Shown here in pieces: positions 1-64,000 of a stretch of 64,000 nucleotides of DNA; position 1 is the first letter of the stretch, and every line of letters starts with the position of its first letter. This stretch comes from Brucepastera parasyntrophica (GTDB lineage: Bacteria > Spirochaetota > Spirochaetia > Treponematales > Treponemataceae). A program made the position numbers and the translations under genes. The notes beneath the pieces are model-generated. The model saw nothing but the letters and a program-made list of their open reading frames with translations, searched no databases and was not told the origin of the DNA. The DNA lies in NCBI RefSeq assembly GCF_022376835.1, contig NZ_CP084606.1, forward strand, positions 248,001-312,000. The letters are read 5' to 3'.

Positions 1-56
1 TCGCGCTGAAACCGTACAATCCTTTTTTTCAGCGCAGGGCTTAGCGGTTTTTCCAT
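1..56 (-). CDS. 5' end of a leftward gene, cut by the window edge
   Basis: Eighteen codons starting MEKPLSPALKKRIV lie before the window edge on the minus strand. The ATG at 56 is preceded by a purine-rich AGAGAG about 6 bases upstream, a plausible weak ribosome binding site, and an AT-rich stretch (64-80) that could hold a -10 box. It is divergent from the tRNA pair. Too little protein is present to name a family. Confidence 0.5.
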   Translation of the reverse strand, partial: MEKPLSPALKKRIVRFQR

Positions 57-207
57 ATGATTCTCTCTTATAATATATAAATTCCGGTCATCTGCCGGGT
101 CTATTAACCATTATCGGTATATTTCTTAAAACAAATGATTTAGCAAGACCGGAAAAGGGACTTTAGTAATAGTCATTTTATTGCCGGCTACTTTTATAAA
201 ACTGTAC

Positions 208-236
208 TTGACATTTTTTGGGAAATCCTATAGATT
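208..236 (+). promoter_or_regulatory. sigma-70-type promoter of the tRNA-Thr/tRNA-Tyr unit
   Basis: A perfect -35 TTGACA (208-213) is followed by TATAGA (229-234, spacer 15) or TAGATT (231-236, spacer 17). The predicted start near 243 is about 10 bases before the mature tRNA-Thr 5' end. Confidence 0.6.
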
Positions 237-252
237 TCCATTCATTCGCAAT

Positions 253-326
253 GCCAACTTAGCTCAGCTGGCCAGAGCACGTGATTTGTAATCTCGGGGT
301 CCAGGGTTCGAATCCCTGAGTTGGCT
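253..326 (+). tRNA. tRNA-Thr(TGT)
   Basis: Cloverleaf: acceptor GCCAACT/AGTTGGC, D-stem GCTC/GAGC, anticodon loop TTTGTAA with anticodon TGT (reads ACA), and T-arm CAGGG-TTCGAAT-CCCTG. The 3' CCA is not encoded. The anticodon stem CGTGA/TCTCG has one T-T mismatch at its middle pair. Cotranscribed with tRNA-Tyr 24 bases downstream. Confidence 0.95.
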
Positions 327-350
327 GTGCTGTTTAACCGGCGTTTTCAG

Positions 351-432
351 GGGGAGATTCCCGAGCGGTCAAAGGGGGCAGACTGTAAATCTGTTGGCTC
401 AGCCTTCCAAGGTTCGAATCCTTGTCTCCCCA
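351..432 (+). tRNA. tRNA-Tyr(GTA)
   Basis: Class II tRNA with a long variable arm: acceptor GGGGAGA/TCTCCCC, anticodon loop CTGTAAA with anticodon GTA, T-arm AAGG-TTCGAAT-CCTT, discriminator A. CCA is not encoded. It is followed directly by an intrinsic terminator. Confidence 0.95.
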
Positions 433-433
433 A

Positions 434-463
434 AAGCCTTCCTTGTCTGGGAAGGCTTTTTTT
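434..463 (+). terminator. intrinsic terminator after tRNA-Tyr
   Basis: Stem AAGCCTTCC/GGAAGGCTT with a short loop, followed by a run of T. It closes the tRNA transcription unit. Confidence 0.85.
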
Positions 464-497
464 GTACCGGAACGGCATATCCAGGAGCAAAACCGGA

Positions 498-956
498 ATG
501 AACATACCTTTTTACCATAACGGTCTTCGCTTTGAATGCCAAAGATGTTCTTCATGCTGCAGATTTGAGCCCGGAATTGTAAATCTTTCATCACAGGATT
601 TGGAAAAACTGGTAAAATGGTCTACATTAGATACAGATGCATTTATTTCCGGTTTCTGCAGATGGGTTTTAAAAAATGACGGATATGAATATCTGTGTCT
701 GCAGGAAAAGGAAAATTATGACTGCATACTGTGGGATAACGGATGTATTGCATATGAGTCCCGGCCGTATCAGTGTTCATCCTATCCTTTCTGGATATCC
801 CTGCTGTCTGATGAAGACTGGTGGAATATAAACGCGCAGGACTGTCGGGGAATTAACAGCGGAAAAATATATACCTCTGCTGAAATTGAAAATATGATGC
901 AAAAAAGAAGACAGGAGCCGTATATACGCAGGAAAACTGGCGATACTATAAATTAA
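498..956 (+). CDS. YkgJ-family cysteine-cluster protein
   Basis: A 152-residue cytoplasmic protein of the YkgJ (UPF0153) family, whose members are thought to bind zinc or an Fe-S cluster; the reaction is unknown. The N-terminal cluster CQRCSSCC is at residues 14-21, and further family cysteines lie in CILWDNGC and in RPYQCSSYPF. The reading frame is open back into tRNA-Tyr, but the real start is the ATG at 498, which has AGGAG about 10 bases upstream and places the first cysteine where the family has it. The MBL hydrolase follows after 10 bases, so the two are probably cotranscribed. Family assignment is firm; the role is not known. Confidence 0.85.
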   Translation: MNIPFYHNGLRFECQRCSSCCRFEPGIVNLSSQDLEKLVKWSTLDTDAFISGFCRWVLKNDGYEYLCLQEKENYDCILWDNGCIAYESRPYQCSSYPFWISLLSDEDWWNINAQDCRGINSGKIYTSAEIENMMQKRRQEPYIRRKTGDTIN

Positions 957-966
957 AGGTGAAAAA

Positions 967-1926
967 ATGCGTGTTCGATTTTGGGGAGTCAGAGGCTCCA
1001 TACCTACACCCTTATCCTCCGTTCAGATACAAAACCGTATTGCGGCGGTTGTACAGCGCATAACGGCCAGGGATGTTGTCTCTGCGGACAGCAGGGAAAA
1101 ATTTCTGGCGTCTCTGCCCGAATGGCTTTTCGGAACAGTCGGAGGAAATACAGCCTGTGTTGAAGTGGAAAATGCCAACGGCGACTGTATTATTCTTGAC
1201 GCGGGGAGCGGGCTGAGGGAACTTGGCGCCGATATTGACCGGCGGGAAGGCTTTGAAAACGGCAAAACCTATCATATCATTTTTTCCCATTTTCACTGGG
1301 ATCATATCCAGGGACTTCCTTTTTTTAACCAGGCTTACAAGACAAATAACAGAATTATTTTTTACAGCACAAATCCCGATTTCGAGAATATTCTGAGCGC
1401 GCAGATGACCCATCCTTACTTCCCGATACCGATGCTCGGACCGGGAGGATTCGGCGCCGCCATGAAATTCATATATCTTGATCCGGATACGACCAAGTTC
1501 CGTATCGGCACCAGTGTAGTAGGGTGGTACCGCGTAAATCATCCCGGAGGCTGTACGGCGTACTCGATACAGGAAAAAGGAAAAAAAATAATTTACTGTA
1601 CTGATACGGAAATCAGCCGTGATAATTTTGAGCAGAATGAAGAGAACAGGTCATTTTTCGGCAACGCCGATATTCTGATTATTGACGCCCAGTATACGGT
1701 AAGTGAGGCAAGCAGAAAAAAAGGCTGGGGACATTCGGCCTTTTCCCTGGCCGTGGACTTTGCCTTATTCTGGCAGATAAAAAAGCTTGTTTTTTTCCAT
1801 CATGAACCCAGGTATTCGGATAAAAAACTGTATACCTTAAAGCAGTCCGCCGAGTGGCACAGAGGCGCTTCCGGAAACAATCTGGAAATAGAAATCGCGC
1901 AGGAGGGCCTCGATTTAATAGTATGA
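967..1926 (+). CDS. MBL-fold metallo-hydrolase
   Basis: A 319-residue metallo-beta-lactamase-fold hydrolase. The opening MRVRFWGVRGSIPTP and a GGNTACVEV stretch are typical of the PhnP/phosphodiesterase-like branch. The dinuclear metal motif HFHWDH is near residues 107-112; later family elements are NHPGGCTAY, CTDTE and FFHHEPRYSD. Most of the family act on phosphodiester or nucleic-acid substrates, but the substrate here cannot be read from sequence. AAAGGTG lies just upstream of the ATG. The stop overlaps the start of the next small ORF (ATGA), indicating translational coupling. No signal peptide, so cytoplasmic. Confidence 0.85.
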   Translation: MRVRFWGVRGSIPTPLSSVQIQNRIAAVVQRITARDVVSADSREKFLASLPEWLFGTVGGNTACVEVENANGDCIILDAGSGLRELGADIDRREGFENGKTYHIIFSHFHWDHIQGLPFFNQAYKTNNRIIFYSTNPDFENILSAQMTHPYFPIPMLGPGGFGAAMKFIYLDPDTTKFRIGTSVVGWYRVNHPGGCTAYSIQEKGKKIIYCTDTEISRDNFEQNEENRSFFGNADILIIDAQYTVSEASRKKGWGHSAFSLAVDFALFWQIKKLVFFHHEPRYSDKKLYTLKQSAEWHRGASGNNLEIEIAQEGLDLIV

Positions 1927-2108
1927 ACGAAAATAATGCTTTTGCTTACTCCTTTGATACTGATGAAGCAAAGGAACTCCTTCGTGTTCTCAGAAAACAG
2001 GAAGAAGTTATTGCCCCGAATCTGGAGTTTTTTTTTGGATGTCTTGAAAACTATATCTACCAGTTAATGACAATAGAAGAGGCAGAAGATTTTTTTAATG
2101 AAAAGTAA
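1923..2108 (+). CDS. small acidic protein of unknown function
   Basis: A 61-residue ORF, overlapping the MBL gene by 4 bases (ATGA) and the mltG start by 11. It is acidic and predicted helical (FDTDEAKELLRVLRKQEE... ending EEAEDFFNEK), with no membrane segment, cysteine pair or known motif. I do not recognise a family. The tight overlap on both sides is the main evidence that it is translated and implies coupling of the MBL hydrolase, this protein and MltG. Confidence 0.6.
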   Translation: MNENNAFAYSFDTDEAKELLRVLRKQEEVIAPNLEFFFGCLENYIYQLMTIEEAEDFFNEK

Positions 2109-3125
2109 AGTTGCTGTTGTTCTGTTGAGTATTGTTTTAGTAATCATATTTGGTATTTCGGCCTCGTTTTTTATCCTGAACAGCCCCCTGAGTTCAGTGT
2201 CTCCGGATACCGGGCAGGAAAAGCTTTTCAGCATTGCGCGGGGGGCTTCCGTCCGGGCAATTGCCGATGATCTTGCCGCCGAGTCGCTTGTCAGGTCCGC
2301 CGACTTTGTATATTACTACGCCCGTATCAAAAATATGACCTTCCAGGCCGGGACCTTCAGTCTGTCGCCAGCCTATTCGGCAATAGAAAACCTTCGCATT
2401 CTGAGTGAAGGAAAACAGGTCCTCATCAGAATAACCATACCCGAAGGACTTACACTGGGGAAAACGGCGGTACATCTTGAAAACGCCGGGGTCGTTACGG
2501 CTGATGAGTTCATACAGGCCGCATCAAATCCCGAACTGCTCGCGAATCTGGACATTGCAGGAAAAACTGCTGAAGGCTTTCTTTTTCCTGATACCTATTT
2601 TTTTCCGTATAACGAAACGGCTGATTCAGTTGTTATACGTATGGTGGAAACTTTTTTCAGAAGCTGTCCAGGATCGAAAATGTTCCCGAAAATCCGAAGG
2701 AATTGTATGAGAAGGTAATTCTGGCCAGCATTGTTGAGCGGGAATACCAAATCCGGGAAGAAGCGCCTCTTATTGCGAGCGTATTTGCCAACCGGCTTAA
2801 AATAGGGATGGGCCTGCAATCCTGTGCCACAATTGAATATATTATAACGGAAATCCAGGGACTCCCTCATCCGGTACGCCTCTATGACCGTGATCTGGAA
2901 ATCAGGAGTGATTATAATACGTATCTATGGGCAGGATTACCGCCTTCACCCATTTCCAATCCCGGACTTATTGCCCTGAACGCGGCCTTTAATCCGGCAA
3001 AAACAAATTATCTGTATTTCCGGCTTACCGACTCAGAATCCGGCGCCCATACCTTTACCCGTTCCCTTGATGAGCATGTTTCCGCAGGACGGAATCTCAC
3101 GGTCAAAAGGGCAGCCGGAAATTAA
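2098..3125 (+). CDS. mltG: endolytic murein transglycosylase MltG (frameshifted in this sequence)
   Basis: MltG (YceG) is a single-pass inner-membrane lytic transglycosylase that cuts nascent peptidoglycan glycan strands and releases them from the synthases. An N-terminal membrane segment (about residues 5-27) precedes the LysM-like and YceG domains; the catalytic Glu is in LASIVEREY. The gene is split: one frame ends at 2718, the other runs to 3125. Changing T6 at 2652-2657 to T7 joins them smoothly (VETFFQKLSRIENVPENPKE, then LYEKVIL) into 342 residues, a normal length. The catalytic Glu lies after the break, so as written the product would be inactive. The stop overlaps the dnaG start (TAATG). 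Confidence 0.9.
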
Positions 3126-4920
3126 TGAAACGAATCAGCAGCGCCACAATTGATGAAATAAACAAACGGGTAAACATGGTGGAAATTGTCGGCGAATATA
3201 CCCGCCTTGAACAGCGGGGCAGTAACTGGTGGGGCTGCTGTCCCTTTCACAATGAAAAAACCCCGTCTTTTAACATAACACCCGAAAGCAATCTGTTTTA
3301 TTGTTTTGGCTGCGGTCAGAGCGGCAGTGTTATAACATTTATCATGGAAATGGAAAAACTGTCTTTTGTCGAAGCGGTTGAAACACTTGCCAGAAAAACC
3401 GGGGTTGAAGTCATATACGAAGGAACACCGGACGGAACTGAAACCCCGAGAGATAATACCAGAGAACTGCTTATGGAACTGTACAGCAGGGTTGCCGGGA
3501 GTTTCCATTATATTCTTGACAAAACGCCCCAGGGAGAAAAGGCCCGCCGTTATCTTGAATCACGCAAAGTTGCGCCCGAAATAATCGAGAAATTCCAGTT
3601 GGGTTTTGCTCCTGAAGACAGGCGCTGGCTTTTTCAGTTTCTGAAAAAAAAGGATATTCTCCCGAATTTCTTGTAAAATCGGGACTGTTTTCACGGAAAA
3701 ATCCCGAAAGCGCTTTTTTTTCAAACCGGCTGATATTTCCGATACGGGACCGGCGGGGCCAGACTGTAGCATTCGGCGGCCGGATTCTGGAAGGGGACGG
3801 ACCGAAATACCTGAATTCGGGCGATTTACCCCAATTCAAAAAAGGCGAAACGCTTTTTGCCTTTGATCTTGCGCTTCCGGAAATACGCACGACAAAATCG
3901 GTTATTTTCTGCGAAGGATATATGGATGTACTCGCCTGGCACCAGGCAGGAATAACCAACGCGGTTGCCCCTCTGGGTACCGCTTTTACCGGCGAACAGG
4001 CAAAACTGGTCCGATCCTTTGCCGAAACCGTCTACTTGTCATTTGACTCGGATGAGGCCGGAAACAAGGCGACCTTCAAGGCAATTCTTCTGTGCCGTTC
4101 GTTTTCCTTTGATGTCCGCATAATAAGCATAAAAAACGGCAAAGACCCTGCGGATATTTTACAAAATGAGGGCCCGGAAGCATTGAAAAAACTTCTTAAA
4201 ATGTCTATATTGGATATTGATTACCTTATTGAAAATGCGGAAAAACGTTTTGATATAGGTAATCCTGAAGGAAAAACCAGAGCCTCAGCCTTATTATTTC
4301 CATATATTGAGGTACTGGAATCTGATATTCAAAGGGAGTCAACAATACACAGGCTTTCCACCGCGTTTGGAATAAGTGAAAAGGCGCTGCTGTCCGATTA
4401 TAATAACAGAAAGCAGCCGCAATCCGTAAGATCCCAAAACGGAAAAGAAACATCCTCTCGTGCGGAAAGCCAGCAAATTAGAAGAAATGCGGAATTGCGG
4501 GCGGTTCTGGCCGTTGCGGCCAACCAGTCGTTTTTCCCGCTAATGCGCGCAAGCCTGTCTTCCGATGATTTTGAAACACCTGTTGCAAAAGAACTTTTTA
4601 TCGCATTGGAAGAATGTTACCGTACTGATTCGGTAAGTTATGACAATCTTCTTGCCCGGTGTGAGGGTGAAAATCTCCGGAAATTGATTACCGAAACGGT
4701 TACAAACGGAGAATTTGCCGAAAATACACAAAAAATTATAGAGGACAGCATATTATTGATCAGACGGAACAATCTGGAAAAGAAAAAAAACAGGCTTGTA
4801 GCCCGGATGAATCTGTTTTCAGGTACTACTATGGATGATATGACTTCTCTCAGGGAAATGATGACTGAAAAACAGTCTATCGATGAAGAATTAACAAAAA
4901 TGAAGGACACGAACGAATGA
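3125..4920 (+). CDS. dnaG: DNA primase DnaG (frameshifted in this sequence)
   Basis: DnaG makes RNA primers at the replication fork together with DnaB. The CHC2 zinc finger (CPFH...YCFGCGQSG) is near residues 40-65, followed by the primase core and TOPRIM domain with CEGYMDVLA and SFDSDEAG, then a C-terminal helicase-binding region. The first frame stops at 3676; extending A8 at 3644-3651 to A9 gives LKKKGYSPEFLVKSGLF and continues in the second frame to 4920, for a total of 598 residues, the usual size. The stop overlaps the rpoD start (ATGA). The neighbourhood mltG-dnaG-rpoD is a replication/transcription operon like the macromolecular-synthesis operons of other bacteria. Confidence 0.95.
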
Positions 4921-6664
4921 CGGATCTTGAGCTCGATCCAGCTGTTATTAAATTGTTTGAGTATGCAAAAGAAAAAAAGTCCTGAGTTGGGATGAATTGA
5001 ATGATCTGCTTCCCGAATCAATTTTGAATTCGGAAAAAATGGATCAGATTCTTGTACTTCTTGAACAAAAGAAAATTCAGCTTCTGGAAGAAGACGCTTC
5101 CGGTGAAGATGAAACAAGGGATCAGGATAAAAAGAATAACGAACCTGACCGGAAACGGCTGGTTTACAACAATGAAAAAGACGCCTCAATCGATGACCCC
5201 ATAAGGCTTTATCTCCGTGAAATAGGGAAAGAAAATCTGCTTTCTGCGGAACAGGAAGTAGAACTTTCCAAAAAAATGGAGAAGGGTGAGAATATTATCA
5301 AGAATGTCATAAAAAATTCAGGGATGATTATTCCTGAATTTTACGGCATAGCGCAAAAGGCCTTTTCAAAAATCGATCCCCATGAAAGCAACAAACCCCG
5401 GAAAGAATTGAATGAAGAAATGGCTGAAAAACGCCGGTTAAAACAATTATACGGAGAAAGCCTGAAAGCGGTGCTTCCGGACATCAAACAGTATATGCTT
5501 CTGAAAAAACGCCTGTATGAGCGCGACCAGACGGCAAGTGTATATGATGATCCCGAGCTGCTTGAACTGCGTGAGCGTATTCTCCCTATTTTACAGGAAA
5601 CAGATATTCAGTCCGAAGAAATTGACAGGTTTTCGGAAAAATTTATAGAAGCGACCCGTAAAATAAAGGAATACCGGCGGCGGCAGGAAAAAAAGGAAAA
5701 GGAACTGCGCATTTCAGATTACGGGGAACTCCGCAATCTGGGAAAACGGATAGCGATTCCGCGTGAACGGACAAAACTTGAGCAGGAACTCGGAATTACC
5801 GCCAACGAAATAAAGGAAATTTATACCCAGATCCAGGTCATAAACCGCAAGCTGAGAAAGCTTGAGTATGATTTTGAAAACACGGTTGAAGAAATCATGT
5901 CCATGACCCGTGAAATACACTACGGCCGCGTAACTATGAAAAATGCCAAGGACCGCCTCATTAACGCTAACCTCAGGCTGGTTGTTTCAATTGCAAAAAA
6001 ATATACAAACCGCGGCCTTCATTTTTTTGACCTCGTCCAGGAAGGCAATATAGGTCTTATCAAGGCCGTTGAAAAATTCGAATACCGCAAGGGATACAAG
6101 TTTTCGACTTACGCTACCTGGTGGATCAGGCAGGCGATAACCCGTTCAATTTCGGACCAGGCAAGGACAATCCGTGTACCTGTCCATATGATTGAACAGA
6201 TAAACAAGGTTGTGCGGGAATCACGGCAGCTTATGCAGCGTCTCGGAAGGGAGCCTACCGATGAAGAAATAGCCGAACAGCTTGGCTGGAATGTCAGCAG
6301 GGTAAAACAGGTAAAGAATGTTGCGCGGGAGCCCATTTCACTTGAAACGCCCATTGGTGAAGAAGAAGATTCCCTTCTCGGCGATTTTATTGAAGATAAG
6401 GATGTGGAAAATCCGGCCAATCAGACGGCCTTTATGCTTTTGCAGGAACAGCTCCGGTCCGTACTTTCAACATTGCCTCCGAGGGAACAGGAAGTATTAA
6501 AAATGAGGTTCGGTCTTGATGACGGCTATTCCCTTACCCTCGAAGAAGTGGGACTGTATTTTAATGTTACCCGTGAACGTATACGCCAAATCGAGGCAAA
6601 GGCATTAAGAAGACTGCGCCATCCGCGGAGAAGCCGTAAACTTAAGGATTATCTTGACAACTGA
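4917..6664 (+). CDS. rpoD: primary sigma factor RpoD (frameshifted near the start)
   Basis: The housekeeping sigma-70 factor. The natural start is the ATG at 4917 ([20 protein letters not shown]), overlapping the dnaG stop. A7 at 4972-4978 must be A8 to read on into [13 protein letters not shown]; otherwise only a truncated start at 4997 is open. Region 1.2 ([20 protein letters not shown]), a long non-conserved insert, region 2 ([20 protein letters not shown] and the -10-reading [10 protein letters not shown]), region 3 and region 4.2 ([18 protein letters not shown]) are all present. Corrected length is 582 residues. It ends inside a 17-bp perfect hairpin (6663-6701). Confidence 0.95.
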
Positions 6665-6701
6665 GTCAATTTCAAAACTCGGTTAGTTTTGAAATTGACT
6701 C
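6663..6701 (+). repeat. 17-bp perfect palindrome at the rpoD 3' end
   Basis: GAGTCAATTTCAAAACT, loop CGGTT, then the exact reverse complement. The left arm overlaps the rpoD stop codon. No T-run follows, so it is not a classic terminator. Its core, ATTTCAAAA...TTTTGAAAT, is shared with the elements at 6747 and 29299. Confidence 0.8.
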
Positions 6702-6746
6702 TCTCGAAAGTGTGTTAAACACATTTTCTACATTACATATAGAGTA

Positions 6747-6780
6747 GCGATTTCAAAATCTGCCATTTTGAAATCGCCTC
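6747..6780. repeat. dispersed palindromic repeat, copy A
   Basis: GCGATTTCAAAAT, loop CTGCC, ATTTTGAAATCGC (perfect 13-bp stem) followed by CTC. Read on the minus strand, 28 of its first 29 bases match the element at 29299-29335, making these two copies of one repeat in opposite orientation. It lies in the rpoD to zinc-ribbon gap, just upstream of that gene's ribosome binding site. Confidence 0.8.
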
Positions 6781-6800
6781 AACTGATTAAGGAAATAAAT

Positions 6801-7673
6801 ATGGGAGAAACACACATGGTAATGACAGAGGTTCTGGAAAAACTGAAGACGCTGCAGGATATTCTTGCACAAAAGAATAAGGTCGAAACAGCTATTAATG
6901 ATGCCCCTAAACTTCTTTCAACGCAGGAAGAACTTCTGGCCCGCCTTAAGAAAGGCTATATTGAGAAAAACGAATTGTATGAAAAAACCCGGCACAATCT
7001 TACAACACTGAAAATGGAATTATTTGATGCCGAGGGCGCCCGCGAAAAGGCCGAAAAGGCAATGGATACTATTACCACTCAAAGAGAATATGAAGCCCTT
7101 GATAAGGAAATCCGCGAAGCGGGCGAACGTGAACAGACCGTACGCAAGGAAATCCAGAAAGAAGACAGAACTTTCCAGGAATTAAAGGAAGATCTGAAAA
7201 GAGAAGAAGCACTCATTGCACAGCAGGAAGAAGAACTGAATGAAAGAAAGGTCAAATTATCCGAAGAAATTGAAGCAATGAACAAGGAATTAAACGATTT
7301 GAAAGAGGCTGAAGAGGCGGTTTCTCCGGGTCTTAATCCTGAAACCAAATTCAAGCTTGAACGTATTATCAAGAGTAAACAGGGAATCGGTATCGTAGCG
7401 ATCCATGGGAATGTATGTACCGGCTGCCATATGATCCTTCCGGCGCAATTCGCCAATGAAGTCAGGGTAGGCGACAAGATTGTTTATTGTCCCTATTGCA
7501 GCCGCATTCTGTTCTATCTTGAATCCGCCGATGGTGAAGATGTATTCTTTAATGAAGAGGACGCCGGAAGCCTTGCAGATCTCGATGATTTTATGGATGA
7601 TGAAGAAGGCGACGGGGAAGACGCTGACGATGACAGCGACCTTGATGATGATAAAATGGATTATGAAGATTAA
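6801..7673 (+). CDS. coiled-coil C4 zinc-ribbon protein
   Basis: A 290-residue protein of the family with a long coiled coil followed by a C4 zinc ribbon (zf-RING_7/CT398-like), widespread next to housekeeping genes and of uncertain role in nucleic-acid or protein binding. A charged coiled coil covers about residues 10-190; the ribbon pairs are CTGCHMILP and CPYCSRILF; the last 40 residues are almost all Asp/Glu. The start at 6801 has AAGGA 8 bases upstream; the ATG at 6816 with GGGAG is an alternative. rnpB begins 3 bases after the stop, so its transcript must run into or next to RNase P RNA. Confidence 0.8.
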   Translation: MGETHMVMTEVLEKLKTLQDILAQKNKVETAINDAPKLLSTQEELLARLKKGYIEKNELYEKTRHNLTTLKMELFDAEGAREKAEKAMDTITTQREYEALDKEIREAGEREQTVRKEIQKEDRTFQELKEDLKREEALIAQQEEELNERKVKLSEEIEAMNKELNDLKEAEEAVSPGLNPETKFKLERIIKSKQGIGIVAIHGNVCTGCHMILPAQFANEVRVGDKIVYCPYCSRILFYLESADGEDVFFNEEDAGSLADLDDFMDDEEGDGEDADDDSDLDDDKMDYED

Positions 7674-7675
7674 TG

Positions 7676-8084
7676 GCAGAGAGCAGTGGAAACCGCTGAT
7701 AGTCTGATGGCTGTCAGAGGAAAGTCCGGGCTCCTTCGGAAATGATGCCGGCTAACGGCCGGGCGGCGGTTTCATAAGGGACCGCCGACAGACAGTGCCA
7801 CAGAAAAAATACCGCCGGTTTTTTGCCGGTAAGGGTGAAAAGGCGGGGTAAGAGCCCACCACGCATCCGGTAACGGAAGCGGTATGGCAAACCTCATCAG
7901 GAGCAAGGTCAAGCAGTAAAAGGGTTTTCCGACCCATGGGTTTTCCGTTTTACGGAAAACCCGATTTTACGGGTTGACTGCAAAAAATATCTGGCAACAG
8001 ATATTCTGAAGATAGATGGTTTCCGGCTGTGCTGTTCCTGACGGAATCAGCGCGGCATACAGAATCCGGCTTATTGCTCTCTGC
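7676..8084 (+). ncRNA. rnpB: RNase P RNA, bacterial type A
   Basis: The catalytic RNA of RNase P, which trims tRNA 5' leaders. Diagnostic conserved blocks are AGAGGAAAGTCCGGGCTCC near the 5' end, GGTAAGAGCCCACC in the middle, and AGATAGATGG and ACAGAATCCGGCTTA near the 3' end. The ends are set by the terminal helix GCAGAGAGCA (7676-7685) with TGCTCTCTGC (8075-8084), followed directly by T6 (8085-8090), so the P1 helix also acts as terminator. At about 409 nt it is normal for the type. The stem GGGTTTTCCG/CGGAAAACCC near 7940 is an internal P12-like helix. Confidence 0.95.
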
Positions 8085-8100
8085 TTTTTTTATTCGAGGC

Positions 8101-8202
8101 GAGGGTTTAATACCCTCAGACCGCAGGTCTGCCCTGATCAGCGGCGGCTTTTAAAAAAAACTAAAAAATGTTAGTTTTTGCAGGTTCCATGGTATTAAAC
8201 CC
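8101..8202. repeat. nested inverted repeats between rnpB and the TPR gene
   Basis: GGGTTTAATACC at 8103-8114 is the exact reverse complement of GGTATTAAACCC at 8191-8202. Between them lie local hairpins: GAGGG/CCCTC (8101-8117), CAGACC-GCA-GGTCTG just after, and AAAACTAA/TTAGTTTT near 8156-8178. The right arm overlaps the proposed TPR start at 8189. Confidence 0.6.
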
Positions 8203-9204
8203 GAGACTGATTCCTCGGGAGAGAAAAATATTCTGCTGTCCTGCGGCGGAGTATTTTATTGTGAGGTTGTAAATATATTTTATGAAAAAAAATACCTTCT
8301 TACTTCACGGCATTCGATTTTTAATTTAGGAATACTTTTCCTTATACTGGGTATCCTGATTGTAACTATTGTTTTGATAGGTGTTTTTTATTTCAGAAGC
8401 AGCAGGGCTTCACTTCCGTCAATTTCATCCGTGTATGCAGACTGGAATAATCAGGATTATGAATCCGTATATAAAAATACCTCGCTGATTCTTAATAAAC
8501 GTCCTCTGGACGGGGAAGCCCTTGCTCTGAATGGTTTCGCGGCATATTATATGTATGTCGGGCAGACAGAGCCTTCGGCAGCGTATATGTATCTTGATTC
8601 GTCAATAACCAATTTGAGGAAGGCCTGGTATCGGGTATCCGATACGGAAAAACCTCAGATTTCATATATTCTGGGAAAAGCATATTATCATCGGGGCCAT
8701 TATTATTCCGATCTCGCCATGAAATACCTTGACTATGCTGACAGCGCCGGTCTCCAATATGATGATTTGCAGGAATTCCGCGGTCTCGCTGCTGCCCAGC
8801 TTGGCGAGTATGAGATTGCGATTGACGCTTTCACCGAGGCCCTTGCGAAAAAACCTTCAGATTTACTGCTGTATACTATAGCCCAGAATTATAATAATAT
8901 AGGTGATATTGAAAAATCAAAACAGTATTTACTGGAAACAATCAGAACAACAAACGATGAGGTGCTTCAGCTCAAATGCAGATACATGCTGGGGGAAATT
9001 CTTTTTTTCGAGGGCGACATTGAAGATGCGAAAAAAGAATTCGACTTAATTCTCGAAAAAGATGAGAATTCTGCTGACGCGCATTATGGTCTTGGTGTAA
9101 TATATGAAAATCAGGGGGATCTGGTCCGCGCACGCGCAGAGTGGCGCCGCGCCATCAGATTAAATCCGGTTCATCCCGGCGCCCGTCAGAAACTTAATTT
9201 ATAA
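8189..9204 (+). CDS. membrane-anchored TPR protein upstream of mreB (frameshifted near the start)
   Basis: A single membrane segment ([20 protein letters not shown]) followed by about 250 residues of tetratricopeptide repeats (for example [20 protein letters not shown]), facing cytoplasm or periplasm. The open frame before 8374 continues back without a start codon. The ATG at 8189 ([15 protein letters not shown] 5 bases upstream) joins that frame if A5 at 8224-8228 is read as A6, giving [17 protein letters not shown] and a 338-residue protein. Its position before mreB suggests a scaffold for the elongation machinery. The TPR part is firm; the corrected N-terminus is inference. Confidence 0.75.
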
Positions 9205-9239
9205 GTTTGCTTATAGATATTGTAAAGGAGCTTCCGGAT

Positions 9240-10274
9240 ATGGGGTTTTTTAAAAGTCTTTCGGCTGATATTGGCATTGATTTGGGTACATGCAATACGC
9301 TTATTTATATTCACGGAAGGGGCATTGTTGTAAATGAACCTTCGGTTGTAGCTGTTGAACGCGGGACTAAAAGGGTTGTAGCTGTTGGCGCGGAAGCCAA
9401 GAGAATGTTGTGGAAAACACCCGGCAATATTATCGCCATTCGTCCGCTCAAAGACGGCGTTATTGCAGATATGGATACAACGGAAAAAATGATCCGTTAT
9501 TTTGTTTCCAAGATCATGCCCAGGCATGGTCTGATAAAACCCCGTATGGTAATCGGAATCCCAAGCTGCATAACTGATGTTGAGAACCGCGCCGTTAAGG
9601 AAAGCGCTTATAAGGCGGGAGCACGTGAGGTCCATGTAATAGAGGAATCATTAGCGGCGGCAATTGGCGCTCAGATACCCATACATGAGCCTGCGGGACA
9701 TATGATTTGTGATATAGGAGGCGGGACCACGGAAGTTTCGGTTATATCACTTGGCGGTATGGTTGTTACAAATGCGATCCGCCTCGGCGGGGATGAATTC
9801 GATCAGGCGATTATTAAGCATGTCCGGTCAGTCCATAATCTGATAATAGGAGAGCAGACTGCGGAACGTCTCAAAGTTGAAATCGGAAATGCCGCTCCAG
9901 AAAAACATATAGAAAAAGTTGAAATAAAGGGAACAGACGCCATAACAGGACTTCCCAGAAGACTTGAAATAGATTCTGTTGAAGTACGTGAAGCGCTTAA
10001 AGATCCGATAACCCAGATTGTGGAAGAAATAAAGCGGACGCTTGCCCAGACCCCGCCCGAACTCGCGGCGGACATTGTGGAACGCGGTATTGTTATGACG
10101 GGCGGAGGCGCCCTGCTGAAAGGTCTTCCGAAACTCATTTCGAAAGAAACCGGTGTTCCGGTTATTCTTGCAGAAAAGCCCATGGATTGTGTTGCAATCG
10201 GCGCAGGACAGTTCTACGACATATTCAAGGATATGTCGATAGACCGAAGTATTTATGATAGTCTGAATAACTAA
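9240..10274 (+). CDS. mreB: rod shape-determining protein MreB
   Basis: Bacterial actin that organises lateral wall synthesis as membrane-bound filaments. Actin-fold nucleotide elements: [14 protein letters not shown] (phosphate 1), [17 protein letters not shown] (phosphate 2) and [10 protein letters not shown] (adenosine). 344 residues from the ATG at 9240, chosen over an in-frame upstream TTG because AAAGGAG lies 10 bases before it. The [11 protein letters not shown]-terminus resembles the membrane-binding start of many MreBs. It overlaps mreC by one base. Confidence 0.97.
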
Positions 10275-11137
10275 TGCAGCGGAAACGGAAATCTTTCAGG
10301 TTTAATCAGGATTTTTTTCTTCTTGCAATTTATCTCCTGGTATCAGGGATTCTTCTTGCGTTTACGAGCGGCGGTTTTGTTGTCAATTTCAAACAAATAG
10401 GTTTTTCTCTTATGTCCGGCGTACAAAAGGGTGTATATTCTGTTACTTCTTTTTTTACCGGGACTGTTTCGGCCATTAAGGAATTATCCGAGCTGAAAAC
10501 AAAATATAACGAACTTATCGTACGGCTTGAAGATTATGAATTGCTGCAGCGTTCAAATGCCGATATCCGCGCGGAAAATGAAAAACTGAAAGAACTGCTT
10601 GGGTTTTCCGATTCTTTGCCGCAAAAAAATATTCCCGCAGAAATTATCGGACGCGATCCGAATAATCTGTATTCAGGTATTACTATAAACCGCGGATCAA
10701 GACACGGCATAAGGAAAAATATGCCTGTGGTTTCTTTCCAGGGAAGCAATACCGGGCTTGTCGGAAAAGTTGTGCAGGTGGGAAGAAGTACCAGTCTGAT
10801 AATGCCCATATATGATTATCAAAGCTATGTTTCGACCAGACTGGAGACAAGCCGGTTCGATGGCTTGATAAACGGACAGGGAAATCCCGATGCGACATTA
10901 ATCATGAAATATGTAAAAAAACGGGCAAGAGAAGAAATGGTTATCGGTGAAATGGTGCTTACTTCCGGTGAAAATAACAATTTCCCCAAGGATATTCCTG
11001 TCGGTTTTGTTTCCGGAATACGCGGCATTGATTATGAAACTTCTCTTGAACTGGATATAGAACCAATAATTGATTTTTCACGGCTTGAAAATGTGTTTGT
11101 TCTTGATATGAATGTTTCTCAGTCGGAGGATGATTAA
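10274..11137 (+). CDS. mreC: rod shape-determining protein MreC
   Basis: Single-pass periplasmic scaffold that activates PBP2-RodA. One membrane segment at about residues 14-33, a coiled coil around 65-110 (LKTKYNELIVRLEDYE onward), then the two beta-barrel domains typical of MreC (IGRDPNNLYSGITINRGSRH, VGKVVQVG). 287 residues. It starts at the mreB stop (TAATG) and ends directly against the proposed mreD start. Confidence 0.95.
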   Translation: MQRKRKSFRFNQDFFLLAIYLLVSGILLAFTSGGFVVNFKQIGFSLMSGVQKGVYSVTSFFTGTVSAIKELSELKTKYNELIVRLEDYELLQRSNADIRAENEKLKELLGFSDSLPQKNIPAEIIGRDPNNLYSGITINRGSRHGIRKNMPVVSFQGSNTGLVGKVVQVGRSTSLIMPIYDYQSYVSTRLETSRFDGLINGQGNPDATLIMKYVKKRAREEMVIGEMVLTSGENNNFPKDIPVGFVSGIRGIDYETSLELDIEPIIDFSRLENVFVLDMNVSQSEDD

Positions 11138-11640
11138 ATGGGAAGGGTCGTGTTATGGACAAGCATTACTGTTTTCTTTTTTCGCTGTTTGAGGCTGCCA
11201 TCCTTTCCAATCTGGCGTTTCTTCCCGTAATACCTGATCTTGTTCTTCTGGTTATTGTGTATGTTTCTTTTCATAACTCGGCCGCAATAGGAAGCACTAC
11301 CGGCTTTATTTCAGGACTGATGCTCGATTTTCTTTCCGCGTCGCCGCTTGGCCTGAATGCAATGACCAAAACAATAACCGGTTTTATTTCTGGGAAATTT
11401 GCGGGATCGTTCAATATTGACCGTATTTTCCTGCCGTTTTTACTGGGCGCAGGCGCTACATTTTTAAAGATGGTTCTGACATGGATTCTCTCGCTGTTTT
11501 TCGGATCTGATATTCTGCTATACCGTCTGAACGGATTTGTGTTCTGGATCGAAATGCTGGAAAATGCAATCTGCGCTCCTATTATATTTGCTATTTTGGG
11601 TCTGTTTCCGTCATTATTTATCTCCGGAGAAAAAAGCTGA
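11138..11640 (+). CDS. mreD: rod shape-determining protein MreD (frameshifted near the start)
   Basis: Polytopic inner-membrane partner of MreC. An ATG at 11155 opens most of the frame, but the ATG at 11138 has a strong GGAGG 8 bases upstream and begins MGRVVLWTSITVFFF, a typical MreD N-terminus. Reading T6 at 11177-11182 as T7 joins it to SLFEAAILSNLAFLP for a 167-residue protein with about five membrane segments. The family region PDLVLLVIVYVSF...GFISGLMLDFLSA is intact. Overlaps mrdA (stop and start share TGATG). Confidence 0.88.
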
Positions 11641-13490
11641 TGACCGGAAATGATCAGCGTTCCCTGAGAATAAAAATACTGGCGGTATTACTTTTTTCGG
11701 TAATTGTGATATACGGATTTAAACTGTTTTCAATGCAGATACTACAGGGCGATGTATACCGCAAACAGTCCCAGACAATTTCGCAGCGCTCAAAAAAAAT
11801 ATCGGCCCAGCGGGGCGAGATTTTTGACCGCAATGGAACCGTTCCCATGGTTCTTAATATTGATTCTTTCGCGGTAGATGTTATCCCCGGAGAAATTCCT
11901 TCCGAGCAATTTTCAACCGTTGTTTCAAGACTTGCCGGGTTTCTTGATATGACTGTTACAGCTATAGAAAGAAAAATCCCCGCGTCCATACGGCGTTCTT
12001 TTCAGACAGTTGAATTAAAAGCGAATATTCCCTACAGCGTTATAACCAATATAGCAGAAAATATTGACGAGCTTCCCGGAGTTTCATGGCATTCCAAGCC
12101 GATCAGAAGCTATGTGGAAACCGGTTCTTTTTCCCATATTCTCGGTTATGTGGGTGATATTACAAGGGAAGAATTAAAACTGTTTTACAATAAGGGTTAT
12201 ACTACCAATAGTATAATCGGTAAGGCGGGCATTGAAAAACAATATGATGAAACGCTCCGGGGTGTTGACGGTTTTGAATACCGGACTGTCGATGTTAAGG
12301 GACGGTACATTGAAAACAGTGTATCCATTATGCCGCCCGAAATGGGCAAGAACCTTGTACTTACAATTGACAGAAAAATCCAGATTCTGGCGGAAGATGC
12401 GCTTGGCGCGCGTATCGGATCAGCGATAGTCCTGAAACCAGCGACAGGTGAAATACTCGGCATGGTTTCCTATCCCTATTTTGATCCGAATCTTTTCGGC
12501 CAGGAAAATTTTGCTGAAGAATATCAGCGTCTTTTGAATGATAAGGACAATCCTTTATTAAACCGGGTTGTTAACGCAAGTTATCCTCCGGCGTCAACAT
12601 TTAAAATAATTATGTCAACAGCATTAATTGAAGAAAATGCCATACCTCTTGACAGAAAAATTGACTGTCCCGGACAGATAGAATACGGCGACCGTATTTT
12701 CCGCTGTCATATCCGCCGGCCCGGACACGGACCGCTTGATATGAAACATGCGCTCGCCCAATCCTGTGACATTTATTACTGGGTAACAGGGAGGGATAAT
12801 CTCGGCGTCGAAAGGATCGCTTCATATGCGAGGGAATTCGGTTTTGGCCAGTCTGCGGAAATCGATCTTCCCAGCCAGACAGCGGGCTTTGTGCCGACAC
12901 CTCAATGGAAAGAGCGGCGGTTTCATGAAAAATGGCTTGGCGGCGATACTATGAACATGTCAATAGGGCAGGGGTATATGTTAGCCTCGCCGCTGCAGGT
13001 TGCCAATTCCGTTGCGATGATTGTCAACGGTGGTACCATTTACCGGCCATATCTATTAAAAGAAGTCCGCGATCCGGTTTCCAATGCGGTTATTTCAGTT
13101 ACAAAAAAAGAAGCTCTCTTTACCAGCAGAATATCTCCCGATTCCTTTGCCAGGGTCAGGGAAGATATGCGGTTTGTTATTACTGACGGATCTTCACAGT
13201 TTCCCATGCGGAACAGGCGGGTGGCTATAGCAGGAAAAACAGGTACAGCAGAGGTCGGCTATGCTGACAGATGGCATTCATGGATGGCTGCCTATGGTCC
13301 TTATGATGCACCTGTCGAAGACATGATTGTTGTCGTTGTAATGGTTGAGGCAAGTAATCCCTGGGAATGGTGGGCTCCCTATGCAACAAATATCATTTTT
13401 CAGGGGATTTTTGCAGACCAGACCTATGAAGAAGCTGTTGCGGAACTTGGTTTAAACCAAATAGCGACCCCTAGAGGCAGGCAGGAATGA
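11640..13490 (+). CDS. mrdA: penicillin-binding protein 2 (elongasome transpeptidase)
   Basis: Class B PBP that crosslinks new lateral wall with RodA. An N-terminal anchor (about residues 11-29), pedestal domain with RGEIFDRNG, then the transpeptidase with STFK (about residue 319), SCD as the SxN-type motif (about 375) and KTGTAEV (about 531), all intact. 616 residues, normal length. Located between mreD and rodA with overlaps on both sides, so part of one elongation operon. Confidence 0.96.
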   Translation: MTGNDQRSLRIKILAVLLFSVIVIYGFKLFSMQILQGDVYRKQSQTISQRSKKISAQRGEIFDRNGTVPMVLNIDSFAVDVIPGEIPSEQFSTVVSRLAGFLDMTVTAIERKIPASIRRSFQTVELKANIPYSVITNIAENIDELPGVSWHSKPIRSYVETGSFSHILGYVGDITREELKLFYNKGYTTNSIIGKAGIEKQYDETLRGVDGFEYRTVDVKGRYIENSVSIMPPEMGKNLVLTIDRKIQILAEDALGARIGSAIVLKPATGEILGMVSYPYFDPNLFGQENFAEEYQRLLNDKDNPLLNRVVNASYPPASTFKIIMSTALIEENAIPLDRKIDCPGQIEYGDRIFRCHIRRPGHGPLDMKHALAQSCDIYYWVTGRDNLGVERIASYAREFGFGQSAEIDLPSQTAGFVPTPQWKERRFHEKWLGGDTMNMSIGQGYMLASPLQVANSVAMIVNGGTIYRPYLLKEVRDPVSNAVISVTKKEALFTSRISPDSFARVREDMRFVITDGSSQFPMRNRRVAIAGKTGTAEVGYADRWHSWMAAYGPYDAPVEDMIVVVVMVEASNPWEWWAPYATNIIFQGIFADQTYEEAVAELGLNQIATPRGRQE

Positions 13491-14796
13491 AGTTCAGAAA
13501 TATTACTTATTTTGATTATATGCTTTTCTTATCGGTTATCTGTTTAACCGTAATCGGTATTTTATTCATTTATTCTTCAGGAATAAATTCTGACGGGGTT
13601 TCCGTATCAAATGAGTATATAAAACAGATAGTATGGGGAATAACAGGCGTTGCGCTTCTTATTGTTATAACAATGCTGGATTACCGCAGATTTGCGGACA
13701 GAATGTTTTTTCTGTATATCGGGATTATTGCAGTTCTCGTATATACCCTTATTTTCGGCAGGTATGTCAATGGTGCAAAAAGCTGGATAGGTATCGGTGA
13801 GCTTGGTATTCAGCCGTCGGAATTTTCAAAACTCTTTTTATTTTATTTCTTGCCCACTATCTGAATAAATCGGCTCAGACGGAGTCACAGCTTGCACGGT
13901 TTGTAAAATCGGGGATAATTATGGGTATTCCGATGCTGCTAATTCTGGCCCAGCCTGATCTCGGTACGGCCTCCGTGTATATACCCATTTTTCTCGCCAT
14001 GTGTTTTATCGGCGGGATTCCGCTGCGGTATCTCGGAATGGTTCTTTTTGGCGGATTGCTGGCTATTATTTTTACTGTTTTGCCTTTATGGGAAACAAAT
14101 ATATATCAGCAGTCTGTTCCATTTGTACGAATCCTGACTGAAACAAGATTCTTTCTGATTACTCTTATTGTTTTATCATCAATTGCCATTCTGTCGCTTA
14201 TCGGGTGGATGGTTTTTAAAGTAAAGTATTACTACTGGATCGTATATGTAACGGGAATTCTGATAGTTTCGCTTTTGGCCTCAAAGGGGGCCGGGCATGT
14301 AATGAAAGATTACCAGATTATGCGCCTCATCGTATTCCTTGATCCGAATGTGGATCCTCTCGGATCGGGGTGGAATATAATTCAGTCCATTACCGCAATC
14401 GGTTCAGGCGGGCTTTGGGGAATGGGCTTTTTAAAAGGGACCCAGAGTCATTACCGGTTTCTTCCCCAGCAGAGTACAGACTTTATTTTCAGTATACTTT
14501 CTGAAGAATGGGGATTTATCGGAGGTATGGTAGTTTTTCTTCTTTATGCTATTATTTTTGCCCGTTGTATTGTAATAATAAAAAAGACTTCGGATAATTT
14601 CGGATCATTGATAGCGACCGGAATTGTCGCAATGTTTTTCTTTCATTTTATGGTGAATATAGGAATGGTTATGGGTATGATGCCTATCACCGGTATACCG
14701 CTGCTATTCCTTTCATACGGAGGATCTTCTCTCTGGACAGCAGCTCTTGCAATCGGACTGTTAATGAGCATAAATATTCGGCGGCTGGAAACCTGA
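13487..14796 (+). CDS. rodA: SEDS peptidoglycan polymerase RodA (frameshifted in this sequence)
   Basis: SEDS glycosyltransferase that polymerises lipid II with PBP2. About ten membrane segments; family signatures GRYVNGAKSWIGIGELGIQPSE, AQPDLGTA, LPQQSTDFIFSILSEEWGF and FLSYGGSSLW are intact. The first frame stops at 13864 (FLFYFLPTI); reading T5 at 13835-13839 as T6 gives KLFFILFLAHYLNKS and rejoins the second frame to 14796, 436 residues. The start overlaps the mrdA stop. Confidence 0.93.
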
Positions 14797-14819
14797 AATC
14801 TGAACTACTGGAGCAATAA

Positions 14820-17384
14820 ATGACTCGGCATATCGATCCCCTGAAGGAACTTGCAAGGGACCTTATATATATTCAAAATCCCGTACAATATCTGGGCGGC
14901 GAATACGGACAAATAATCAAGCAGTCTGCTGAACTTACATTCGCAATTGCCTTTCCCGATTTGTATGAAATAGGAATGTCAAACCTTGCGATAAAAATCC
15001 TGTATGACCGCCTGAACCGTTTACCCTCTGTCAGATGTGAGCGGGTTTTTGCTCCGGCAAGGGATTTTGAAGATTTGCTCAAGCAAAAACAGCTTCCTCT
15101 GTATACACTTGAAAGCGGGATACCGCTGAATGAAGTTGATATTCTCGGAATCAGTATGGGTTATGAACCGGGAATCACCGGGCTTCTTGCCATACTTGAT
15201 ACCGGCAATATTCCCCTGAAATGTTCGGAGCGGAATGATAACGATCCAATAATTTTTGCCGGTGGCTGCGGCATTACCAACCCTGCGCCTTTTTCTGATT
15301 TTATCGACGCTTTTTTTATCGGCGAGGCAGAAGCCGGAATGTTTGAACTTATTCAATCGGCTGCAGAAATAAAAAGCGGCGGGGCTTCCAGACAGGATAT
15401 TCTGAATCTTCTTGAAAGCCATCCGTCAGTATGGACTGCCGGCAAGGATGAGCGCCGGAAAAAAAATGAACCCTGCGCGCGCCGGGCCATTTATACGGGC
15501 TTTGGTTCTGTTTCAGATAATCCGATCTGCTTTCCCGTCCCAAATATGCGGGTAGTCCAGGACCATGGCAGCATTGAAATTATGAGGGGCTGCCCGAACG
15601 GCTGCCGTTTTTGCCATGCAGGTGTTTTTTACCGTCCCCAGCGGATGAAACCAGCCGAAAAAATTATTTCCGACGCCGATTTTTTAATCAACCGCGGCGG
15701 ATACCGTGAAATCAGCCTCCTGTCTCTTTCATCAGGAGATTATGAAAATATAGAAACTCTGTGCGATATTCTCACGTCTCAATTCAGGCATAAAAATGTT
15801 TCATTTCAGCTGCCTTCATTAAAAGTGAATTCCTTCACCCTGCCTCTTCTGGAAAAAATATCCCAGGTCCGCAGGGGAGGGCTGACTTTTGCGGTAGAGA
15901 CACCGGTAGATGCCTGGCAGTTATCCCTGAATAAGGAAGTCTACCGTGATAAAATAATCCGGATTATTCTTGAGGCAAAAAAAAGCGGATGGAGTAAGGC
16001 AAAATTCTATTTTATGGCCGGACTCCCGGTACCTGATGAAGGAATTCTGGAAGAAGAAGAAATCGTAAGTTTTCTTCTGGAAATTCAGGACATTACCCGG
16101 ATACAGTGCAATGTGAATATCGGTACTTTTATTCCGAAACCTCATACACCCTTTCAGTGGAGCAAACAATTATCAATTTCCGACGCTGAAGAAAAATACG
16201 CATATGTCAGGGCCAATCTCCCGAAAGGAAGATTCAAATTGAATACACACCGTCCATTTAACTCCTTTCTTGAAGGTGTTCTCACCCGTAATGACAAAAA
16301 GACCGGAAAGCTTATACTGGAAGCATATAACAGGGGCTGCAGACTTGACGCATGGGAAGATAAATCAAACAGTGAAATCTGGATGGACGTGTTTAATAAA
16401 GCCGAGTGGGATGTTGAAAAAGAAACATTGCGTGATAGGCAAACGGATGAACCGCTTCCCTGGGACGGAGTATCTCTTGGCGTTTCAAAAGCCTTTCTGA
16501 AACGGGAAAAAGAACGTTCTGAAAAAAAACAGCTCACCCCGCAATGTTCTGTTGAATGTAAAGAGCCGTGCGGAGTATGCAATTCATCAAAAGGAATTTC
16601 TCTTCTGACAGATACAGGATTACAGAACTCAGCGGCTCTGAAACCTTCCGCAGAAAATGCAAATGTTATTAAAATGAGTGAAAAGGGAAGCCCTGAAGCT
16701 GCGTACCGTGTTATTATTGAATTTGCAAAAAAAGGCGAAGCGGCCTATATTCCCCACCTTTCGCTAGTTGAAATCTGGAACAAAGCCTTTCAGCGTTCCG
16801 GCCTGCCTGTGATTTTTACAGAAGGATTTAATCCCTTGCCCCGTTTTGAAATTGCCCAGAGCATGTCGCTTGGCATCAGTTCCGAGGCTGAAATCGCGTC
16901 ATTTCTTCTATATGATTTTGTTGATGAATCAGAAATCAGTCTGGTTCTGAACGAATCTCTCCCGGATTCTATCAGAATAGGCAGGGTATTCGCTTACCGG
17001 CTTTCGCGCAAGATCAAACGCAAAGCCCTTTCTACATATCTCTGGGGAAACAGATACATATGGACATTCTATAATAAAAACATAAAAGAACTGCTTCTGA
17101 ATAATGACAGAATTCAGGAATACCTGAAACATCATACGGAAATAATATTCACGGATGAAGGGGAGGATAGACTTGCTGTTACTCTGCCGTTTGAACATGA
17201 TCGGGAGACCCGTGATATGGTTTCTGAAATACTCTCCTGCAACATACAGGAAAGTATACATATTCACAAAATTTCTAGCATTGCACAAAATGATACAGAA
17301 AAAACATCTGACTTTTTTGAAGCTTTTCAGACAACTGCGGAAAAGAATAATAAAGCGCTCCTTCTGGATTCTGAGCGGAAATAA
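14820..17384 (+). CDS. TIGR03960/TIGR03936-type radical SAM protein
   Basis: An 854-residue two-part protein: an N-terminal cobalamin-like domain, a radical SAM core with its [4Fe-4S] motif CPNGCRFC (about residues 258-265), and from about residue 628 a DUF2344 (TIGR03936) domain (YIPHLSLVEIWNKAFQRSG, FTEGFNPLPRFEIAQSMSLG). The two halves are known fused or adjacent in many bacteria; the reaction is not established to my knowledge. The cysteine-rich linker ECKEPCGVC may bind metal. It starts 24 bases after rodA and is the last gene of the rod operon. Convergent with the ABC importer across a 373-base gap. Confidence 0.85.
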   Translation: MTRHIDPLKELARDLIYIQNPVQYLGGEYGQIIKQSAELTFAIAFPDLYEIGMSNLAIKILYDRLNRLPSVRCERVFAPARDFEDLLKQKQLPLYTLESGIPLNEVDILGISMGYEPGITGLLAILDTGNIPLKCSERNDNDPIIFAGGCGITNPAPFSDFIDAFFIGEAEAGMFELIQSAAEIKSGGASRQDILNLLESHPSVWTAGKDERRKKNEPCARRAIYTGFGSVSDNPICFPVPNMRVVQDHGSIEIMRGCPNGCRFCHAGVFYRPQRMKPAEKIISDADFLINRGGYREISLLSLSSGDYENIETLCDILTSQFRHKNVSFQLPSLKVNSFTLPLLEKISQVRRGGLTFAVETPVDAWQLSLNKEVYRDKIIRIILEAKKSGWSKAKFYFMAGLPVPDEGILEEEEIVSFLLEIQDITRIQCNVNIGTFIPKPHTPFQWSKQLSISDAEEKYAYVRANLPKGRFKLNTHRPFNSFLEGVLTRNDKKTGKLILEAYNRGCRLDAWEDKSNSEIWMDVFNKAEWDVEKETLRDRQTDEPLPWDGVSLGVSKAFLKREKERSEKKQLTPQCSVECKEPCGVCNSSKGISLLTDTGLQNSAALKPSAENANVIKMSEKGSPEAAYRVIIEFAKKGEAAYIPHLSLVEIWNKAFQRSGLPVIFTEGFNPLPRFEIAQSMSLGISSEAEIASFLLYDFVDESEISLVLNESLPDSIRIGRVFAYRLSRKIKRKALSTYLWGNRYIWTFYNKNIKELLLNNDRIQEYLKHHTEIIFTDEGEDRLAVTLPFEHDRETRDMVSEILSCNIQESIHIHKISSIAQNDTEKTSDFFEAFQTTAEKNNKALLLDSERK

Positions 17385-17757
17385 CACAGAGAAAGAATAA
17401 AAGGCTTAAAACTTTTTATTGTTATAAGAAGACAGAATGCAATGATAACCCGAGTCCGTGTGTATGGATATTATGATCAGAAAATTATAATATTTTCGTT
17501 GTATTAAACAAGGAACGTATTGATTTTACCGCTATTTTAAAATGCGTAAAACAGGAAACCATAAAGCCAGCAAAACCCAGGCATTAAAAAAACGACAAAT
17601 TCGGACCTGTTTGAAACGACAGCAGAGTGTGCATGCGCTTAGTTTATTATATAGAGAAAACCGAGTCATTTTTATATATTACTAGACAGAACATACATTA
17701 TACGCAGTAAATAAAATATAAAAACAGCCTTCTCTTCCGGTATTTCCTGCATCCCTT
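17385..17757. other. AT-rich convergent intergenic region, no supported gene
   Basis: This stretch separates the 3' end of the radical SAM gene from the 3' end of the ABC ATPase gene. I see no strong terminator hairpin. A 47-codon ORF at 17542-17685 (+) would encode a very basic peptide (MRKTGNHKASKTQALKKRQI...) but has no ribosome binding site and no recognisable family, so I do not call it. Confidence 0.5.
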
Positions 17758-18429
17758 TTATGGTTTTTCACCGGAAACCATTCTGCGAAACTGTTCTGTC
17801 TGCCTGTTAAGCTCTTCAGATATCGCAGCCTCATTCGTATCAGCAGCGGCTTTATCGAAGACAATAGACACGGGGCGGTTTCCAAGAATGACTATATGCT
17901 CAGCCAATGACAGGGCGTCCCGTATATCATGGCTGACGGAAATAATTGTCCTCTTTTCGTGTTTTTGCAGGGTAAGAACAAGATTAATGAGCTGTGTTTT
18001 CAGACCGGGATCCTGTGACTGAAAGGGTTCATCCATAAGCAGTATGGGAGCAGTACTTGCAAAAGCCCGGGCGATGGCAACACGCTGCCGTTCTCCTCCC
18101 GAAAGCTTTTCCGGATAATCTTTTGCTCTGTTCAACAGGTTTACCCGTTCCAGGTAGGCCCTCGCTTTTTGCTGTTTTTCTGTCTTGTTTCCTTCCAATG
18201 TCAGGGTAATATTTTTTTCAATTGTGCACCAGGGCAAAAGCCGCGGTTCCTGGAAAATATAGGAAACCCTGTCTTTATATAATTTAAAAGCAATGGCATT
18301 CAGGAGCGTGGTTTTTCCGCACCCGGAAGGACCGAGGATAGCGGTAATGGCATTGTCCGCAAAAGATATGGAAAAGTCTTTATAGAGTATAAGGTTTTCA
18401 AACGAAATATCAAGATTTGTTATCTGCAT
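17758..18429 (-). CDS. ABC importer ATPase, nitrate/sulfonate/taurine type
   Basis: Cytoplasmic ATPase of the three-gene importer. Walker A GPSGCGKTT, Q-loop QEPRLLPW (wording typical of the SsuB/TauB group), signature LSGGERQRVAIARA, Walker B ILLMDEPF and the H-loop VSHD are all intact. The start at 18429 (MQITNLDISFENL) matches the family; the frame is open further upstream only because it overlaps the permease. About 223 residues, overlapping the permease end by 20 bases. The substrate cannot be fixed from sequence: sulfonate, taurine, nitrate or a thiamine precursor are all possible. Confidence 0.88.
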   Translation of the reverse strand: MQITNLDISFENLILYKDFSISFADNAITAILGPSGCGKTTLLNAIAFKLYKDRVSYIFQEPRLLPWCTIEKNITLTLEGNKTEKQQKARAYLERVNLLNRAKDYPEKLSGGERQRVAIARAFASTAPILLMDEPFQSQDPGLKTQLINLVLTLQKHEKRTIISVSHDIRDALSLAEHIVILGNRPVSIVFDKAAADTNEAAISEELNRQTEQFRRMVSGEKP

Positions 18430-19198
18430 TTGATGTGTAGCGCCTTGTCGCAAAATGTACAATTCCGGTAAAAACCGCTTCCGTTATTATGCTTAAAATT
18501 ATTGCTACTAATGTCAGGGAAAAAACCCGTGAAGTTTCAAGATGAACCTTTGCGGTCTGCATTGCGCTGCCCAGCCCGAAAGGCGGAAACGCGAGGATTT
18601 CCCCCGCTATTACAACCTTCCAGGTAAGGCCAAGTGATGACCCGGCTCCGGCAAGAAGGTATGGAAGCGTTGAAGGAAGTCTGATATAAAAAAACCTGTT
18701 AAAGCCCGGCATATTATAAACTTCGGACATCTGGAGGAGTTTTTTGTCGGTATTTTTGATTCCTTCTTCAATTGAGCCTGTCATAATGGGCAGGGTCATA
18801 AGTATTGAAATAAAAACAGGAACAAAAGAAGAACCAAACCAGAATATAGCGATCAGGATAAAGGAAACAACAGGGGTTGATTTAATAACGGACATCCATG
18901 GTTTTAAAAAGGCCGAAACAGACGGAAATATACCGGCCATCGATCCAAGAAAACAGGACAGGAAAAAGGAAATTATAAAAGCCTGGAGTCCCCTCATGCA
19001 GGTTGCTCCCAGCGTTTTCAGGAAGTCAGCCTCCCCTATTAATTTGATGCCGTCCCTGAAGACCATTACCGGTGACGGCAGAATAAAAGAAGAGCCAATA
19101 ACTTCCGCCAGAATAAACCAGATAATGATAAGAATCCCGCAGGACAGCAGACCCAAAAGGAAATTTCTGTATTTAGCTGCAAAGGAAGAAAAAGTCAT
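18410..19198 (-). CDS. ABC importer permease, nitrate/sulfonate/taurine type
   Basis: A 262-residue integral membrane permease (BPD_transp_1 fold) with about six segments. The cytoplasmic EAA-type coupling loop is EVYNMPGFNRFFYIRLPS, followed by the usual GLTWKVVIAGEIL. It starts within the stop of the binding-protein gene (ATGA overlap) and its end overlaps the ATPase gene, giving a compact binding protein-permease-ATPase order. Confidence 0.88.
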   Translation of the reverse strand: MTFSSFAAKYRNFLLGLLSCGILIIIWFILAEVIGSSFILPSPVMVFRDGIKLIGEADFLKTLGATCMRGLQAFIISFFLSCFLGSMAGIFPSVSAFLKPWMSVIKSTPVVSFILIAIFWFGSSFVPVFISILMTLPIMTGSIEEGIKNTDKKLLQMSEVYNMPGFNRFFYIRLPSTLPYLLAGAGSSLGLTWKVVIAGEILAFPPFGLGSAMQTAKVHLETSRVFSLTLVAIILSIITEAVFTGIVHFATRRYTSNADNKS

Positions 19199-20163
19199 TT
19201 GAAATAAAATTTCTCATCAGGCAGGACACTGCCGATTGATTCGGGAGCGTACTCCAGAAAAACTGACAGCAATTGCTCAATCGATGTCCTGGCCTCAAAA
19301 GCCGGAATAAAAACAAAGTTACAGTCAGGAATTGCCTTCGCGGCAATTTCAGCTTTTAATCCGAGGCCCTTTGCTTCTGCAAGCCGTCCTGCTTCAGCAG
19401 GATGTGCGATGGTCCACTGTATTGAATCCTGGTATGCTTCGAGAAACTGCCTGACCGTTTCCGGGTGTTTTTCGGCATACTCACTACGGATTACACAGAG
19501 GGTCATGGGAAAATCATCTCCAAACCCATCTCGCTGCCAGTAATCCCTGAGGACAATGGCCCGTCTGACGGACGGGTCCGCAGAAACCGCTACTGTCGCA
19601 AAGGGCTCCGGTACTACGGCATAGGAAATTCTTCCGCTGAGAAGCGCGGCAGCAATTTCCGGGTTTGGAATTGAAAAGTCAAGCTTCACCTTATCCGACA
19701 GGTTTTCCTGCTGCAGCAGGGTTCTGAAAACATATTCCGGAGTAGCCCCCTGCCCCGCTATAACTACCGTTTTGCCGGCAAGATCAGAAAGGGAGGAAAT
19801 TCCTGTATCCCTGGTGATCAATGAAAGCATACTGTTTCCTGTAACGGCCCCTGCTGTTATTGAGTTCTTATTCAGATTGTACACCTTTGCCGCTACATTC
19901 GGAGGGAGGATGCCGATATCGATATCCCTGTTCAGGAGTTTGGGCAGCAGGACATCAACTGAGATAACAATTTCAAAGGATATTTCCGCGCTGAGTTCAG
20001 GAGGATTTTCAATGAGATACGCCATCCCTACACCTGAGGTCCCTGTCAGGGCCGCAACTTTTAAAGCCGGGTTATTTTCAGCGGAAGAGTCTTTCTTTCC
20101 GGCGCAGAAAATTCCTGTAACAGTTACAAAAATAAAACATAAAACTACAAGTATCCGCCGCAT
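19195..20163 (-). CDS. ABC importer substrate-binding lipoprotein (NMT1/SsuA-like)
   Basis: A 322-residue lipoprotein: signal peptide with lipobox ending GIFC (Cys near residue 20) followed by a KKDSS linker. The body fits the NMT1/ThiY-like class II binding-protein fold (KLLNRDIDIGILPPNVAAKV, SLSDLAGKTVVIAGQGATPE, SGRISYAVVPEPFA). GAGG lies 6 bases before the ATG. The gene begins only about 10 bases beyond the ppdK terminator hairpin, so it depends on terminator readthrough or on a promoter buried in that hairpin region. Confidence 0.85.
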   Translation of the reverse strand: MRRILVVLCFIFVTVTGIFCAGKKDSSAENNPALKVAALTGTSGVGMAYLIENPPELSAEISFEIVISVDVLLPKLLNRDIDIGILPPNVAAKVYNLNKNSITAGAVTGNSMLSLITRDTGISSLSDLAGKTVVIAGQGATPEYVFRTLLQQENLSDKVKLDFSIPNPEIAAALLSGRISYAVVPEPFATVAVSADPSVRRAIVLRDYWQRDGFGDDFPMTLCVIRSEYAEKHPETVRQFLEAYQDSIQWTIAHPAEAGRLAEAKGLGLKAEIAAKAIPDCNFVFIPAFEARTSIEQLLSVFLEYAPESIGSVLPDEKFYFK

Positions 20164-20172
20164 ATCTACCTC

Positions 20173-20205
20173 AAAAAAAAGACACTATCCGTAATGAATA
20201 GTGTC
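20173..20205 (-). terminator. intrinsic terminator after ppdK
   Basis: On the minus strand GACACTAT, 9-base loop, ATAGTGTC, then T8. It lies directly downstream of the corrected ppdK stop and just upstream of the binding-protein gene. Confidence 0.85.
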
Positions 20206-20219
20206 TTTCAAAGTCAGAA

Positions 20220-23079
20220 TTATTTACCTGTCTTTTTGGAACCGGTCTTTGCCGGGGCTTTCTTTTAGCCGGAGACGCGGCTTTGTTTGCGGCCGGTTTT
20301 GCCGGAGCCTTTTTCGCAGGCGCGCTCTTTTTGTCGGCAGCCTTTGCCGGTGTTTTTTTACCCGCGGTCGCTGCTTTTTTCTGCGGAGCGGCCTTCGGTT
20401 TGCTTTCAAGAACTGCCTGGGCAGACGCAAGCCGCGCTATGGGAACGCGGAATGGGGACGCCGAAACATAATCCATTCCGACCTTGTAACAGAATTTCAC
20501 GGAATCCGCATCACCGCCGTGCTCGCCGCAAATACCTATTTTAAGTTTCGGATTCGCCGCGCGGCCTTTTTCGATAGCCCACTTTACCAGCATTCCCACT
20601 CCATCCTGATCAAGTGTCTGGAAGGGATCAGCCTTGAAAATGCCAGCCTTATGTTCATCAATATAATCGGGGAGGAATTTTCCTGCATCGTCACGGCTGA
20701 TTCCGAGAGTCATCTGCGTAAGATCGTTTGTTCCGAAGGAGAAAAAGTCCGCTACCCGCGCAATCTTGTCAGCAAGGATTGCTGCGCGGGGCGTTTCGAT
20801 CATTGTTCCGACCAGATATTTTAAGGTCATTCCTTTTTTGGCAATAACTTCATCAGCGGTTTTACGGGTCAAATCCTCCAGAATCTTCAATTCTTTCGCG
20901 TCAATAACCAGAGGAATCATAATTTCAGGCATTACCTTGACTCCTCTTTTCGCAACATTGCATGCCGCCGTTATAATAGCGGTTACCTGCATTTCAAGAA
21001 TTTCAGGATAGGTTATTGCAAGCCGGCAGCCGCGGTGCCCGAGCATGGGGTTAGCCTCATGCAGTTTTTCAATGCGCTGTTTTACCGTTTCAAAACTCAC
21101 ACCTGCGGCCTTTGCAAGCGCTTTTTGTCCGGCTTCATCATGCGGGACAAATTCATGGAGCGGAGGATCAATGAGACGGACTGTAACGCCATAGCCATCC
21201 ATTGCTTTGAAAATACCCTCAAAGTCTTTTGTCTGGATTGGAAGGAGTTTTTTCAGCGCAATTTTGCGGGCTTCTACGGTATCGGCAATAATCATTTGCC
21301 GGATCGCCAGGATGCGCTCTTCCGTATCAAAGAACATATGTTCGGTCCGGCATAACCCGATTCCTTCGGCGCCGAGTTTTTTTGCATACAGGGCATCATA
21401 CGGTGTGTCCGCATTTGTCCGGACCTTCATAGTACGGAATTCATCAACCCATTTCATGATGGTTTCATATGCCGCGGGAGGTTTGGGGGCAATAAGCTTC
21501 AGCTCACCCTTGTATACATTTCCGTTTGAGCCGTCAAGCGTAATATAATCGCCTTCCTTTACAGTAATACCGTTTGCGGTAAACAGTTTTTTTGCGTAAT
21601 CAACGGACATTGCTTCACAGCCGACAATACAGCATTTTCCCCAGCCGCGGGCAACGACTGCGGCGTGACTTGTTTTTCCGCCTGTTGCGGTCAGAATTCC
21701 CTGGGCCGCGTGCATTCCGCCGACATCTTCAGGACTTGTTTCCTTGCGGACAAGAATAGCGCGTTCCTTATTTGCGGCAAGCGCTTCGGCCTTTTCCGCC
21801 GAAAAGCAGACCTTTCCGGAAGCGGCTCCGGGGACCGCGTCAATTCCCTGCACAATAAAGGCCGCTTTAAGCGCGGCAGTCTGGGATTTATCAATGGCAG
21901 GATAAAAAATACCTTCGATATCAGACGCTTTTATGCGGCTTACGGCAATATCCTTTGTTATGAGTCTTTCATTAACGAGATCAACGGCGATTCTGAATGC
22001 AGCTGCGGGAGAACGTTTTCCGGTGCGGCACTGAAGCATATACAGTTTGCCCTCTTCCACCGTAAACTCAAGGTCCTGCATGTCCTTATAATGTTTTTCG
22101 AGCGTAATCCGTACATCACAGAGCTGCTTGTAAGCTTTCGGATCTTTTTTAGCAAATTCAGAAAGCTTGATCGGGGTGCGGATACCGGCGACAACATCTT
22201 CGCCCTGGGCATTGAAAAGATAATCGCCGTAGAATACATTTACACCGGTATTCGGATCGCGGGTAAAGCATACGCCCGTACCTGAAGTATTGCCTTTATT
22301 GCCGAATACCATCTGTACGATATTAACCCCGGTTCCCTTAACGCCTACGATTTTTTCTACCTTGCGGTATGTTACAGCCTTTTCGGCCATCCATGAACCG
22401 AATACGGCTCCGATGGATCCCCACAGCTGTTCGGATGGATTCTGGGGAAAATCCTTTTTGATTTCTTTTTTATACAGTTCCTTGAATTTCTTTATGAGGA
22501 GCTTCAGTTCATCTTCATTAACATCGGTATCGGCTATTTTGACATCCTTTTTTGCGTTGAGCCGCTTGCGTGTTACTGTTTCCTTTATTTCACTGAAGGC
22601 TTCATCAAATTTTTCCCGGTTAATGCCCATGGCTGTTGAGCCGTACATCATTATAAAACGGCGGTATGCGTCAAGTGCAAACCTGGGGTTTCCGGTTTTT
22701 TTGCAAGTCCTTCTACCGATTTATCTGTTAATCCGAGATTGAGAATAGTTTCCATCATTCCCGGCATTGAAACGGATGCTCCCGAGCGTACTGAAACAAG
22801 CAGAGGGTCCGCAGGATCACCGAGTTTTTTTCCGGTTACTTTTTCAAGCTTTTTAATATATTTTTCAACTTCATCTTTCAGTCCGGCAGGATATTTTTTG
22901 CCGTTTTTGTAATAAAGATCGCATACTTCAGTAGTAATGGTGAAACCGGCCGGAACGGGGAGACCTATAGAAGTCATTTCAGCAAGTCCGGCACCCTTCC
23001 CTCCCAACAGTTCCTTCATGCTTCCATTTCCTTCGGCCTCACGGTTTCCGAAGAAATATACAAATTTGGTTTTAGCCAT
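20220..23079 (-). CDS. ppdK: pyruvate, phosphate dikinase with a Lys/Ala/Pro tail (two frameshifts)
   Basis: PPDK interconverts pyruvate + ATP + Pi with PEP + AMP + PPi, a glycolytic step in many spirochaetes. ATP-grasp domain first (GGKGAGLAEM), then the swivelling domain with catalytic His in GGKTSHAAVVARG, then the PEP-binding barrel with catalytic Cys in IGICGEHGGD. Two breaks: A7 on the minus strand near 22700 should be A8 (ending KKTGNPRFALDAYRRFIMMYG), and A4 near 20265 should be A5, giving a natural end KKKAPAKTGSKKTGK and stop at 20222-20220. Corrected length is 953 residues. The last 55 or so residues are an unusual histone-H1-like tail. AGGAGG is about 13 bases before the ATG at 23079. 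Confidence 0.93.
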
Positions 23080-23148
23080 AGCTATTTCTTTTCCTCCTAA
23101 TTTTATAACCAACTAAACAATACAACAGTTTAACTTGTGCATTCTTTC

Positions 23149-24483
23149 ATGTCAACGTATACTACATATATAGTGAAAAGATCATTTTATTCTGCGATGC
23201 TGGTCTGCCTGACCTTTTTCAGCCTCTTCCTTCTGTCTCCGCCGCTTGAAAGGGATTCTTTTTCTGACAGTACCGGCGCGGAGCCTGACCACAGGGCAGC
23301 TGACGCTGTTTCAAACCTGCGCCTCACCTTTGCCGGGGATATAATGGCCCACAATGTTAATTTTGAAATGGATAATTATAATCTGATTTATGATGATGTG
23401 AGAGACCTGCTTCTTGCTGATGATCTGACCTTCGGGAATCTTGAAGTGCCTGTTACGGATGATCTTCCCATGTCCACATATCCGCGTTTCAATGTTCATA
23501 CCCCCTATGTGCAGGCCGCGCTTGACGGAGGCTTTGATGTTTTCTCCCTGGCAAATAACCACTCAAATGATAAGGGCGTAAAGGGAATAAACGGCACGCT
23601 GTCTGTTATGAAAAAACTGGGTAAGGGGGCGCACCCGTGGCGGCTGCTTTCATCACAGGCAGGACAAAACCCGCAGCAGACTTTTTTTACTGCGTATAAA
23701 AAAAACGCGCTGTATGATTTATATAACGCAGAACCTGTTCAGCACCCCCGCCTTCTGACCGCGTATTCAGGGCTGAAAACGAAAAAAGAAGAAGACATAT
23801 ATCCTGTCATGATAAAAAAAAACGGATGGAAAATCCTGTTTCTTTCCGTGACCGAAATTCTGAATGTCTATGATGAAGCAGGCCGGTATGTTTACCGTGT
23901 ATCTTCCATTGAAAGTGCGCGGCAGGCCTTTCTCGAAAAAATAACGGAAATGCGGAGAGAAAACCCCTGCGATATTTTTATTCTCGCTCTCCATTCGGAA
24001 GCGCCGGAATATATCAGGACTGTTTCTTCCGGAACAAAGGACTGGTTTATCCGGCTTGCGTCGGCAGGAATCGATATTGTCTGGGCGCATCATCCCCATG
24101 TAATGCATCCCTGGGAAACCGTTGAAATTCCCGGGCCGGACGGAACTGAGCCGAAACAGGCGCTTTTTATGTATTCCATGGGGAACTTTATTTCAGGACA
24201 AAGATTCCGCCCTGCCCGGGACGACCCCGGCCGGTACCGTGAGTATACAGGCGATGCCGCTTTGCTCAGCGTGGAATTATCAAAGAATATTCCGGCGGAA
24301 ACCGGATCCGGAAAATACAGTATTATTTCCGTTGATCCCGTGCTAATAACAAACTATGTTGACCCGGCAGAAGGAGTTGTTGTTAAACTGTTTGATAACA
24401 GCTTTATTACCGGCCTCCAGGACGTCTGGCAGAATTATTACCGTACGCGGATGTCCCTCATGAAAGATTACCTGCCGCTGTGA
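23149..24483 (+). CDS. CapA-family (poly-gamma-glutamate synthesis type) exported phosphoesterase
   Basis: PGA_cap/CapA-like protein of the calcineurin-like metallophosphatase fold. An N-terminal signal anchor (about residues 11-30) places it outside the cytoplasm. Family metal-site elements are AGDIMAHN, GNLEVPVTDD, LANNHSNDKG, HHPHVMHPWE and MYSMGNFISGQ. No capB or capC partner is nearby, so polyglutamate synthesis is not supported; the substrate is unknown. The start is uncertain: the ATG at 23149 has no clear ribosome binding site; an in-frame GTG at 23137 is possible. Divergent from ppdK and followed by a triple hairpin array. Confidence 0.8.
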   Translation: MSTYTTYIVKRSFYSAMLVCLTFFSLFLLSPPLERDSFSDSTGAEPDHRAADAVSNLRLTFAGDIMAHNVNFEMDNYNLIYDDVRDLLLADDLTFGNLEVPVTDDLPMSTYPRFNVHTPYVQAALDGGFDVFSLANNHSNDKGVKGINGTLSVMKKLGKGAHPWRLLSSQAGQNPQQTFFTAYKKNALYDLYNAEPVQHPRLLTAYSGLKTKKEEDIYPVMIKKNGWKILFLSVTEILNVYDEAGRYVYRVSSIESARQAFLEKITEMRRENPCDIFILALHSEAPEYIRTVSSGTKDWFIRLASAGIDIVWAHHPHVMHPWETVEIPGPDGTEPKQALFMYSMGNFISGQRFRPARDDPGRYREYTGDAALLSVELSKNIPAETGSGKYSIISVDPVLITNYVDPAEGVVVKLFDNSFITGLQDVWQNYYRTRMSLMKDYLPL

Positions 24484-24498
24484 CTTCCTCTCATACAG

Positions 24499-24585
24499 TT
24501 TTTTACACATACCATTGTGTAGAAAATATCAGTTTTACACATTCGCATGTGTAAAAAACAAAAACTTACACATAACAATGTGTAA
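24499..24585 (+). repeat. three tandem ACACAT/ATGTGT hairpins after the capA-like gene
   Basis: Hairpin 1: TACACA/TGTGTA with a 6-base loop (24504-24521). Hairpin 2: TTTTACACAT, loop TCGC, ATGTGTAAAA (24533-24556, perfect 10 bp). Hairpin 3: TTACACAT, loop AACA, ATGTGTAA (24566-24585). Stems are conserved and loops differ. T7 follows the third copy near 24590, so the last may terminate the capA-like transcript. The rest of the gap to the helicase start holds no gene I can support. Confidence 0.8.
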
Positions 24586-24718
24586 AGTATTTTTTTGCGC
24601 AAGGCAATAAACCTCCGTTTACCGGACCCCTTCCCCTGAAAAATGCATATTTATCAGACTTAAGCCGCGAAAGTGCAGAATATATTCGATAACCAACCGG
24701 AATATCAAATATGTCTGA

Positions 24719-24748
24719 TGGACTTTCCAGGGATATTCGGGATATATT
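24719..24748 (+). promoter_or_regulatory. possible promoter of the DEAH helicase gene
   Basis: TGGACT (24719-24724), 18-base spacer, TATATT (24743-24748). The predicted start near 24755 is 2 bases before the ATG, and no ribosome binding site is visible. The -35 match is only fair. Confidence 0.35.
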
Positions 24749-24756
24749 AATTACAG

Positions 24757-27294
24757 ATGAAACCACAGGAACTGCCGGTTTACCAGCAAAAACAGCGCAT
24801 TCTCAATATGCTTTCCCTTAATCAGGTTATTGTAGTTGAAAGCCCCACCGGTTCGGGAAAAACAACGCAATTGCCCGTTATCCTGCATGAAGCAGGATAT
24901 ACCTCAAGCGGAATTATCGGGATAACCCAGCCCAGACGTATCGCGGCCCTGTCCGTGAGTGAATTTATTTCCCGGCAGCTCGGTACGGTCATGCCCGGGC
25001 TTGTCGGCTACAAAATGAGGTTTGAGGATAAGACAGACCAGTCAACCCGGATAAAAATAATGACAGACGGCATGCTGTTACAGGAGATGAAACTTGACCC
25101 CTGGCTCAGCAAGTATTCTGTTATAATGGTCGACGAAGCCCATGAACGGAGTCTCAATATTGACTTTATTCTGGGGCTGCTCAAACGTATACTCGAAGCC
25201 CGCCATGATTTCAAGGTTATTGTTTCTTCCGCAACGATTAATACGGAACTCTTCGCGGCCTATTTTGATGACTGTCCGACAGTAAAAATTGACGCCATCA
25301 CCTACCCGGTTACTCTTATTTATGATCCTCCGGTAATTTCAGCTTCAAGCGAAACACTTGCGGCGGAAGAGGCTCTTATGGAAAAAATTGCGGCCATAAC
25401 GGGCCGGATTCTCGAAGAAAACAGGCAGGGAGACATACTGGTTTTCCTCCCCGGTGAACGGGCTATAAAAAACTGCATCGAGTATCTTTCAGGAAAAATC
25501 TGGTACCGCAGACTGTATGTTTTGCCGCTGTACGGAAGACTCAGCAAAGAAGAACAGGAGCGGGTATTTTTAAAAGCCCCGCCGGGTAAAAAGAAAATTA
25601 TTATCGCGACCAATATAGCGGAAACCTCAGTCACAATAGACGGCATAACATCAGTTATTGATTCAGGTCTGGCAAAACTCAATTATTACAATCCCCGGAC
25701 CTTTACATCGGGGCTTATCGAATCTTCAGTATCAAAAGCCTCATGCAATCAGCGGAGAGGAAGAGCCGGACGCACCGGCGAGGGAACCTGTTACCGCCTG
25801 TATGAACGGAAGGATTTTGAAACAAGACCGCTGTATACAACAGAGGAAATTTACCGGACGGACCTTTCCGAAGTTGTATTGCGGATGGCTGAACTCGGCA
25901 TCACCGACTTTGAGCAGTTCGATTTTATCTCCCCGCCGGGAAAGGAAGGCTTGCTGGGAGCGATTGATACCCTGAATCTGCTTGGAGCCCTGGCCGATGA
26001 TAATTCGCTGTCAAAAATCGGGGAAATGATGTGCCTCTTTCCGCTTTCACCCAGGCAGTCCAGGATAATTGTTGAAGCCATGCTGAATTATCCCCAGGTT
26101 ACTGAAGAAGTTCTTATTGCGGCTGCCTTTCTTTCCGCACAGAGTCCGTTTATTCTGCCGCAGGGCAAGGAAATGGATGCCCGCAGGGCGCACCACAGCT
26201 TTCGGGACGCAAACGGGGATTTTGTCTCATTTCTGCGGATATTCCGCATGTACACAATGGCCCAGAACAAGAAGAAATTCTGTGAGATTAATTATCTGGA
26301 TGAACGTGTACTGGCCGAAATTGCCAACATTAAAATCCAGTTGGAACTGATTATTTCGGACAAAGGCATCCCTGTTTTATCGGGAGGCCCCATTGAAGAT
26401 TACCTGACTGCCATAGCTGTCGGTCTGATCCAGTTTCTGTGCGCGAATGACGGAAGAGATACCTTTCACACCTTAACTGCCGAGCGTATCCAAATACATC
26501 CCGGATCGTGTATGTACAGGGAAAATCCGCAGTATATTGTTGCCGGAGAAATCGTAAAAACTTCACGCATGTATGCCATGTCGGTTTCTCCCCTTTCCAG
26601 ACACATACTTGAACGTATTGATCCGGACCTGCCCTATAAACTGAAAGGAAAAAAAGACCAGAAACACACAGCGCATGAAAACAGCCGGACTCAATCCCGG
26701 AAAACGGAAAAACGCGGAAAAATCAGGGATAATGAATATGAAATTTCGTTTGGCGGTGAAGTTTTTGAAATAATAAGAATAAAGAGCAAAAAACAGGTGC
26801 AGCTGCCTTTTAAACAATTCAAAAAAGCGCTTGCGTCCGTTGATACCGACAGTTCCTATATGACGCAGATTGCCGGCTTGCGGGGAAAAATAATAATCAA
26901 TGGATTCGGACTTCTTACCGGCGAAAAAATGTCTCTCATAATTAAAATAGCTGAAAATTTTGATCTTGAACCGGTGGAAAAGAATTCCTGGCCGCGGAAA
27001 AAGAATTTCATCCTTGAGAAAGACCCCTCCGCTCTTATTACAGAGCTGAAATGGCTTTTCCGTATTACTGTTTCAAAAGAAAAAAGCAAAGAGCTGGGTT
27101 TTATCTGCCTCTTTACCGATAAAAACGGTCAATACTGGTTCAAGAGTTCCAGAGGATTTTATACAGCTCTGAATGAGTCAATAACCAGTCTGGAATATCT
27201 TATTGATGAAACAGCGGATATTGACGACTCACTAAAAACAATTATCAGTGAAGTATACCGTAAGGCAAATCAGTTTTTTGTTGAAGATGAATAA
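24757..27294 (+). CDS. DEAH-box helicase, HrpA/HrpB-like
   Basis: An 845-residue superfamily 2 RNA helicase. Motif I SPTGSGKTTQLP (about residues 28-39), Ia TQPRRIAA, II DEAH in MVDEAHERS, III SSAT, IV-VI including QRRGRAGRTGEGTCYRLY, then a winged-helix and HA2 region and a helical C-terminus. Closest in layout to HrpA, shorter than the 1300-residue E. coli protein. HrpA acts on mRNA and stalled ribosomes in E. coli; the role here is inferred. The basic stretch KGKKDQKHTAHENSRTQSRK near residue 630 may bind RNA. The ATG directly follows an apparent promoter. Confidence 0.85.
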   Translation: MKPQELPVYQQKQRILNMLSLNQVIVVESPTGSGKTTQLPVILHEAGYTSSGIIGITQPRRIAALSVSEFISRQLGTVMPGLVGYKMRFEDKTDQSTRIKIMTDGMLLQEMKLDPWLSKYSVIMVDEAHERSLNIDFILGLLKRILEARHDFKVIVSSATINTELFAAYFDDCPTVKIDAITYPVTLIYDPPVISASSETLAAEEALMEKIAAITGRILEENRQGDILVFLPGERAIKNCIEYLSGKIWYRRLYVLPLYGRLSKEEQERVFLKAPPGKKKIIIATNIAETSVTIDGITSVIDSGLAKLNYYNPRTFTSGLIESSVSKASCNQRRGRAGRTGEGTCYRLYERKDFETRPLYTTEEIYRTDLSEVVLRMAELGITDFEQFDFISPPGKEGLLGAIDTLNLLGALADDNSLSKIGEMMCLFPLSPRQSRIIVEAMLNYPQVTEEVLIAAAFLSAQSPFILPQGKEMDARRAHHSFRDANGDFVSFLRIFRMYTMAQNKKKFCEINYLDERVLAEIANIKIQLELIISDKGIPVLSGGPIEDYLTAIAVGLIQFLCANDGRDTFHTLTAERIQIHPGSCMYRENPQYIVAGEIVKTSRMYAMSVSPLSRHILERIDPDLPYKLKGKKDQKHTAHENSRTQSRKTEKRGKIRDNEYEISFGGEVFEIIRIKSKKQVQLPFKQFKKALASVDTDSSYMTQIAGLRGKIIINGFGLLTGEKMSLIIKIAENFDLEPVEKNSWPRKKNFILEKDPSALITELKWLFRITVSKEKSKELGFICLFTDKNGQYWFKSSRGFYTALNESITSLEYLIDETADIDDSLKTIISEVYRKANQFFVEDE

Positions 27295-27345
27295 TCAGTG
27301 TTGCTAATGAAGTATAGAAAATCAGACAGGGATATGAAACTAGAA

Positions 27346-28521
27346 TCATTCTTGACTGTATCTTTTATTATACGCTTCTATTTCATATATGCATTCAGTC
27401 AAAAAAGAGTTTAAATACAAAAGCCCTTCTCCGGTGAGCGCTATGCGTCCGTCAGCTAATCGGAGGAGTTTTTTTGCTTCCCAGCGGGATAAGGTTCCGC
27501 CGATATATTGAAATACACCTGTTTTGAACCGCCTCTCAAATTCACCGCAGTCAATGCCGGCAGCAAGCCTCATGCCCATAAGCAGAAACTCAATTATTGC
27601 GGTATGGGTATCAATAGTCTCGGTTATAAAGCTTTCAGCCGGATTGCCGGACCATTTCTGTATATCTTTGCAGTTTTCAAACCGCACCGCTCCCTCAGGT
27701 GTTATTATAGTCCCGGCAGCTCCGGGGCCTGCCCCGATATACGATTCCATGTTCCAGTAAGTCAGATTATGCCTGCATTCCCTGCCCGGTTTTGCGAAAT
27801 TGGAAACCTCATACTGCCTGTAGCCGGCATTTTCAAGAATTTTACGTCCTGCAAGCCATAAATCCGCGGAACGGTCCTCGTCAGGAAGGCTCTGGTGTCC
27901 CTGTTTCGCAAGCGGTGTCCCGCTTTCAATTGTCAGAGAATACAGGGAAATATGGTCCGGATCAAATGGAAAGACAGCAGCAAAATCACTTTCAATTACA
28001 GCTTCGGTTTGAAACGGCAGTCCCGAAATAAAATCAAGAGATACCTCCCCCTTCCAAAAACGCTGAACCAGTTCCAGCGCACGGATACTGCTTTTCCGGC
28101 CTCCTCTCCTCCCGAGAGCAATAAGACTGTCGTCATTCAGGGTCTGAATTCCCAGTGACAGCCGGCTAATACCGGCTGCAGCACAGGCTTCGAGCCATTC
28201 AGCTGTAATATCTTCAGGATTCGCTTCAATCGTCCATTCAATCCCCTCATCAAGGCGGAGAACTCCATCCAGGCGTATAATCCGGCCAAGTTCCAGAATA
28301 TTATGAGGGGATAAAAGACTGGGCGTGCCGCCTCCAATATATACGGTTTTCCAGCCCTCAATGCGGAAAGAAGAACGCCGGGCATATATTTCTTTTTCCA
28401 GAGACAAAATGTAGCCGGAAAATAAAGTGCTGTCTGTTTTACCAGGGACCACCGAAAAAAAATCACAATAGTCACATTTTTTCCTGCAGAACGGAATATG
28501 AATATAAAGAGAACAAACCAT
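27346..28521 (-). CDS. hemW: HemW-like radical SAM protein (coproporphyrinogen III oxidase family)
   Basis: 391 residues. Radical SAM [4Fe-4S] motif CRKKCDYC at residues 12-19 in the context YIHIPFCRKKCDYCDF, then YIGGGTPSLL, EANPEDIT and LSLGIQTLND, the standard HemN/HemW sequence. True HemN oxidases have a longer N-terminus and an extra cysteine; the short start here fits HemW, a heme-binding chaperone, rather than an oxidase. No heme-synthesis genes are near. The gene begins 12 bases after the LepB-like gene with no clear ribosome binding site, so translation is probably coupled. Confidence 0.85.
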   Translation of the reverse strand: MVCSLYIHIPFCRKKCDYCDFFSVVPGKTDSTLFSGYILSLEKEIYARRSSFRIEGWKTVYIGGGTPSLLSPHNILELGRIIRLDGVLRLDEGIEWTIEANPEDITAEWLEACAAAGISRLSLGIQTLNDDSLIALGRRGGRKSSIRALELVQRFWKGEVSLDFISGLPFQTEAVIESDFAAVFPFDPDHISLYSLTIESGTPLAKQGHQSLPDEDRSADLWLAGRKILENAGYRQYEVSNFAKPGRECRHNLTYWNMESYIGAGPGAAGTIITPEGAVRFENCKDIQKWSGNPAESFITETIDTHTAIIEFLLMGMRLAAGIDCGEFERRFKTGVFQYIGGTLSRWEAKKLLRLADGRIALTGEGLLYLNSFLTECIYEIEAYNKRYSQE

Positions 28522-28533
28522 CCGGGATAAAAA

Positions 28534-29264
28534 TCAGGGGACGCCAAACCGCTGCGGCGGCCAGTACCGGAACAGGACCTTTCCCTGTATTCTATGGGAA
28601 GGAATAGCACCCCATATACGGGAATCACTTGCAGTTATTCTGTTATCGCATAAGACAAAATACTCATTTTCCTGCAGTGTTATTTCAGGAAAAGAAGACG
28701 CAAACGGGAGAGCGTCCGTCCATTCATCGGGCAGACGTTCCTGCTTAATGTCATATTCTTTTTCGGTAATTTCAAATTCGGTCAGATAATGGGCCGCTCC
28801 CGCAGGTTTAATGTATAAAATGAAATCATTCATATACAGCGAATCGCCCGGAAAGCCGACAAGCCTTCTAACAGTCGGCATTTCACCCCAATTGTTGTTG
28901 CTGAATGGAGAAATTCTCTGGAATGTTACAAATGAAACCAGAAAATTTGCCAGCCTGGTAATAAGCAGCGTATCGGCGGAATATGTGGAAGAAATGACCA
29001 CAAGATCCCCCGCTCAGATGATAAAAAAGGTGAAATGCCGGAGTCCGGATTTTCCTGTGTTTTGTATAAGGGAGTTGTAATAATAAACTCGCCGGAATAG
29101 ATAGTCGGCTCCATGGTTACCGAATCTACAGTATAGTTTGTTATCAGATAAGTACGCAAAACCGCGAATAAAATCATTAATACAATAAAAACGATTAATA
29201 TGGTAAACAGCACCTGACGTTTTTTCTTCTGGTCCGCATACGAATATCTTCTTTTTGTTGCCAT
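28534..29264 (-). CDS. signal peptidase I-like protein with altered catalytic dyad (frameshifted)
   Basis: LepB/S26 family. Basic N-terminus, one membrane segment (VLFTILIVFIVLMILFAVL), then box B TVDSVTMEPTI, box D TVRRLVGFPGD and box E CDNRITASDSRIWG. The family signature puts the nucleophilic Ser at the Thr of SVTM and the general-base Lys at the first Arg of RRLVG, so both catalytic residues are replaced. G5 (minus strand, near 29012) must be G6 to rejoin the two frames (SSERGDLVVISS), giving 243 residues. AGAGAGGG precedes the ATG. Either inactive, or a divergent paralogue of a true LepB elsewhere. Confidence 0.85.
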
Positions 29265-29298
29265 AACGCCCTCTCTGCGCGCCGTATTTTTTAAAAGT

Positions 29299-29335
29299 GA
29301 GGCGATTTCAAAATGACAGATTTTGAAATTGGCGC
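29299..29335. repeat. dispersed palindromic repeat, copy B
   Basis: GAGGCGATTTCAAAAT, loop GACAG, ATTTTGAAAT, then TGGCGC. It matches the reverse complement of 6747-6780 with one difference in the first 29 bases. It lies between the divergent lepB-like and smpB genes. Confidence 0.8.
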
Positions 29336-29370
29336 AAGTATGTGGAAAATGGTATCACGAAGGGGTGTCG

Positions 29371-29399
29371 TTGACAAGTACAGATGCGAAATCTATAAT
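29371..29399 (+). promoter_or_regulatory. consensus sigma-70 promoter of smpB
   Basis: TTGACA (29371-29376), 17-base spacer, TATAAT (29394-29399): all twelve consensus bases match with ideal spacing. The predicted start at about 29406 is 4 bases before the smpB ATG. Confidence 0.85.
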
Positions 29400-29409
29400 T
29401 ACAGCAATT

Positions 29410-29874
29410 ATGTCTGGACCAGTAAAAATTATTGCGCAAAACAGAAAAGCCCGGTTCAATTATTCGGTAGAAGAAACGCTTGAGTGCGGAATCGTGCTTG
29501 AGGGAACCGAAGTAAAATCAGTCCGCGCGGGAAATATTTCCTTTCCGGACGCCTTTGCCGAAATACGCGAAGGAGAGGTCTGGCTCAATAATTTTCATAT
29601 AACACCATATGTGTATTCCTCGGTTTTTAACCATAACCCTGACCGCCAGAAAAAACTGCTGCTTCACCGTGACCAGATAAAACGATTGACCCGGAAGGTC
29701 GATGAAAAGGGCTTTACACTGATTCCGCTTGAATTTTACCTGAAAAACGGCAGAATTAAGGTGCTTCTTGGTATCTGCAAAGGTAAAAAGTTGTTTGATA
29801 AGAGGGCTGATATACGCGAAAGGGATATGAAACGTGATATTCAGCGTGAATTCCGCAAGAAAAATGACGGATAA
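29410..29874 (+). CDS. smpB: SsrA-binding protein SmpB
   Basis: 154 residues. SmpB binds tmRNA and rescues stalled ribosomes. The family core is intact: VEETLECGIVLEGTEVKSVR, then FPDAFAEIREGEVWLNNFHI, the conserved NPDRQKKLLLHRDQI and the basic tail KKLFDKRADIRERDMKRDIQ. The ATG at 29410 is the family start; the frame is open upstream but those codons lie in the promoter. No Shine-Dalgarno sequence is present, and the perfect promoter implies a leader of only about 4 bases. tmRNA itself is not in this window. Confidence 0.95.
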   Translation: MSGPVKIIAQNRKARFNYSVEETLECGIVLEGTEVKSVRAGNISFPDAFAEIREGEVWLNNFHITPYVYSSVFNHNPDRQKKLLLHRDQIKRLTRKVDEKGFTLIPLEFYLKNGRIKVLLGICKGKKLFDKRADIRERDMKRDIQREFRKKNDG

Positions 29875-29900
29875 GGTGTTATACTATAAGTAAAGGAATA

Positions 29901-30771
29901 ATGAAGACAAAGAGATTCGGACTGTTTTTTGTATTATTTTTTTCCCACATATGCGCATTTGCGCAAAATGTACCGGTAGTAGCGGTATACGCGCTGCGGT
30001 CAAATGATGTCGGAGAAAATATTACCGCAACTGTAAATGATCTTATTTTCTCTTTTATCAAGGAATTACGGAATTATCAGGCAATTGATATGCGTTCGGA
30101 AGCCTGGCCCCGGACATGCGGGTCCCCGAAGGTGTCGATTATATTTTTTACGGTTCATTAATGAGCAAACCGGAGGGTATCCAGCTCGAAATCGTATTAA
30201 AGGGCGGACCCTATACGGTAACCAGGCTCATTTCGCGCGTTTATGAGAATTCCAACCGTATACTTCTTGAATCCCGGCTCCTTGTACGGGACCTTTTCGA
30301 CCTGTCAATCTCGCTTCCCGACCCCGAACCCGCTTCACAGGTGACGCCTCAGACAGCAGAAACCCCTCCGCCTCCCGATACGCGTGAATTGGTCCCAGTG
30401 ACAAATATCGACTCCCTTGCCGGTTCATGGAGCGGTGAAAATGATGTGGAAAAAATAATGATTCTGCGCGGCGGACGGGGTGTCGTAGTCCTTTCCAGCG
30501 GGTATCCCTGTCCCTTGAGTTTGTCCTTTCAAACAATGAACTTATTGTGCGCCAGAAGGGAGCCTCATCGCCCCGGCAGTTTGTAGACCTTCCCGATCCG
30601 GTCGCAAAGCAGGCCGTAAACATAGCGCCGCCGCTTGAATGGCGCTTTATGATAACCCCGGATCAGAAAGTGCTGGTCGGAAATAAAAGAACAGTTTTAA
30701 TTCATAATGACGGAAAAAATATCCTTTCGATGGAAGGCATCATAGTAGATGAAGTCTGGACACGGAATTAA
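29901..30771 (+). CDS. exported protein of unknown function (two frameshifts)
   Basis: A signal peptide (FGLFFVLFFSHICAFAQ, signal peptidase I type; no proper lipobox) is followed by a beta-rich periplasmic or surface protein. Three frames must be joined: one base is missing near 30110 (TGGCCCC) and one near 30500 (probably GGG to GGGG, giving GVSLSLEFVLSNNELIVRQK). The corrected length is 290 residues. A Pro-rich linker (ETPPPPDTREL) separates two parts; the second (LAGSWSGENDVEKIMILRGG) looks like a small beta-barrel or lipocalin-like repeat, but I cannot name a family. It is 26 bases after smpB. Confidence 0.65.
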
Positions 30772-30777
30772 CCGCTG

Positions 30778-31344
30778 CTATTCAAGATATTCACCGGGAA
30801 CAGTCACATCTCCCTGCCTTAAAATGCGGTATTTTTCTCCGGTTATATCAACTATGGTTGAAGCCGCGGGAAACCGGTAGTCCCCATCATCGACAATCAG
30901 GTCGGCAACATCACTGAATTCCGCAATAATCTCCCCGATCGCGTGCAGCGGGCTTTCACCTGAGCGGTTCACGCTTGTCGAATATATGGGCGTCCCTGTT
31001 TTTTCAATAACTTCCCTGAGCCAGGCGCAGTCCGGACAGCGGAAGGCAGTTGTTCCGCCTGTTTTATTGCGGATTATCAGCGTCAGGGCCGCAGGCCACA
31101 TATTCAGCAGACCGGCTGGAATTATGTTATCGGTATAATGAAAAATATCTTCCGGATGCGCAAGCAGCTGTATGAACGGCTTGCCCTCATCCCTCCCCTT
31201 CGCGGCGATAATAAGCTGCTCGGAACCGGGGACTGTCCCGGAAAACCCGTACATTGTGTCTGCGGGAAGAATAACAAGCTTGCCTGCTTTTAAAAAAGCG
31301 GCGGCGGTTTCAGCGGAATCAGATGAGTTCTTCAAGATTATCAT
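30778..31344 (-). CDS. Sua5/YrdC/TsaC-type threonylcarbamoyl-AMP synthase
   Basis: Makes threonylcarbamoyl-AMP for t6A37 of ANN-decoding tRNAs. The YrdC domain is clear: AAFLKAGKLVILPADTMYGF, KGRDEGKPFIQLLAHPED, WPAALTLIIR, YSTSVNRSGESP and STIVDITGEKYRILRQG. About 188 residues from the ATG at 31344. As sequenced the frame continues upstream into the DivIC-like protein (to 31788), but one extra A in a nearby A7 would end that protein at 31319, just past this ATG. I therefore treat it as a separate gene, coupled by overlap; no ribosome binding site is seen before the ATG. Confidence 0.8.
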   Translation of the reverse strand: MIILKNSSDSAETAAAFLKAGKLVILPADTMYGFSGTVPGSEQLIIAAKGRDEGKPFIQLLAHPEDIFHYTDNIIPAGLLNMWPAALTLIIRNKTGGTTAFRCPDCAWLREVIEKTGTPIYSTSVNRSGESPLHAIGEIIAEFSDVADLIVDDGDYRFPAASTIVDITGEKYRILRQGDVTVPGEYLE

Positions 31345-31779
31345 ATTTTTTGTGCTTTTTTTCAGATTGACTGTTATGCATATAAAAAATACCAAAAGTC
31401 CCGAAATAATCCCGAACAATTTGCAAATCCATTCAGGCACATATTCAGGCTTTGCCGTAATAATAGGCTCGCCCGCATATACTTTCCGGTCAATCCCTCC
31501 GGAAAAACCGGCAAGCTTTATAAGATATTCGTCTTCGGCAACATATCCGAGTTCATGGGCATATACACTTATAGTGTCGAGATCAGCAGTCAGATTTCTG
31601 AATTTAATATCAAGATCAGTATTTATTGTATACAGATAATCAAGATGCTGCTCCAGCCGGTCTTTTTCCTGGGAAAGCTGCTCCATAGCCCAAATTCCCC
31701 GCGGACCGAAACAGACACTCATTACACAGTATATAAGCGTACCCGCAAAAACAGGCAGCACAATTTTAAGCCACTTCAT
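31319..31779 (-). CDS. DivIC/FtsB-like membrane protein
   Basis: About 150 residues: an N-terminal membrane segment (LKIVLPVFAGTLIYCVMSV), a short coiled coil (EQLSQEKDRLEQHLDYLYTI), a small extracytoplasmic domain and a second hydrophobic segment (LFGIISGLLVFFICITV). The first part resembles the FtsB/DivIC septum-initiator family, which bridges FtsL and FtsQ; the second segment is unusual. The C-terminus given assumes A8 instead of A7 near 31370, yielding KKKHKKYDNLEELI and a stop at 31321-31319. As written, the frame is fused to the Sua5 domain. The start is either the ATG at 31779 or a TTG at 31788. Confidence 0.6.
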
Positions 31780-31913
31780 ACCCTTCAAGATACGGCAAAA
31801 AACTGCAAAATCTTGAATTTTATTGACAGGAGAACGGGTCTGATATTAAAGTTAATAATAAAGAAAAAAATGCCGATAAACTAGTGAATAATTATAATCT
31901 CGGGGAGCAGCTA

Positions 31914-34900
31914 ATGACATCCGATTATGAGAATAATGATATAAATGATGACTCTTTTGATAATGACTTGTCTGATATAACAGAAACACTTGATATGTAT
32001 GGAGTATGGGTCAAGAGCGGTCCCCGTGATGTGGATGAGGATATTACAGACCCGGCTGGGATCCCGATTGATACCGGTTTGTCCGATTCCGACTTTTCCG
32101 AGCTTCCCGACTTTGATGACTCTTTTGACACGTCCGAAACTGAAAACGGTATGGCATCCGCTGAAACAGCTGTTCCGCCGGAAGAAAATGAACTTCCGGA
32201 AACTGCGCCGGATTCTGTCAGTGACAGCGCCGATTTTGAATTTGATGATTCCGCAGATATGGCTGAAACAATCAGTTTTGATGATTCCATAATAGACAGT
32301 ACCGAAACAATCAATATTGAAGAACCGGCTGAATCCGGGCAGGACTTTACGGAAGCCCTGCATACAGATGATTTTTCCGAAATTCAGGCCGATGATGATG
32401 ATGTATTTCCCTCCCCCGAAACCGAACCTGAAGTTTTGTCTGAAAACCTGAGTTCCGGACATTCCGATACCGAATATGCCAGCGGAAATATAGCGGAAGA
32501 TACCATTGATGAAAAAACCCTGATCAGCAATGAATCCCTCGATGATATTACCCTTGATGAAATTGTCCTTGATGATTTCAGCGATGAAGTAAACAGTGTT
32601 GAGGAAACCGTTCTGGAAACTGCAGACACTGCTCTGAATGAAGACAAAGATGCCGAAGAAGCCTTTGATTTTGATATAGATGATACCGCCGGCGAGTTCG
32701 AGTTGCCGGATATTGTCGAATCAGATGAAATTACGGAAGAAATCACCATTCCGGTGGCCTCGGAAACCGAAACCGTTTCCGGAACGGATACAGATATCAC
32801 GGAGGAGATATCCCTTGATAATATAGGCGAACCCGAAGAAACCGAGGAAGAAAGCACTGCCCCGGCTTTTACGGAAGCCGAGTCCATTTCAGATGCGGAT
32901 ATAACAGAAGAAATATCCTTTGATGATATAAATGAAACTTCAGACGATACTATTGCGGCATCCTCAGAATCCGGTACCGTTTCAGATATGGATACCGCTG
33001 ATATCACTGAAGAAATATCTTTTGACGATATAGCCGGTATCAGCAGCCCGGCAGCGGACTCATCAGCCGGCGGAGAAACTGAAGAACTGAGTCTGGATGA
33101 CTTTCTGGATGATTTTAATGCGGACGGCGCTTCTTCCGGCGGCGGCGATGACCTTGATCTTGATGATTTTATCGACGCGTTTAATGATTCGGGCGGCATA
33201 ACTGTTGACGACCAAAATGATAAACTTTTCTCGGACAGTGAACCGGTCGATCTTGAACTCGAATTTGATGAGGACTTCATTGCAGAAAAACACGGAACAG
33301 AGGAATCAGTTGACACCCTTATGTCAGTTGCCGAGGATGACTTCTTTGACCTGAGCGAAATTCCTGACATGGCCGAGGAACCAAAGGCAGACGGAAAAGC
33401 TCCGGCGGCTTCCGCCGAGGTCGGAATTTCCGAAGATGTAACCGAATTCGATGATCTGCTTGATCTTCTTGACGAAACAAATGCTCCTGCGGCTACTTTG
33501 AAAGGCCAAAGCGCCGAAAAACAGGAACACAATTACGATCTTAATGTTACTGAAGAAGATAAACTCAGCTCAGTATCATCCGCAGTAAGTGAAAGCTCGG
33601 ATGAAGATATTTCCGTTCCGCTTTTTGATTCAAAAACGACCGGATATGTCCAGTCAACAAAAAAAGCTGATAATACTGTATCGGTCGTTAACAGTGACTT
33701 TGCTTCGGAACTGAACAGTCTTCTGGAAATAGTGGAAGACACCCCTGCTCCCGAAGGAAAAAAACAGCCGGAAAATACCGGGGAAACAAACCCGGACAGT
33801 GAGACAGATGAAACCTCAATTTCAGAAGAACAGGACAATGAGGCTGTGGAAGCTGCCCCGCAAACCGAGCCTGAGGAAGATGAACCCATAGAAATTGACA
33901 ATACGTTTGCAGATGATACAGTTGAAGATATTGTCTCTCCGGATGAAATAAACGGAGAGCCTGAAGCGGAAACGGAAGATAATACGGAAGCATGGACAGA
34001 TGAGACGCCCGTAGTTTCTGAAACAGTCATTGATGAATTTGACGACGAAATCACCCCGGTTCCGGAACTTCATTCTGAAATTGAAGAACCCGGATCCAGT
34101 GACACTGAAGTACATGATGAGAGTGCTTCCATACCTGAAGAAACAACAGGAAATTCCGAAGAATTTCATAACATTGAAATAAAAGATGAGGACATTGAAA
34201 TGCTTCCCGATTTTGAAAAAGTAGAAAATGATGATTTGAATTCCTTTATTCCGGACCAAAACGAACCGGAAACATCTTTTGAAAGCAGTATCATTGAAGA
34301 AGAAAGTCTGCCTGATGATACAATTTCTGAAGATAATACGGTTTTTGATGATTTCAGCGGAGAAGTAAACAGTATTGATGAAACAGACATTGGCGCGGGT
34401 GAGGAAATTAAACTTGCGGACGATGATGACTTTGAAATGCCGGATTTCACAAAATCCTACGGGGAGGAAGATGACATTATTCCTCTTCCTGATTTTGATG
34501 ACGAACCTGTTGATACCGGTACTCTTTCGGGACAGACGGCCTTTACGGAAACAGGCGTAGCGCTTAAAGACGGAACCGGCCGGGTCCGCGAACCAGGAGC
34601 ATTGTCGGCAGAACCCTTGCCAAAAATGGAAGAAACGGAAAACAAAACCGAGGAAAAACTTGCTATTCCGGAAATTACCGATTATAATGAACAAACTGAA
34701 TCCCGACAGGACAATTCAGACACGGAGGAGCATGTGTCTCTTGATTTTGATGATATTGGCGCTTTAGAAAGGGACTTGCATGATGATATGCCGGAAGAAG
34801 AGGAAACAATGACATCAAATGATAAATCAACCGAGCTGTTAATGGTAATTGCGGAAGAGCTTTCTTCAATTAAAAAGGAAATATCCACATTAAAAACGGA

Positions 34901-36095
34901 ACTTGCCAACCAAAGACCGGCGCCTCTTGCCGAACCATGTGATCCTGATCAGGGAATTGCAGAAAATGGTGAAAGTTCCGGCTTTTTCAGTGATGATGAT
35001 TCTGATGAAACAATTGCCCTAACCGGTGATGAACTGAATAATATTCTTATTACTGCAGACTTTACTGAAGAAAAAAATGACAGCGCGGAAGCAGAAACCC
35101 CGGATGAAAGCCAGACTATTGTTTCCGAATCTGCTCCGTCTGAAGAAAATGAACCGGACCTGCAGACTAACCTTCTGGACGATACCTTTGCCGAAACTGA
35201 CCTGCTGGCAGGAGAATCCGGACCCGAGGAAGGCGACCCGTCTTTTGAAGAAAATGAATTCCTTCTAGCGGAACCTGAAGATAATGATTCGGAAGGTTCA
35301 ATTCCCATGGAAGAAGCTGATCTCGAGACAATCGATTTTGCTGATGAAGAACTTGAAGAACCCGTGCTGGATGATTTTAATCTTGATATACCCGATATTC
35401 AGACCGAGGCTGAAGCTGACAACGAAGCCACAGATGATGATCTGGATGAGTTAGACAAGATAAATGATATTTCCGATATAACCTTTGATTTCGGGAATTT
35501 GGAGCTGGAAGATGACGGTGAAACTTCTGTAACTGAAACCCATGAAGCCAAAGAAAGCCTTCCGGATGATCCGGCCGGCGAAGAATTGCTTGAGTCTCCG
35601 GAAATGATGGAAGAAGAAATTGTACTTCCCGCAGAGACTGATATGCCGGCGGATGCCGTAACCGAAACCCAGGAAGCTGAGGAAAGTATCCCGGCTGATT
35701 TGTCCGGGGAAGAATCTCCGGAAACGGACATTGTACCCTCTGTTGATGCAGTGATGGAAATTCCGGATATGCCAGTATCGGAAGACTCAATTGATATCCT
35801 GTCTGTCCCTGCAGAACAGGCCGGTGAACAGATAGAAGAAACGGTACCGGCAGAACCTCCGGAAATTGTCCCGGAGGACGCTGAGACGGAATCCGAAAAG
35901 ACCCTCGTATCAGATGATTCCGCTCCTTCCGGGGTTGCAAGCCTTCCGGGCGAGCTGAAAGATGAAATAAAATCGGTTTTGTCCTACATGGACCAGCTTC
36001 TTGAAAGTCTGCCTGAAGAAAAAATTGAGGAATTCGCACGCTCGGAACACTTTGAAGTGTACAAGAAGCTTTTTGATGAACTTGGTATTTCCTGA
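31914..36095 (+). CDS. giant acidic, repeat-containing disordered protein
   Basis: About 1393 residues dominated by Asp, Glu, Ser and Thr, with no signal peptide or membrane segment. Degenerate repeats such as DITEEISFDDI and DDFLDDFNADG recur, mostly in the first third. One short coiled coil (LLMVIAEELSSIKKEISTLK) lies near residue 975, and a folded helical C-terminus (PGELKDEIKSVLSYMDQLL ... EHFEVYKKLFDELGIS) ends it. The start at 31914 is preferred over a GTG at 31884 because GGGGAG is 7 bases upstream. It heads a five-gene operon; the folded ends suggest a cytoplasmic tether or scaffold, which is inference. No family recognised. Confidence 0.8.
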   Translation: MTSDYENNDINDDSFDNDLSDITETLDMYGVWVKSGPRDVDEDITDPAGIPIDTGLSDSDFSELPDFDDSFDTSETENGMASAETAVPPEENELPETAPDSVSDSADFEFDDSADMAETISFDDSIIDSTETINIEEPAESGQDFTEALHTDDFSEIQADDDDVFPSPETEPEVLSENLSSGHSDTEYASGNIAEDTIDEKTLISNESLDDITLDEIVLDDFSDEVNSVEETVLETADTALNEDKDAEEAFDFDIDDTAGEFELPDIVESDEITEEITIPVASETETVSGTDTDITEEISLDNIGEPEETEEESTAPAFTEAESISDADITEEISFDDINETSDDTIAASSESGTVSDMDTADITEEISFDDIAGISSPAADSSAGGETEELSLDDFLDDFNADGASSGGGDDLDLDDFIDAFNDSGGITVDDQNDKLFSDSEPVDLELEFDEDFIAEKHGTEESVDTLMSVAEDDFFDLSEIPDMAEEPKADGKAPAASAEVGISEDVTEFDDLLDLLDETNAPAATLKGQSAEKQEHNYDLNVTEEDKLSSVSSAVSESSDEDISVPLFDSKTTGYVQSTKKADNTVSVVNSDFASELNSLLEIVEDTPAPEGKKQPENTGETNPDSETDETSISEEQDNEAVEAAPQTEPEEDEPIEIDNTFADDTVEDIVSPDEINGEPEAETEDNTEAWTDETPVVSETVIDEFDDEITPVPELHSEIEEPGSSDTEVHDESASIPEETTGNSEEFHNIEIKDEDIEMLPDFEKVENDDLNSFIPDQNEPETSFESSIIEEESLPDDTISEDNTVFDDFSGEVNSIDETDIGAGEEIKLADDDDFEMPDFTKSYGEEDDIIPLPDFDDEPVDTGTLSGQTAFTETGVALKDGTGRVREPGALSAEPLPKMEETENKTEEKLAIPEITDYNEQTESRQDNSDTEEHVSLDFDDIGALERDLHDDMPEEEETMTSNDKSTELLMVIAEELSSIKKEISTLKTELANQRPAPLAEPCDPDQGIAENGESSGFFSDDDSDETIALTGDELNNILITADFTEEKNDSAEAETPDESQTIVSESAPSEENEPDLQTNLLDDTFAETDLLAGESGPEEGDPSFEENEFLLAEPEDNDSEGSIPMEEADLETIDFADEELEEPVLDDFNLDIPDIQTEAEADNEATDDDLDELDKINDISDITFDFGNLELEDDGETSVTETHEAKESLPDDPAGEELLESPEMMEEEIVLPAETDMPADAVTETQEAEESIPADLSGEESPETDIVPSVDAVMEIPDMPVSEDSIDILSVPAEQAGEQIEETVPAEPPEIVPEDAETESEKTLVSDDSAPSGVASLPGELKDEIKSVLSYMDQLLESLPEEKIEEFARSEHFEVYKKLFDELGIS

Positions 36096-36097
36096 GT

Positions 36098-37034
36098 ATG
36101 GGTTTGATTGATAAGGCTTTTTTGGCAGCAAAAAAGCCGGAACCCGTTTCTGAAAAAAAAACGGGCTGCTGTACAGGATTGTTTCCGCCTCCTATTATGA
36201 CAGGGTGCTTGATCTTTTCCGCTTATGTCTTAAAAATATGTGTCTGGAAAGAGGGACATTATTTTTTTCAGACGCCGGAAATACGCTTGTCCCGGTTATA
36301 TCGGAAGGTTTTGACTTAACTACTTTCAGACGGTTTGTTCCAGTGCAGGATGATTTCACGGAATTGCTGGACAAACCGGACGCCCTGTATTCCTTTGAGA
36401 ATGAAAATCTTTCACAGTTTGGTGTTTTTTTTCTACGCGGGAAAGAAACAGTCTCAAAGGTCTGTATGTATACCCGTTTATGATCGGTTCATATTCCGGT
36501 TATCTTGTATTCGCTGATTCACTTCTGGATAAAAACAGAGAAAAAAAAATTACTGTTCAGAGTTCTGAATTTGCGGATTTGCTGCGTCTATTGCATAATC
36601 CTGAAACCTCACAGCTCATCCCCGACCCTCCTGCTGTATTCAAAAAAGCTGATGCAGTACGGTGGTCGCAGGTAAACAATGAGCTGTCAGGCGGAAAACA
36701 AGCTGTGCTTGTTACCGTTTCATTTTCATCACTTTTTTTTGCGCATGATAAAATACAGATGGAACCGGAAAAGCTCATAATATATGAGGCAATTGTCCGG
36801 CGGATTGCCCGCAGGCTGGGACCGGCTAATATACTCACAGCTGACCGGAACGGGACTCTTCATATTGCGATTTTCAGCACTCTCGATACTGATATCAATT
36901 TGTATTTTGAATCAATAATTTCATCTCTGACAAAACTGTACGGCGATTACCGCATCTCTCACATTGATATACAGAAAATAAAAACTGCTTCAACTGCAGC
37001 AGAAGTGATGGTTTTTTTAGATGGGGACTTCTGA
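36098..37034 (+). CDS. unknown cytoplasmic protein (two frameshifts)
   Basis: Three frames join if A9 near 36153-36161 is read as A10 (EKKNGLLYRIVSASYYDRVL) and one A is added near 36458 (SKGLYVYPFMIGSYSGYLVF). The corrected protein is 312 residues, starting MGLIDKAFLAAKKPEP. It ends with a mixed alpha/beta region (PANILTADRNGTLHIAIFST) that could be a remnant of a nucleotide-cyclase-like or GAF/PAS-like fold; I cannot assign a family. It starts 2 bases after the acidic gene and overlaps the first DUF115 gene by 14 bases, so it is part of that operon. Confidence 0.65.
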
Positions 37035-38511
37035 TCTTCCCCGCCGGCTTCATTCAAAATATAATCCGCAAAAAGAAGCCTCCAGATATATTGAATCACT
37101 GGATATTTCTTTCAAGCCCAGATTTGTTGTCGTTACTGAACCCGGCGAGTCTTTTCTTGCGTCCGTCATTCGCAGTGTTTATCCTGATTCAAAAATAATT
37201 GCAATCCGTTACCAGGATGAGTATTTTGAAGAATCAGACAACTTGTGGGACGCAGTCTGGAGACCGCTTTCGGGAGGAGATGTCGGAACTTTTCTTTTTA
37301 ACTTGATACCGGATGAGCTGATCCCTCTTACCCTGTTTTTGCCATGGAAACCCTCTGATACATTCTGGCCTGAAAAAGCTGAAATGGTATGGCATAGTAT
37401 TGCCTCATTGTTCCGCCTGCAAAAGAGTATCATGTATACCAGAACACATTTCGGGAAAAGATGGTTTTCAAATATGATTGCGAATAGTCTGTCATTCCGG
37501 ACTATTCTGCAGCCGGTATATACCCGCAAACCGGTTTTACTCGCCGCGGCGGGACCTTCACTGGAAAAAATTCTTCCGACGGATAGGGAATTGAGAGAAA
37601 ATATATTTTTATGCGCTGTTTCATCGGCGGTGTCCTGTCTTGCCGCGCATAATTGTGTTCCCGATCTCTGTATTGCAACCGACGGCGGGTATTGGGCAAA
37701 AATGCTTTTCCAAAATCTGGCAGAAACGGTCCCGGTAGCAATTCCCATGGATGCCGCCGTTCCGTCAGGCTTATGTGACAGAAATCCTATACTTCCGCTT
37801 AGTTACGGAAGTCACCTTGAAAGCAAACTTTTTGACCTTTGTGGTATTACACCTGAAAAGGCAGTCAGAAACGGTTCAGTCGCGGGAACGGCGGCGCTCT
37901 ACGCTCTTTCGCATACCTGTTCAAATGTATACGCTGCGGGGCTTGATCTCTCCGTTTCAGATTCATTTTCTCACGCTCGTCCTCATCCTTCCGATGTTCT
38001 GTATGAAACCACTTCTGACAGATTTTCTCCGCTCCAGACAAAATTGACTGGTGATAATTTTCAGAATCTTTCTCTCGGAATGTACGCCGACTGGTTTTCA
38101 TCACGAAAGCAGGATTTTAAAGAGCGATTTTTCCGCCTGAACCCGTCCGGGACAGTTTTGCGGGGTATTCAGTCTGCGACAACCGGCGATATTCCCCATA
38201 TGGCAGATAAAACGGAAAAGGATAAAAGTCTGACATTCCAGTCTATATTGTCCGAACCGGAACGGAAGGAAAAAATTGCCGGCTGGTTATCCGGCCTTTG
38301 CGATTCCCTTGAGTCTGAAACAGACGCTATTTTTCATGAACCTGTTTTTCCGGAAATCTTTCAATTGGTGTCCTATACCGATTATATACAGCTCCTGAAA
38401 AAAGAGCGGGAACCGACAGGCGCCGCCGAATATACGGTACTATATGCTTCACTGGCAAAAAAAACCGTTTCTTTTTTACGGAAACTTAAAGAAAGGACCG
38501 GATATAAATGA
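37021..38511 (+). CDS. DUF115 (Maf/MptE-like) protein, paralogue 1
   Basis: 496 residues. The central domain has the DUF115 signature VLLAAAGPSLEKILP (about residues 176-190), then CVPDLCIATDGGYW and later NGSVAGTAALYALSH and VYAAGLDLSV. DUF115 includes the Maf motility-associated factors that attach nonulosonic acids to flagellin in some bacteria, and archaeal 6-hydroxymethylpterin diphosphokinase (MptE). Treponemal flagellins are known to be glycosylated, so a Maf-like role is a reasonable hypothesis, not shown here. The next gene is a diverged copy and overlaps by 4 bases. Confidence 0.75.
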   Translation: MGTSDLPRRLHSKYNPQKEASRYIESLDISFKPRFVVVTEPGESFLASVIRSVYPDSKIIAIRYQDEYFEESDNLWDAVWRPLSGGDVGTFLFNLIPDELIPLTLFLPWKPSDTFWPEKAEMVWHSIASLFRLQKSIMYTRTHFGKRWFSNMIANSLSFRTILQPVYTRKPVLLAAAGPSLEKILPTDRELRENIFLCAVSSAVSCLAAHNCVPDLCIATDGGYWAKMLFQNLAETVPVAIPMDAAVPSGLCDRNPILPLSYGSHLESKLFDLCGITPEKAVRNGSVAGTAALYALSHTCSNVYAAGLDLSVSDSFSHARPHPSDVLYETTSDRFSPLQTKLTGDNFQNLSLGMYADWFSSRKQDFKERFFRLNPSGTVLRGIQSATTGDIPHMADKTEKDKSLTFQSILSEPERKEKIAGWLSGLCDSLESETDAIFHEPVFPEIFQLVSYTDYIQLLKKEREPTGAAEYTVLYASLAKKTVSFLRKLKERTGYK

Positions 38512-40064
38512 TACCCAGTCTGCAAAAAAATCTTGCCGCCCTTGAAAAAAAAGACAGAAACCTCGCTGACTGTATCCGTTTGTCAGCACCGGACGGGACA
38601 TATAAGGAAATTGCTGTTTCGAAAACCGGTGTGCCTGTTCCGGTCTTTTGCGACGGCACCGCGGCCCATTCACTTTATAATCCTGTCGGTGAAGCAAAAA
38701 AAATATGGGATACAATGGATATCTCCGGCGCATTTATTCTCTTCGCAGGAATCGGCGGCGCTTATCATATCCGCGAATATCTGGCCCGTTTACCAGACAT
38801 GTCCTGTATTATTGCGGAGCAGTCACCGGCGTCCCTGAAGTCATTGTTTGAGATTATCGATCTTTCGGATATTCTTGCGGATCCCAGGGTTTCACTTTTG
38901 ACTTTTTCATCGGACAATTTTGTACAGAGTTTAATGAACGTGTATCTTCCCGTTTTATACAAAAAATTCCAAATACTTCCTTTGCGGCCCTGGCTGAGCT
39001 TTACGGGAATTTCGCCGGAAGATATCGAAGGGAAATGCAGTGACGCGCTTAAAGTAATATCAGCGGATTTTTCAGTCCAGGCCCATTTCGGAAAAATATG
39101 GATGAGGAATATTTTTCTTAATTTAAAAACGGCGGCCATGCATCAGAAAAAAGCGCCGGATTTCAGCAGGGAAAAAACAGCATATATCGCGGCGGCCGGC
39201 CCTGGTCTCGAACGTGACATTCCGAAGCTCCGCAGCCGGAGGGATTCATATATCCTGTTTTCAACCGATACTGCGTGGAATACGCTTGCTTCATATAATA
39301 TTATTCCTGATGTATTTATCAGTATTGATGCCCAGGCAGTATCTGTTCTTCATGCCGTCAGGGAGTTCGGCGGGAATATGACTGTTATTCTTGATCTGTG
39401 TGCTAATCCTGACATCGCGTTTCGCGCGCTGACTTCCAATACGGATATTATTTTTGCGGCCGGTGGACATCCGCTCGCGCGTTATGCGGCAGCTTATGCT
39501 CCGCTTCCCCTGCTCGATACTTCAGCTGGAACAGTTACCGGAGCGGCGCTTGACGCGGCCTGCTCCCTGGGTTTTAAAAAAATTGAATTCGGGGGAGCCG
39601 ATTTTGCTTATACGGACGGGAAGCCCTATGCCAGGGGTACCTATTTATCAGATACTTATGGAACACGTTCAGACAGACTGAACCCGGAGGAAAATCTTTT
39701 TACCGGTTTAATGTTCCGCACTCCGGTACGGGCCATAAAGACAGAAAACGGAATAATCTATTCTACACAAATTCTGGACAGCTACGCGGAATCATTGAAA
39801 CAGTATAAAAATACGCACCAATGGAATACATCCGATTTCCGTAATTTTCCTTTTGAAGAATTTGTCAGGGATTATCAGTGTTCTTTAGAAACTATGCTGT
39901 ATAACAGCAGGCTGGAAAAAACATCCGTGTTTTATTCACTGCTGCCTTTTGCGGCATGGTACAGGATAAAACACGGAAATACTTACGGACAAAATACTGT
40001 GAAAGAAGCGTTTGAGCTTGCACTTAAATTAATTGAGAGGTATACTTTAAATCATGAAGGATAA
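38508..40064 (+). CDS. DUF115 (Maf/MptE-like) protein, paralogue 2
   Basis: 518 residues with the same layout as its upstream neighbour: an N-terminal Rossmann-like part (GAFILFAGIGGAYHIREYL), the DUF115 domain with AYIAAAGPGLERDIPKL (about residues 222-238), NIIPDVFISIDAQAV, and SAGTVTGAALDAACSLGFKK then EFGGADFAY. The Ser of GPSL in paralogue 1 is Gly here. The tandem pair probably arose by an old duplication; sequence identity is low. Its stop overlaps the start of the degenerate-GGDEF gene. Confidence 0.75.
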   Translation: MIPSLQKNLAALEKKDRNLADCIRLSAPDGTYKEIAVSKTGVPVPVFCDGTAAHSLYNPVGEAKKIWDTMDISGAFILFAGIGGAYHIREYLARLPDMSCIIAEQSPASLKSLFEIIDLSDILADPRVSLLTFSSDNFVQSLMNVYLPVLYKKFQILPLRPWLSFTGISPEDIEGKCSDALKVISADFSVQAHFGKIWMRNIFLNLKTAAMHQKKAPDFSREKTAYIAAAGPGLERDIPKLRSRRDSYILFSTDTAWNTLASYNIIPDVFISIDAQAVSVLHAVREFGGNMTVILDLCANPDIAFRALTSNTDIIFAAGGHPLARYAAAYAPLPLLDTSAGTVTGAALDAACSLGFKKIEFGGADFAYTDGKPYARGTYLSDTYGTRSDRLNPEENLFTGLMFRTPVRAIKTENGIIYSTQILDSYAESLKQYKNTHQWNTSDFRNFPFEEFVRDYQCSLETMLYNSRLEKTSVFYSLLPFAAWYRIKHGNTYGQNTVKEAFELALKLIERYTLNHEG

Positions 40065-41475
40065 ATTCATTGCTGGATACAGTGTTGTTGCCTTTTGTAT
40101 CTTACTTGCAACTATTTTATGGTTTACCCTTTCCATACACAGGGAAATCCAAACCGGAACCGTTGAAGCGGAACGTACTTTTACATGGATATCACGTGAG
40201 ATTGTTTCAGCATCATATACCGAAGGCTTTTTAAGCAGCAGTTTTTATGAAAAGATTGTTGGAGTATGCAGAAATTCCCGCCTGCTGAATGCGCTGGTTA
40301 TTTCCACACCGGTCGGCGGCCCCGTTTTTCTGTGGCCTGATAATTCTCCGGCCATCGCTTATGATGTGACTGGAAGGCCCTATATAACCGAAACGTCTCC
40401 CTTTATGAAAAATCACAGCGCCAACATAGAAATTGACAGCGGTCAGAATTCCGGAACATTTACAGTGACCGCGGTTTTATACGTTTTGCATCCTGATGTT
40501 ATATATAATACCAGCAAAAACTGCTTTTTTGTTATATCTGTTCTTTTTCTGGCAACTCTGATTGTTATTCTCGCAAATTCATCAAAGAAAAAAGCTCCGG
40601 CAAATATAAACCGCAAAACAGGGCTTGATATTACGGAAGATATTTCACTTAAACCCGTTGCGCCGGTCATACAGGCCCCCGTTCAGGAAAAACCCGCGGA
40701 AGTCATCAGTCCGGAACCTCCTGAACCGGCAGCGGAAGTATCCGTAAATCAGGAAATAAAAGAACCTCCAGTACCTGATATTGCTGAAACGCCCGTTGAA
40801 GATATCCCTGCCGAACCTCCGGTGGAATCCACAGTTGAATCCGTTCAGCAGCCCCAGCCTGTGGAAATCGATACGGTTGCTGATGTTCATGCCGATTCTG
40901 AACCTGAATCAGGTAATGAAAATGCCGCAGAACCGGAACCAAAACGGAATGAGCCTGCCGAACCTACAGGTCTTTTTTCACCAACAACGGGAATAGGATG
41001 GGAGCAGTATCTTGAAGACAGACTTGATGCGGAGCTGGTCCGGGCGGCTTCGTCTGAACAGGATTTGTCTCTGATTATAATACGGATACCGGAACATGAT
41101 GAAGCAGAAAATTTTTCGAAGAACATTTCCCGGCTTCTTCTTGATACATTCAAATTCAGGGACATGCTTTTTGAATTTGGTCCGGACAGTTTTGCCGTAA
41201 TTCTGCAGAACATGAATCTCGATCAGGCAATGAAAACCGCCAACACTCTGTTCAGTGATTTAAGTCTTCTGCTTGAAGAAATGAATATTTCCGGAAAAGT
41301 TTCAATAGGCATAACGACCAGAACAGGAAGACTTCTTCCTGCGTACCGCATGATTGAAGAAGCTTATAACGCATCGAAGAAAGCGGACGGGGAGGAAAAC
41401 CTGCCCATAGTTGCGTTCAGGGCGAACCCGGAAAAATACCGTTCGTTTGTTGCCGAGCAGGAAGAAGTATTATAA
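40054..41475 (+). CDS. membrane protein with degenerate GGDEF domain
   Basis: 473 residues: membrane segment (about 8-27), an extracytoplasmic sensor-like region of about 125 residues, a second segment (about 155-176), a long Pro/Glu-rich linker (about 205-305), then a GGDEF-fold domain. Where active diguanylate cyclases have GGDEF the domain reads FGPDSFAVIL (after FRDMLFE), so catalysis is not expected, and I see no inhibitory RxxD site in the usual place. It is likely a signalling or structural receiver. Last gene of the operon; its 3' end overlaps the convergent DUF4340 gene by 6 bases. Confidence 0.75.
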   Translation: MKDKFIAGYSVVAFCILLATILWFTLSIHREIQTGTVEAERTFTWISREIVSASYTEGFLSSSFYEKIVGVCRNSRLLNALVISTPVGGPVFLWPDNSPAIAYDVTGRPYITETSPFMKNHSANIEIDSGQNSGTFTVTAVLYVLHPDVIYNTSKNCFFVISVLFLATLIVILANSSKKKAPANINRKTGLDITEDISLKPVAPVIQAPVQEKPAEVISPEPPEPAAEVSVNQEIKEPPVPDIAETPVEDIPAEPPVESTVESVQQPQPVEIDTVADVHADSEPESGNENAAEPEPKRNEPAEPTGLFSPTTGIGWEQYLEDRLDAELVRAASSEQDLSLIIIRIPEHDEAENFSKNISRLLLDTFKFRDMLFEFGPDSFAVILQNMNLDQAMKTANTLFSDLSLLLEEMNISGKVSIGITTRTGRLLPAYRMIEEAYNASKKADGEENLPIVAFRANPEKYRSFVAEQEEVL

Positions 41476-42339
41476 TTCTTCAAATACGCTGTCTATTTTT
41501 TCCTTTGCCCATCTGCTGATTATATAAGCGGACCCCGGAATAAGGCTTGTTGTCATAATAGTATTTTCTCCGTCCAATTCAGCAAAGTGTATAGTTATTA
41601 CTTCAGTATTACCCATTTCAAGAATTATTTCTTCCTGAGGCATCATAGGTACATTTGTAATATCCAGGCACTGAAGTTTTTGAAGTACCGTTCCAAGCTC
41701 TTCAGGCTGCGGATCCCTGCCCGCCCGGAATTCTTTTTTTTCATTTTCTTTATTTACGATAAGCCGCTGAATATTGCCCTTATCCTGCAAAGTACTGAAA
41801 GGTGTAAGATTGACCCAGTATGAAGCCCTGGGATTCAAAAAATGTGAATAGGTATCATCCGTTCTGAATATTTTTTTTTCATTGCCCGATATCAGAAAAA
41901 TTGACTCGCCGGTAATATCGGTATCTCCGAATGCAGCCGAAGAAATTATAGCATGTTGGGCATTGAAAAATTGTACATGCACGGTATCCGGGCCGGATAG
42001 TCCATAATTCAGTAAATCAGTCCCGATGATTACGGAAGCTTTTTTTCTTCCGGAAAACTCCTCAAACAGACGTTCAATTCTATTGTCATCCGCCGGATAG
42101 CGCGCGCCCAGATCCAGAAACCATTTACCGTTTTCCCGCAATAAATGTATCGGGAAAGAAAAAGAAGGAGAATCAATCAGGATTTCCGTTACGGTTTTTG
42201 CGTTTTTTTGCGGGAGTAATGTTATATAAGTGACATTTCCTTTCCGTGAAGAATTATAAAAAATGTATACGGAAACAGTAAAAACGAGGAATACGGAACA
42301 GAGTATCAAAAGAAGCTTTACTGCATTCACAGATTTCAT
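41470..42339 (-). CDS. DUF4340 protein of the Gld-type ABC system
   Basis: 289 residues: an N-terminal signal anchor (LLLILCSVFLVFTVSVYIFY) followed by an extracytoplasmic domain of the DUF4340 family (NGKWFLDLGARYPADDNRIERLFEEFSG; YWVNLTPFSTLQDKGNIQRL). DUF4340 proteins are usually encoded with GldG-like proteins, as here, where the start overlaps the gldG-like stop by 4 bases. A role as an accessory of the ABC system is inferred from context; no catalytic motif is seen. Confidence 0.8.
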   Translation of the reverse strand: MKSVNAVKLLLILCSVFLVFTVSVYIFYNSSRKGNVTYITLLPQKNAKTVTEILIDSPSFSFPIHLLRENGKWFLDLGARYPADDNRIERLFEEFSGRKKASVIIGTDLLNYGLSGPDTVHVQFFNAQHAIISSAAFGDTDITGESIFLISGNEKKIFRTDDTYSHFLNPRASYWVNLTPFSTLQDKGNIQRLIVNKENEKKEFRAGRDPQPEELGTVLQKLQCLDITNVPMMPQEEIILEMGNTEVITIHFAELDGENTIMTTSLIPGSAYIISRWAKEKIDSVFEEL

Positions 42340-43823
42340 TTTCCGGTCCTGCGCTTTCTGATGAATTTCAGACTTGTCAATACAATAATCAGAACAGGAA
42401 GTATAATAATATTAGTAAGAACGGCAGTTCGTAATAAATCGGAGCTTTCGACAGCCGCATCAAGCGGCTGCATCTGGTAATTCTCGCCGTCTTTTTTCAG
42501 TTCAAGAAGCGAATCCTTCCCTGATATCCACTCAATACAATTTACCAGAAAATCAAGATTGGTATCACTTGCCGTATATTCAATCAGACTGCTTATCATA
42601 TATTCATCAGGAAACACGATAATCCTGTTTCGGCTTTCCGAAAAAGCTCCAAGATGTTTTACTGATTTTTCTCCTGAAGAAAAGAGGGAGAGCTGGTTCC
42701 CGAATGGATTTGTATCAAACGGTTCAGACATAGTAAATGCGGCTGGAGTTGTTGAAACAAGGGGGAGGAAATTATGGGTCCCGGGTATTAGCATGAGAGG
42801 AGATGGCCAGAAAAACTGGAGCGCGGGGATGCCGGCAAATATTTTTTTCTGCCGGCCTTCCGCAAAACTGCCCGAAATTATCCAGAAGGGATAATTTATA
42901 TATTCATACCGCGTACCGTCAAGAGAAGGCATTGTCATCCTGAAATTGGAAATATCAAGAAGTAGTTCCTGTTCTATTCTGATGCCGATTGTTTCAAGAT
43001 ATGATAAAAATATATCATCTTCCTTCCGGTATGATTCCCAGTCCGTTGCCGTATTTACCGTTGTTCCGGAAACAAAAAAAACGGAACTCCCCCCGTCCCT
43101 GATAAACTGTTCTATTGCACTTACAGTCTGATAATCAAGCAGTGAAGAACCGATCACCAGAAGCGGAACCGATACATCAAGGTCCTTTGCCGGAAGCGGG
43201 ATATTCCGCACTTGAAAGCCCGCATAGGAAAGCCAGGGTTCTACATAGCTGTATTCATCAGACAAACCCGACGGCCGGCTTCCGTAAATAATCCCGACTG
43301 AGTTTTTTTCCGTTCCGTCTTTCAGTTCCAGTATCAGACGGGTCAGATCATATTCAAGCGTATTTGTATCAATAAAAAACGGAATTATCTGGTGCCTGTT
43401 TTTGTATTCGATGAGGAGTCCTGAATACAGCTCACGGAAGGTCCTGCCGTCATTTTCCAGAATTTCTATTTGCCGGGGAATCATTCCAAGCGATTGAATA
43501 GTATTTGTTTTTCCTGCTGCGGCAGGATCAACAATTGAGTATACAAAATGACCTTTGCCGTAATTGCGGTATTCCTCAAGAAAATCCTGTATATACCGCG
43601 CCGCCGGAACAAGTTTTTCAAGCATTCCGGAACAATACCAGGTCACCGTGACTTCGGAATCAAGATCAGCCAGAACTGTCCGCGTATACGGTGAAATTGA
43701 ATATATCTTATTTTTTGTCAAATCAGCACGGAAATATATACGCAGCGATAGCACAAATAATATCAAAAGAAGGGAAAAAACAAGGATGTCTCTTATAATG
43801 GATTGTCTTTTTATCGTCTGCAT
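42336..43823 (-). CDS. GldG-like ABC-system protein
   Basis: 495 residues with a membrane segment at each end (ILVFSLLLILFVLSLRIYF and AVLTNIIILPVLIIVLTSL) around a large extracytoplasmic GldG/IFT52-like domain (KNKIYSISPYTRTVLADLD, DPAAAGKTNTIQSLGMIPRQ, VPLLVIGSSLLDYQTVSAIE). In Bacteroidetes GldA, GldF and GldG serve gliding motility; spirochaetes carry the homologues without gliding, with unknown cargo. Overlaps the permease gene by 13 bases. Confidence 0.85.
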   Translation of the reverse strand: MQTIKRQSIIRDILVFSLLLILFVLSLRIYFRADLTKNKIYSISPYTRTVLADLDSEVTVTWYCSGMLEKLVPAARYIQDFLEEYRNYGKGHFVYSIVDPAAAGKTNTIQSLGMIPRQIEILENDGRTFRELYSGLLIEYKNRHQIIPFFIDTNTLEYDLTRLILELKDGTEKNSVGIIYGSRPSGLSDEYSYVEPWLSYAGFQVRNIPLPAKDLDVSVPLLVIGSSLLDYQTVSAIEQFIRDGGSSVFFVSGTTVNTATDWESYRKEDDIFLSYLETIGIRIEQELLLDISNFRMTMPSLDGTRYEYINYPFWIISGSFAEGRQKKIFAGIPALQFFWPSPLMLIPGTHNFLPLVSTTPAAFTMSEPFDTNPFGNQLSLFSSGEKSVKHLGAFSESRNRIIVFPDEYMISSLIEYTASDTNLDFLVNCIEWISGKDSLLELKKDGENYQMQPLDAAVESSDLLRTAVLTNIIILPVLIIVLTSLKFIRKRRTGK

Positions 43824-44539
43824 CTTCGGTATCTCAAAAAAATTGTATTTGCGTATAAAAGCATCAGCGCAGGAATTATAAAAAAGACCAGGTCCCTGCT
43901 GTCCAGTATACCCCGCGAGGCTGTTTCAAAATGCCAGGCAAAGGAAAACCATGTGCAAAGAGCCGCCGCACTGCCCGGCATGGATATCAATTGCGGCAGC
44001 AAGTGAATGGTATTGAATAATAAAAGAACGGCCGCCGAACAAATAAAGGAAATTGCCGGAAACGAAAACAGGGCTGAAAAAAATTGGCCAAGGCTGAGAC
44101 ACAAAAATCCCGCAAGAAAAAGAGCAGTGTATGTGGTAAAAACGGTCCCCGCTTCCTGAAAGGGTAAAAAGATGACAACCGGCACTGTCATAAGCAGTAA
44201 AAACAGATATGTCAGCAGCTGGGCGGAGAACTTTCCCGCAACAAGCAGCCAGTCATTTACAGGTAATGCAAACAGTATCAGTTCCGTTTCTTTTTTTCTT
44301 TCATCCGCCCATATATTCATTGTCAGTGCCGGAAAAATCAGCACGGATAGCAGCGGGAAGGAAGCAAAATATTCCTTCAGCGCAAAATCTGAAACAAATT
44401 GAAAGCGGCGGAAATAGAAAAAAGGAATTCCCGTACCCAGCAGAAAAAAAAGCGAGGCAAGCGAAAAAACCAGAGAGGAAAAAACCTGTTTTAATTCTTT
44501 CGTAAGCAATACGGTAAATTGATACAAAGATTTTTTCAC
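43811..44539 (-). CDS. ABC-2 type permease, GldF-like
   Basis: 242 residues with six predicted membrane segments and no signal peptide. The first cytoplasmic stretch (YQFTVLLTKELKQVFSSL) and the motif NIWADERKKETELILFALPV, found in ABC-2/GldF permeases, are present. It overlaps the ATPase gene by 4 bases (ATGA) and the gldG-like gene by 13. Confidence 0.85.
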   Translation of the reverse strand: MKKSLYQFTVLLTKELKQVFSSLVFSLASLFFLLGTGIPFFYFRRFQFVSDFALKEYFASFPLLSVLIFPALTMNIWADERKKETELILFALPVNDWLLVAGKFSAQLLTYLFLLLMTVPVVIFLPFQEAGTVFTTYTALFLAGFLCLSLGQFFSALFSFPAISFICSAAVLLLFNTIHLLPQLISMPGSAAALCTWFSFAWHFETASRGILDSRDLVFFIIPALMLLYANTIFLRYRRCRR

Positions 44540-45267
44540 TGTCCGGCTCCATTGCTTTTTCGTACGAGATGGATAAAGGCGTCTTCTATCGATTTTTTCC
44601 CTGTTTTTGCATATATCTCGTCAAAGGGCCCCTGCATGAGCACGCCGCCTCTGTTAATCATAATAGCAGAATCGCAGAGAAGCTCCACCTCCTGCATTAT
44701 ATGGGTGGAAATAATAACCGTTTTACCGGATGCGTATTCGCGGATAATTTTCCTGAATTCGTCAATCTGAAGGGGATCCAGGCCATTTGTCGGCTCATCA
44801 AGGATGAGTATGGATGGGTTATGAACAAGAGCCGCAGCCAGGCCTGTTCTTTGCCTGAATCCATGAGATAATTCCTTTATGGGCCGCTGAAGCACTTCAG
44901 CTAAGTTATATTTTTTTATACATGCTGATACTGATTCAATGCTGTCTTTATGTGAAAGTCCATACATTTTCGCAATAAACAGGAGATATTCCTGAACAGT
45001 CTGATCAGTATAAAGCGGATTATTCTCGAATACAATTCCGATTTCCGACCGGGCCTGTATAGGATCGGTAAACATATCATAGCCGTTCACCGTTACAGTA
45101 CCGGAGTCCGGAAAAATAACGCCCGCTGCAATTTTCAGTATCGTTGATTTGCCAGCGCCATTCGGTCCCAAAAGAGCCGTAACAGTCCCCTGCCGGAGCC
45201 GGAATGAAATGTCGGTACAGGCGGCAATATTTCCGTATGATTTTGAAATATTTTTGACCTGTATCAT
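44536..45267 (-). CDS. ABC ATPase, GldA-like
   Basis: 243 residues. Walker A GPNGAGKST, Q-loop VFENNPLYTDQTVQEYL, signature LSHGFRQRTGLAAAL (a common variant of LSGGQ in this exporter group), Walker B ILILDEPTNGLDPLQ and H-loop STHIMQEV. It energises the GldF-like permease. It begins 6 bases after rnz, so the four ABC-system genes are probably transcribed from the rnz promoter. Confidence 0.9.
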   Translation of the reverse strand: MIQVKNISKSYGNIAACTDISFRLRQGTVTALLGPNGAGKSTILKIAAGVIFPDSGTVTVNGYDMFTDPIQARSEIGIVFENNPLYTDQTVQEYLLFIAKMYGLSHKDSIESVSACIKKYNLAEVLQRPIKELSHGFRQRTGLAAALVHNPSILILDEPTNGLDPLQIDEFRKIIREYASGKTVIISTHIMQEVELLCDSAIMINRGGVLMQGPFDEIYAKTGKKSIEDAFIHLVRKSNGAGQ

Positions 45268-45273
45268 ATCCGC

Positions 45274-46200
45274 TTAATCCTCATATTCGATCGGAAAAAC
45301 CATGCGGTCCCTTGTCAAAACCGTCTCAGGAAAAACCTCTTTAGCCTCGGAAAGTAACACTTTCAGCTCATAATCAGTATATCGCGGACTGTAATGGATA
45401 AGCCCCATTTTTTTTACCCCTGCGTCGCGCGCTATTATGCCAGCCTGGTATGCGGTCATATGTTTCTTTTCTTCAGCAGTTTCCGTAAGGGCTTTTTCAA
45501 ACATGCCTTCGCAAATCAGGAGATCGGAACCGGCGACTTCCCCGGAAATGGAAGGGATATATTTTGTATCAGTTACATAACTGAATTTCCGGCCTTTTCG
45601 TTTTGCGCCGAGAACTTCAGACGGATGGACGGTTTGACCGTCGGATGACTCTACAGACTCTCCTGACTGCAGTTTTGACCACAGCGGGCCGCGCGGAACC
45701 TTTTTTTCAAGCGCTTTCTCCGGATTAAAGATTCCGGGCCGCGGATGCTCCACAAAGGAATATCCCAGACAGGTTTTTGTATGATCCAGGGGAAAAGCAA
45801 AGACATCAAAATCGGGGCCGCTGAATACAAGTCCCGGTTCAAGTATTTCCTTCACAATGAGTTCATAATTAATGTACATGTCGAGGACTTTTCTGCTGGT
45901 TTTTATATATTCTTCTATTCTGGGCGGCCCGAAAATATACAGCGGTTCATCGCGTTCTACCTGCGAAGACAGCATAAGGATTCCCGGCAAGCCTGTTACA
46001 TGATCGGCATGCGTATGGCTTATAAAAATAGCGTTTATCTTTTTCCATCGTAAATTCAATCTCCGAAGAGAAACCTGAGTCCCCTCCCCGCCGTCAAACA
46101 AAAAAAGGTCCCCTTCACGTCTCAGCAAAACCGAAGTCAGATGCCGATACGGAAGCGGCATCATCCCTCCGCAGCCCAATACAAAAACTTCAAAATTCAT
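45274..46200 (-). CDS. rnz: ribonuclease Z
   Basis: 308 residues of the tRNase Z family, which removes 3' trailers from tRNA precursors. The metal site HTHADHVTGLPG and later elements FAFPLDHTKTCLGYSF, YVTDTKY, ICEGMF, HMTAYQAGIIARDA and LIHYSPRY are intact. tRNA genes in this window lack encoded CCA, consistent with a need for tRNase Z processing. The ATG at 46200 has no Shine-Dalgarno sequence; a promoter ends 8 bases upstream, pointing to a nearly leaderless mRNA. Confidence 0.93.
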   Translation of the reverse strand: MNFEVFVLGCGGMMPLPYRHLTSVLLRREGDLFLFDGGEGTQVSLRRLNLRWKKINAIFISHTHADHVTGLPGILMLSSQVERDEPLYIFGPPRIEEYIKTSRKVLDMYINYELIVKEILEPGLVFSGPDFDVFAFPLDHTKTCLGYSFVEHPRPGIFNPEKALEKKVPRGPLWSKLQSGESVESSDGQTVHPSEVLGAKRKGRKFSYVTDTKYIPSISGEVAGSDLLICEGMFEKALTETAEEKKHMTAYQAGIIARDAGVKKMGLIHYSPRYTDYELKVLLSEAKEVFPETVLTRDRMVFPIEYED

Positions 46201-46208
46201 AAGACCAC

Positions 46209-46237
46209 AGTATAAACTAATTGTGGAAGCTTGACAA
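46209..46237 (-). promoter_or_regulatory. promoter of the rnz-gld operon
   Basis: Minus strand TTGTCA (46237-46232), 17-base spacer, TATACT (46214-46209). Predicted start about 2 bases before the rnz ATG. The -35 shares six of its bases with the -35 of the opposite promoter. Confidence 0.65.
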
Positions 46238-46258
46238 TGTAAAGGATTGTGGTAAACT
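46231..46258 (+). promoter_or_regulatory. promoter of the nicotinamidase-like gene
   Basis: TTGACA (46231-46236), 16-base spacer, TAAACT (46253-46258). Predicted start about 1 base before the ATG at 46266. It shares a palindromic -35 region (TTGACAA) with the divergent rnz promoter. Confidence 0.6.
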
Positions 46259-46265
46259 TGAACAT

Positions 46266-47054
46266 ATGAATAGTACTCTATTAATTATTGATCCCCAGAA
46301 TGATTTTTGTGACGTTAACGGTGCCTTAAGTGTAAAGGGCGCCGATGAGGATTGTAAAAAACTTTCGGAAATGATAAACAGACTCGGTGATAAACTCCAA
46401 TCCATCCATGTTACTATGGACACACATCATCTTTTTCATATAGCGCATCCGATTTTCTGGATTGATAAAAAGGGAAACCATCCTGAACCCTATACAATTA
46501 TTACTTCGGCCATGCTGAAAAACAACGAATATAAGGCTGCTGTTCCTCAATACGAGCAGTATTCGATCGAATACGTAAAAACGCTTGAGAAAACTGGTAA
46601 GTATAATTTGTGCATATGGCCTCCCCATTGTCTTATCGGTACATGGGGAAATTGTATTTTCCCCATACTGTCAGACGCTCTGATTAACTGGGAAAGAAGC
46701 GTGCCGGGGCGTATTGTAGACTATACCTACAAGGGCAGCAATGTGAGAACAGAACATTACAGCGCGATCAGGGCGGAAGTATCGGACGCGGCGGATCCTG
46801 GTTCCCGCACAAACTTTGCGCTGATTGAACGGCTTAAAATAGCGGATAATATTGCCATTGCCGGCGAGGCCCTGTCGCATTGTGTTGCAAATACAGTCCG
46901 CGATCTTATAGCCTGTATCCCGTCTGAAAAACTTATCGTGCTTACAGATGTAAGCTCTAATGTCGCCGGTTTCGAGAAACTGGGCAATGACTTTCTGGAC
47001 GAAGTAAAAAAAATAGGCGTACGGTTGATGACATCCAGGGAATTTTTAGCCTGA
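46266..47054 (+). CDS. nicotinamidase-like isochorismatase-fold hydrolase
   Basis: 262 residues. The Asp-Lys-Cys triad of nicotinamidases is visible: LLIIDPQNDF (Asp near residue 9), YKGSNVRTEHYSAI (Lys), and ALSHCVANTVRD (Cys). The nicotinamidase signature WPPHCLIGTWG is present. A role in NAD salvage (nicotinamide to nicotinate) is likely but the length exceeds typical PncA by about 50 residues, so another amide substrate is possible. The upstream in-frame TTG at 46221 lies in the promoter and is not used. No Shine-Dalgarno sequence. Confidence 0.85.
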   Translation: MNSTLLIIDPQNDFCDVNGALSVKGADEDCKKLSEMINRLGDKLQSIHVTMDTHHLFHIAHPIFWIDKKGNHPEPYTIITSAMLKNNEYKAAVPQYEQYSIEYVKTLEKTGKYNLCIWPPHCLIGTWGNCIFPILSDALINWERSVPGRIVDYTYKGSNVRTEHYSAIRAEVSDAADPGSRTNFALIERLKIADNIAIAGEALSHCVANTVRDLIACIPSEKLIVLTDVSSNVAGFEKLGNDFLDEVKKIGVRLMTSREFLA

Positions 47055-47113
47055 TTTGTTCCGTATATTCTGTGGACCCGGAAAACAGCAAGGCCTCTTT
47101 TCGCGCGGGCTGT

Positions 47114-48265
47114 TTATCTTCTGAAGAGTTTACGCACCCTTTTATACCAGAATGTCCGGAGAATTTCAGCAAAACGGTACAGTTCATAGGTTACCGGTTT
47201 CAGCGGGACATCGAAAGTTCCTATTCTGTGTATGATTGAGCCGCCGAAGCCAGTTTTAAACCGGTACAGGCCATACATCGGATGCGCAGGATCCTCAACA
47301 GGGGGTATTCCATAAAAGTCATAGCTCCGGCATCCCAGACTTTGCGCATCGCATATAGCCCGCCACTGGAGACTGTAGGCAGGCATAAGATTCCGTTTTT
47401 CATTTGATGAAGCTCCATAAAGATATACGGCTTCCTTTTTGTAAAACAGCGTGATTATTGCGGCAATCGGAGTATTCTCATGTTCCGCAATATATACCCT
47501 GAGCAAAAAAAGTTCATCCCTGTCAAACTCAGTGCCGTACTGCGCCATTGAAGCTGTTTTGAATTTTTCAGCATATTCGAATAAAGAGGTATAATAGTGT
47601 TCGGTATGTATTGAAATGCCGTCTCTCCGTGCAGTTTCAAGATACAGTTGATAAAAAACAGGAATGCCGGAATCAATAGCTTCATTACCTTCAAGGCACT
47701 TGATTTTGACGCCTTTTTTTTCACCGAGCCTGATATTATAGCGCCATTTCGGCTTCATTTCGGAAAGAAGCGTTTCCGGTGTTTTTGCCAGATTGAGCAG
47801 AACCGTATCGGGGGGCTGTACCGAAGCTGCGGCCCGGCGAACCGGTTTCCCTGGAAATTCGGGAAATAATTCCTCCGGTTTTGTTTCGCCTGAAATATGA
47901 CTGTTTAAAACAGAAGTCCCCCAGGGCGGGTCACAGCGGACATACAGCGTGTTTTTGGGTAAGTAGGGCTTTAAAAGAGAAGCGAGCTGTGACAGCAGCG
48001 AGGTCTGTTCCTCCGCTGTCCGGACGGAAACAGCCGGGCCCATGGGTATATAGGCAATTGACAGAAAACCGGCGAGTTTCCGTACCAGTACGGTTACCCA
48101 GGTTTTCCAATTATCCGCCTCAAGGGAAAAGAAATAGGGCGTCCATTCTTTAAGGGATTTGAATTCCGCCCAAAAAATACTTTGAAGGAAGGAACTGTTC
48201 TCACCTTCCGTATCCATATGGCTATGCAGCTCGCTTTTTTCGACCGGTTCAAGTTTTATATCCAA
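47114..48265 (-). CDS. FemX/FemAB-like aminoacyltransferase
   Basis: 383 residues with the double-GNAT fold of FemABX peptidyltransferases, which add amino acids from aminoacyl-tRNA to peptidoglycan precursors. Family features: FLQSIFWAEFKSL at the start, KPKWRYNIRLGEKKGVKI, TARRDGISIHTEHYY, LYGASSNEKRNLMPAYSLQW and YDFYGIPPVEDPAHPMYGLY ... FKTGFGG. The frame opens with TTG at 48265, just after the metG stop; an ATG at 48217 is an alternative. Coupled to metG, an unusual but fitting link if it uses aminoacyl-tRNA. Confidence 0.85.
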   Translation of the reverse strand: MDIKLEPVEKSELHSHMDTEGENSSFLQSIFWAEFKSLKEWTPYFFSLEADNWKTWVTVLVRKLAGFLSIAYIPMGPAVSVRTAEEQTSLLSQLASLLKPYLPKNTLYVRCDPPWGTSVLNSHISGETKPEELFPEFPGKPVRRAAASVQPPDTVLLNLAKTPETLLSEMKPKWRYNIRLGEKKGVKIKCLEGNEAIDSGIPVFYQLYLETARRDGISIHTEHYYTSLFEYAEKFKTASMAQYGTEFDRDELFLLRVYIAEHENTPIAAIITLFYKKEAVYLYGASSNEKRNLMPAYSLQWRAICDAQSLGCRSYDFYGIPPVEDPAHPMYGLYRFKTGFGGSIIHRIGTFDVPLKPVTYELYRFAEILRTFWYKRVRKLFRR

Positions 48266-48267
48266 AA

Positions 48268-50598
48268 TCAGGAAACCTCACCGGATGATGCGTACTTTGT
48301 CATTACCGGTTTACCGCCGATAAGCAGTTTTTTACCGTTAACCGTAACAGCATTGTCAATGATCTTCATTTTTACCGAAAAGAATGTATCCGCGTCAATT
48401 TCAGCAGGTTTTTCAATTGATGAATCAGCCCCTTCCAGCATTACCGGAGTTCCGGGAACAGCCCAGGAGGAATCAAGTACTTCTACCTGTTCATTCCCTG
48501 CAGCATCTGTATAATCGGCAGCCAGCAGCATTCCCCGGGATTCAATGCCCCGCATTTTCCGGGGTTTCAGATTATCTGCTATAATGATTGATTTGCCGAG
48601 AAGATCTTCCTCTTTGAGGTATGGAACGAGCCCGGAAAGAATAACCCTCTCCGTTCCCGAACCGTCATCCAGCGTTTCAATGTAGAGTTTTTCGGCGTCC
48701 GGATGTTTTTCTATTTTTATTATCTTTGCCGTTTTGAGAGCTATTTTTGCATTAAAAATATCTTCCTCCGGAATATCTGCCGGTTTTTCTTCAGCGGCTT
48801 TTTCGGAAACAGCCGTTTTTTCTTTTTCGGAGCGTTCCTTTTGCGAACCGGAATACTGTTCGCGGTATTTTTCAATAACAGCCGAATCCATCGGTTTATA
48901 TATTATTTCAGGCTGGGTGATCATCGAAAGGCCGGTCCTTTCGCCGAGATTATTCCAGCCAAGGACATTGCGGTCATTCGGCCGGACCTGAGGTACTGCA
49001 CTGACCTTGTTTGCGTCAAACACTGTACCGGAATAAATGGTTTTTCCAAAAAAGGAAGCAACGGTATCGGCAAATCGAGGCATAAACGGGTGAACAAAAA
49101 TCAGAATATTTTTAATGAGATAACACAGATCCCGAAGGAGAGCCTCCGCCTTTTCAGGGTCGGAAGTCCGGGTTTTCCAGGGTTCCCCGTCCTGAAAGGC
49201 CTTATTGGCGACCGACGACAGGGCAAAAATTTCCCTGAAAGCGTCCCGGAGTTCAGCCCATTCAAGCAGTTCCGTTATTTTATTTATTGAAGCGCTGACC
49301 GCATCCCTGAGATTTTCCGAAACCGAACGGATATCGTCACGTTGTGACTCAAGACCGTCCGCTTCCGGTATTTTCCCTTCATAATAACGGAATACAAAGG
49401 TCAGGGTACGGTTTACAAGATTGCCGAGGTTTCCGATCAATTCACTGTTTATTTTTTCCTGAAAATCCTTCCACGTAAATAACGCGTCTGATTTCTCGGG
49501 ACGGTTATAGAAAATATAAAACCGCCACATATCGGCGGGAATTCCTGACTCTTTGGCATCAGATCCGAATACGCCTATTCCTTTCGATTTTGAGAATTTT
49601 CCGGATTCATAATTCAAATACTCAGTACTGGACATATGAAACAGCTTTGTCCAGTTTTCACCCGATCCTATGAGACTTGAGGGAAAAATGACTGTATGGA
49701 AAGGAATATTATCCTTGCCGATAAACTGAAACAGCTCGATATTTTCCGGTTCAAGCCACCAGGTTTTCCAGTCAGTCCCGAGCTGGTCAGTCAGGCATTT
49801 GGTTATTGAAATGTATCCTATGGGAGCGTCAAACCAGACGTAAAACACTTTATTCTCAAAACCGGCCTTCGGCACCGGAATACCCCATTTAAGGTCCCGG
49901 GTTATTGCCCGTTCCTGGAGGCCGTCACGGATCCACGCCTGGGTCATTTGCATGGCATTTTTTGCCCATTTTCCTTCGGCGCTTGCCGTTGCCATCCACT
50001 TTTCATATTGCGGAAGTATGGCAGGCAGATCTATATACAGATGTTTTGTTTCGCGCATCTCCGGTGATGAACCGCAGGTTGAGCAGCGGGGATTTTTCAG
50101 ATCGACAGGGTCTAGGAGCTTGCCGCAGTTTTCACACTGATCTCCCCGGGCATCCTCATATCCGCAGGACGGACAAGTACCCCTGACATAGCGGTCCGCA
50201 AGAAACCGGGCGCAGGACGGACAATAGAGCTGTTCAATGGTATGTTCTTTTATATACCCGTTTTTTTCCAAATCAAGGAATATTTTCTGGGTAATTTCCG
50301 TATGCTGCGGGGTTGAAGTCCGTCCGAAATTATCAAAGGCAATACCGAACCAGTTATATATATCGCTATGGATCGCATAATAATAATCGCATAATTCCCT
50401 GGGGGTTTTACCCTCTTCCTGGGCTTTTGTTTCTGTCGCAGTTCCGTATTCATCAGTCCCGCAAATATACAGTGTTTCATATCCGCGGAGCCGGCAAAAC
50501 CGGGAATAAACGTCAGCGGAAAGAACCTGAATGAGATTTCCCAAATGGGGGACATTATTTACATAAGGTAATGCGGAGGTAACCAATTTCTTTTTCAT
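48268..50598 (-). CDS. metG: methionyl-tRNA synthetase with C-terminal tRNA-binding domain
   Basis: 776 residues. Class I catalytic domain with HLGN (HIGH) in PYVNNVPHLGNL, a zinc-binding knob (CPSC ... CPSCGYEDARGDQCENCG ... CSTCG) and KFSKSKG as KMSKS, then the anticodon-binding helices and, from about residue 670, an EMAP/Trbp111-type tRNA-binding domain (KIEKHPDAEKLYIETLDDG, ADNLKPRKMRGIESRGML). The two-zinc form fits the MetG1 type. The ATG at 50598 lies exactly where a promoter on the minus strand would start transcription and has no Shine-Dalgarno sequence. Confidence 0.96.
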   Translation of the reverse strand: MKKKLVTSALPYVNNVPHLGNLIQVLSADVYSRFCRLRGYETLYICGTDEYGTATETKAQEEGKTPRELCDYYYAIHSDIYNWFGIAFDNFGRTSTPQHTEITQKIFLDLEKNGYIKEHTIEQLYCPSCARFLADRYVRGTCPSCGYEDARGDQCENCGKLLDPVDLKNPRCSTCGSSPEMRETKHLYIDLPAILPQYEKWMATASAEGKWAKNAMQMTQAWIRDGLQERAITRDLKWGIPVPKAGFENKVFYVWFDAPIGYISITKCLTDQLGTDWKTWWLEPENIELFQFIGKDNIPFHTVIFPSSLIGSGENWTKLFHMSSTEYLNYESGKFSKSKGIGVFGSDAKESGIPADMWRFYIFYNRPEKSDALFTWKDFQEKINSELIGNLGNLVNRTLTFVFRYYEGKIPEADGLESQRDDIRSVSENLRDAVSASINKITELLEWAELRDAFREIFALSSVANKAFQDGEPWKTRTSDPEKAEALLRDLCYLIKNILIFVHPFMPRFADTVASFFGKTIYSGTVFDANKVSAVPQVRPNDRNVLGWNNLGERTGLSMITQPEIIYKPMDSAVIEKYREQYSGSQKERSEKEKTAVSEKAAEEKPADIPEEDIFNAKIALKTAKIIKIEKHPDAEKLYIETLDDGSGTERVILSGLVPYLKEEDLLGKSIIIADNLKPRKMRGIESRGMLLAADYTDAAGNEQVEVLDSSWAVPGTPVMLEGADSSIEKPAEIDADTFFSVKMKIIDNAVTVNGKKLLIGGKPVMTKYASSGEVS

Positions 50599-50604
50599 AA
50601 TGGT

Positions 50605-50633
50605 ATGATACTATTTCATTACAAAACAATCAA
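50605..50633 (-). promoter_or_regulatory. promoter of metG
   Basis: Minus strand TTGATT (50633-50628), 17-base spacer, TATCAT (50610-50605). The predicted +1 is the A of the metG ATG. Confidence 0.5.
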
Positions 50634-50697
50634 CGGAAAAAGAAATGCAAATGCCAGGCGGGTTTTATATTAGTGAGAACAGGCAAAAACAGGACTT

Positions 50698-52592
50698 TCA
50701 GGAATCAATTTTTAAAAAAACCATTTTTTCAGTTTCGAACCCCGGACCAAGATCAACCTTCCATGATAAAAAGACCCTTACACCCTCAATATCCGAATTC
50801 AACATATTTGTTATTGGAATAAGTGTTGCGTCAGGATTTTCATTTGCATTAATTGTAAATGTGACACCCGTATCGGAATCCGATATCTGGATCCATTCAA
50901 CATCCTGAAAGGAAACAGTTTTGATTATATCTTCACTGGTTTTGTCCCGTGAAAAAACAACTGTACGGGGAGGAGTACGTCCTGAACCGCTTAACGCAAT
51001 ATTCAATTCAATAACAAATATACCGGATAAGTTAAAGGGACCGTCATTTTTCAGTATATATTGAACCTGAACTTCCTGTATTTTGAAGCTGAACTGCTTA
51101 CGGAGTGAAATAGTCTGCTGCAAAGCCCCATATAGTCCTTCCGTTTTAAGAAGTATTTCATGCCGGCCTGAATCAACATGAACATCCTGATACAGGGTTT
51201 TGGCAAAAACTGAATTGTCCCGTGAGAAAGAACCGTTCTGAAGTTCCCCAAGTTCAGTTTCAGTAATAAAATGATCAAGAAAAAGACCGGACCGGCCGGG
51301 GGGAGTATCACAGTAATTTCTGTACACACCGAAAAGATCCATTTCGAAAATTCTTCCCGCCAGCAAATGCACATACATATTCATATTATCAAGCTGGCAC
51401 AGGAATTCCTTTACTCCGTCCATATCAAAATCAAGGCTCGTAATCGACGGTGAAAAAATCCCGCGCAGCCGCGTTGATTTTTCGGCTATCAGTAAATTCT
51501 TATATGCGAGAAGGCGCAGTTCTCGGCTTTGATTTTCAGGGGTAAAATTCCCGGAACAGAATATTTCACTGTTCTGGGCCTGAAGAACTTCTTCCCGGGC
51601 GTTTTTTTTTCTCGATTTATCGCCGCGGAGCTGATTTACCAGGCTGTGGACATATATCATTTTCGCATACAGGAAAATATTGTTTTCATTATTCAGAACA
51701 TACTGCTTTATCGATGTCTTTGCCCGTATCCGCGTATCATTTTGCCTGTCTCCGTTCTGCAGGCAGGAACAGGGGCCATTCCGGTTGAAATATATGCCCG
51801 GTGGAAAAGATTCCGGGACGCGATAACCCGGCTGGTTGTTGTCAGTTCGACTTTTTTTTCGGATTCTTCAATAAGAGAAACAAAATGTTCAATCCATGAT
51901 ACTCCGTTATTTTCCTGTGAAAACAAGGCGGGCAGAGAATCCTGATGCGGGAAAACAATAACTGTCTGCACTTTTTCCGTTTCAGTATTATTTGAAGTGA
52001 TTTTTGAAAGAAAGTCTTCAGGCGAGTAAGCTTCGGGATTTCTTAAGGTATTATCGAGCGGAAAGGCAACAAGCGTTTTTCCGCAGTCTTCCATTATTAC
52101 CGGAGACAAGCCCGTAATCTGAGGCTCTCCATTTGCTTCAAACATTGTCTTATCAAGAAGTACATATTCGATACCGCAGGTATGCAGAGAGGAAACCATT
52201 GAAGGATCCCACGCGCTTGCGGCGAGCCATGCCCCCCTCGGACGCTTTCCGAAGTGTTTTCTTATACTTGTTGTAAGCAGTTCTATTTGACCGACACGGT
52301 CCGCCGGAGGCAAAAGAGGAAAAAAGGGATTATAATATCCGCCGCCAAGTATATCAATCTGTTTCCGGTTGGCCATTTCTTCCAGAATCATAAAAAACTC
52401 GGGATGCTGGCGCTCAAGCCAGTCGATCAAAATACCGGATATATACAACGAAAAAGGCAGCTGGGGCAGATTATACAGAGAAGATACCAGAGGTTTATAG
52501 ATTACCTGATACTGTCTTTCACAGAATTCAGGATCGCTTCCCGGAGTAATAGTACAATATGTCCCCAAACAGAGTTTTCTAATACTATTCAC
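50698..52592 (-). CDS. GH57-like protein lacking catalytic residues (frameshifted)
   Basis: Corrected length 631 residues: an N-terminal GH57 barrel and DUF1925/1926-like beta domains, the layout of GH57 amylases and 4-alpha-glucanotransferases. Where active enzymes have WLAERVWEP (Glu nucleophile) this has AWLAASAWDPS, and where they have DDGEKFG (acid Asp) it has FPHQDSLPA. So the glycosidase activity is probably lost. One base is missing near 51743 (CGCGG; joined reading KMIRRIRAKTSIKQYVLNNE). The start is GTG with GAGG 6 bases upstream. It lies 83 bases downstream of rnfB and may belong to that operon. Confidence 0.75.
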
Positions 52593-52675
52593 AATATCCT
52601 CAATTTAGTATTGCTACCAGTATACCCCACACGGGCGATCTTATAAAGGACGATTCTGTATTTTTTTGTACTTTT

Positions 52676-53215
52676 TTACGCCAAAAAAGAAAAATTATTT
52701 GCGGCGGTCGGACACGCGCCGGAAAGATTGGGTCTTCCCTCGCCCGCGCATACCTGTATTTTGTGCAGACCAGCCGGCTGCAGTATTATGAGATTCCTCG
52801 GACAGGCAGAAATACAGCGGCCGCAGCCTGTACAGTTACCGTTAATCATTATAGCATTTTTGTCAATAAGAATAGCATCGGCAGGACATACGGACAAACA
52901 TGATCCCAAACCAAGACAGCCGTCCGGGCAGACTGTGTCTCCCCGGAAATTTTTCTGCATTATACTGCAATCGGAAAAACCGATGGAATCGAACCGGCGG
53001 GGTTCCGAAGATATATAATTGCACCGCATAACTGCATTTTTGTTTTTTACATCGCTTCCGGGAGGTTCATCATCCATTTCATTTTGAAGGGAGACTGAAG
53101 TATATTTCCGCTGCCGGTAGCGTTCCGGTATCAGAAACAGAATACAAAAATAAAATAAGACGATGGCAAACACAGAAATAAAGATAAGCAGTAAGTGAAG
53201 CAGCAGAGAAATCAA
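52676..53215 (-). CDS. RnfB-like electron-transfer subunit, shortened
   Basis: 179 residues: a membrane helix (SLLLHLLLIFISVFAIVLFYF), then ferredoxin-type cysteine clusters CPDGCLGLGSCLSVCP and CTGCGRCISACP. Full RnfB proteins have an extra CxxCGxxxC domain at the front and a further ferredoxin pair at the end; here the front one is missing and the end stops soon after CAGEG. The start is the TTG at 53215, inside the rnfA stop, with GGAGG 7 bases upstream; the frame open further up is not used. Last gene of the Rnf-like set. Confidence 0.78.
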   Translation of the reverse strand: MISLLLHLLLIFISVFAIVLFYFCILFLIPERYRQRKYTSVSLQNEMDDEPPGSDVKNKNAVMRCNYISSEPRRFDSIGFSDCSIMQKNFRGDTVCPDGCLGLGSCLSVCPADAILIDKNAIMINGNCTGCGRCISACPRNLIILQPAGLHKIQVCAGEGRPNLSGACPTAANNFSFLA

Positions 53216-53778
53216 TGAAAAACCTCCGAAAACCACCAGGATATATCAGCAGAAAACAGAACAATTGAAAGAAGCCCCATGCTGACAAGTATCAATGAGG
53301 GAATCCTTTTTTCTTCCGAATAAGTAAAACTTGCGGATAAACGTCTTCGTATTGAAAATAAAATAATTGTTGTCACAAAAAAACACAAAAAAGCGGCGAC
53401 GCAAATAAGCAGGGATTCCGTAAATGATGCGGCTTCGGCGATTGAAAGAAAAACGACTCCTAAAAAAAATAACTGTTCACCTGTAAACTGTTTTTTTGAA
53501 GAGAAAAAAAACTGACTGGTCAGCTCATACAAAATTTCACAGACCATAATAACAAAAACAGGCACCAGGATGAAAAACCCGTTAGGTATGACTATATAGG
53601 TTACCGGGAACCAAAGTATAAGTACGGCCAGTATTGAAGCTATGAAGAAAAACGATAACCGCTTAAAAAACAGGATATCGGATCCGGAATCAAGCAGAGT
53701 CCTCTCAAGTCCGATACCATATAAAAGTACGGTTGAACAGGAAAAAGCGTAAAAGAAAAGTATGAAAAAAATATGCAT
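53212..53778 (-). CDS. RnfA-like membrane subunit
   Basis: About 188 residues, six membrane helices, equivalent to RnfA/NqrE. The conserved Cys near residue 14 (AFSCSTVLLYGIG) is present, but the second conserved Cys motif (TNC in mid-protein), which with RnfE ligates the membrane [2Fe-2S] cluster, is not found; the region reads FLGVVFLSIAEAAS. The start at 53778 has AGGGAA upstream and overlaps the rnfE end closely; the longer open frame is not used. Confidence 0.78.
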   Translation of the reverse strand: MHIFFILFFYAFSCSTVLLYGIGLERTLLDSGSDILFFKRLSFFFIASILAVLILWFPVTYIVIPNGFFILVPVFVIMVCEILYELTSQFFFSSKKQFTGEQLFFLGVVFLSIAEAASFTESLLICVAAFLCFFVTTIILFSIRRRLSASFTYSEEKRIPSLILVSMGLLSIVLFSADISWWFSEVFH

Positions 53779-53780
53779 AA

Positions 53781-54356
53781 TTATTTCCCTTTCAATGAAA
53801 AAAACGCAGGAATACGTATCTGCGCAATCCGTACAATAAAACCAAGCAGAATAAAAGCCGCGCCGGTTGTTCCCCAAAAACCGGTTACCTTAGGCAGATT
53901 CTCGAAAACAGTAATAGTATATAACCCGTCAGGTACCGGCACAGAAATAGTCCCATATCCAAAAAATTCCCTCACCAGAGAAAACAGCAGAATAAAAAGT
54001 ACGAAAAAAGGCAGCTGGGGAAAAAGACGGCTTTCAAATAACGCCGCAGAAAGATTTTCGATAATAAAAAAGGAAAAAGCAGTCAAAATAATATACAATT
54101 CAAGGGAAACAATCAGAACAGGAAAGATACCCTGTAAGACAACCTGAAAAAGGGAAAGAGAACAGGCAAGCCCCATCAGCTCAATACCCTTAGAGGCTTT
54201 TTGTAATTCGAGCCTGCCAATTATTTTCTGAAGTATATAGCTTGAAAGAAATAGCCACAGAATCAGACAGGATAAAATAGTGCCATATCCCAGATTTGAG
54301 GCGGCAGGCAGAATCGGACAAAGCGCAAACAGAAAAAGTGTATTTTTTTTATTCAT
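53781..54356 (-). CDS. RnfE-like membrane subunit
   Basis: 191 residues, six membrane helices, equivalent to RnfE/NqrD. ALCPILPAAS keeps the first conserved Cys (residue 13) and SLVREFFGYGTI the family loop; the second conserved Cys (NCAILG in relatives) is missing (AFSFFIIENLSA). The ATG at 54356 has GAGGAG 10 bases upstream and overlaps the end of rnfG. Confidence 0.8.
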   Translation of the reverse strand: MNKKNTLFLFALCPILPAASNLGYGTILSCLILWLFLSSYILQKIIGRLELQKASKGIELMGLACSLSLFQVVLQGIFPVLIVSLELYIILTAFSFFIIENLSAALFESRLFPQLPFFVLFILLFSLVREFFGYGTISVPVPDGLYTITVFENLPKVTGFWGTTGAAFILLGFIVRIAQIRIPAFFSLKGK

Positions 54357-54819
54357 TTTGCAAATACTCCTCATTCTTTGAAACTATCCTGTCTATTGTA
54401 TAAATCCATTTTTCTATGATTCTATTTGTTATTCCGTATGATTCCCCGTCAGAGTTTTTTGTACCGACCAATCCTGAAAATACAGTTCCCTGATCCGGAG
54501 TATAATAAAAGACTGCTGTTTGCGGCCCTGAATTCCCTGTAACGCCTGTGACAAAAACCAGCCCTCTTTTGTTATCTGCTGTCCTTGATTTGTATATATT
54601 CCTGTATTTTGAACCTGCTCCCGGAATGGATATTTTTTCTCCGAGTTGTATACTTGTGGTATTCGAAGCCGAAAGAAGCTGCTCGGCAGAGTTCCGGAGT
54701 ATTTCATCATACCGGTGGGACGTTAAAAGATTTATACCGACAATTAACAGAACGCATACCAAAAAAATCACGACAGTTAATACATAGCGTTTTATCAGTT
54801 TTTGTATCTCGGGAGTCAT
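54349..54819 (-). CDS. RnfG-like subunit without a recognisable flavin attachment site
   Basis: 156 residues with one N-terminal membrane helix (VLTVVIFLVCVLLIVGINLL) and a small extracytoplasmic domain. In RnfG the FMN is bound through Thr of SGAT; the corresponding region here reads SDGESYGITNRI. It is also about 40-50 residues shorter than usual. GGGAGG precedes the ATG, which overlaps the rnfD stop, so the short form is not an obvious sequencing artefact. Assigned from position in the C-D-G-E-A-B order. Confidence 0.72.
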   Translation of the reverse strand: MTPEIQKLIKRYVLTVVIFLVCVLLIVGINLLTSHRYDEILRNSAEQLLSASNTTSIQLGEKISIPGAGSKYRNIYKSRTADNKRGLVFVTGVTGNSGPQTAVFYYTPDQGTVFSGLVGTKNSDGESYGITNRIIEKWIYTIDRIVSKNEEYLQNE

Positions 54820-55843
54820 GCGGCCTCCCTTGTTCTGATTAAAACATGGTCCTCAAAATATTCAATAAAAGGATTCACCGCATTTATCAGTAAAACTGTA
54901 AAGGCACCGCCCACGGGTGAGGCCCCGGGGCCGCAGATAAAGAAAGCCGCGGCACCTGCCAGAGAACCTGAAATTATTTTTCCCGTTCTGGTCCGGGGTG
55001 CTGTTGAAAAATCAGGTAAAATATAGAATGCGATAAACAGTGTTCCGCCTGTCAGTAAGGCGAAAAGAATATCACCTGAATAAAAATTCGGGAAGAACGG
55101 AAGGAGTGAAAAACAGTAAGTACAAATACTGTAAACAGCAAGATAACAAAGCGGTACTATCCAATCAATAATATTCATTGAAATTAAAACAATTGAAGCA
55201 GCGAGTGTAAGTATGTTGTATCTGAAAGCGGTAATTACGGATGGGGCCGCCGCAAAAAGAGTAACATAACCGTCCGGTAATTTTATATTAAATATATCAA
55301 GAAAAAAGGCATTAATGACAGAGCTGATATGCATATCGGAATCCATCCGGGCAAAATCCGCAATTTTCATTGCCGTAAAAGCGTCTCCAGCGGACTGAAT
55401 TCCTTCTGCCGTAAGTGATTGTACGGGAAAGGCTCCCGGATTACTGATATAGGCGATAGCTACAGTGAGCGCGACAGGGTTCATCCAGTATAAACCCGTT
55501 CCTCCAAAAAAATCCGTGCGGTACATATACCGAAAAAACAGATACAAAAAACCGTTAAAAAGGATAAAGTTGTCGGCAGTAAAAAACCGGCAAGCAGCCC
55601 TGTTAAAAGGACAGTTCCATCGGTAAAAGTATTTTTTTTCCGCACTATACAAACACCCAATTCTGCAAAAACACTTCCCAGGACCGCTGAAATAATTGTA
55701 AGCAGAGCGGAAAAATCCCGGAGAACAAACAGTATTATAATCTGCGGCAAAAGTGAAACAGCAGTTATTACAGACATATGTACAACAGTCGGGCGGGTTA
55801 AAATAAAGGGAGAAGGCGAAACAAGCAAACCCATTTTTTTCAT
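54816..55843 (-). CDS. RnfD-like membrane subunit (frameshifted)
   Basis: Corrected length 342 residues with about nine membrane helices. Two frames join when T7 (minus strand, near 55510) is read as T8: ARIFFGGTGLYWMNPVALT, the RnfD/NqrB signature region. The flavinylation motif (SGATPL...) should follow some 25 residues later; here it reads QSAGDAFTAMK, with Asp at the position of the FMN-linked Thr. The ATG overlaps the rnfC end. Confidence 0.8.
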
Positions 55844-57156
55844 TTATATTCCCCTTTTTGCATTCGGCTTTCAGCTTCGCTGATTATATGATGCATGGGT
55901 ATCCGCGATGGACAGACAATAACACAACAACCGCAATTCTGGCATGTCCGGATATCCGAAATGGTTTTTGGCGAAAATATTCCTTTCCGAATATTCGCGA
56001 CGGTTTTATAGGGATCAATTGAAACCGGACAGACCTGTACGCAGCGGCCGCAATGAATACAATTATTTACACTATATGAAGGGCAGGATTCATTATCCAT
56101 GATATGAAGAGACTTTGTATATTTTGTTACCGGAGTATCCAGATCATATACAGAAGTCCCTGTCAAAAGTCCGTTTACAATAATTCTTGCGGGATCCGCT
56201 TTAAAACCGCCGCACTCCTCGATAACGTCGCCTATCGGCGTTCCTATTCGCACCTTTAAAAACGCCGGTTTTTTAAGCGCGTGGCCGCTGACTGATATGT
56301 ACCGGTATAGGATGGGCTTGTTCTGTACAACAGCTTCCCAGACAGAAATCGCGGTAACTGGGTCAATAAAGAGAGTTGATCCAGTTTTTCCATCAGGAAA
56401 AGCAGCACCGTAAATTTCATTAAAACAGCCGGTATTACCTGAAGGATATCTTGCCTCAACTCTCCTGAACAGAATTTTTCTTTTATGAAAAAGTTCAGAT
56501 GAAATATCAGCAGATATTGTAAATTGATTTTTTTCCTTTCCGGAATAAACAAAAAGAACCGCAGAAGCATCAAGGGCGCGGGCAATAATTGCCGCTCCTT
56601 CAAGGATAATACTGAAATACTGTTCAGCAAGCATGCTGTCGGTTTGGCAGGTGGGATCCAGATCAAAAAGCCGCACAACAAGAACCGGGCGTCCCTTTTT
56701 TTTGGCGGCGCGAATTAACGGTACAAGAGGATCAGGATGTTCAAAAGTGCAGATGACTCCCTTGTCTTCCAGTATACCGGTAATTTCGCGTTCCGATGAA
56801 TAACGCCAATTATTCTGTTCCTGTTTTTTTCCCAGAATATCAAAAGCACCCGACAAGCGAATTACAGCCACGACACCCATGCTTCCGTCAGGCTGAGGAA
56901 CTGTTTTGAATTTCTGTATTATTCCCGGTATCGGGGAATGAATATGGGCTGAATCGGAGCTGCTGCCCCGCGCTATTAACTGCCCTTCCCTGACCTGTTC
57001 TCCGGGAGCGACAAGGGGATTTGCAGGGCTGCCTCTGTGCTGTAAAAGCGGAACCAGCGATATTGACGGCAAAAAGGCATTACCTGTTATAACCGCATTC
57101 AGGGCTTCATAGGTAATCATCTCCCTGCTCTTTCTGAATTGTATAGTCTGTGTCAT
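55840..57156 (-). CDS. RnfC-like electron-transfer subunit
   Basis: 438 residues. An N-terminal lipoyl-like domain (HRGSPANPLVAPGEQVREGQ), a middle Rossmann region, a SLBB domain and two [4Fe-4S] motifs CIHCGRCVQVCP and CQNCGCCVIVCP. The glycine-rich GGAGFPT motif and the ECEP loop that form the FMN/NADH site of RnfC are replaced (KGVICTFEHPDPL; LFDLDPTCQTD). So entry of electrons from NADH as in classic Rnf is not supported. The start overlaps the stop of the upstream membrane-protein gene (TGATG). Confidence 0.85.
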   Translation of the reverse strand: MTQTIQFRKSREMITYEALNAVITGNAFLPSISLVPLLQHRGSPANPLVAPGEQVREGQLIARGSSSDSAHIHSPIPGIIQKFKTVPQPDGSMGVVAVIRLSGAFDILGKKQEQNNWRYSSEREITGILEDKGVICTFEHPDPLVPLIRAAKKKGRPVLVVRLFDLDPTCQTDSMLAEQYFSIILEGAAIIARALDASAVLFVYSGKEKNQFTISADISSELFHKRKILFRRVEARYPSGNTGCFNEIYGAAFPDGKTGSTLFIDPVTAISVWEAVVQNKPILYRYISVSGHALKKPAFLKVRIGTPIGDVIEECGGFKADPARIIVNGLLTGTSVYDLDTPVTKYTKSLHIMDNESCPSYSVNNCIHCGRCVQVCPVSIDPYKTVANIRKGIFSPKTISDIRTCQNCGCCVIVCPSRIPMHHIISEAESRMQKGEYK

Positions 57157-58568
57157 CAGTTCAACCTCTTGAAGCCAGCACTGACAAAACGCCCCTGATG
57201 AATCAGCATTTTTTCCAAGGGCGTGCTGTCTTCAGCCAAAACCTTTTTAATGAAATCAGCATCAAATGTCGCAATAATCCTGGTTTCTCCGGTAACTTTT
57301 CCATTATCATGTATGCTATAATCAGTAGCAGTGATTGTATCACCTATAACCGGATATGCATAACCGTTCTGGATTTTCGTCCACGGGAACATTCTGATAT
57401 GCCACTGAAGCGCAACAAAATCCGCTAAGTCAGGCAAAGAATGTTTTTTCTCAAATTGCAGCATTTCCATATATGCTTCAGGTGTAAAAGAACCCTTCGA
57501 AGTATACTCTTTCGGGGCCGGTAAATACAACTCCTTGAACTGCCCCTCAGACTGATTTTTCGTCCCAAAAGAAAAAACAAGAATCCCTGAAACCAATAAT
57601 ACGGGAAAAATAACGCCAATAGTATATACAATTCTTTTTACGGGAAAACGGTATACGGCGGCAGGACTCATGGGAAAAGGGTCAAAAACCGGATGAGTTC
57701 TTTCACGTTGCGTATATATCCGTATCCTATCACGAATAAAAAAACTGAGAATGGTAGCCGAGACCGAGATTAAAAAACTGCAGACAAAAAGCAGCAGAAC
57801 CCGCATTCCTCCGGCGGCAGAAATAACAAGCGCGGCAATAGCCGGCAGAAAAGACCAAAAGTATTTTTTTAAACGTTTTTTCTTTTGATCATAATTAAGC
57901 CTGAAATGACGGACATATAACACATTTGACAGAAAAATGACTGAAACTATAGCCAGAAGAGCGGAAACATACCCGTAAATATGGTTGGCGGAAACAGCAA
58001 ACAGAATAAAGGCAAGTCCTGACACAGTAAAGAAAAACCGGTTTGACGCAATAAACAAACCGGCAATAAAAAGCGAAGCCAAAAGACAGATACTCACCAG
58101 GGAAAAGGAATCCGCCGACTCAAGCACCCAATACAGGCCGGAACCGGCAAAAGCTTTTTCAACAGACCTGGCTAAAACGGTATGTTCCGGCAGATAAAAA
58201 AAACGGGTATTGTTCCCGGGAAACACAAACCAGTTTTTCCGGTCCTGTTCTGCTTCATTATAATTCGGAAGCACTGCGGCTTCAGGTATTTGTGAATTGG
58301 ATTGTGTAACAACATCCATGATACCCTGCGCATTAAGTAAATCAAGCACCTGCAATTCAGATTCTTCGGGGGAAACTGACAGGATACGGTAACCATTCCA
58401 CAAGGCCGCGGAAGTACGTACCGGAAATAAGGAAAGTATCAGAATGCCAGCAATTAAAATCAGGCCGGAAAAAACCGGAGTTATATACGGATTTGATGTC
58501 AGGTTCATGAAATCGGTCAGAGAGTTGAAAAAGCCACGCCTATAAAAATCCCAGGAGTATTCCTGCAA
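57156..58568 (-). CDS. polytopic membrane protein of unknown function in the Rnf-like operon
   Basis: 470 residues as read from the TTG at 58568 (an ATG at 58508 is possible). A membrane segment (SGLILIAGILILSLFPV), an extracytoplasmic domain of about 110 residues (FFYLPEHTVLARSVEKAFAG), five or six more segments and a second soluble domain after about residue 345 (KELYLPAPKEYTSKGSFTPE). No recognised family or catalytic motif. It is coupled on both sides by overlaps and so almost certainly made with the Rnf-like complex. Confidence 0.7.
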   Translation of the reverse strand: MQEYSWDFYRRGFFNSLTDFMNLTSNPYITPVFSGLILIAGILILSLFPVRTSAALWNGYRILSVSPEESELQVLDLLNAQGIMDVVTQSNSQIPEAAVLPNYNEAEQDRKNWFVFPGNNTRFFYLPEHTVLARSVEKAFAGSGLYWVLESADSFSLVSICLLASLFIAGLFIASNRFFFTVSGLAFILFAVSANHIYGYVSALLAIVSVIFLSNVLYVRHFRLNYDQKKKRLKKYFWSFLPAIAALVISAAGGMRVLLLFVCSFLISVSATILSFFIRDRIRIYTQRERTHPVFDPFPMSPAAVYRFPVKRIVYTIGVIFPVLLVSGILVFSFGTKNQSEGQFKELYLPAPKEYTSKGSFTPEAYMEMLQFEKKHSLPDLADFVALQWHIRMFPWTKIQNGYAYPVIGDTITATDYSIHDNGKVTGETRIIATFDADFIKKVLAEDSTPLEKMLIHQGRFVSAGFKRLN

Positions 58569-58995
58569 CGACTTCCATAGGCCGGTGTCCCTGTATCTCC
58601 TTAACCGGTTTGAAAGGAATTTTCAGCGTTCCGGAAACTTTTGTCCCGAATTCATTTAAAGTACGGGCCTGCAAACCGCTTGATCTGCGGACCCCCACGG
58701 CGTCTCTGATAACGATCAGGGAAAAACAGCATGAAAAAATAAAAAGATCGGAATTTATACCGTTTTTGAATCCGATTGCAGTAGTGATTGAAGACACAAG
58801 AGCGGAATGGCTTGAAGGCATGCCGCCTGTTCTCCAGAGAATAAGTTCAATAAACTGCTTGAAAGAGGTTATGGAATGGGTAAAAAGAGTTATTACCGTC
58901 TTTAAAAATTGACTTATCAGCCAACTTGAAACGGCTGATAAAAACAGCGGATTATGGATTAACTGAACAAGCTGTTCAATCACTTTCTGGCTCAT
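58540..58995 (-). CDS. divergent PAP2 (YuiD/DUF212) family membrane protein
   Basis: 151 residues with about four membrane helices. The family's conserved pieces GGMPSSHSALVSSI, RDAVGVRRSSGLQA and QGHRPMEVVAGILLG are present; these resemble PAP2 phosphatase motifs, but activity is unproven for the family. The ATG at 58995 is chosen because longer starts run into the divergent promoter region. First gene of the Rnf-like operon; divergent from the RluA-type gene. Confidence 0.85.
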   Translation of the reverse strand: MSQKVIEQLVQLIHNPLFLSAVSSWLISQFLKTVITLFTHSITSFKQFIELILWRTGGMPSSHSALVSSITTAIGFKNGINSDLFIFSCCFSLIVIRDAVGVRRSSGLQARTLNEFGTKVSGTLKIPFKPVKEIQGHRPMEVVAGILLGFL

Positions 58996-59026
58996 CTCTA
59001 TTACTATTTTCGTCAAAAGGTGCCTT

Positions 59027-59053
59027 TTGTCAAGGGTGCAAATCGTATATACT
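59027..59053 (+). promoter_or_regulatory. possible promoter of the RluA-type gene
   Basis: TTGTCA (59027-59032), 15-base spacer, TATACT (59048-59053). Predicted start 2 bases before the ATG. On the minus strand TTGACA (59033-59028) overlaps it and could serve the PAP2/Rnf operon, though its -10 is weak. Confidence 0.45.
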
Positions 59054-59061
59054 GTTAATTG

Positions 59062-59973
59062 ATGGATTTTAAACAATTTTCCGTGACTGAAGACGATAAA
59101 AACCGCCGCATTGACCGTATCATCAGACGGGTCTTGCCGGAATTGTCTCTTTCCGCTGTTTATGCGCTTTTCCGGAAAGGACTGATAAAAGTCGACGGAA
59201 AAAAAGTCAGCCATGATTTTCACGTTTCCGGGAATTCCAAAATTCAAATAGCTGAATTTTTGGTGCAGGAAAATAAAGAATATCAAGAAAAAGAATACCG
59301 GCCGGCAGAATACAGCCCATTACCGGAAATTCTGCTGGAGACTGAAGATCTGTTATTTATCAATAAACCGAAGGGAATTCCGGTCCATGGAGATGGCGGA
59401 CTCAGCAATCTCATTCCGCCATCACATAAAAGCCTTGATTCTCTCTCCTTCAGAACAGGTCCTTTGCACAGACTGGACAGGGACACCAGCGGTATTTTGA
59501 CCTTTTCCCGAAGCCTGAGGGGAGCCCGCTGGTTTTCGGATCTTATACAAACAAGACAAATAGAAAAGATATATCTCGGTATATCGGAAGGAATATGTGA
59601 AAACAGTACAGCATGGGAAAGCAGTACCGGAGATAATAAAAAAATGATTACTATGGTAAAGCCGCTGGCTATACATAATACGGAACATTCACGCTGCACA
59701 CTTTTTCTGTTCAAACCAGTAACCGGACGGAAACATCAAATCAGGATTCAGGCTGCCGAAAACGGGTACCCTCTCACAGGGGACTTCCGCTACGGTAAAA
59801 AAAACAGTGAAGGTTATTTTTTACATGCCCGTCAGTTATCATTTCCGGAAGAACGTCTTCCGGATATTCCGGAAACAATAACGGCTCCCATCCCCTTGTC
59901 CTTTTGTGAAAAAATTGAAGCTCTTTTCGGGAAATATGTGCTTGATACATTAATAATGCAGACGTATACTTAA
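59062..59973 (+). CDS. RluA-family 23S rRNA/tRNA pseudouridine synthase
   Basis: 303 residues. An N-terminal S4-like domain (RIDRIIRRVLPELSLSAVY, RKGLIKVDGKKV) and a catalytic domain with HRLDRDTSG (catalytic Asp), INKPKGIPVHG and TGRKHQIRIQ. This is the RluA/RluC/RluD class; the exact target (for example 23S U955/2504/2580 in RluC) cannot be read from sequence. The ATG at 59062 has no Shine-Dalgarno sequence and sits next to a promoter. The next gene follows after 6 bases. Confidence 0.9.
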   Translation: MDFKQFSVTEDDKNRRIDRIIRRVLPELSLSAVYALFRKGLIKVDGKKVSHDFHVSGNSKIQIAEFLVQENKEYQEKEYRPAEYSPLPEILLETEDLLFINKPKGIPVHGDGGLSNLIPPSHKSLDSLSFRTGPLHRLDRDTSGILTFSRSLRGARWFSDLIQTRQIEKIYLGISEGICENSTAWESSTGDNKKMITMVKPLAIHNTEHSRCTLFLFKPVTGRKHQIRIQAAENGYPLTGDFRYGKKNSEGYFLHARQLSFPEERLPDIPETITAPIPLSFCEKIEALFGKYVLDTLIMQTYT

Positions 59974-59979
59974 CAAAGC

Positions 59980-60854
59980 ATGAAGAATTTGCATGACCTG
60001 TATTGGTTTTTTAAAGGCGTAAAAGTATATGCTCTCGTAGGCGCAAGCGGAACCGGAAAAAGTTTCCGCGCAAAAGTACTTGCGCAAAAATACGGCATTG
60101 AACTTATTATAGATGACGGTCTTTTGATAAAGGATGACAAGATACTTGCAGGCCATTCCGCAAAACGTGAAAAAACATATATGGGAGCGGTCCGCCGGGC
60201 GCTCTTCGATGATAAAATGCACCGGGATGAAGTTGCCCGGGCGCTCCAGAATCAGAAATTCAAGAAAATTCTTATTATCGGTACCTCGGAAAAAATGGTG
60301 GAAAAAATCGCCGCCCGGCTGCAAATACCCCAGCCGCATAAAATAATAAAAATAGAGGATATTTCCACACAGGAAGAAATTGAAACAGCCATAAGAAGCC
60401 GGAGGGTTGAAGGCAAGCATGTTATTCCCGTACCTTCAATTGAAGTTGAAAAAAACTATCCGCAGATATTCTATGACAGGATACGGGTCTTACTGAAAAA
60501 AAAACAGAACCCGCTTGCTTCAAACCAGTCAAAAATTTTGAGAAATCCCTTGTCCGTCCGGAGTTTTCAAAACCGGGCAAGGTTATTATTTCCGAAGCAG
60601 CCCTGAGCCAGATGGTTCTGCACTGCGTTAAGGAATTTGACAAGGATATTTATGTAAAAAAATTGTCAATCAAGAGTGATAAAAACGGATACCGGCTGGT
60701 GATAGTTATAGATGTGCCTTTCGGCACCCAACTGACCGGGACCATACATAAAATGCAGGAATATATTATTGACAACATTGAACGTTTTACTGGTATCCTG
60801 ATTGAGGATATCCATATAATTATCGATAAAATAACCCGGAAGGAGGAATCGTAA
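59980..60854 (+). CDS. P-loop protein with C-terminal Asp23/Gls24-like domain (frameshifted)
   Basis: Walker A GASGTGKS (residues 21-28) in a small P-loop domain (YALVGASGTGKSFRAK ... IELIIDDGLLIKDD), followed after about residue 200 by an Asp23-like domain (VIISEAALSQMVLHCVKEF, DIYVKKLSIKSDKNGYRLVI). The parts lie in two frames joined if A5 near 60532 is read as A6 (SKNFEKSLVRPEFSK); corrected length 291 residues. The fusion of a nucleotide-binding domain to an Asp23/Gls24 domain is uncommon; the function is unknown. It starts 6 bases after the RluA-type gene. Confidence 0.7.
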
Positions 60855-60855
60855 A

Positions 60856-62055
60856 ATGAAAAAAATGCTGCCTGTCCTGCTGATTTCCATATTGTTGTCT
60901 CAGGTGCTTTCAGCGCAAACCGCCAAAAGTTATACGGAAGGATATTATACCTTCACCTATCCAGAATCATTCAAAGGGATTGAAGCAACCGCCGAAGCCT
61001 TTAATGCAATATGGAATTCATTTAATGAAATATTCCGTTTTGACACCGACACATCCCGGCACATATGCCGCGTCACTATTCTGGCAAATAAAAGCGAGTA
61101 TGACAATTATATTCAGAACCTTATAGGGGAAACCAGAAACCAGTTTTTATTTCTGAAATACTCTAAACCGGAACTTTCAGAACTGGTGCTTTTTCCGAAT
61201 GCGGACTTTTCCGGATATGAAGCTTTCGCCGGCCCTGCCCTCAACCGTCAGCTTTTTCTCCAGTATCTGTATACCTTCGTTAATGAACCTCCATTATGGA
61301 TACGCGACGGTTTCCAGGCGTTTTTTGAAACAGCGACATATGACCCGCTGACACAGTCCGTTGTTTTTGAAACTTACTCGCCCTGGCTTGATTCAGCCAA
61401 ATTACTGCATAATTCTCCAGACAGATTTATTGATATTGAAGGAATTTTATCGGCTGTTACCGGGACCTATGAATCGGCCCGGTTTTATCCGCAGGCCTGG
61501 GCCTTTGTTTCATTTCTCTTAAATTCGGAAAAAGCGGCCTACCAGCGGTTTTTGTATGAAGCGTTTTTCCTGCTTGAAAACAGGGGGCAATTCAATGATG
61601 AAAGCCGGCAGGAAAATACGGACGTCATTAAAAACAGGTTTTTTCAGTTTTACTCCGGGAATGAGACAAACACGGATTTTTCATTGTGGCTTGCCGGGGA
61701 AAAAACTTATAATGATCTTGTTCAGAATGGTGTAACAGCCTATAACGAAGGTGATTTTGCAGCGGCAAAGCAGAATTTGTCAGAGGCCATGAGTATCAGG
61801 GAACAGGACCCCCTGATTGCATATTATCTTGGTCTTGTTTCTTACGCGGAAAAAAATTATAAGGACGCGGATGCGTGGTATCAAAAAGCGCTTGCATACG
61901 GCGCCGATATTTCAACCGTTAATTGGGCTCTCGGCCTTTCAGCATATGCTGACGGAAGATACTCCGAAGCAGCGGTTTATTTGCGTACAGCCAAAACTTC
62001 AAATCCCGCCCGCTATGCGGACCGGGTTGACGCCTTACTCAATTCGATTCCGTAG
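60856..62055 (+). CDS. exported peptidase-MA-like protein with TPR repeats
   Basis: 399 residues. Signal peptide (MLPVLLISILLSQVLSAQ), then a region like the gluzincin Peptidase_MA family: EPPLWIRDGFQAFFE is in the place of the HExxH-bearing segment but lacks the His pair, so no metallopeptidase activity is expected. The C-terminus has at least two TPRs (NDLVQNGVTAYNEGDFAAAK; YKDADAWYQKALAYGAD). AGGAGG is 9 bases before the ATG. The 3' end overlaps the convergent pcnB by 17 bases. Confidence 0.78.
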   Translation: MKKMLPVLLISILLSQVLSAQTAKSYTEGYYTFTYPESFKGIEATAEAFNAIWNSFNEIFRFDTDTSRHICRVTILANKSEYDNYIQNLIGETRNQFLFLKYSKPELSELVLFPNADFSGYEAFAGPALNRQLFLQYLYTFVNEPPLWIRDGFQAFFETATYDPLTQSVVFETYSPWLDSAKLLHNSPDRFIDIEGILSAVTGTYESARFYPQAWAFVSFLLNSEKAAYQRFLYEAFFLLENRGQFNDESRQENTDVIKNRFFQFYSGNETNTDFSLWLAGEKTYNDLVQNGVTAYNEGDFAAAKQNLSEAMSIREQDPLIAYYLGLVSYAEKNYKDADAWYQKALAYGADISTVNWALGLSAYADGRYSEAAVYLRTAKTSNPARYADRVDALLNSIP

Positions 62056-63230
62056 AAGGTCTTTCGTTTCTGTTCCGGCGGCGTTTTCTGGGCCCATGAA
62101 ACGCCGCAGCATTATCTTCTGCTGCTCTCGGCTTGTTTCTTTCACCCTGTGTCGTATGAGTATCGGGCTGTTTTTTCCGAGGCTTTGTCACCTTAATATT
62201 GAGGCCGCCGTCTTTTAAACACCACCGGACCGCATATTCAAGTTCAACTCTGGGCGGGTTCATCGGAAGAATAAAACGTCTGCATTCGGCATATACTGTA
62301 CGGTATACCTCTGACGGCGGGTCGTCCCATTTTGTAATGCGCTGAATGAAATCATAAAGAAGATAGACCAGCTTTTGACCCGTTCTCAGGTCCCTGTTTT
62401 CGGCAACCAGTTCATCAAGCCTGAGGAGGCTTTTCTCATAACTTTCCGCATAACCGGGATCGTCGTCAATCAGGCTGTTCGCGGACGGCTGGAGATACAT
62501 ATATAAATCATACTGAAGAGCCGAACAGATAGTGGCGTAGGCCCTTCCGCTGTTGATTATTTTAAGGAGCTCTTCCGTGAGCCTGGAAGGAGAGACAGAC
62601 TGCAAGAGCGGAGATGATTTCCGGAGCATTCTCTGGAGCCGGGAAGGAATGGCGCAGTCTGCTGCCACTGAATATTTTACCGCACGGAGCATGCGTACAG
62701 GATCTTCCTCAAATATTTTCCAAGGGAATCACCGGTTCAAGCCTGTGACCGCGGATATGATTGACTCCATTAACATAATCGACAATTTGTTCTTTTATGG
62801 GATCATAATACAGAGCATTCAGTGAAAAATCCCTGCGAAGCACGTCTTCATCCATGCTTCCAAAACAATTACCGATACTGCCCTCTTTTAATGAGCGGAA
62901 TGTCGACACTTCAAATATTTTTTCCCCGTAAAAAATATGAACAAGTCTGAAACGTTTTCCTATTATACGGGAATTTCTGAATAATTTTCTGATTCTTGAC
63001 GGTTCGGCATCGGTAACAATGTCAAAATCTTTCGGCTGTGTACCGATCAGCAGGTCACGTACGGCGCCGCCGACAATATAAGCATCATGACCGGCATTCC
63101 GCAAGAGCGAAATTACTCTGATTGCATCAGGGTCAATAAGTTCTTTATTTATATTATGTTCGTTTTTTGTATATACAGACGCCTTGCGAACAGCTTTACC
63201 TTTGGCGTCTGAACCATATCTTGTCAGCAT
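62039..63230 (-). CDS. pcnB: poly(A) polymerase / CCA-adding-type nucleotidyltransferase (frameshifted)
   Basis: Class II nucleotidyltransferase. Catalytic head YIVGGAVRDLLIG and KDFDIVTDAEP, then RRDFSLNALYYDP, and the neck region EDPVRMLRAVKY. Frames join if A4 (minus strand, near 62725) is read as A3 (PLEIFEEDPVRML): the only break in the window that needs a base removed. Corrected length 396 residues with a basic C-terminal tail (KVTKPRKKQPDTHTTQGERN), which fits PcnB better than a CCA enzyme; but spirochaetes need CCA addition too, so either is possible. A -35 TTGACA and AGGA lie upstream. Confidence 0.82.
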
Positions 63231-63241
63231 CTATTCCTGTA

Positions 63242-63269
63242 TTTTTACCGGAAACCCTTTCAGTGTCAA
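63242..63269 (-). promoter_or_regulatory. promoter of pcnB
   Basis: Minus strand TTGACA (63269-63264), 16-base spacer, TAAAAA (63247-63242), followed by AGGA 4 bases before the ATG at 63230. Unlike several neighbours this gene has a ribosome binding site and a short leader. Confidence 0.45.
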
Positions 63270-63334
63270 CGCTTTTTAAGCGGCAATCACTTAAATTAGG
63301 GCATTTTCATACAAGCCCGTTTATTTTTTCAGTA

Positions 63335-64000
63335 CTAACCGGCTTGCAGAACTTCATTAATCCATTCAAGGATATCACGTATTACTTCTTCCCTGTTTAT
63401 CTCGTTCAGCATTTCGTGCCTGCCTCCCGGATATAATGTCAGTTTCACGTTGGTTATATTATTTTTTTCATACTCTTCCGCAAGATTTGCGACCGTCTTT
63501 CCGTAGGCGCCGACCGGATCGTCAGTTCCGGAAAAAATAAAAACAGGCAGATCAGAAGGAATGTTCCGGATGGCTTTTTTTCTGTGAATTCTTGATAATC
63601 CGTGCATCAGGTCTTTGAAAAATCCGGCTGTTACTATAAATCCGCTCCAGGGGGAGGCGTCATATTTTTCAACTTCCTCATCATCCCGCGAAATCCACGA
63701 AGATTTGCTTTTGGGATCATCGATCTTTTTATTATTGTTGCCAAAAATAATGCTATCAAGCAGTTTTGACGGCTTTTTCTTTCCTCCAAAAAAGGAAATA
63801 ATACCTGAAACAATGGAACCGAAAAAAACTTCAACAGGAGCAGGTCCCCTGGTCCCTGACAGAATACAGCCTTTCAGCAGGGTTCCGTAATGTTCAATAT
63901 ACATTTGCGAAATAAAAGAGCCGAAAGAATGACCAAAAAGAATGACAGGAAGCCCCTGATAACGCCGGTTGATTTCCAGAGTCAATTCATGCTGGTCTTC
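63335..64000 (-). CDS. alpha/beta hydrolase, lysophospholipase-like (cut by the window edge)
   Basis: The 3' 222 codons of a serine-aminopeptidase S33 / monoacylglycerol-lipase-like hydrolase; the N-terminus lies beyond the window. The nucleophile elbow GHSFGS, the acid Asp in SGTDDPVG and the catalytic His in GGRHEMLNE are present in order. The lid region (SGIISFFGGKKKPSKLLDS) is longer than in small esterases. A likely role is hydrolysis of lysophospholipids or monoacylglycerols. Confidence 0.85.
   Translation of the reverse strand, partial: EDQHELTLEINRRYQGLPVILFGHSFGSFISQMYIEHYGTLLKGCILSGTRGPAPVEVFFGSIVSGIISFFGGKKKPSKLLDSIIFGNNNKKIDDPKSKSSWISRDDEEVEKYDASPWSGFIVTAGFFKDLMHGLSRIHRKKAIRNIPSDLPVFIFSGTDDPVGAYGKTVANLAEEYEKNNITNVKLTLYPGGRHEMLNEINREEVIRDILEWINEVLQAG

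Follow-up and report, generated by a model that had tools for sequence, protein, structure and literature searches.

A five-gene operon in Brucepastera parasyntrophica, at positions 31914–41475 of the window (the whole 64,000-nucleotide stretch of DNA analysed here), probably encodes a module for O-glycosylation of the flagellin FlaB, a variant of the Maf systems; judging from sequence comparisons, we give this reading a probability of roughly 60%. The module would be cytoplasmic and would serve the flagellins of the periplasmic flagellum (FlaBs). In the proposed mechanism, the Maf-type proteins MafA and MafB would take a nonulosonic-acid-type sugar from its activated donor and attach it, ahead of export, to conserved serines of FlaB, with the NeuB/SpsE-family synthase for the donor encoded elsewhere in the genome and MafB responsible for the serine of the DRIAS motif. 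The giant acidic protein ACID would be a long disordered tether, with the Mafs, FlaB, and export or chaperone proteins as partners that dock on its N-terminal motif, its coiled-coil/GFF block and the helical domain at its C-terminus. G2 and GGD would be enzymatically inactive and have a regulatory or anchoring part, either keeping the complex at the membrane or passing on a signal. We infer the transfer activity, the identity of the sugar and the assignment of each Maf to a site. Modification of FlaB before export is proposed by analogy; in Aeromonas, Maf glycosylation comes before chaperone binding (PMC4065374). Assembly and motility in Treponema denticola require the 450-Da glycan carried by its FlaBs (PMC9481697), so the identity of the transferase matters.

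As the original prediction described, all five genes run in one direction, on the + strand, and each abuts or overlaps the next. The first, ACID (31914..36095, +; alternative GTG start at 31884), encodes a giant acidic, low-complexity and disordered protein of 1393 aa. It is followed by G2 (36098..37034, +), by MafA (37021..38511, +; 496 aa) and MafB (38508..40064, +; 518 aa), two DUF115/MptE-like (PF01973) Maf-type proteins whose genes join in an ATGA overlap, and by GGD (40054..41475, +), a membrane protein with an extracytoplasmic segment, an acidic/proline linker and a degenerate GGDEF domain. The block of five is thus present as predicted, except that its second gene is broken in this assembly: G2, a single gene for a GAF plus degenerate GGDEF protein in relatives, carries two frameshifts, and tblastn with the intact G2 proteins of relatives (~315 aa) runs through three successive frames, the joins falling in an A9 homopolymer (~36150) and a T8 homopolymer (~36423). 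Sequencing or assembly indel errors are the likeliest cause, because the signal peptidase I gene (LepB; 28534–29264, −) is likewise split, into two overlapping frames, and the single-contig genome has a completeness score of just 88%. The DivIC and Sua5/YciO domains, which almost all relatives encode in two neighbouring genes, lie here within one open reading frame (30778–31788, −), either as a real fusion or through a lost stop or indel. A conserved upstream gene (29901–30586, +), presumably T. pallidum TP0183 to judge by its position, encodes ~290–320 aa in relatives and occupies two open reading frames in different frames here.

Gene order around the operon is conserved beyond chance. The MafB query matched 53 of 59 relatives, and the neighbourhoods of the matched relatives show the order ACID–G2–MafA–MafB, mostly followed by GGD, in about 55 loci (a scan of genome contigs gave four loci only); the order recurs across the order and the class, through the Treponema relatives. 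ACID and MafA are separated by 0–1500 nt in 55 of 57 loci, and the median gaps are −8 nt between MafA and MafB (n = 56) and −2.5 nt between MafB and GGD (n = 42). GGD adjoins MafB in most, not all, families; families f3 and f4 showed no GGD in the vicinity of the operon. All five genes are present in a T. pallidum-like genome of 1,139,633 bp; the accessory proteins are retained even at T. pallidum size. The synteny is partly regional, because the upstream neighbours Sua5, DivIC, SmpB and LepB are conserved too. The claim that the five genes act together is supported by this order, which is kept in most swimming spirochaetes, the T. pallidum-like genome among them; we looked for relatives with the genes scattered, which would have spoken against it, and the block held together.

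ACID (151.8 kDa, pI 4.05) consists of 32% D+E versus 3% K+R, and its orthologues in relatives, of 272–1644 aa, lie directly upstream of G2/MafA. Four stretches are conserved: an N-terminal YGVWVK motif (31998..32015, +; consensus [DE]xYGVWVKxxPxD), shared by almost every full-length orthologue in the class and reading CGVWVK in the T. pallidum-like copy; an xLxFDD-like motif; a predicted coiled coil (LLxIAxELSSIKxE) followed by the GFF..DETIALTGDEL block (34836..35070, +, end approximate; GFFxDDDxDETIALTGDELNNIL(I/N)TADFTEE in an alignment of 41 orthologues); and a conserved C-terminal micro-domain of ~45 aa (LKDEIKSVLSYMDQLLESLPEEKIEEFARSEHFEVYKKLFDELGIS; 35955..36092, +), modelled by AF2 as helices. 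The C-terminal domain has 19 invariant columns among 30 sequences and occurs in 198 of 295 genomes of the phylum, 197 of which also carry DUF115; it had no convincing sequence relative in the PDB. It represents a new conserved domain, carried by a disordered protein and present across most of the phylum. From this architecture and the gene order, we tentatively propose that ACID could be a scaffold.

ACID, G2 and GGD could instead form a polar or envelope hub, following a logic like that of FimV/HubP, for basal-body placement or organisation of the export gate, with the DUF115 genes as later passengers in Spirochaetia. This would fit the distant classes, in which the ACID–GAF/pseudo-GGDEF pair occurs without an adjacent DUF115 gene and in some cases has FliS or FapA neighbours, and it would fit the one ACID known without flagella. 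Nevertheless, we consider it unlikely, given that MafA–MafB in Spirochaetia are almost always translationally coupled and downstream of ACID and that a domain search of ACID found no landmark or membrane domain. The ACID without flagella (G216, L096:3878–4510) is an intact 210-aa protein with the N-terminal motif, coil and C-terminal domain, in a genome where no flagellin, DUF115 or SpsE-type synthase was found, which speaks against a strictly flagellar role of ACID. FliS, the flagellin export chaperone, is encoded immediately before ACID in families f31, f38 and f43, all three of them distant, which favours the flagellin reading; in other distant families ACID–GAF is found beside ATP synthase genes, not FliS, which rules out linkage to FliS as a general feature of ACID. 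Four loci of distant relatives (L084, L085, L086 and L087) have the order FliS–ACID–(GAF/pseudo-GGDEF)–FapA-like beta-solenoid protein, the GAF and FapA genes of L085 being non-adjacent.

Returning to the glycosylation module, its two remaining accessory proteins are both predicted to contain degenerate GGDEF domains. G2, listed in the original prediction as an unknown protein, is a GAF plus degenerate GGDEF protein according to its predicted fold. Sequence searches with G2 gave no match, and the protein is very divergent, with almost no conserved residues. Modelled with AF2, the T. pallidum-like orthologue (pLDDT 81.7) matched in Foldseek a GAF–GGDEF cyclase (4zmu, E 1.6e-7) and PelD (4etx, E 2.3e-4), with low full-length TM-scores (~0.25–0.37), single domains matching better than the whole. 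In distant classes, the gene after ACID encodes a recognisable GAF and/or weak GGDEF protein. GGD matches the GGDEF family PF00990 just above the cut-off (26.0 versus 23.8 bits), as diguanylate cyclases would, but their GG[DE]EF active-site signature is replaced, here by GPDSF. The predicted degeneracy extends to all 22 aligned orthologues (GPDSF, GSNGF, GADGF and similar), and GGD is not expected from its sequence to make c-di-GMP. Binding of c-di-GMP through an I-site was dropped as a candidate function of GGD, since RxxD is not conserved in the same alignment. PelD, a c-di-GMP receptor with a GAF and a degenerate GGDEF domain, resembles G2 in the predicted succession of a GAF and a GGDEF-like domain, being among its best PDB matches, and resembles GGD in the loss of the signature; in contrast to PelD, the operon has no Pel polysaccharide genes, the c-di-GMP-binding residues are not conserved in its proteins and the sequences are very divergent. 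Architecture and gene order suggest that the two pseudo-GGDEF proteins are possibly sensors or anchors, a role we hold with less assurance than that of ACID.

The distribution of DUF115 genes follows that of flagellin. Among 295 spirochaete genomes (265 with and 30 without flagellin), a DUF115 gene of any kind was present in all 229 flagellin-bearing genomes outside the Borrelia-like family, in 0 of 36 Borrelia-like genomes and in 0 of 30 flagellin-less genomes. The small-genome Borrelia-like family is the Borreliaceae, to judge by its flagellin sequence among other evidence, and the Borrelia flagellin is reported to be unglycosylated, at least in the secondary account of Sterba 2008 given in PMC6236881. 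Five of the 59 relatives lack flagellin and also lack DUF115; the sixth unmatched genome (59% complete) has flagellin and gave no match to the MafB query. The NeuB-family synthase (PF03102) was found in 58 of the 59 relatives, including the T. pallidum-like genome. The Borrelia-like genomes tested lacked an SpsE-type synthase, as did two operon-less genomes (G035 and G308); flagellin-less genomes had none or only a weak match. The suggested link of the operon to flagellin and nonulosonic-acid genes is therefore borne out at the level of gene content. In one relative (G004), a synthase and a sugar nucleotidyltransferase-like gene lie just upstream of smpB and the operon.

A more specific link to FlaB comes from the flagellin sequences. 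According to a secondary source (PMC7431986), two motifs of T. denticola FlaB, VEVSQL and DRIAS, are reported glycosylation targets, and the serines of both are reported to be substituted in Borrelia FlaB. Both serines are kept in all 91 FlaBs of the 49 genomes with MafB. Two genomes (G126 and G255) have an otherwise intact ACID–G2–MafA–GGD locus from which MafB is missing, and in every FlaB sampled from them the DRIAS serine is replaced by F, N, D or E; in a third (G039), the operon ends after MafA on a continuous contig and the position is occupied by N and D. Borrelia-like FlaBs have D there. Sister genomes with MafB (G281 in f8 and the other f5 genomes) keep the serine. Among the 73 FlaB columns that are invariant in MafB-bearing genomes, a single one is altered throughout the FlaBs of G039 and a single one throughout those of G126/G255, and it is the same column. 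In a leave-one-out comparison, 46 of the 49 MafB-bearing genomes had no such change throughout their FlaBs. The association of MafB with the serine gives a Fisher p of 0.009, a crude value at the level of lineages that we grouped ourselves. This co-variation, found in exploration, is a strong lead. Several genomes keep the DRIAS serine with little or no sign of MafB: G035 and G308, in which searches for ACID, MafA/MafB and the synthase found no operon; G224, G448, G469 and G507, without a strong MafB match; and G353 and G376, with a divergent match (the MafB of G353 family members is divergent but real). Several of the last six are fragmented drafts. A wider search of the class for further MafB-less genomes found no new clean loss, and the extension added no support. 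These sequence patterns make it an even call that MafB acts on the DRIAS serine, and they offer a concrete, testable assignment of an enzyme to a site.

For MafA and the VEVSQL serine there is at most a hint. Most genomes that retain MafA also retain the VEVSQL serine, with Asn in one FlaB of G039, and G035/G308 retain it without MafA. It is replaced by Asn in a Brachyspira-like genome (L120, G067) and by Glu in Borrelia-like FlaBs.

The operon's Maf-like proteins might instead modify another envelope or flagellar component (the sheath protein FlaA, the collar or a polysaccharide), leaving flagellin to other DUF115 paralogues. Each genome has about two DUF115 genes besides MafA and MafB, which could be the real transferases; Brachyspira-like genomes have DUF115 and flagellin, mostly without ACID; and the FlaB serine persists in G035/G308 without the operon. 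We nonetheless judge this quite unlikely, since, of the invariant FlaB columns, the DRIAS serine alone is lost in both of the independently inspected MafB-less lineages, where other DUF115 paralogues are retained, and since MafB matches the flagellin-modification protein PseD, a match that the third paralogue of the T. pallidum-like genome did not give. In B. parasyntrophica itself, a further DUF115 gene (L100:7174–8495) lies in two overlapping pieces of 254 and 204 aa, likely another frameshift.

That the Maf proteins of the glycosylation module act on flagellin is very probable, to judge from their relatives and distribution. MafA and MafB are, by sequence, homologues of Maf/DUF115 glycosyltransferases: they score 50.2 and 89.8 bits, respectively, against PF01973 (curated cut-off, 34.6). 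MptE, after whose archaeal family the Pfam model is named, is a 6-hydroxymethylpterin diphosphokinase, a stand-alone enzyme of ~240 aa in archaeal pterin synthesis. It is very improbable that MafA and MafB are such pterin or other small-molecule pyrophosphokinases without glycosyl transfer: the MptE structure 8sd5 does appear as a secondary match, but the best solved relative of both proteins, by a wide margin, is 5mu5, both have ~500 aa, including extra regions at the N and C termini, and DUF115 tracks flagellin. The control matches to PF01973 came from archaea alone. We take 5mu5 to be the Magnetospirillum Maf structure of PMC11339370. MafB and its T. pallidum-like orthologue match PseD (the latter over PseD residues 75–379), MafB being the closer of the pair to PseD/Maf. 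The Pfam Maf N-terminal domain PF20157 gave no match in either protein at E ≤ 1, and the MafB profile aligned weakly with the N-terminal part of 5mu5. Beyond the weak PseD and GGDEF matches, NCBIfam gave no name for any of the five proteins. The original proposal that the DUF115 pair fits Maf-type flagellin glycosylation has accordingly gained from the flagellin co-occurrence, the 5mu5 and PseD matches, the NeuB-family synthase and the co-variation of MafB with FlaB; no closer kinship to an unrelated enzyme family emerged.

Compared with the Maf/PseD systems of Aeromonas, Campylobacter, Clostridium and Magnetospirillum (5MU5), the operon shares the PF01973 core, the alignment of MafB with PseD and an occurrence that goes with flagellin and with a NeuB-family synthase. 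It differs in that its ~500-aa Mafs have no detected PF20157 domain and form a tandem, non-identical pair away from the flagellin genes, accompanied by a disordered, acidic protein and a pair of pseudo-GGDEF proteins. Caulobacter FlmG, as outlined in PMC7591256, is similar as a modular enzyme for cytoplasmic O-glycosylation of several flagellins, but here any part that recruits the substrate would be a protein of its own, ACID. The fullest version of our model, in which the giant, disordered ACID brings together two site-specific Mafs, flagellin and dead GGDEF sensors at the membrane, with one Maf per conserved FlaB serine and signal-gated glycosylation before export, is doubtful as a whole. 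To our knowledge, and in the literature searched, neither the accessory set nor the apparent one-Maf-one-site relation has been described; the search, which left most subscription journals outside, found no paper naming a Treponema flagellin transferase or the operon. Matches to TP018x in a B. burgdorferi bactofilin paper proved to be primer names and were rejected. Convergent with the operon lies a DUF4340/GldG-like/ABC permease/ATPase gene set (41470–45267, −), which is kept in several, not all, relatives.
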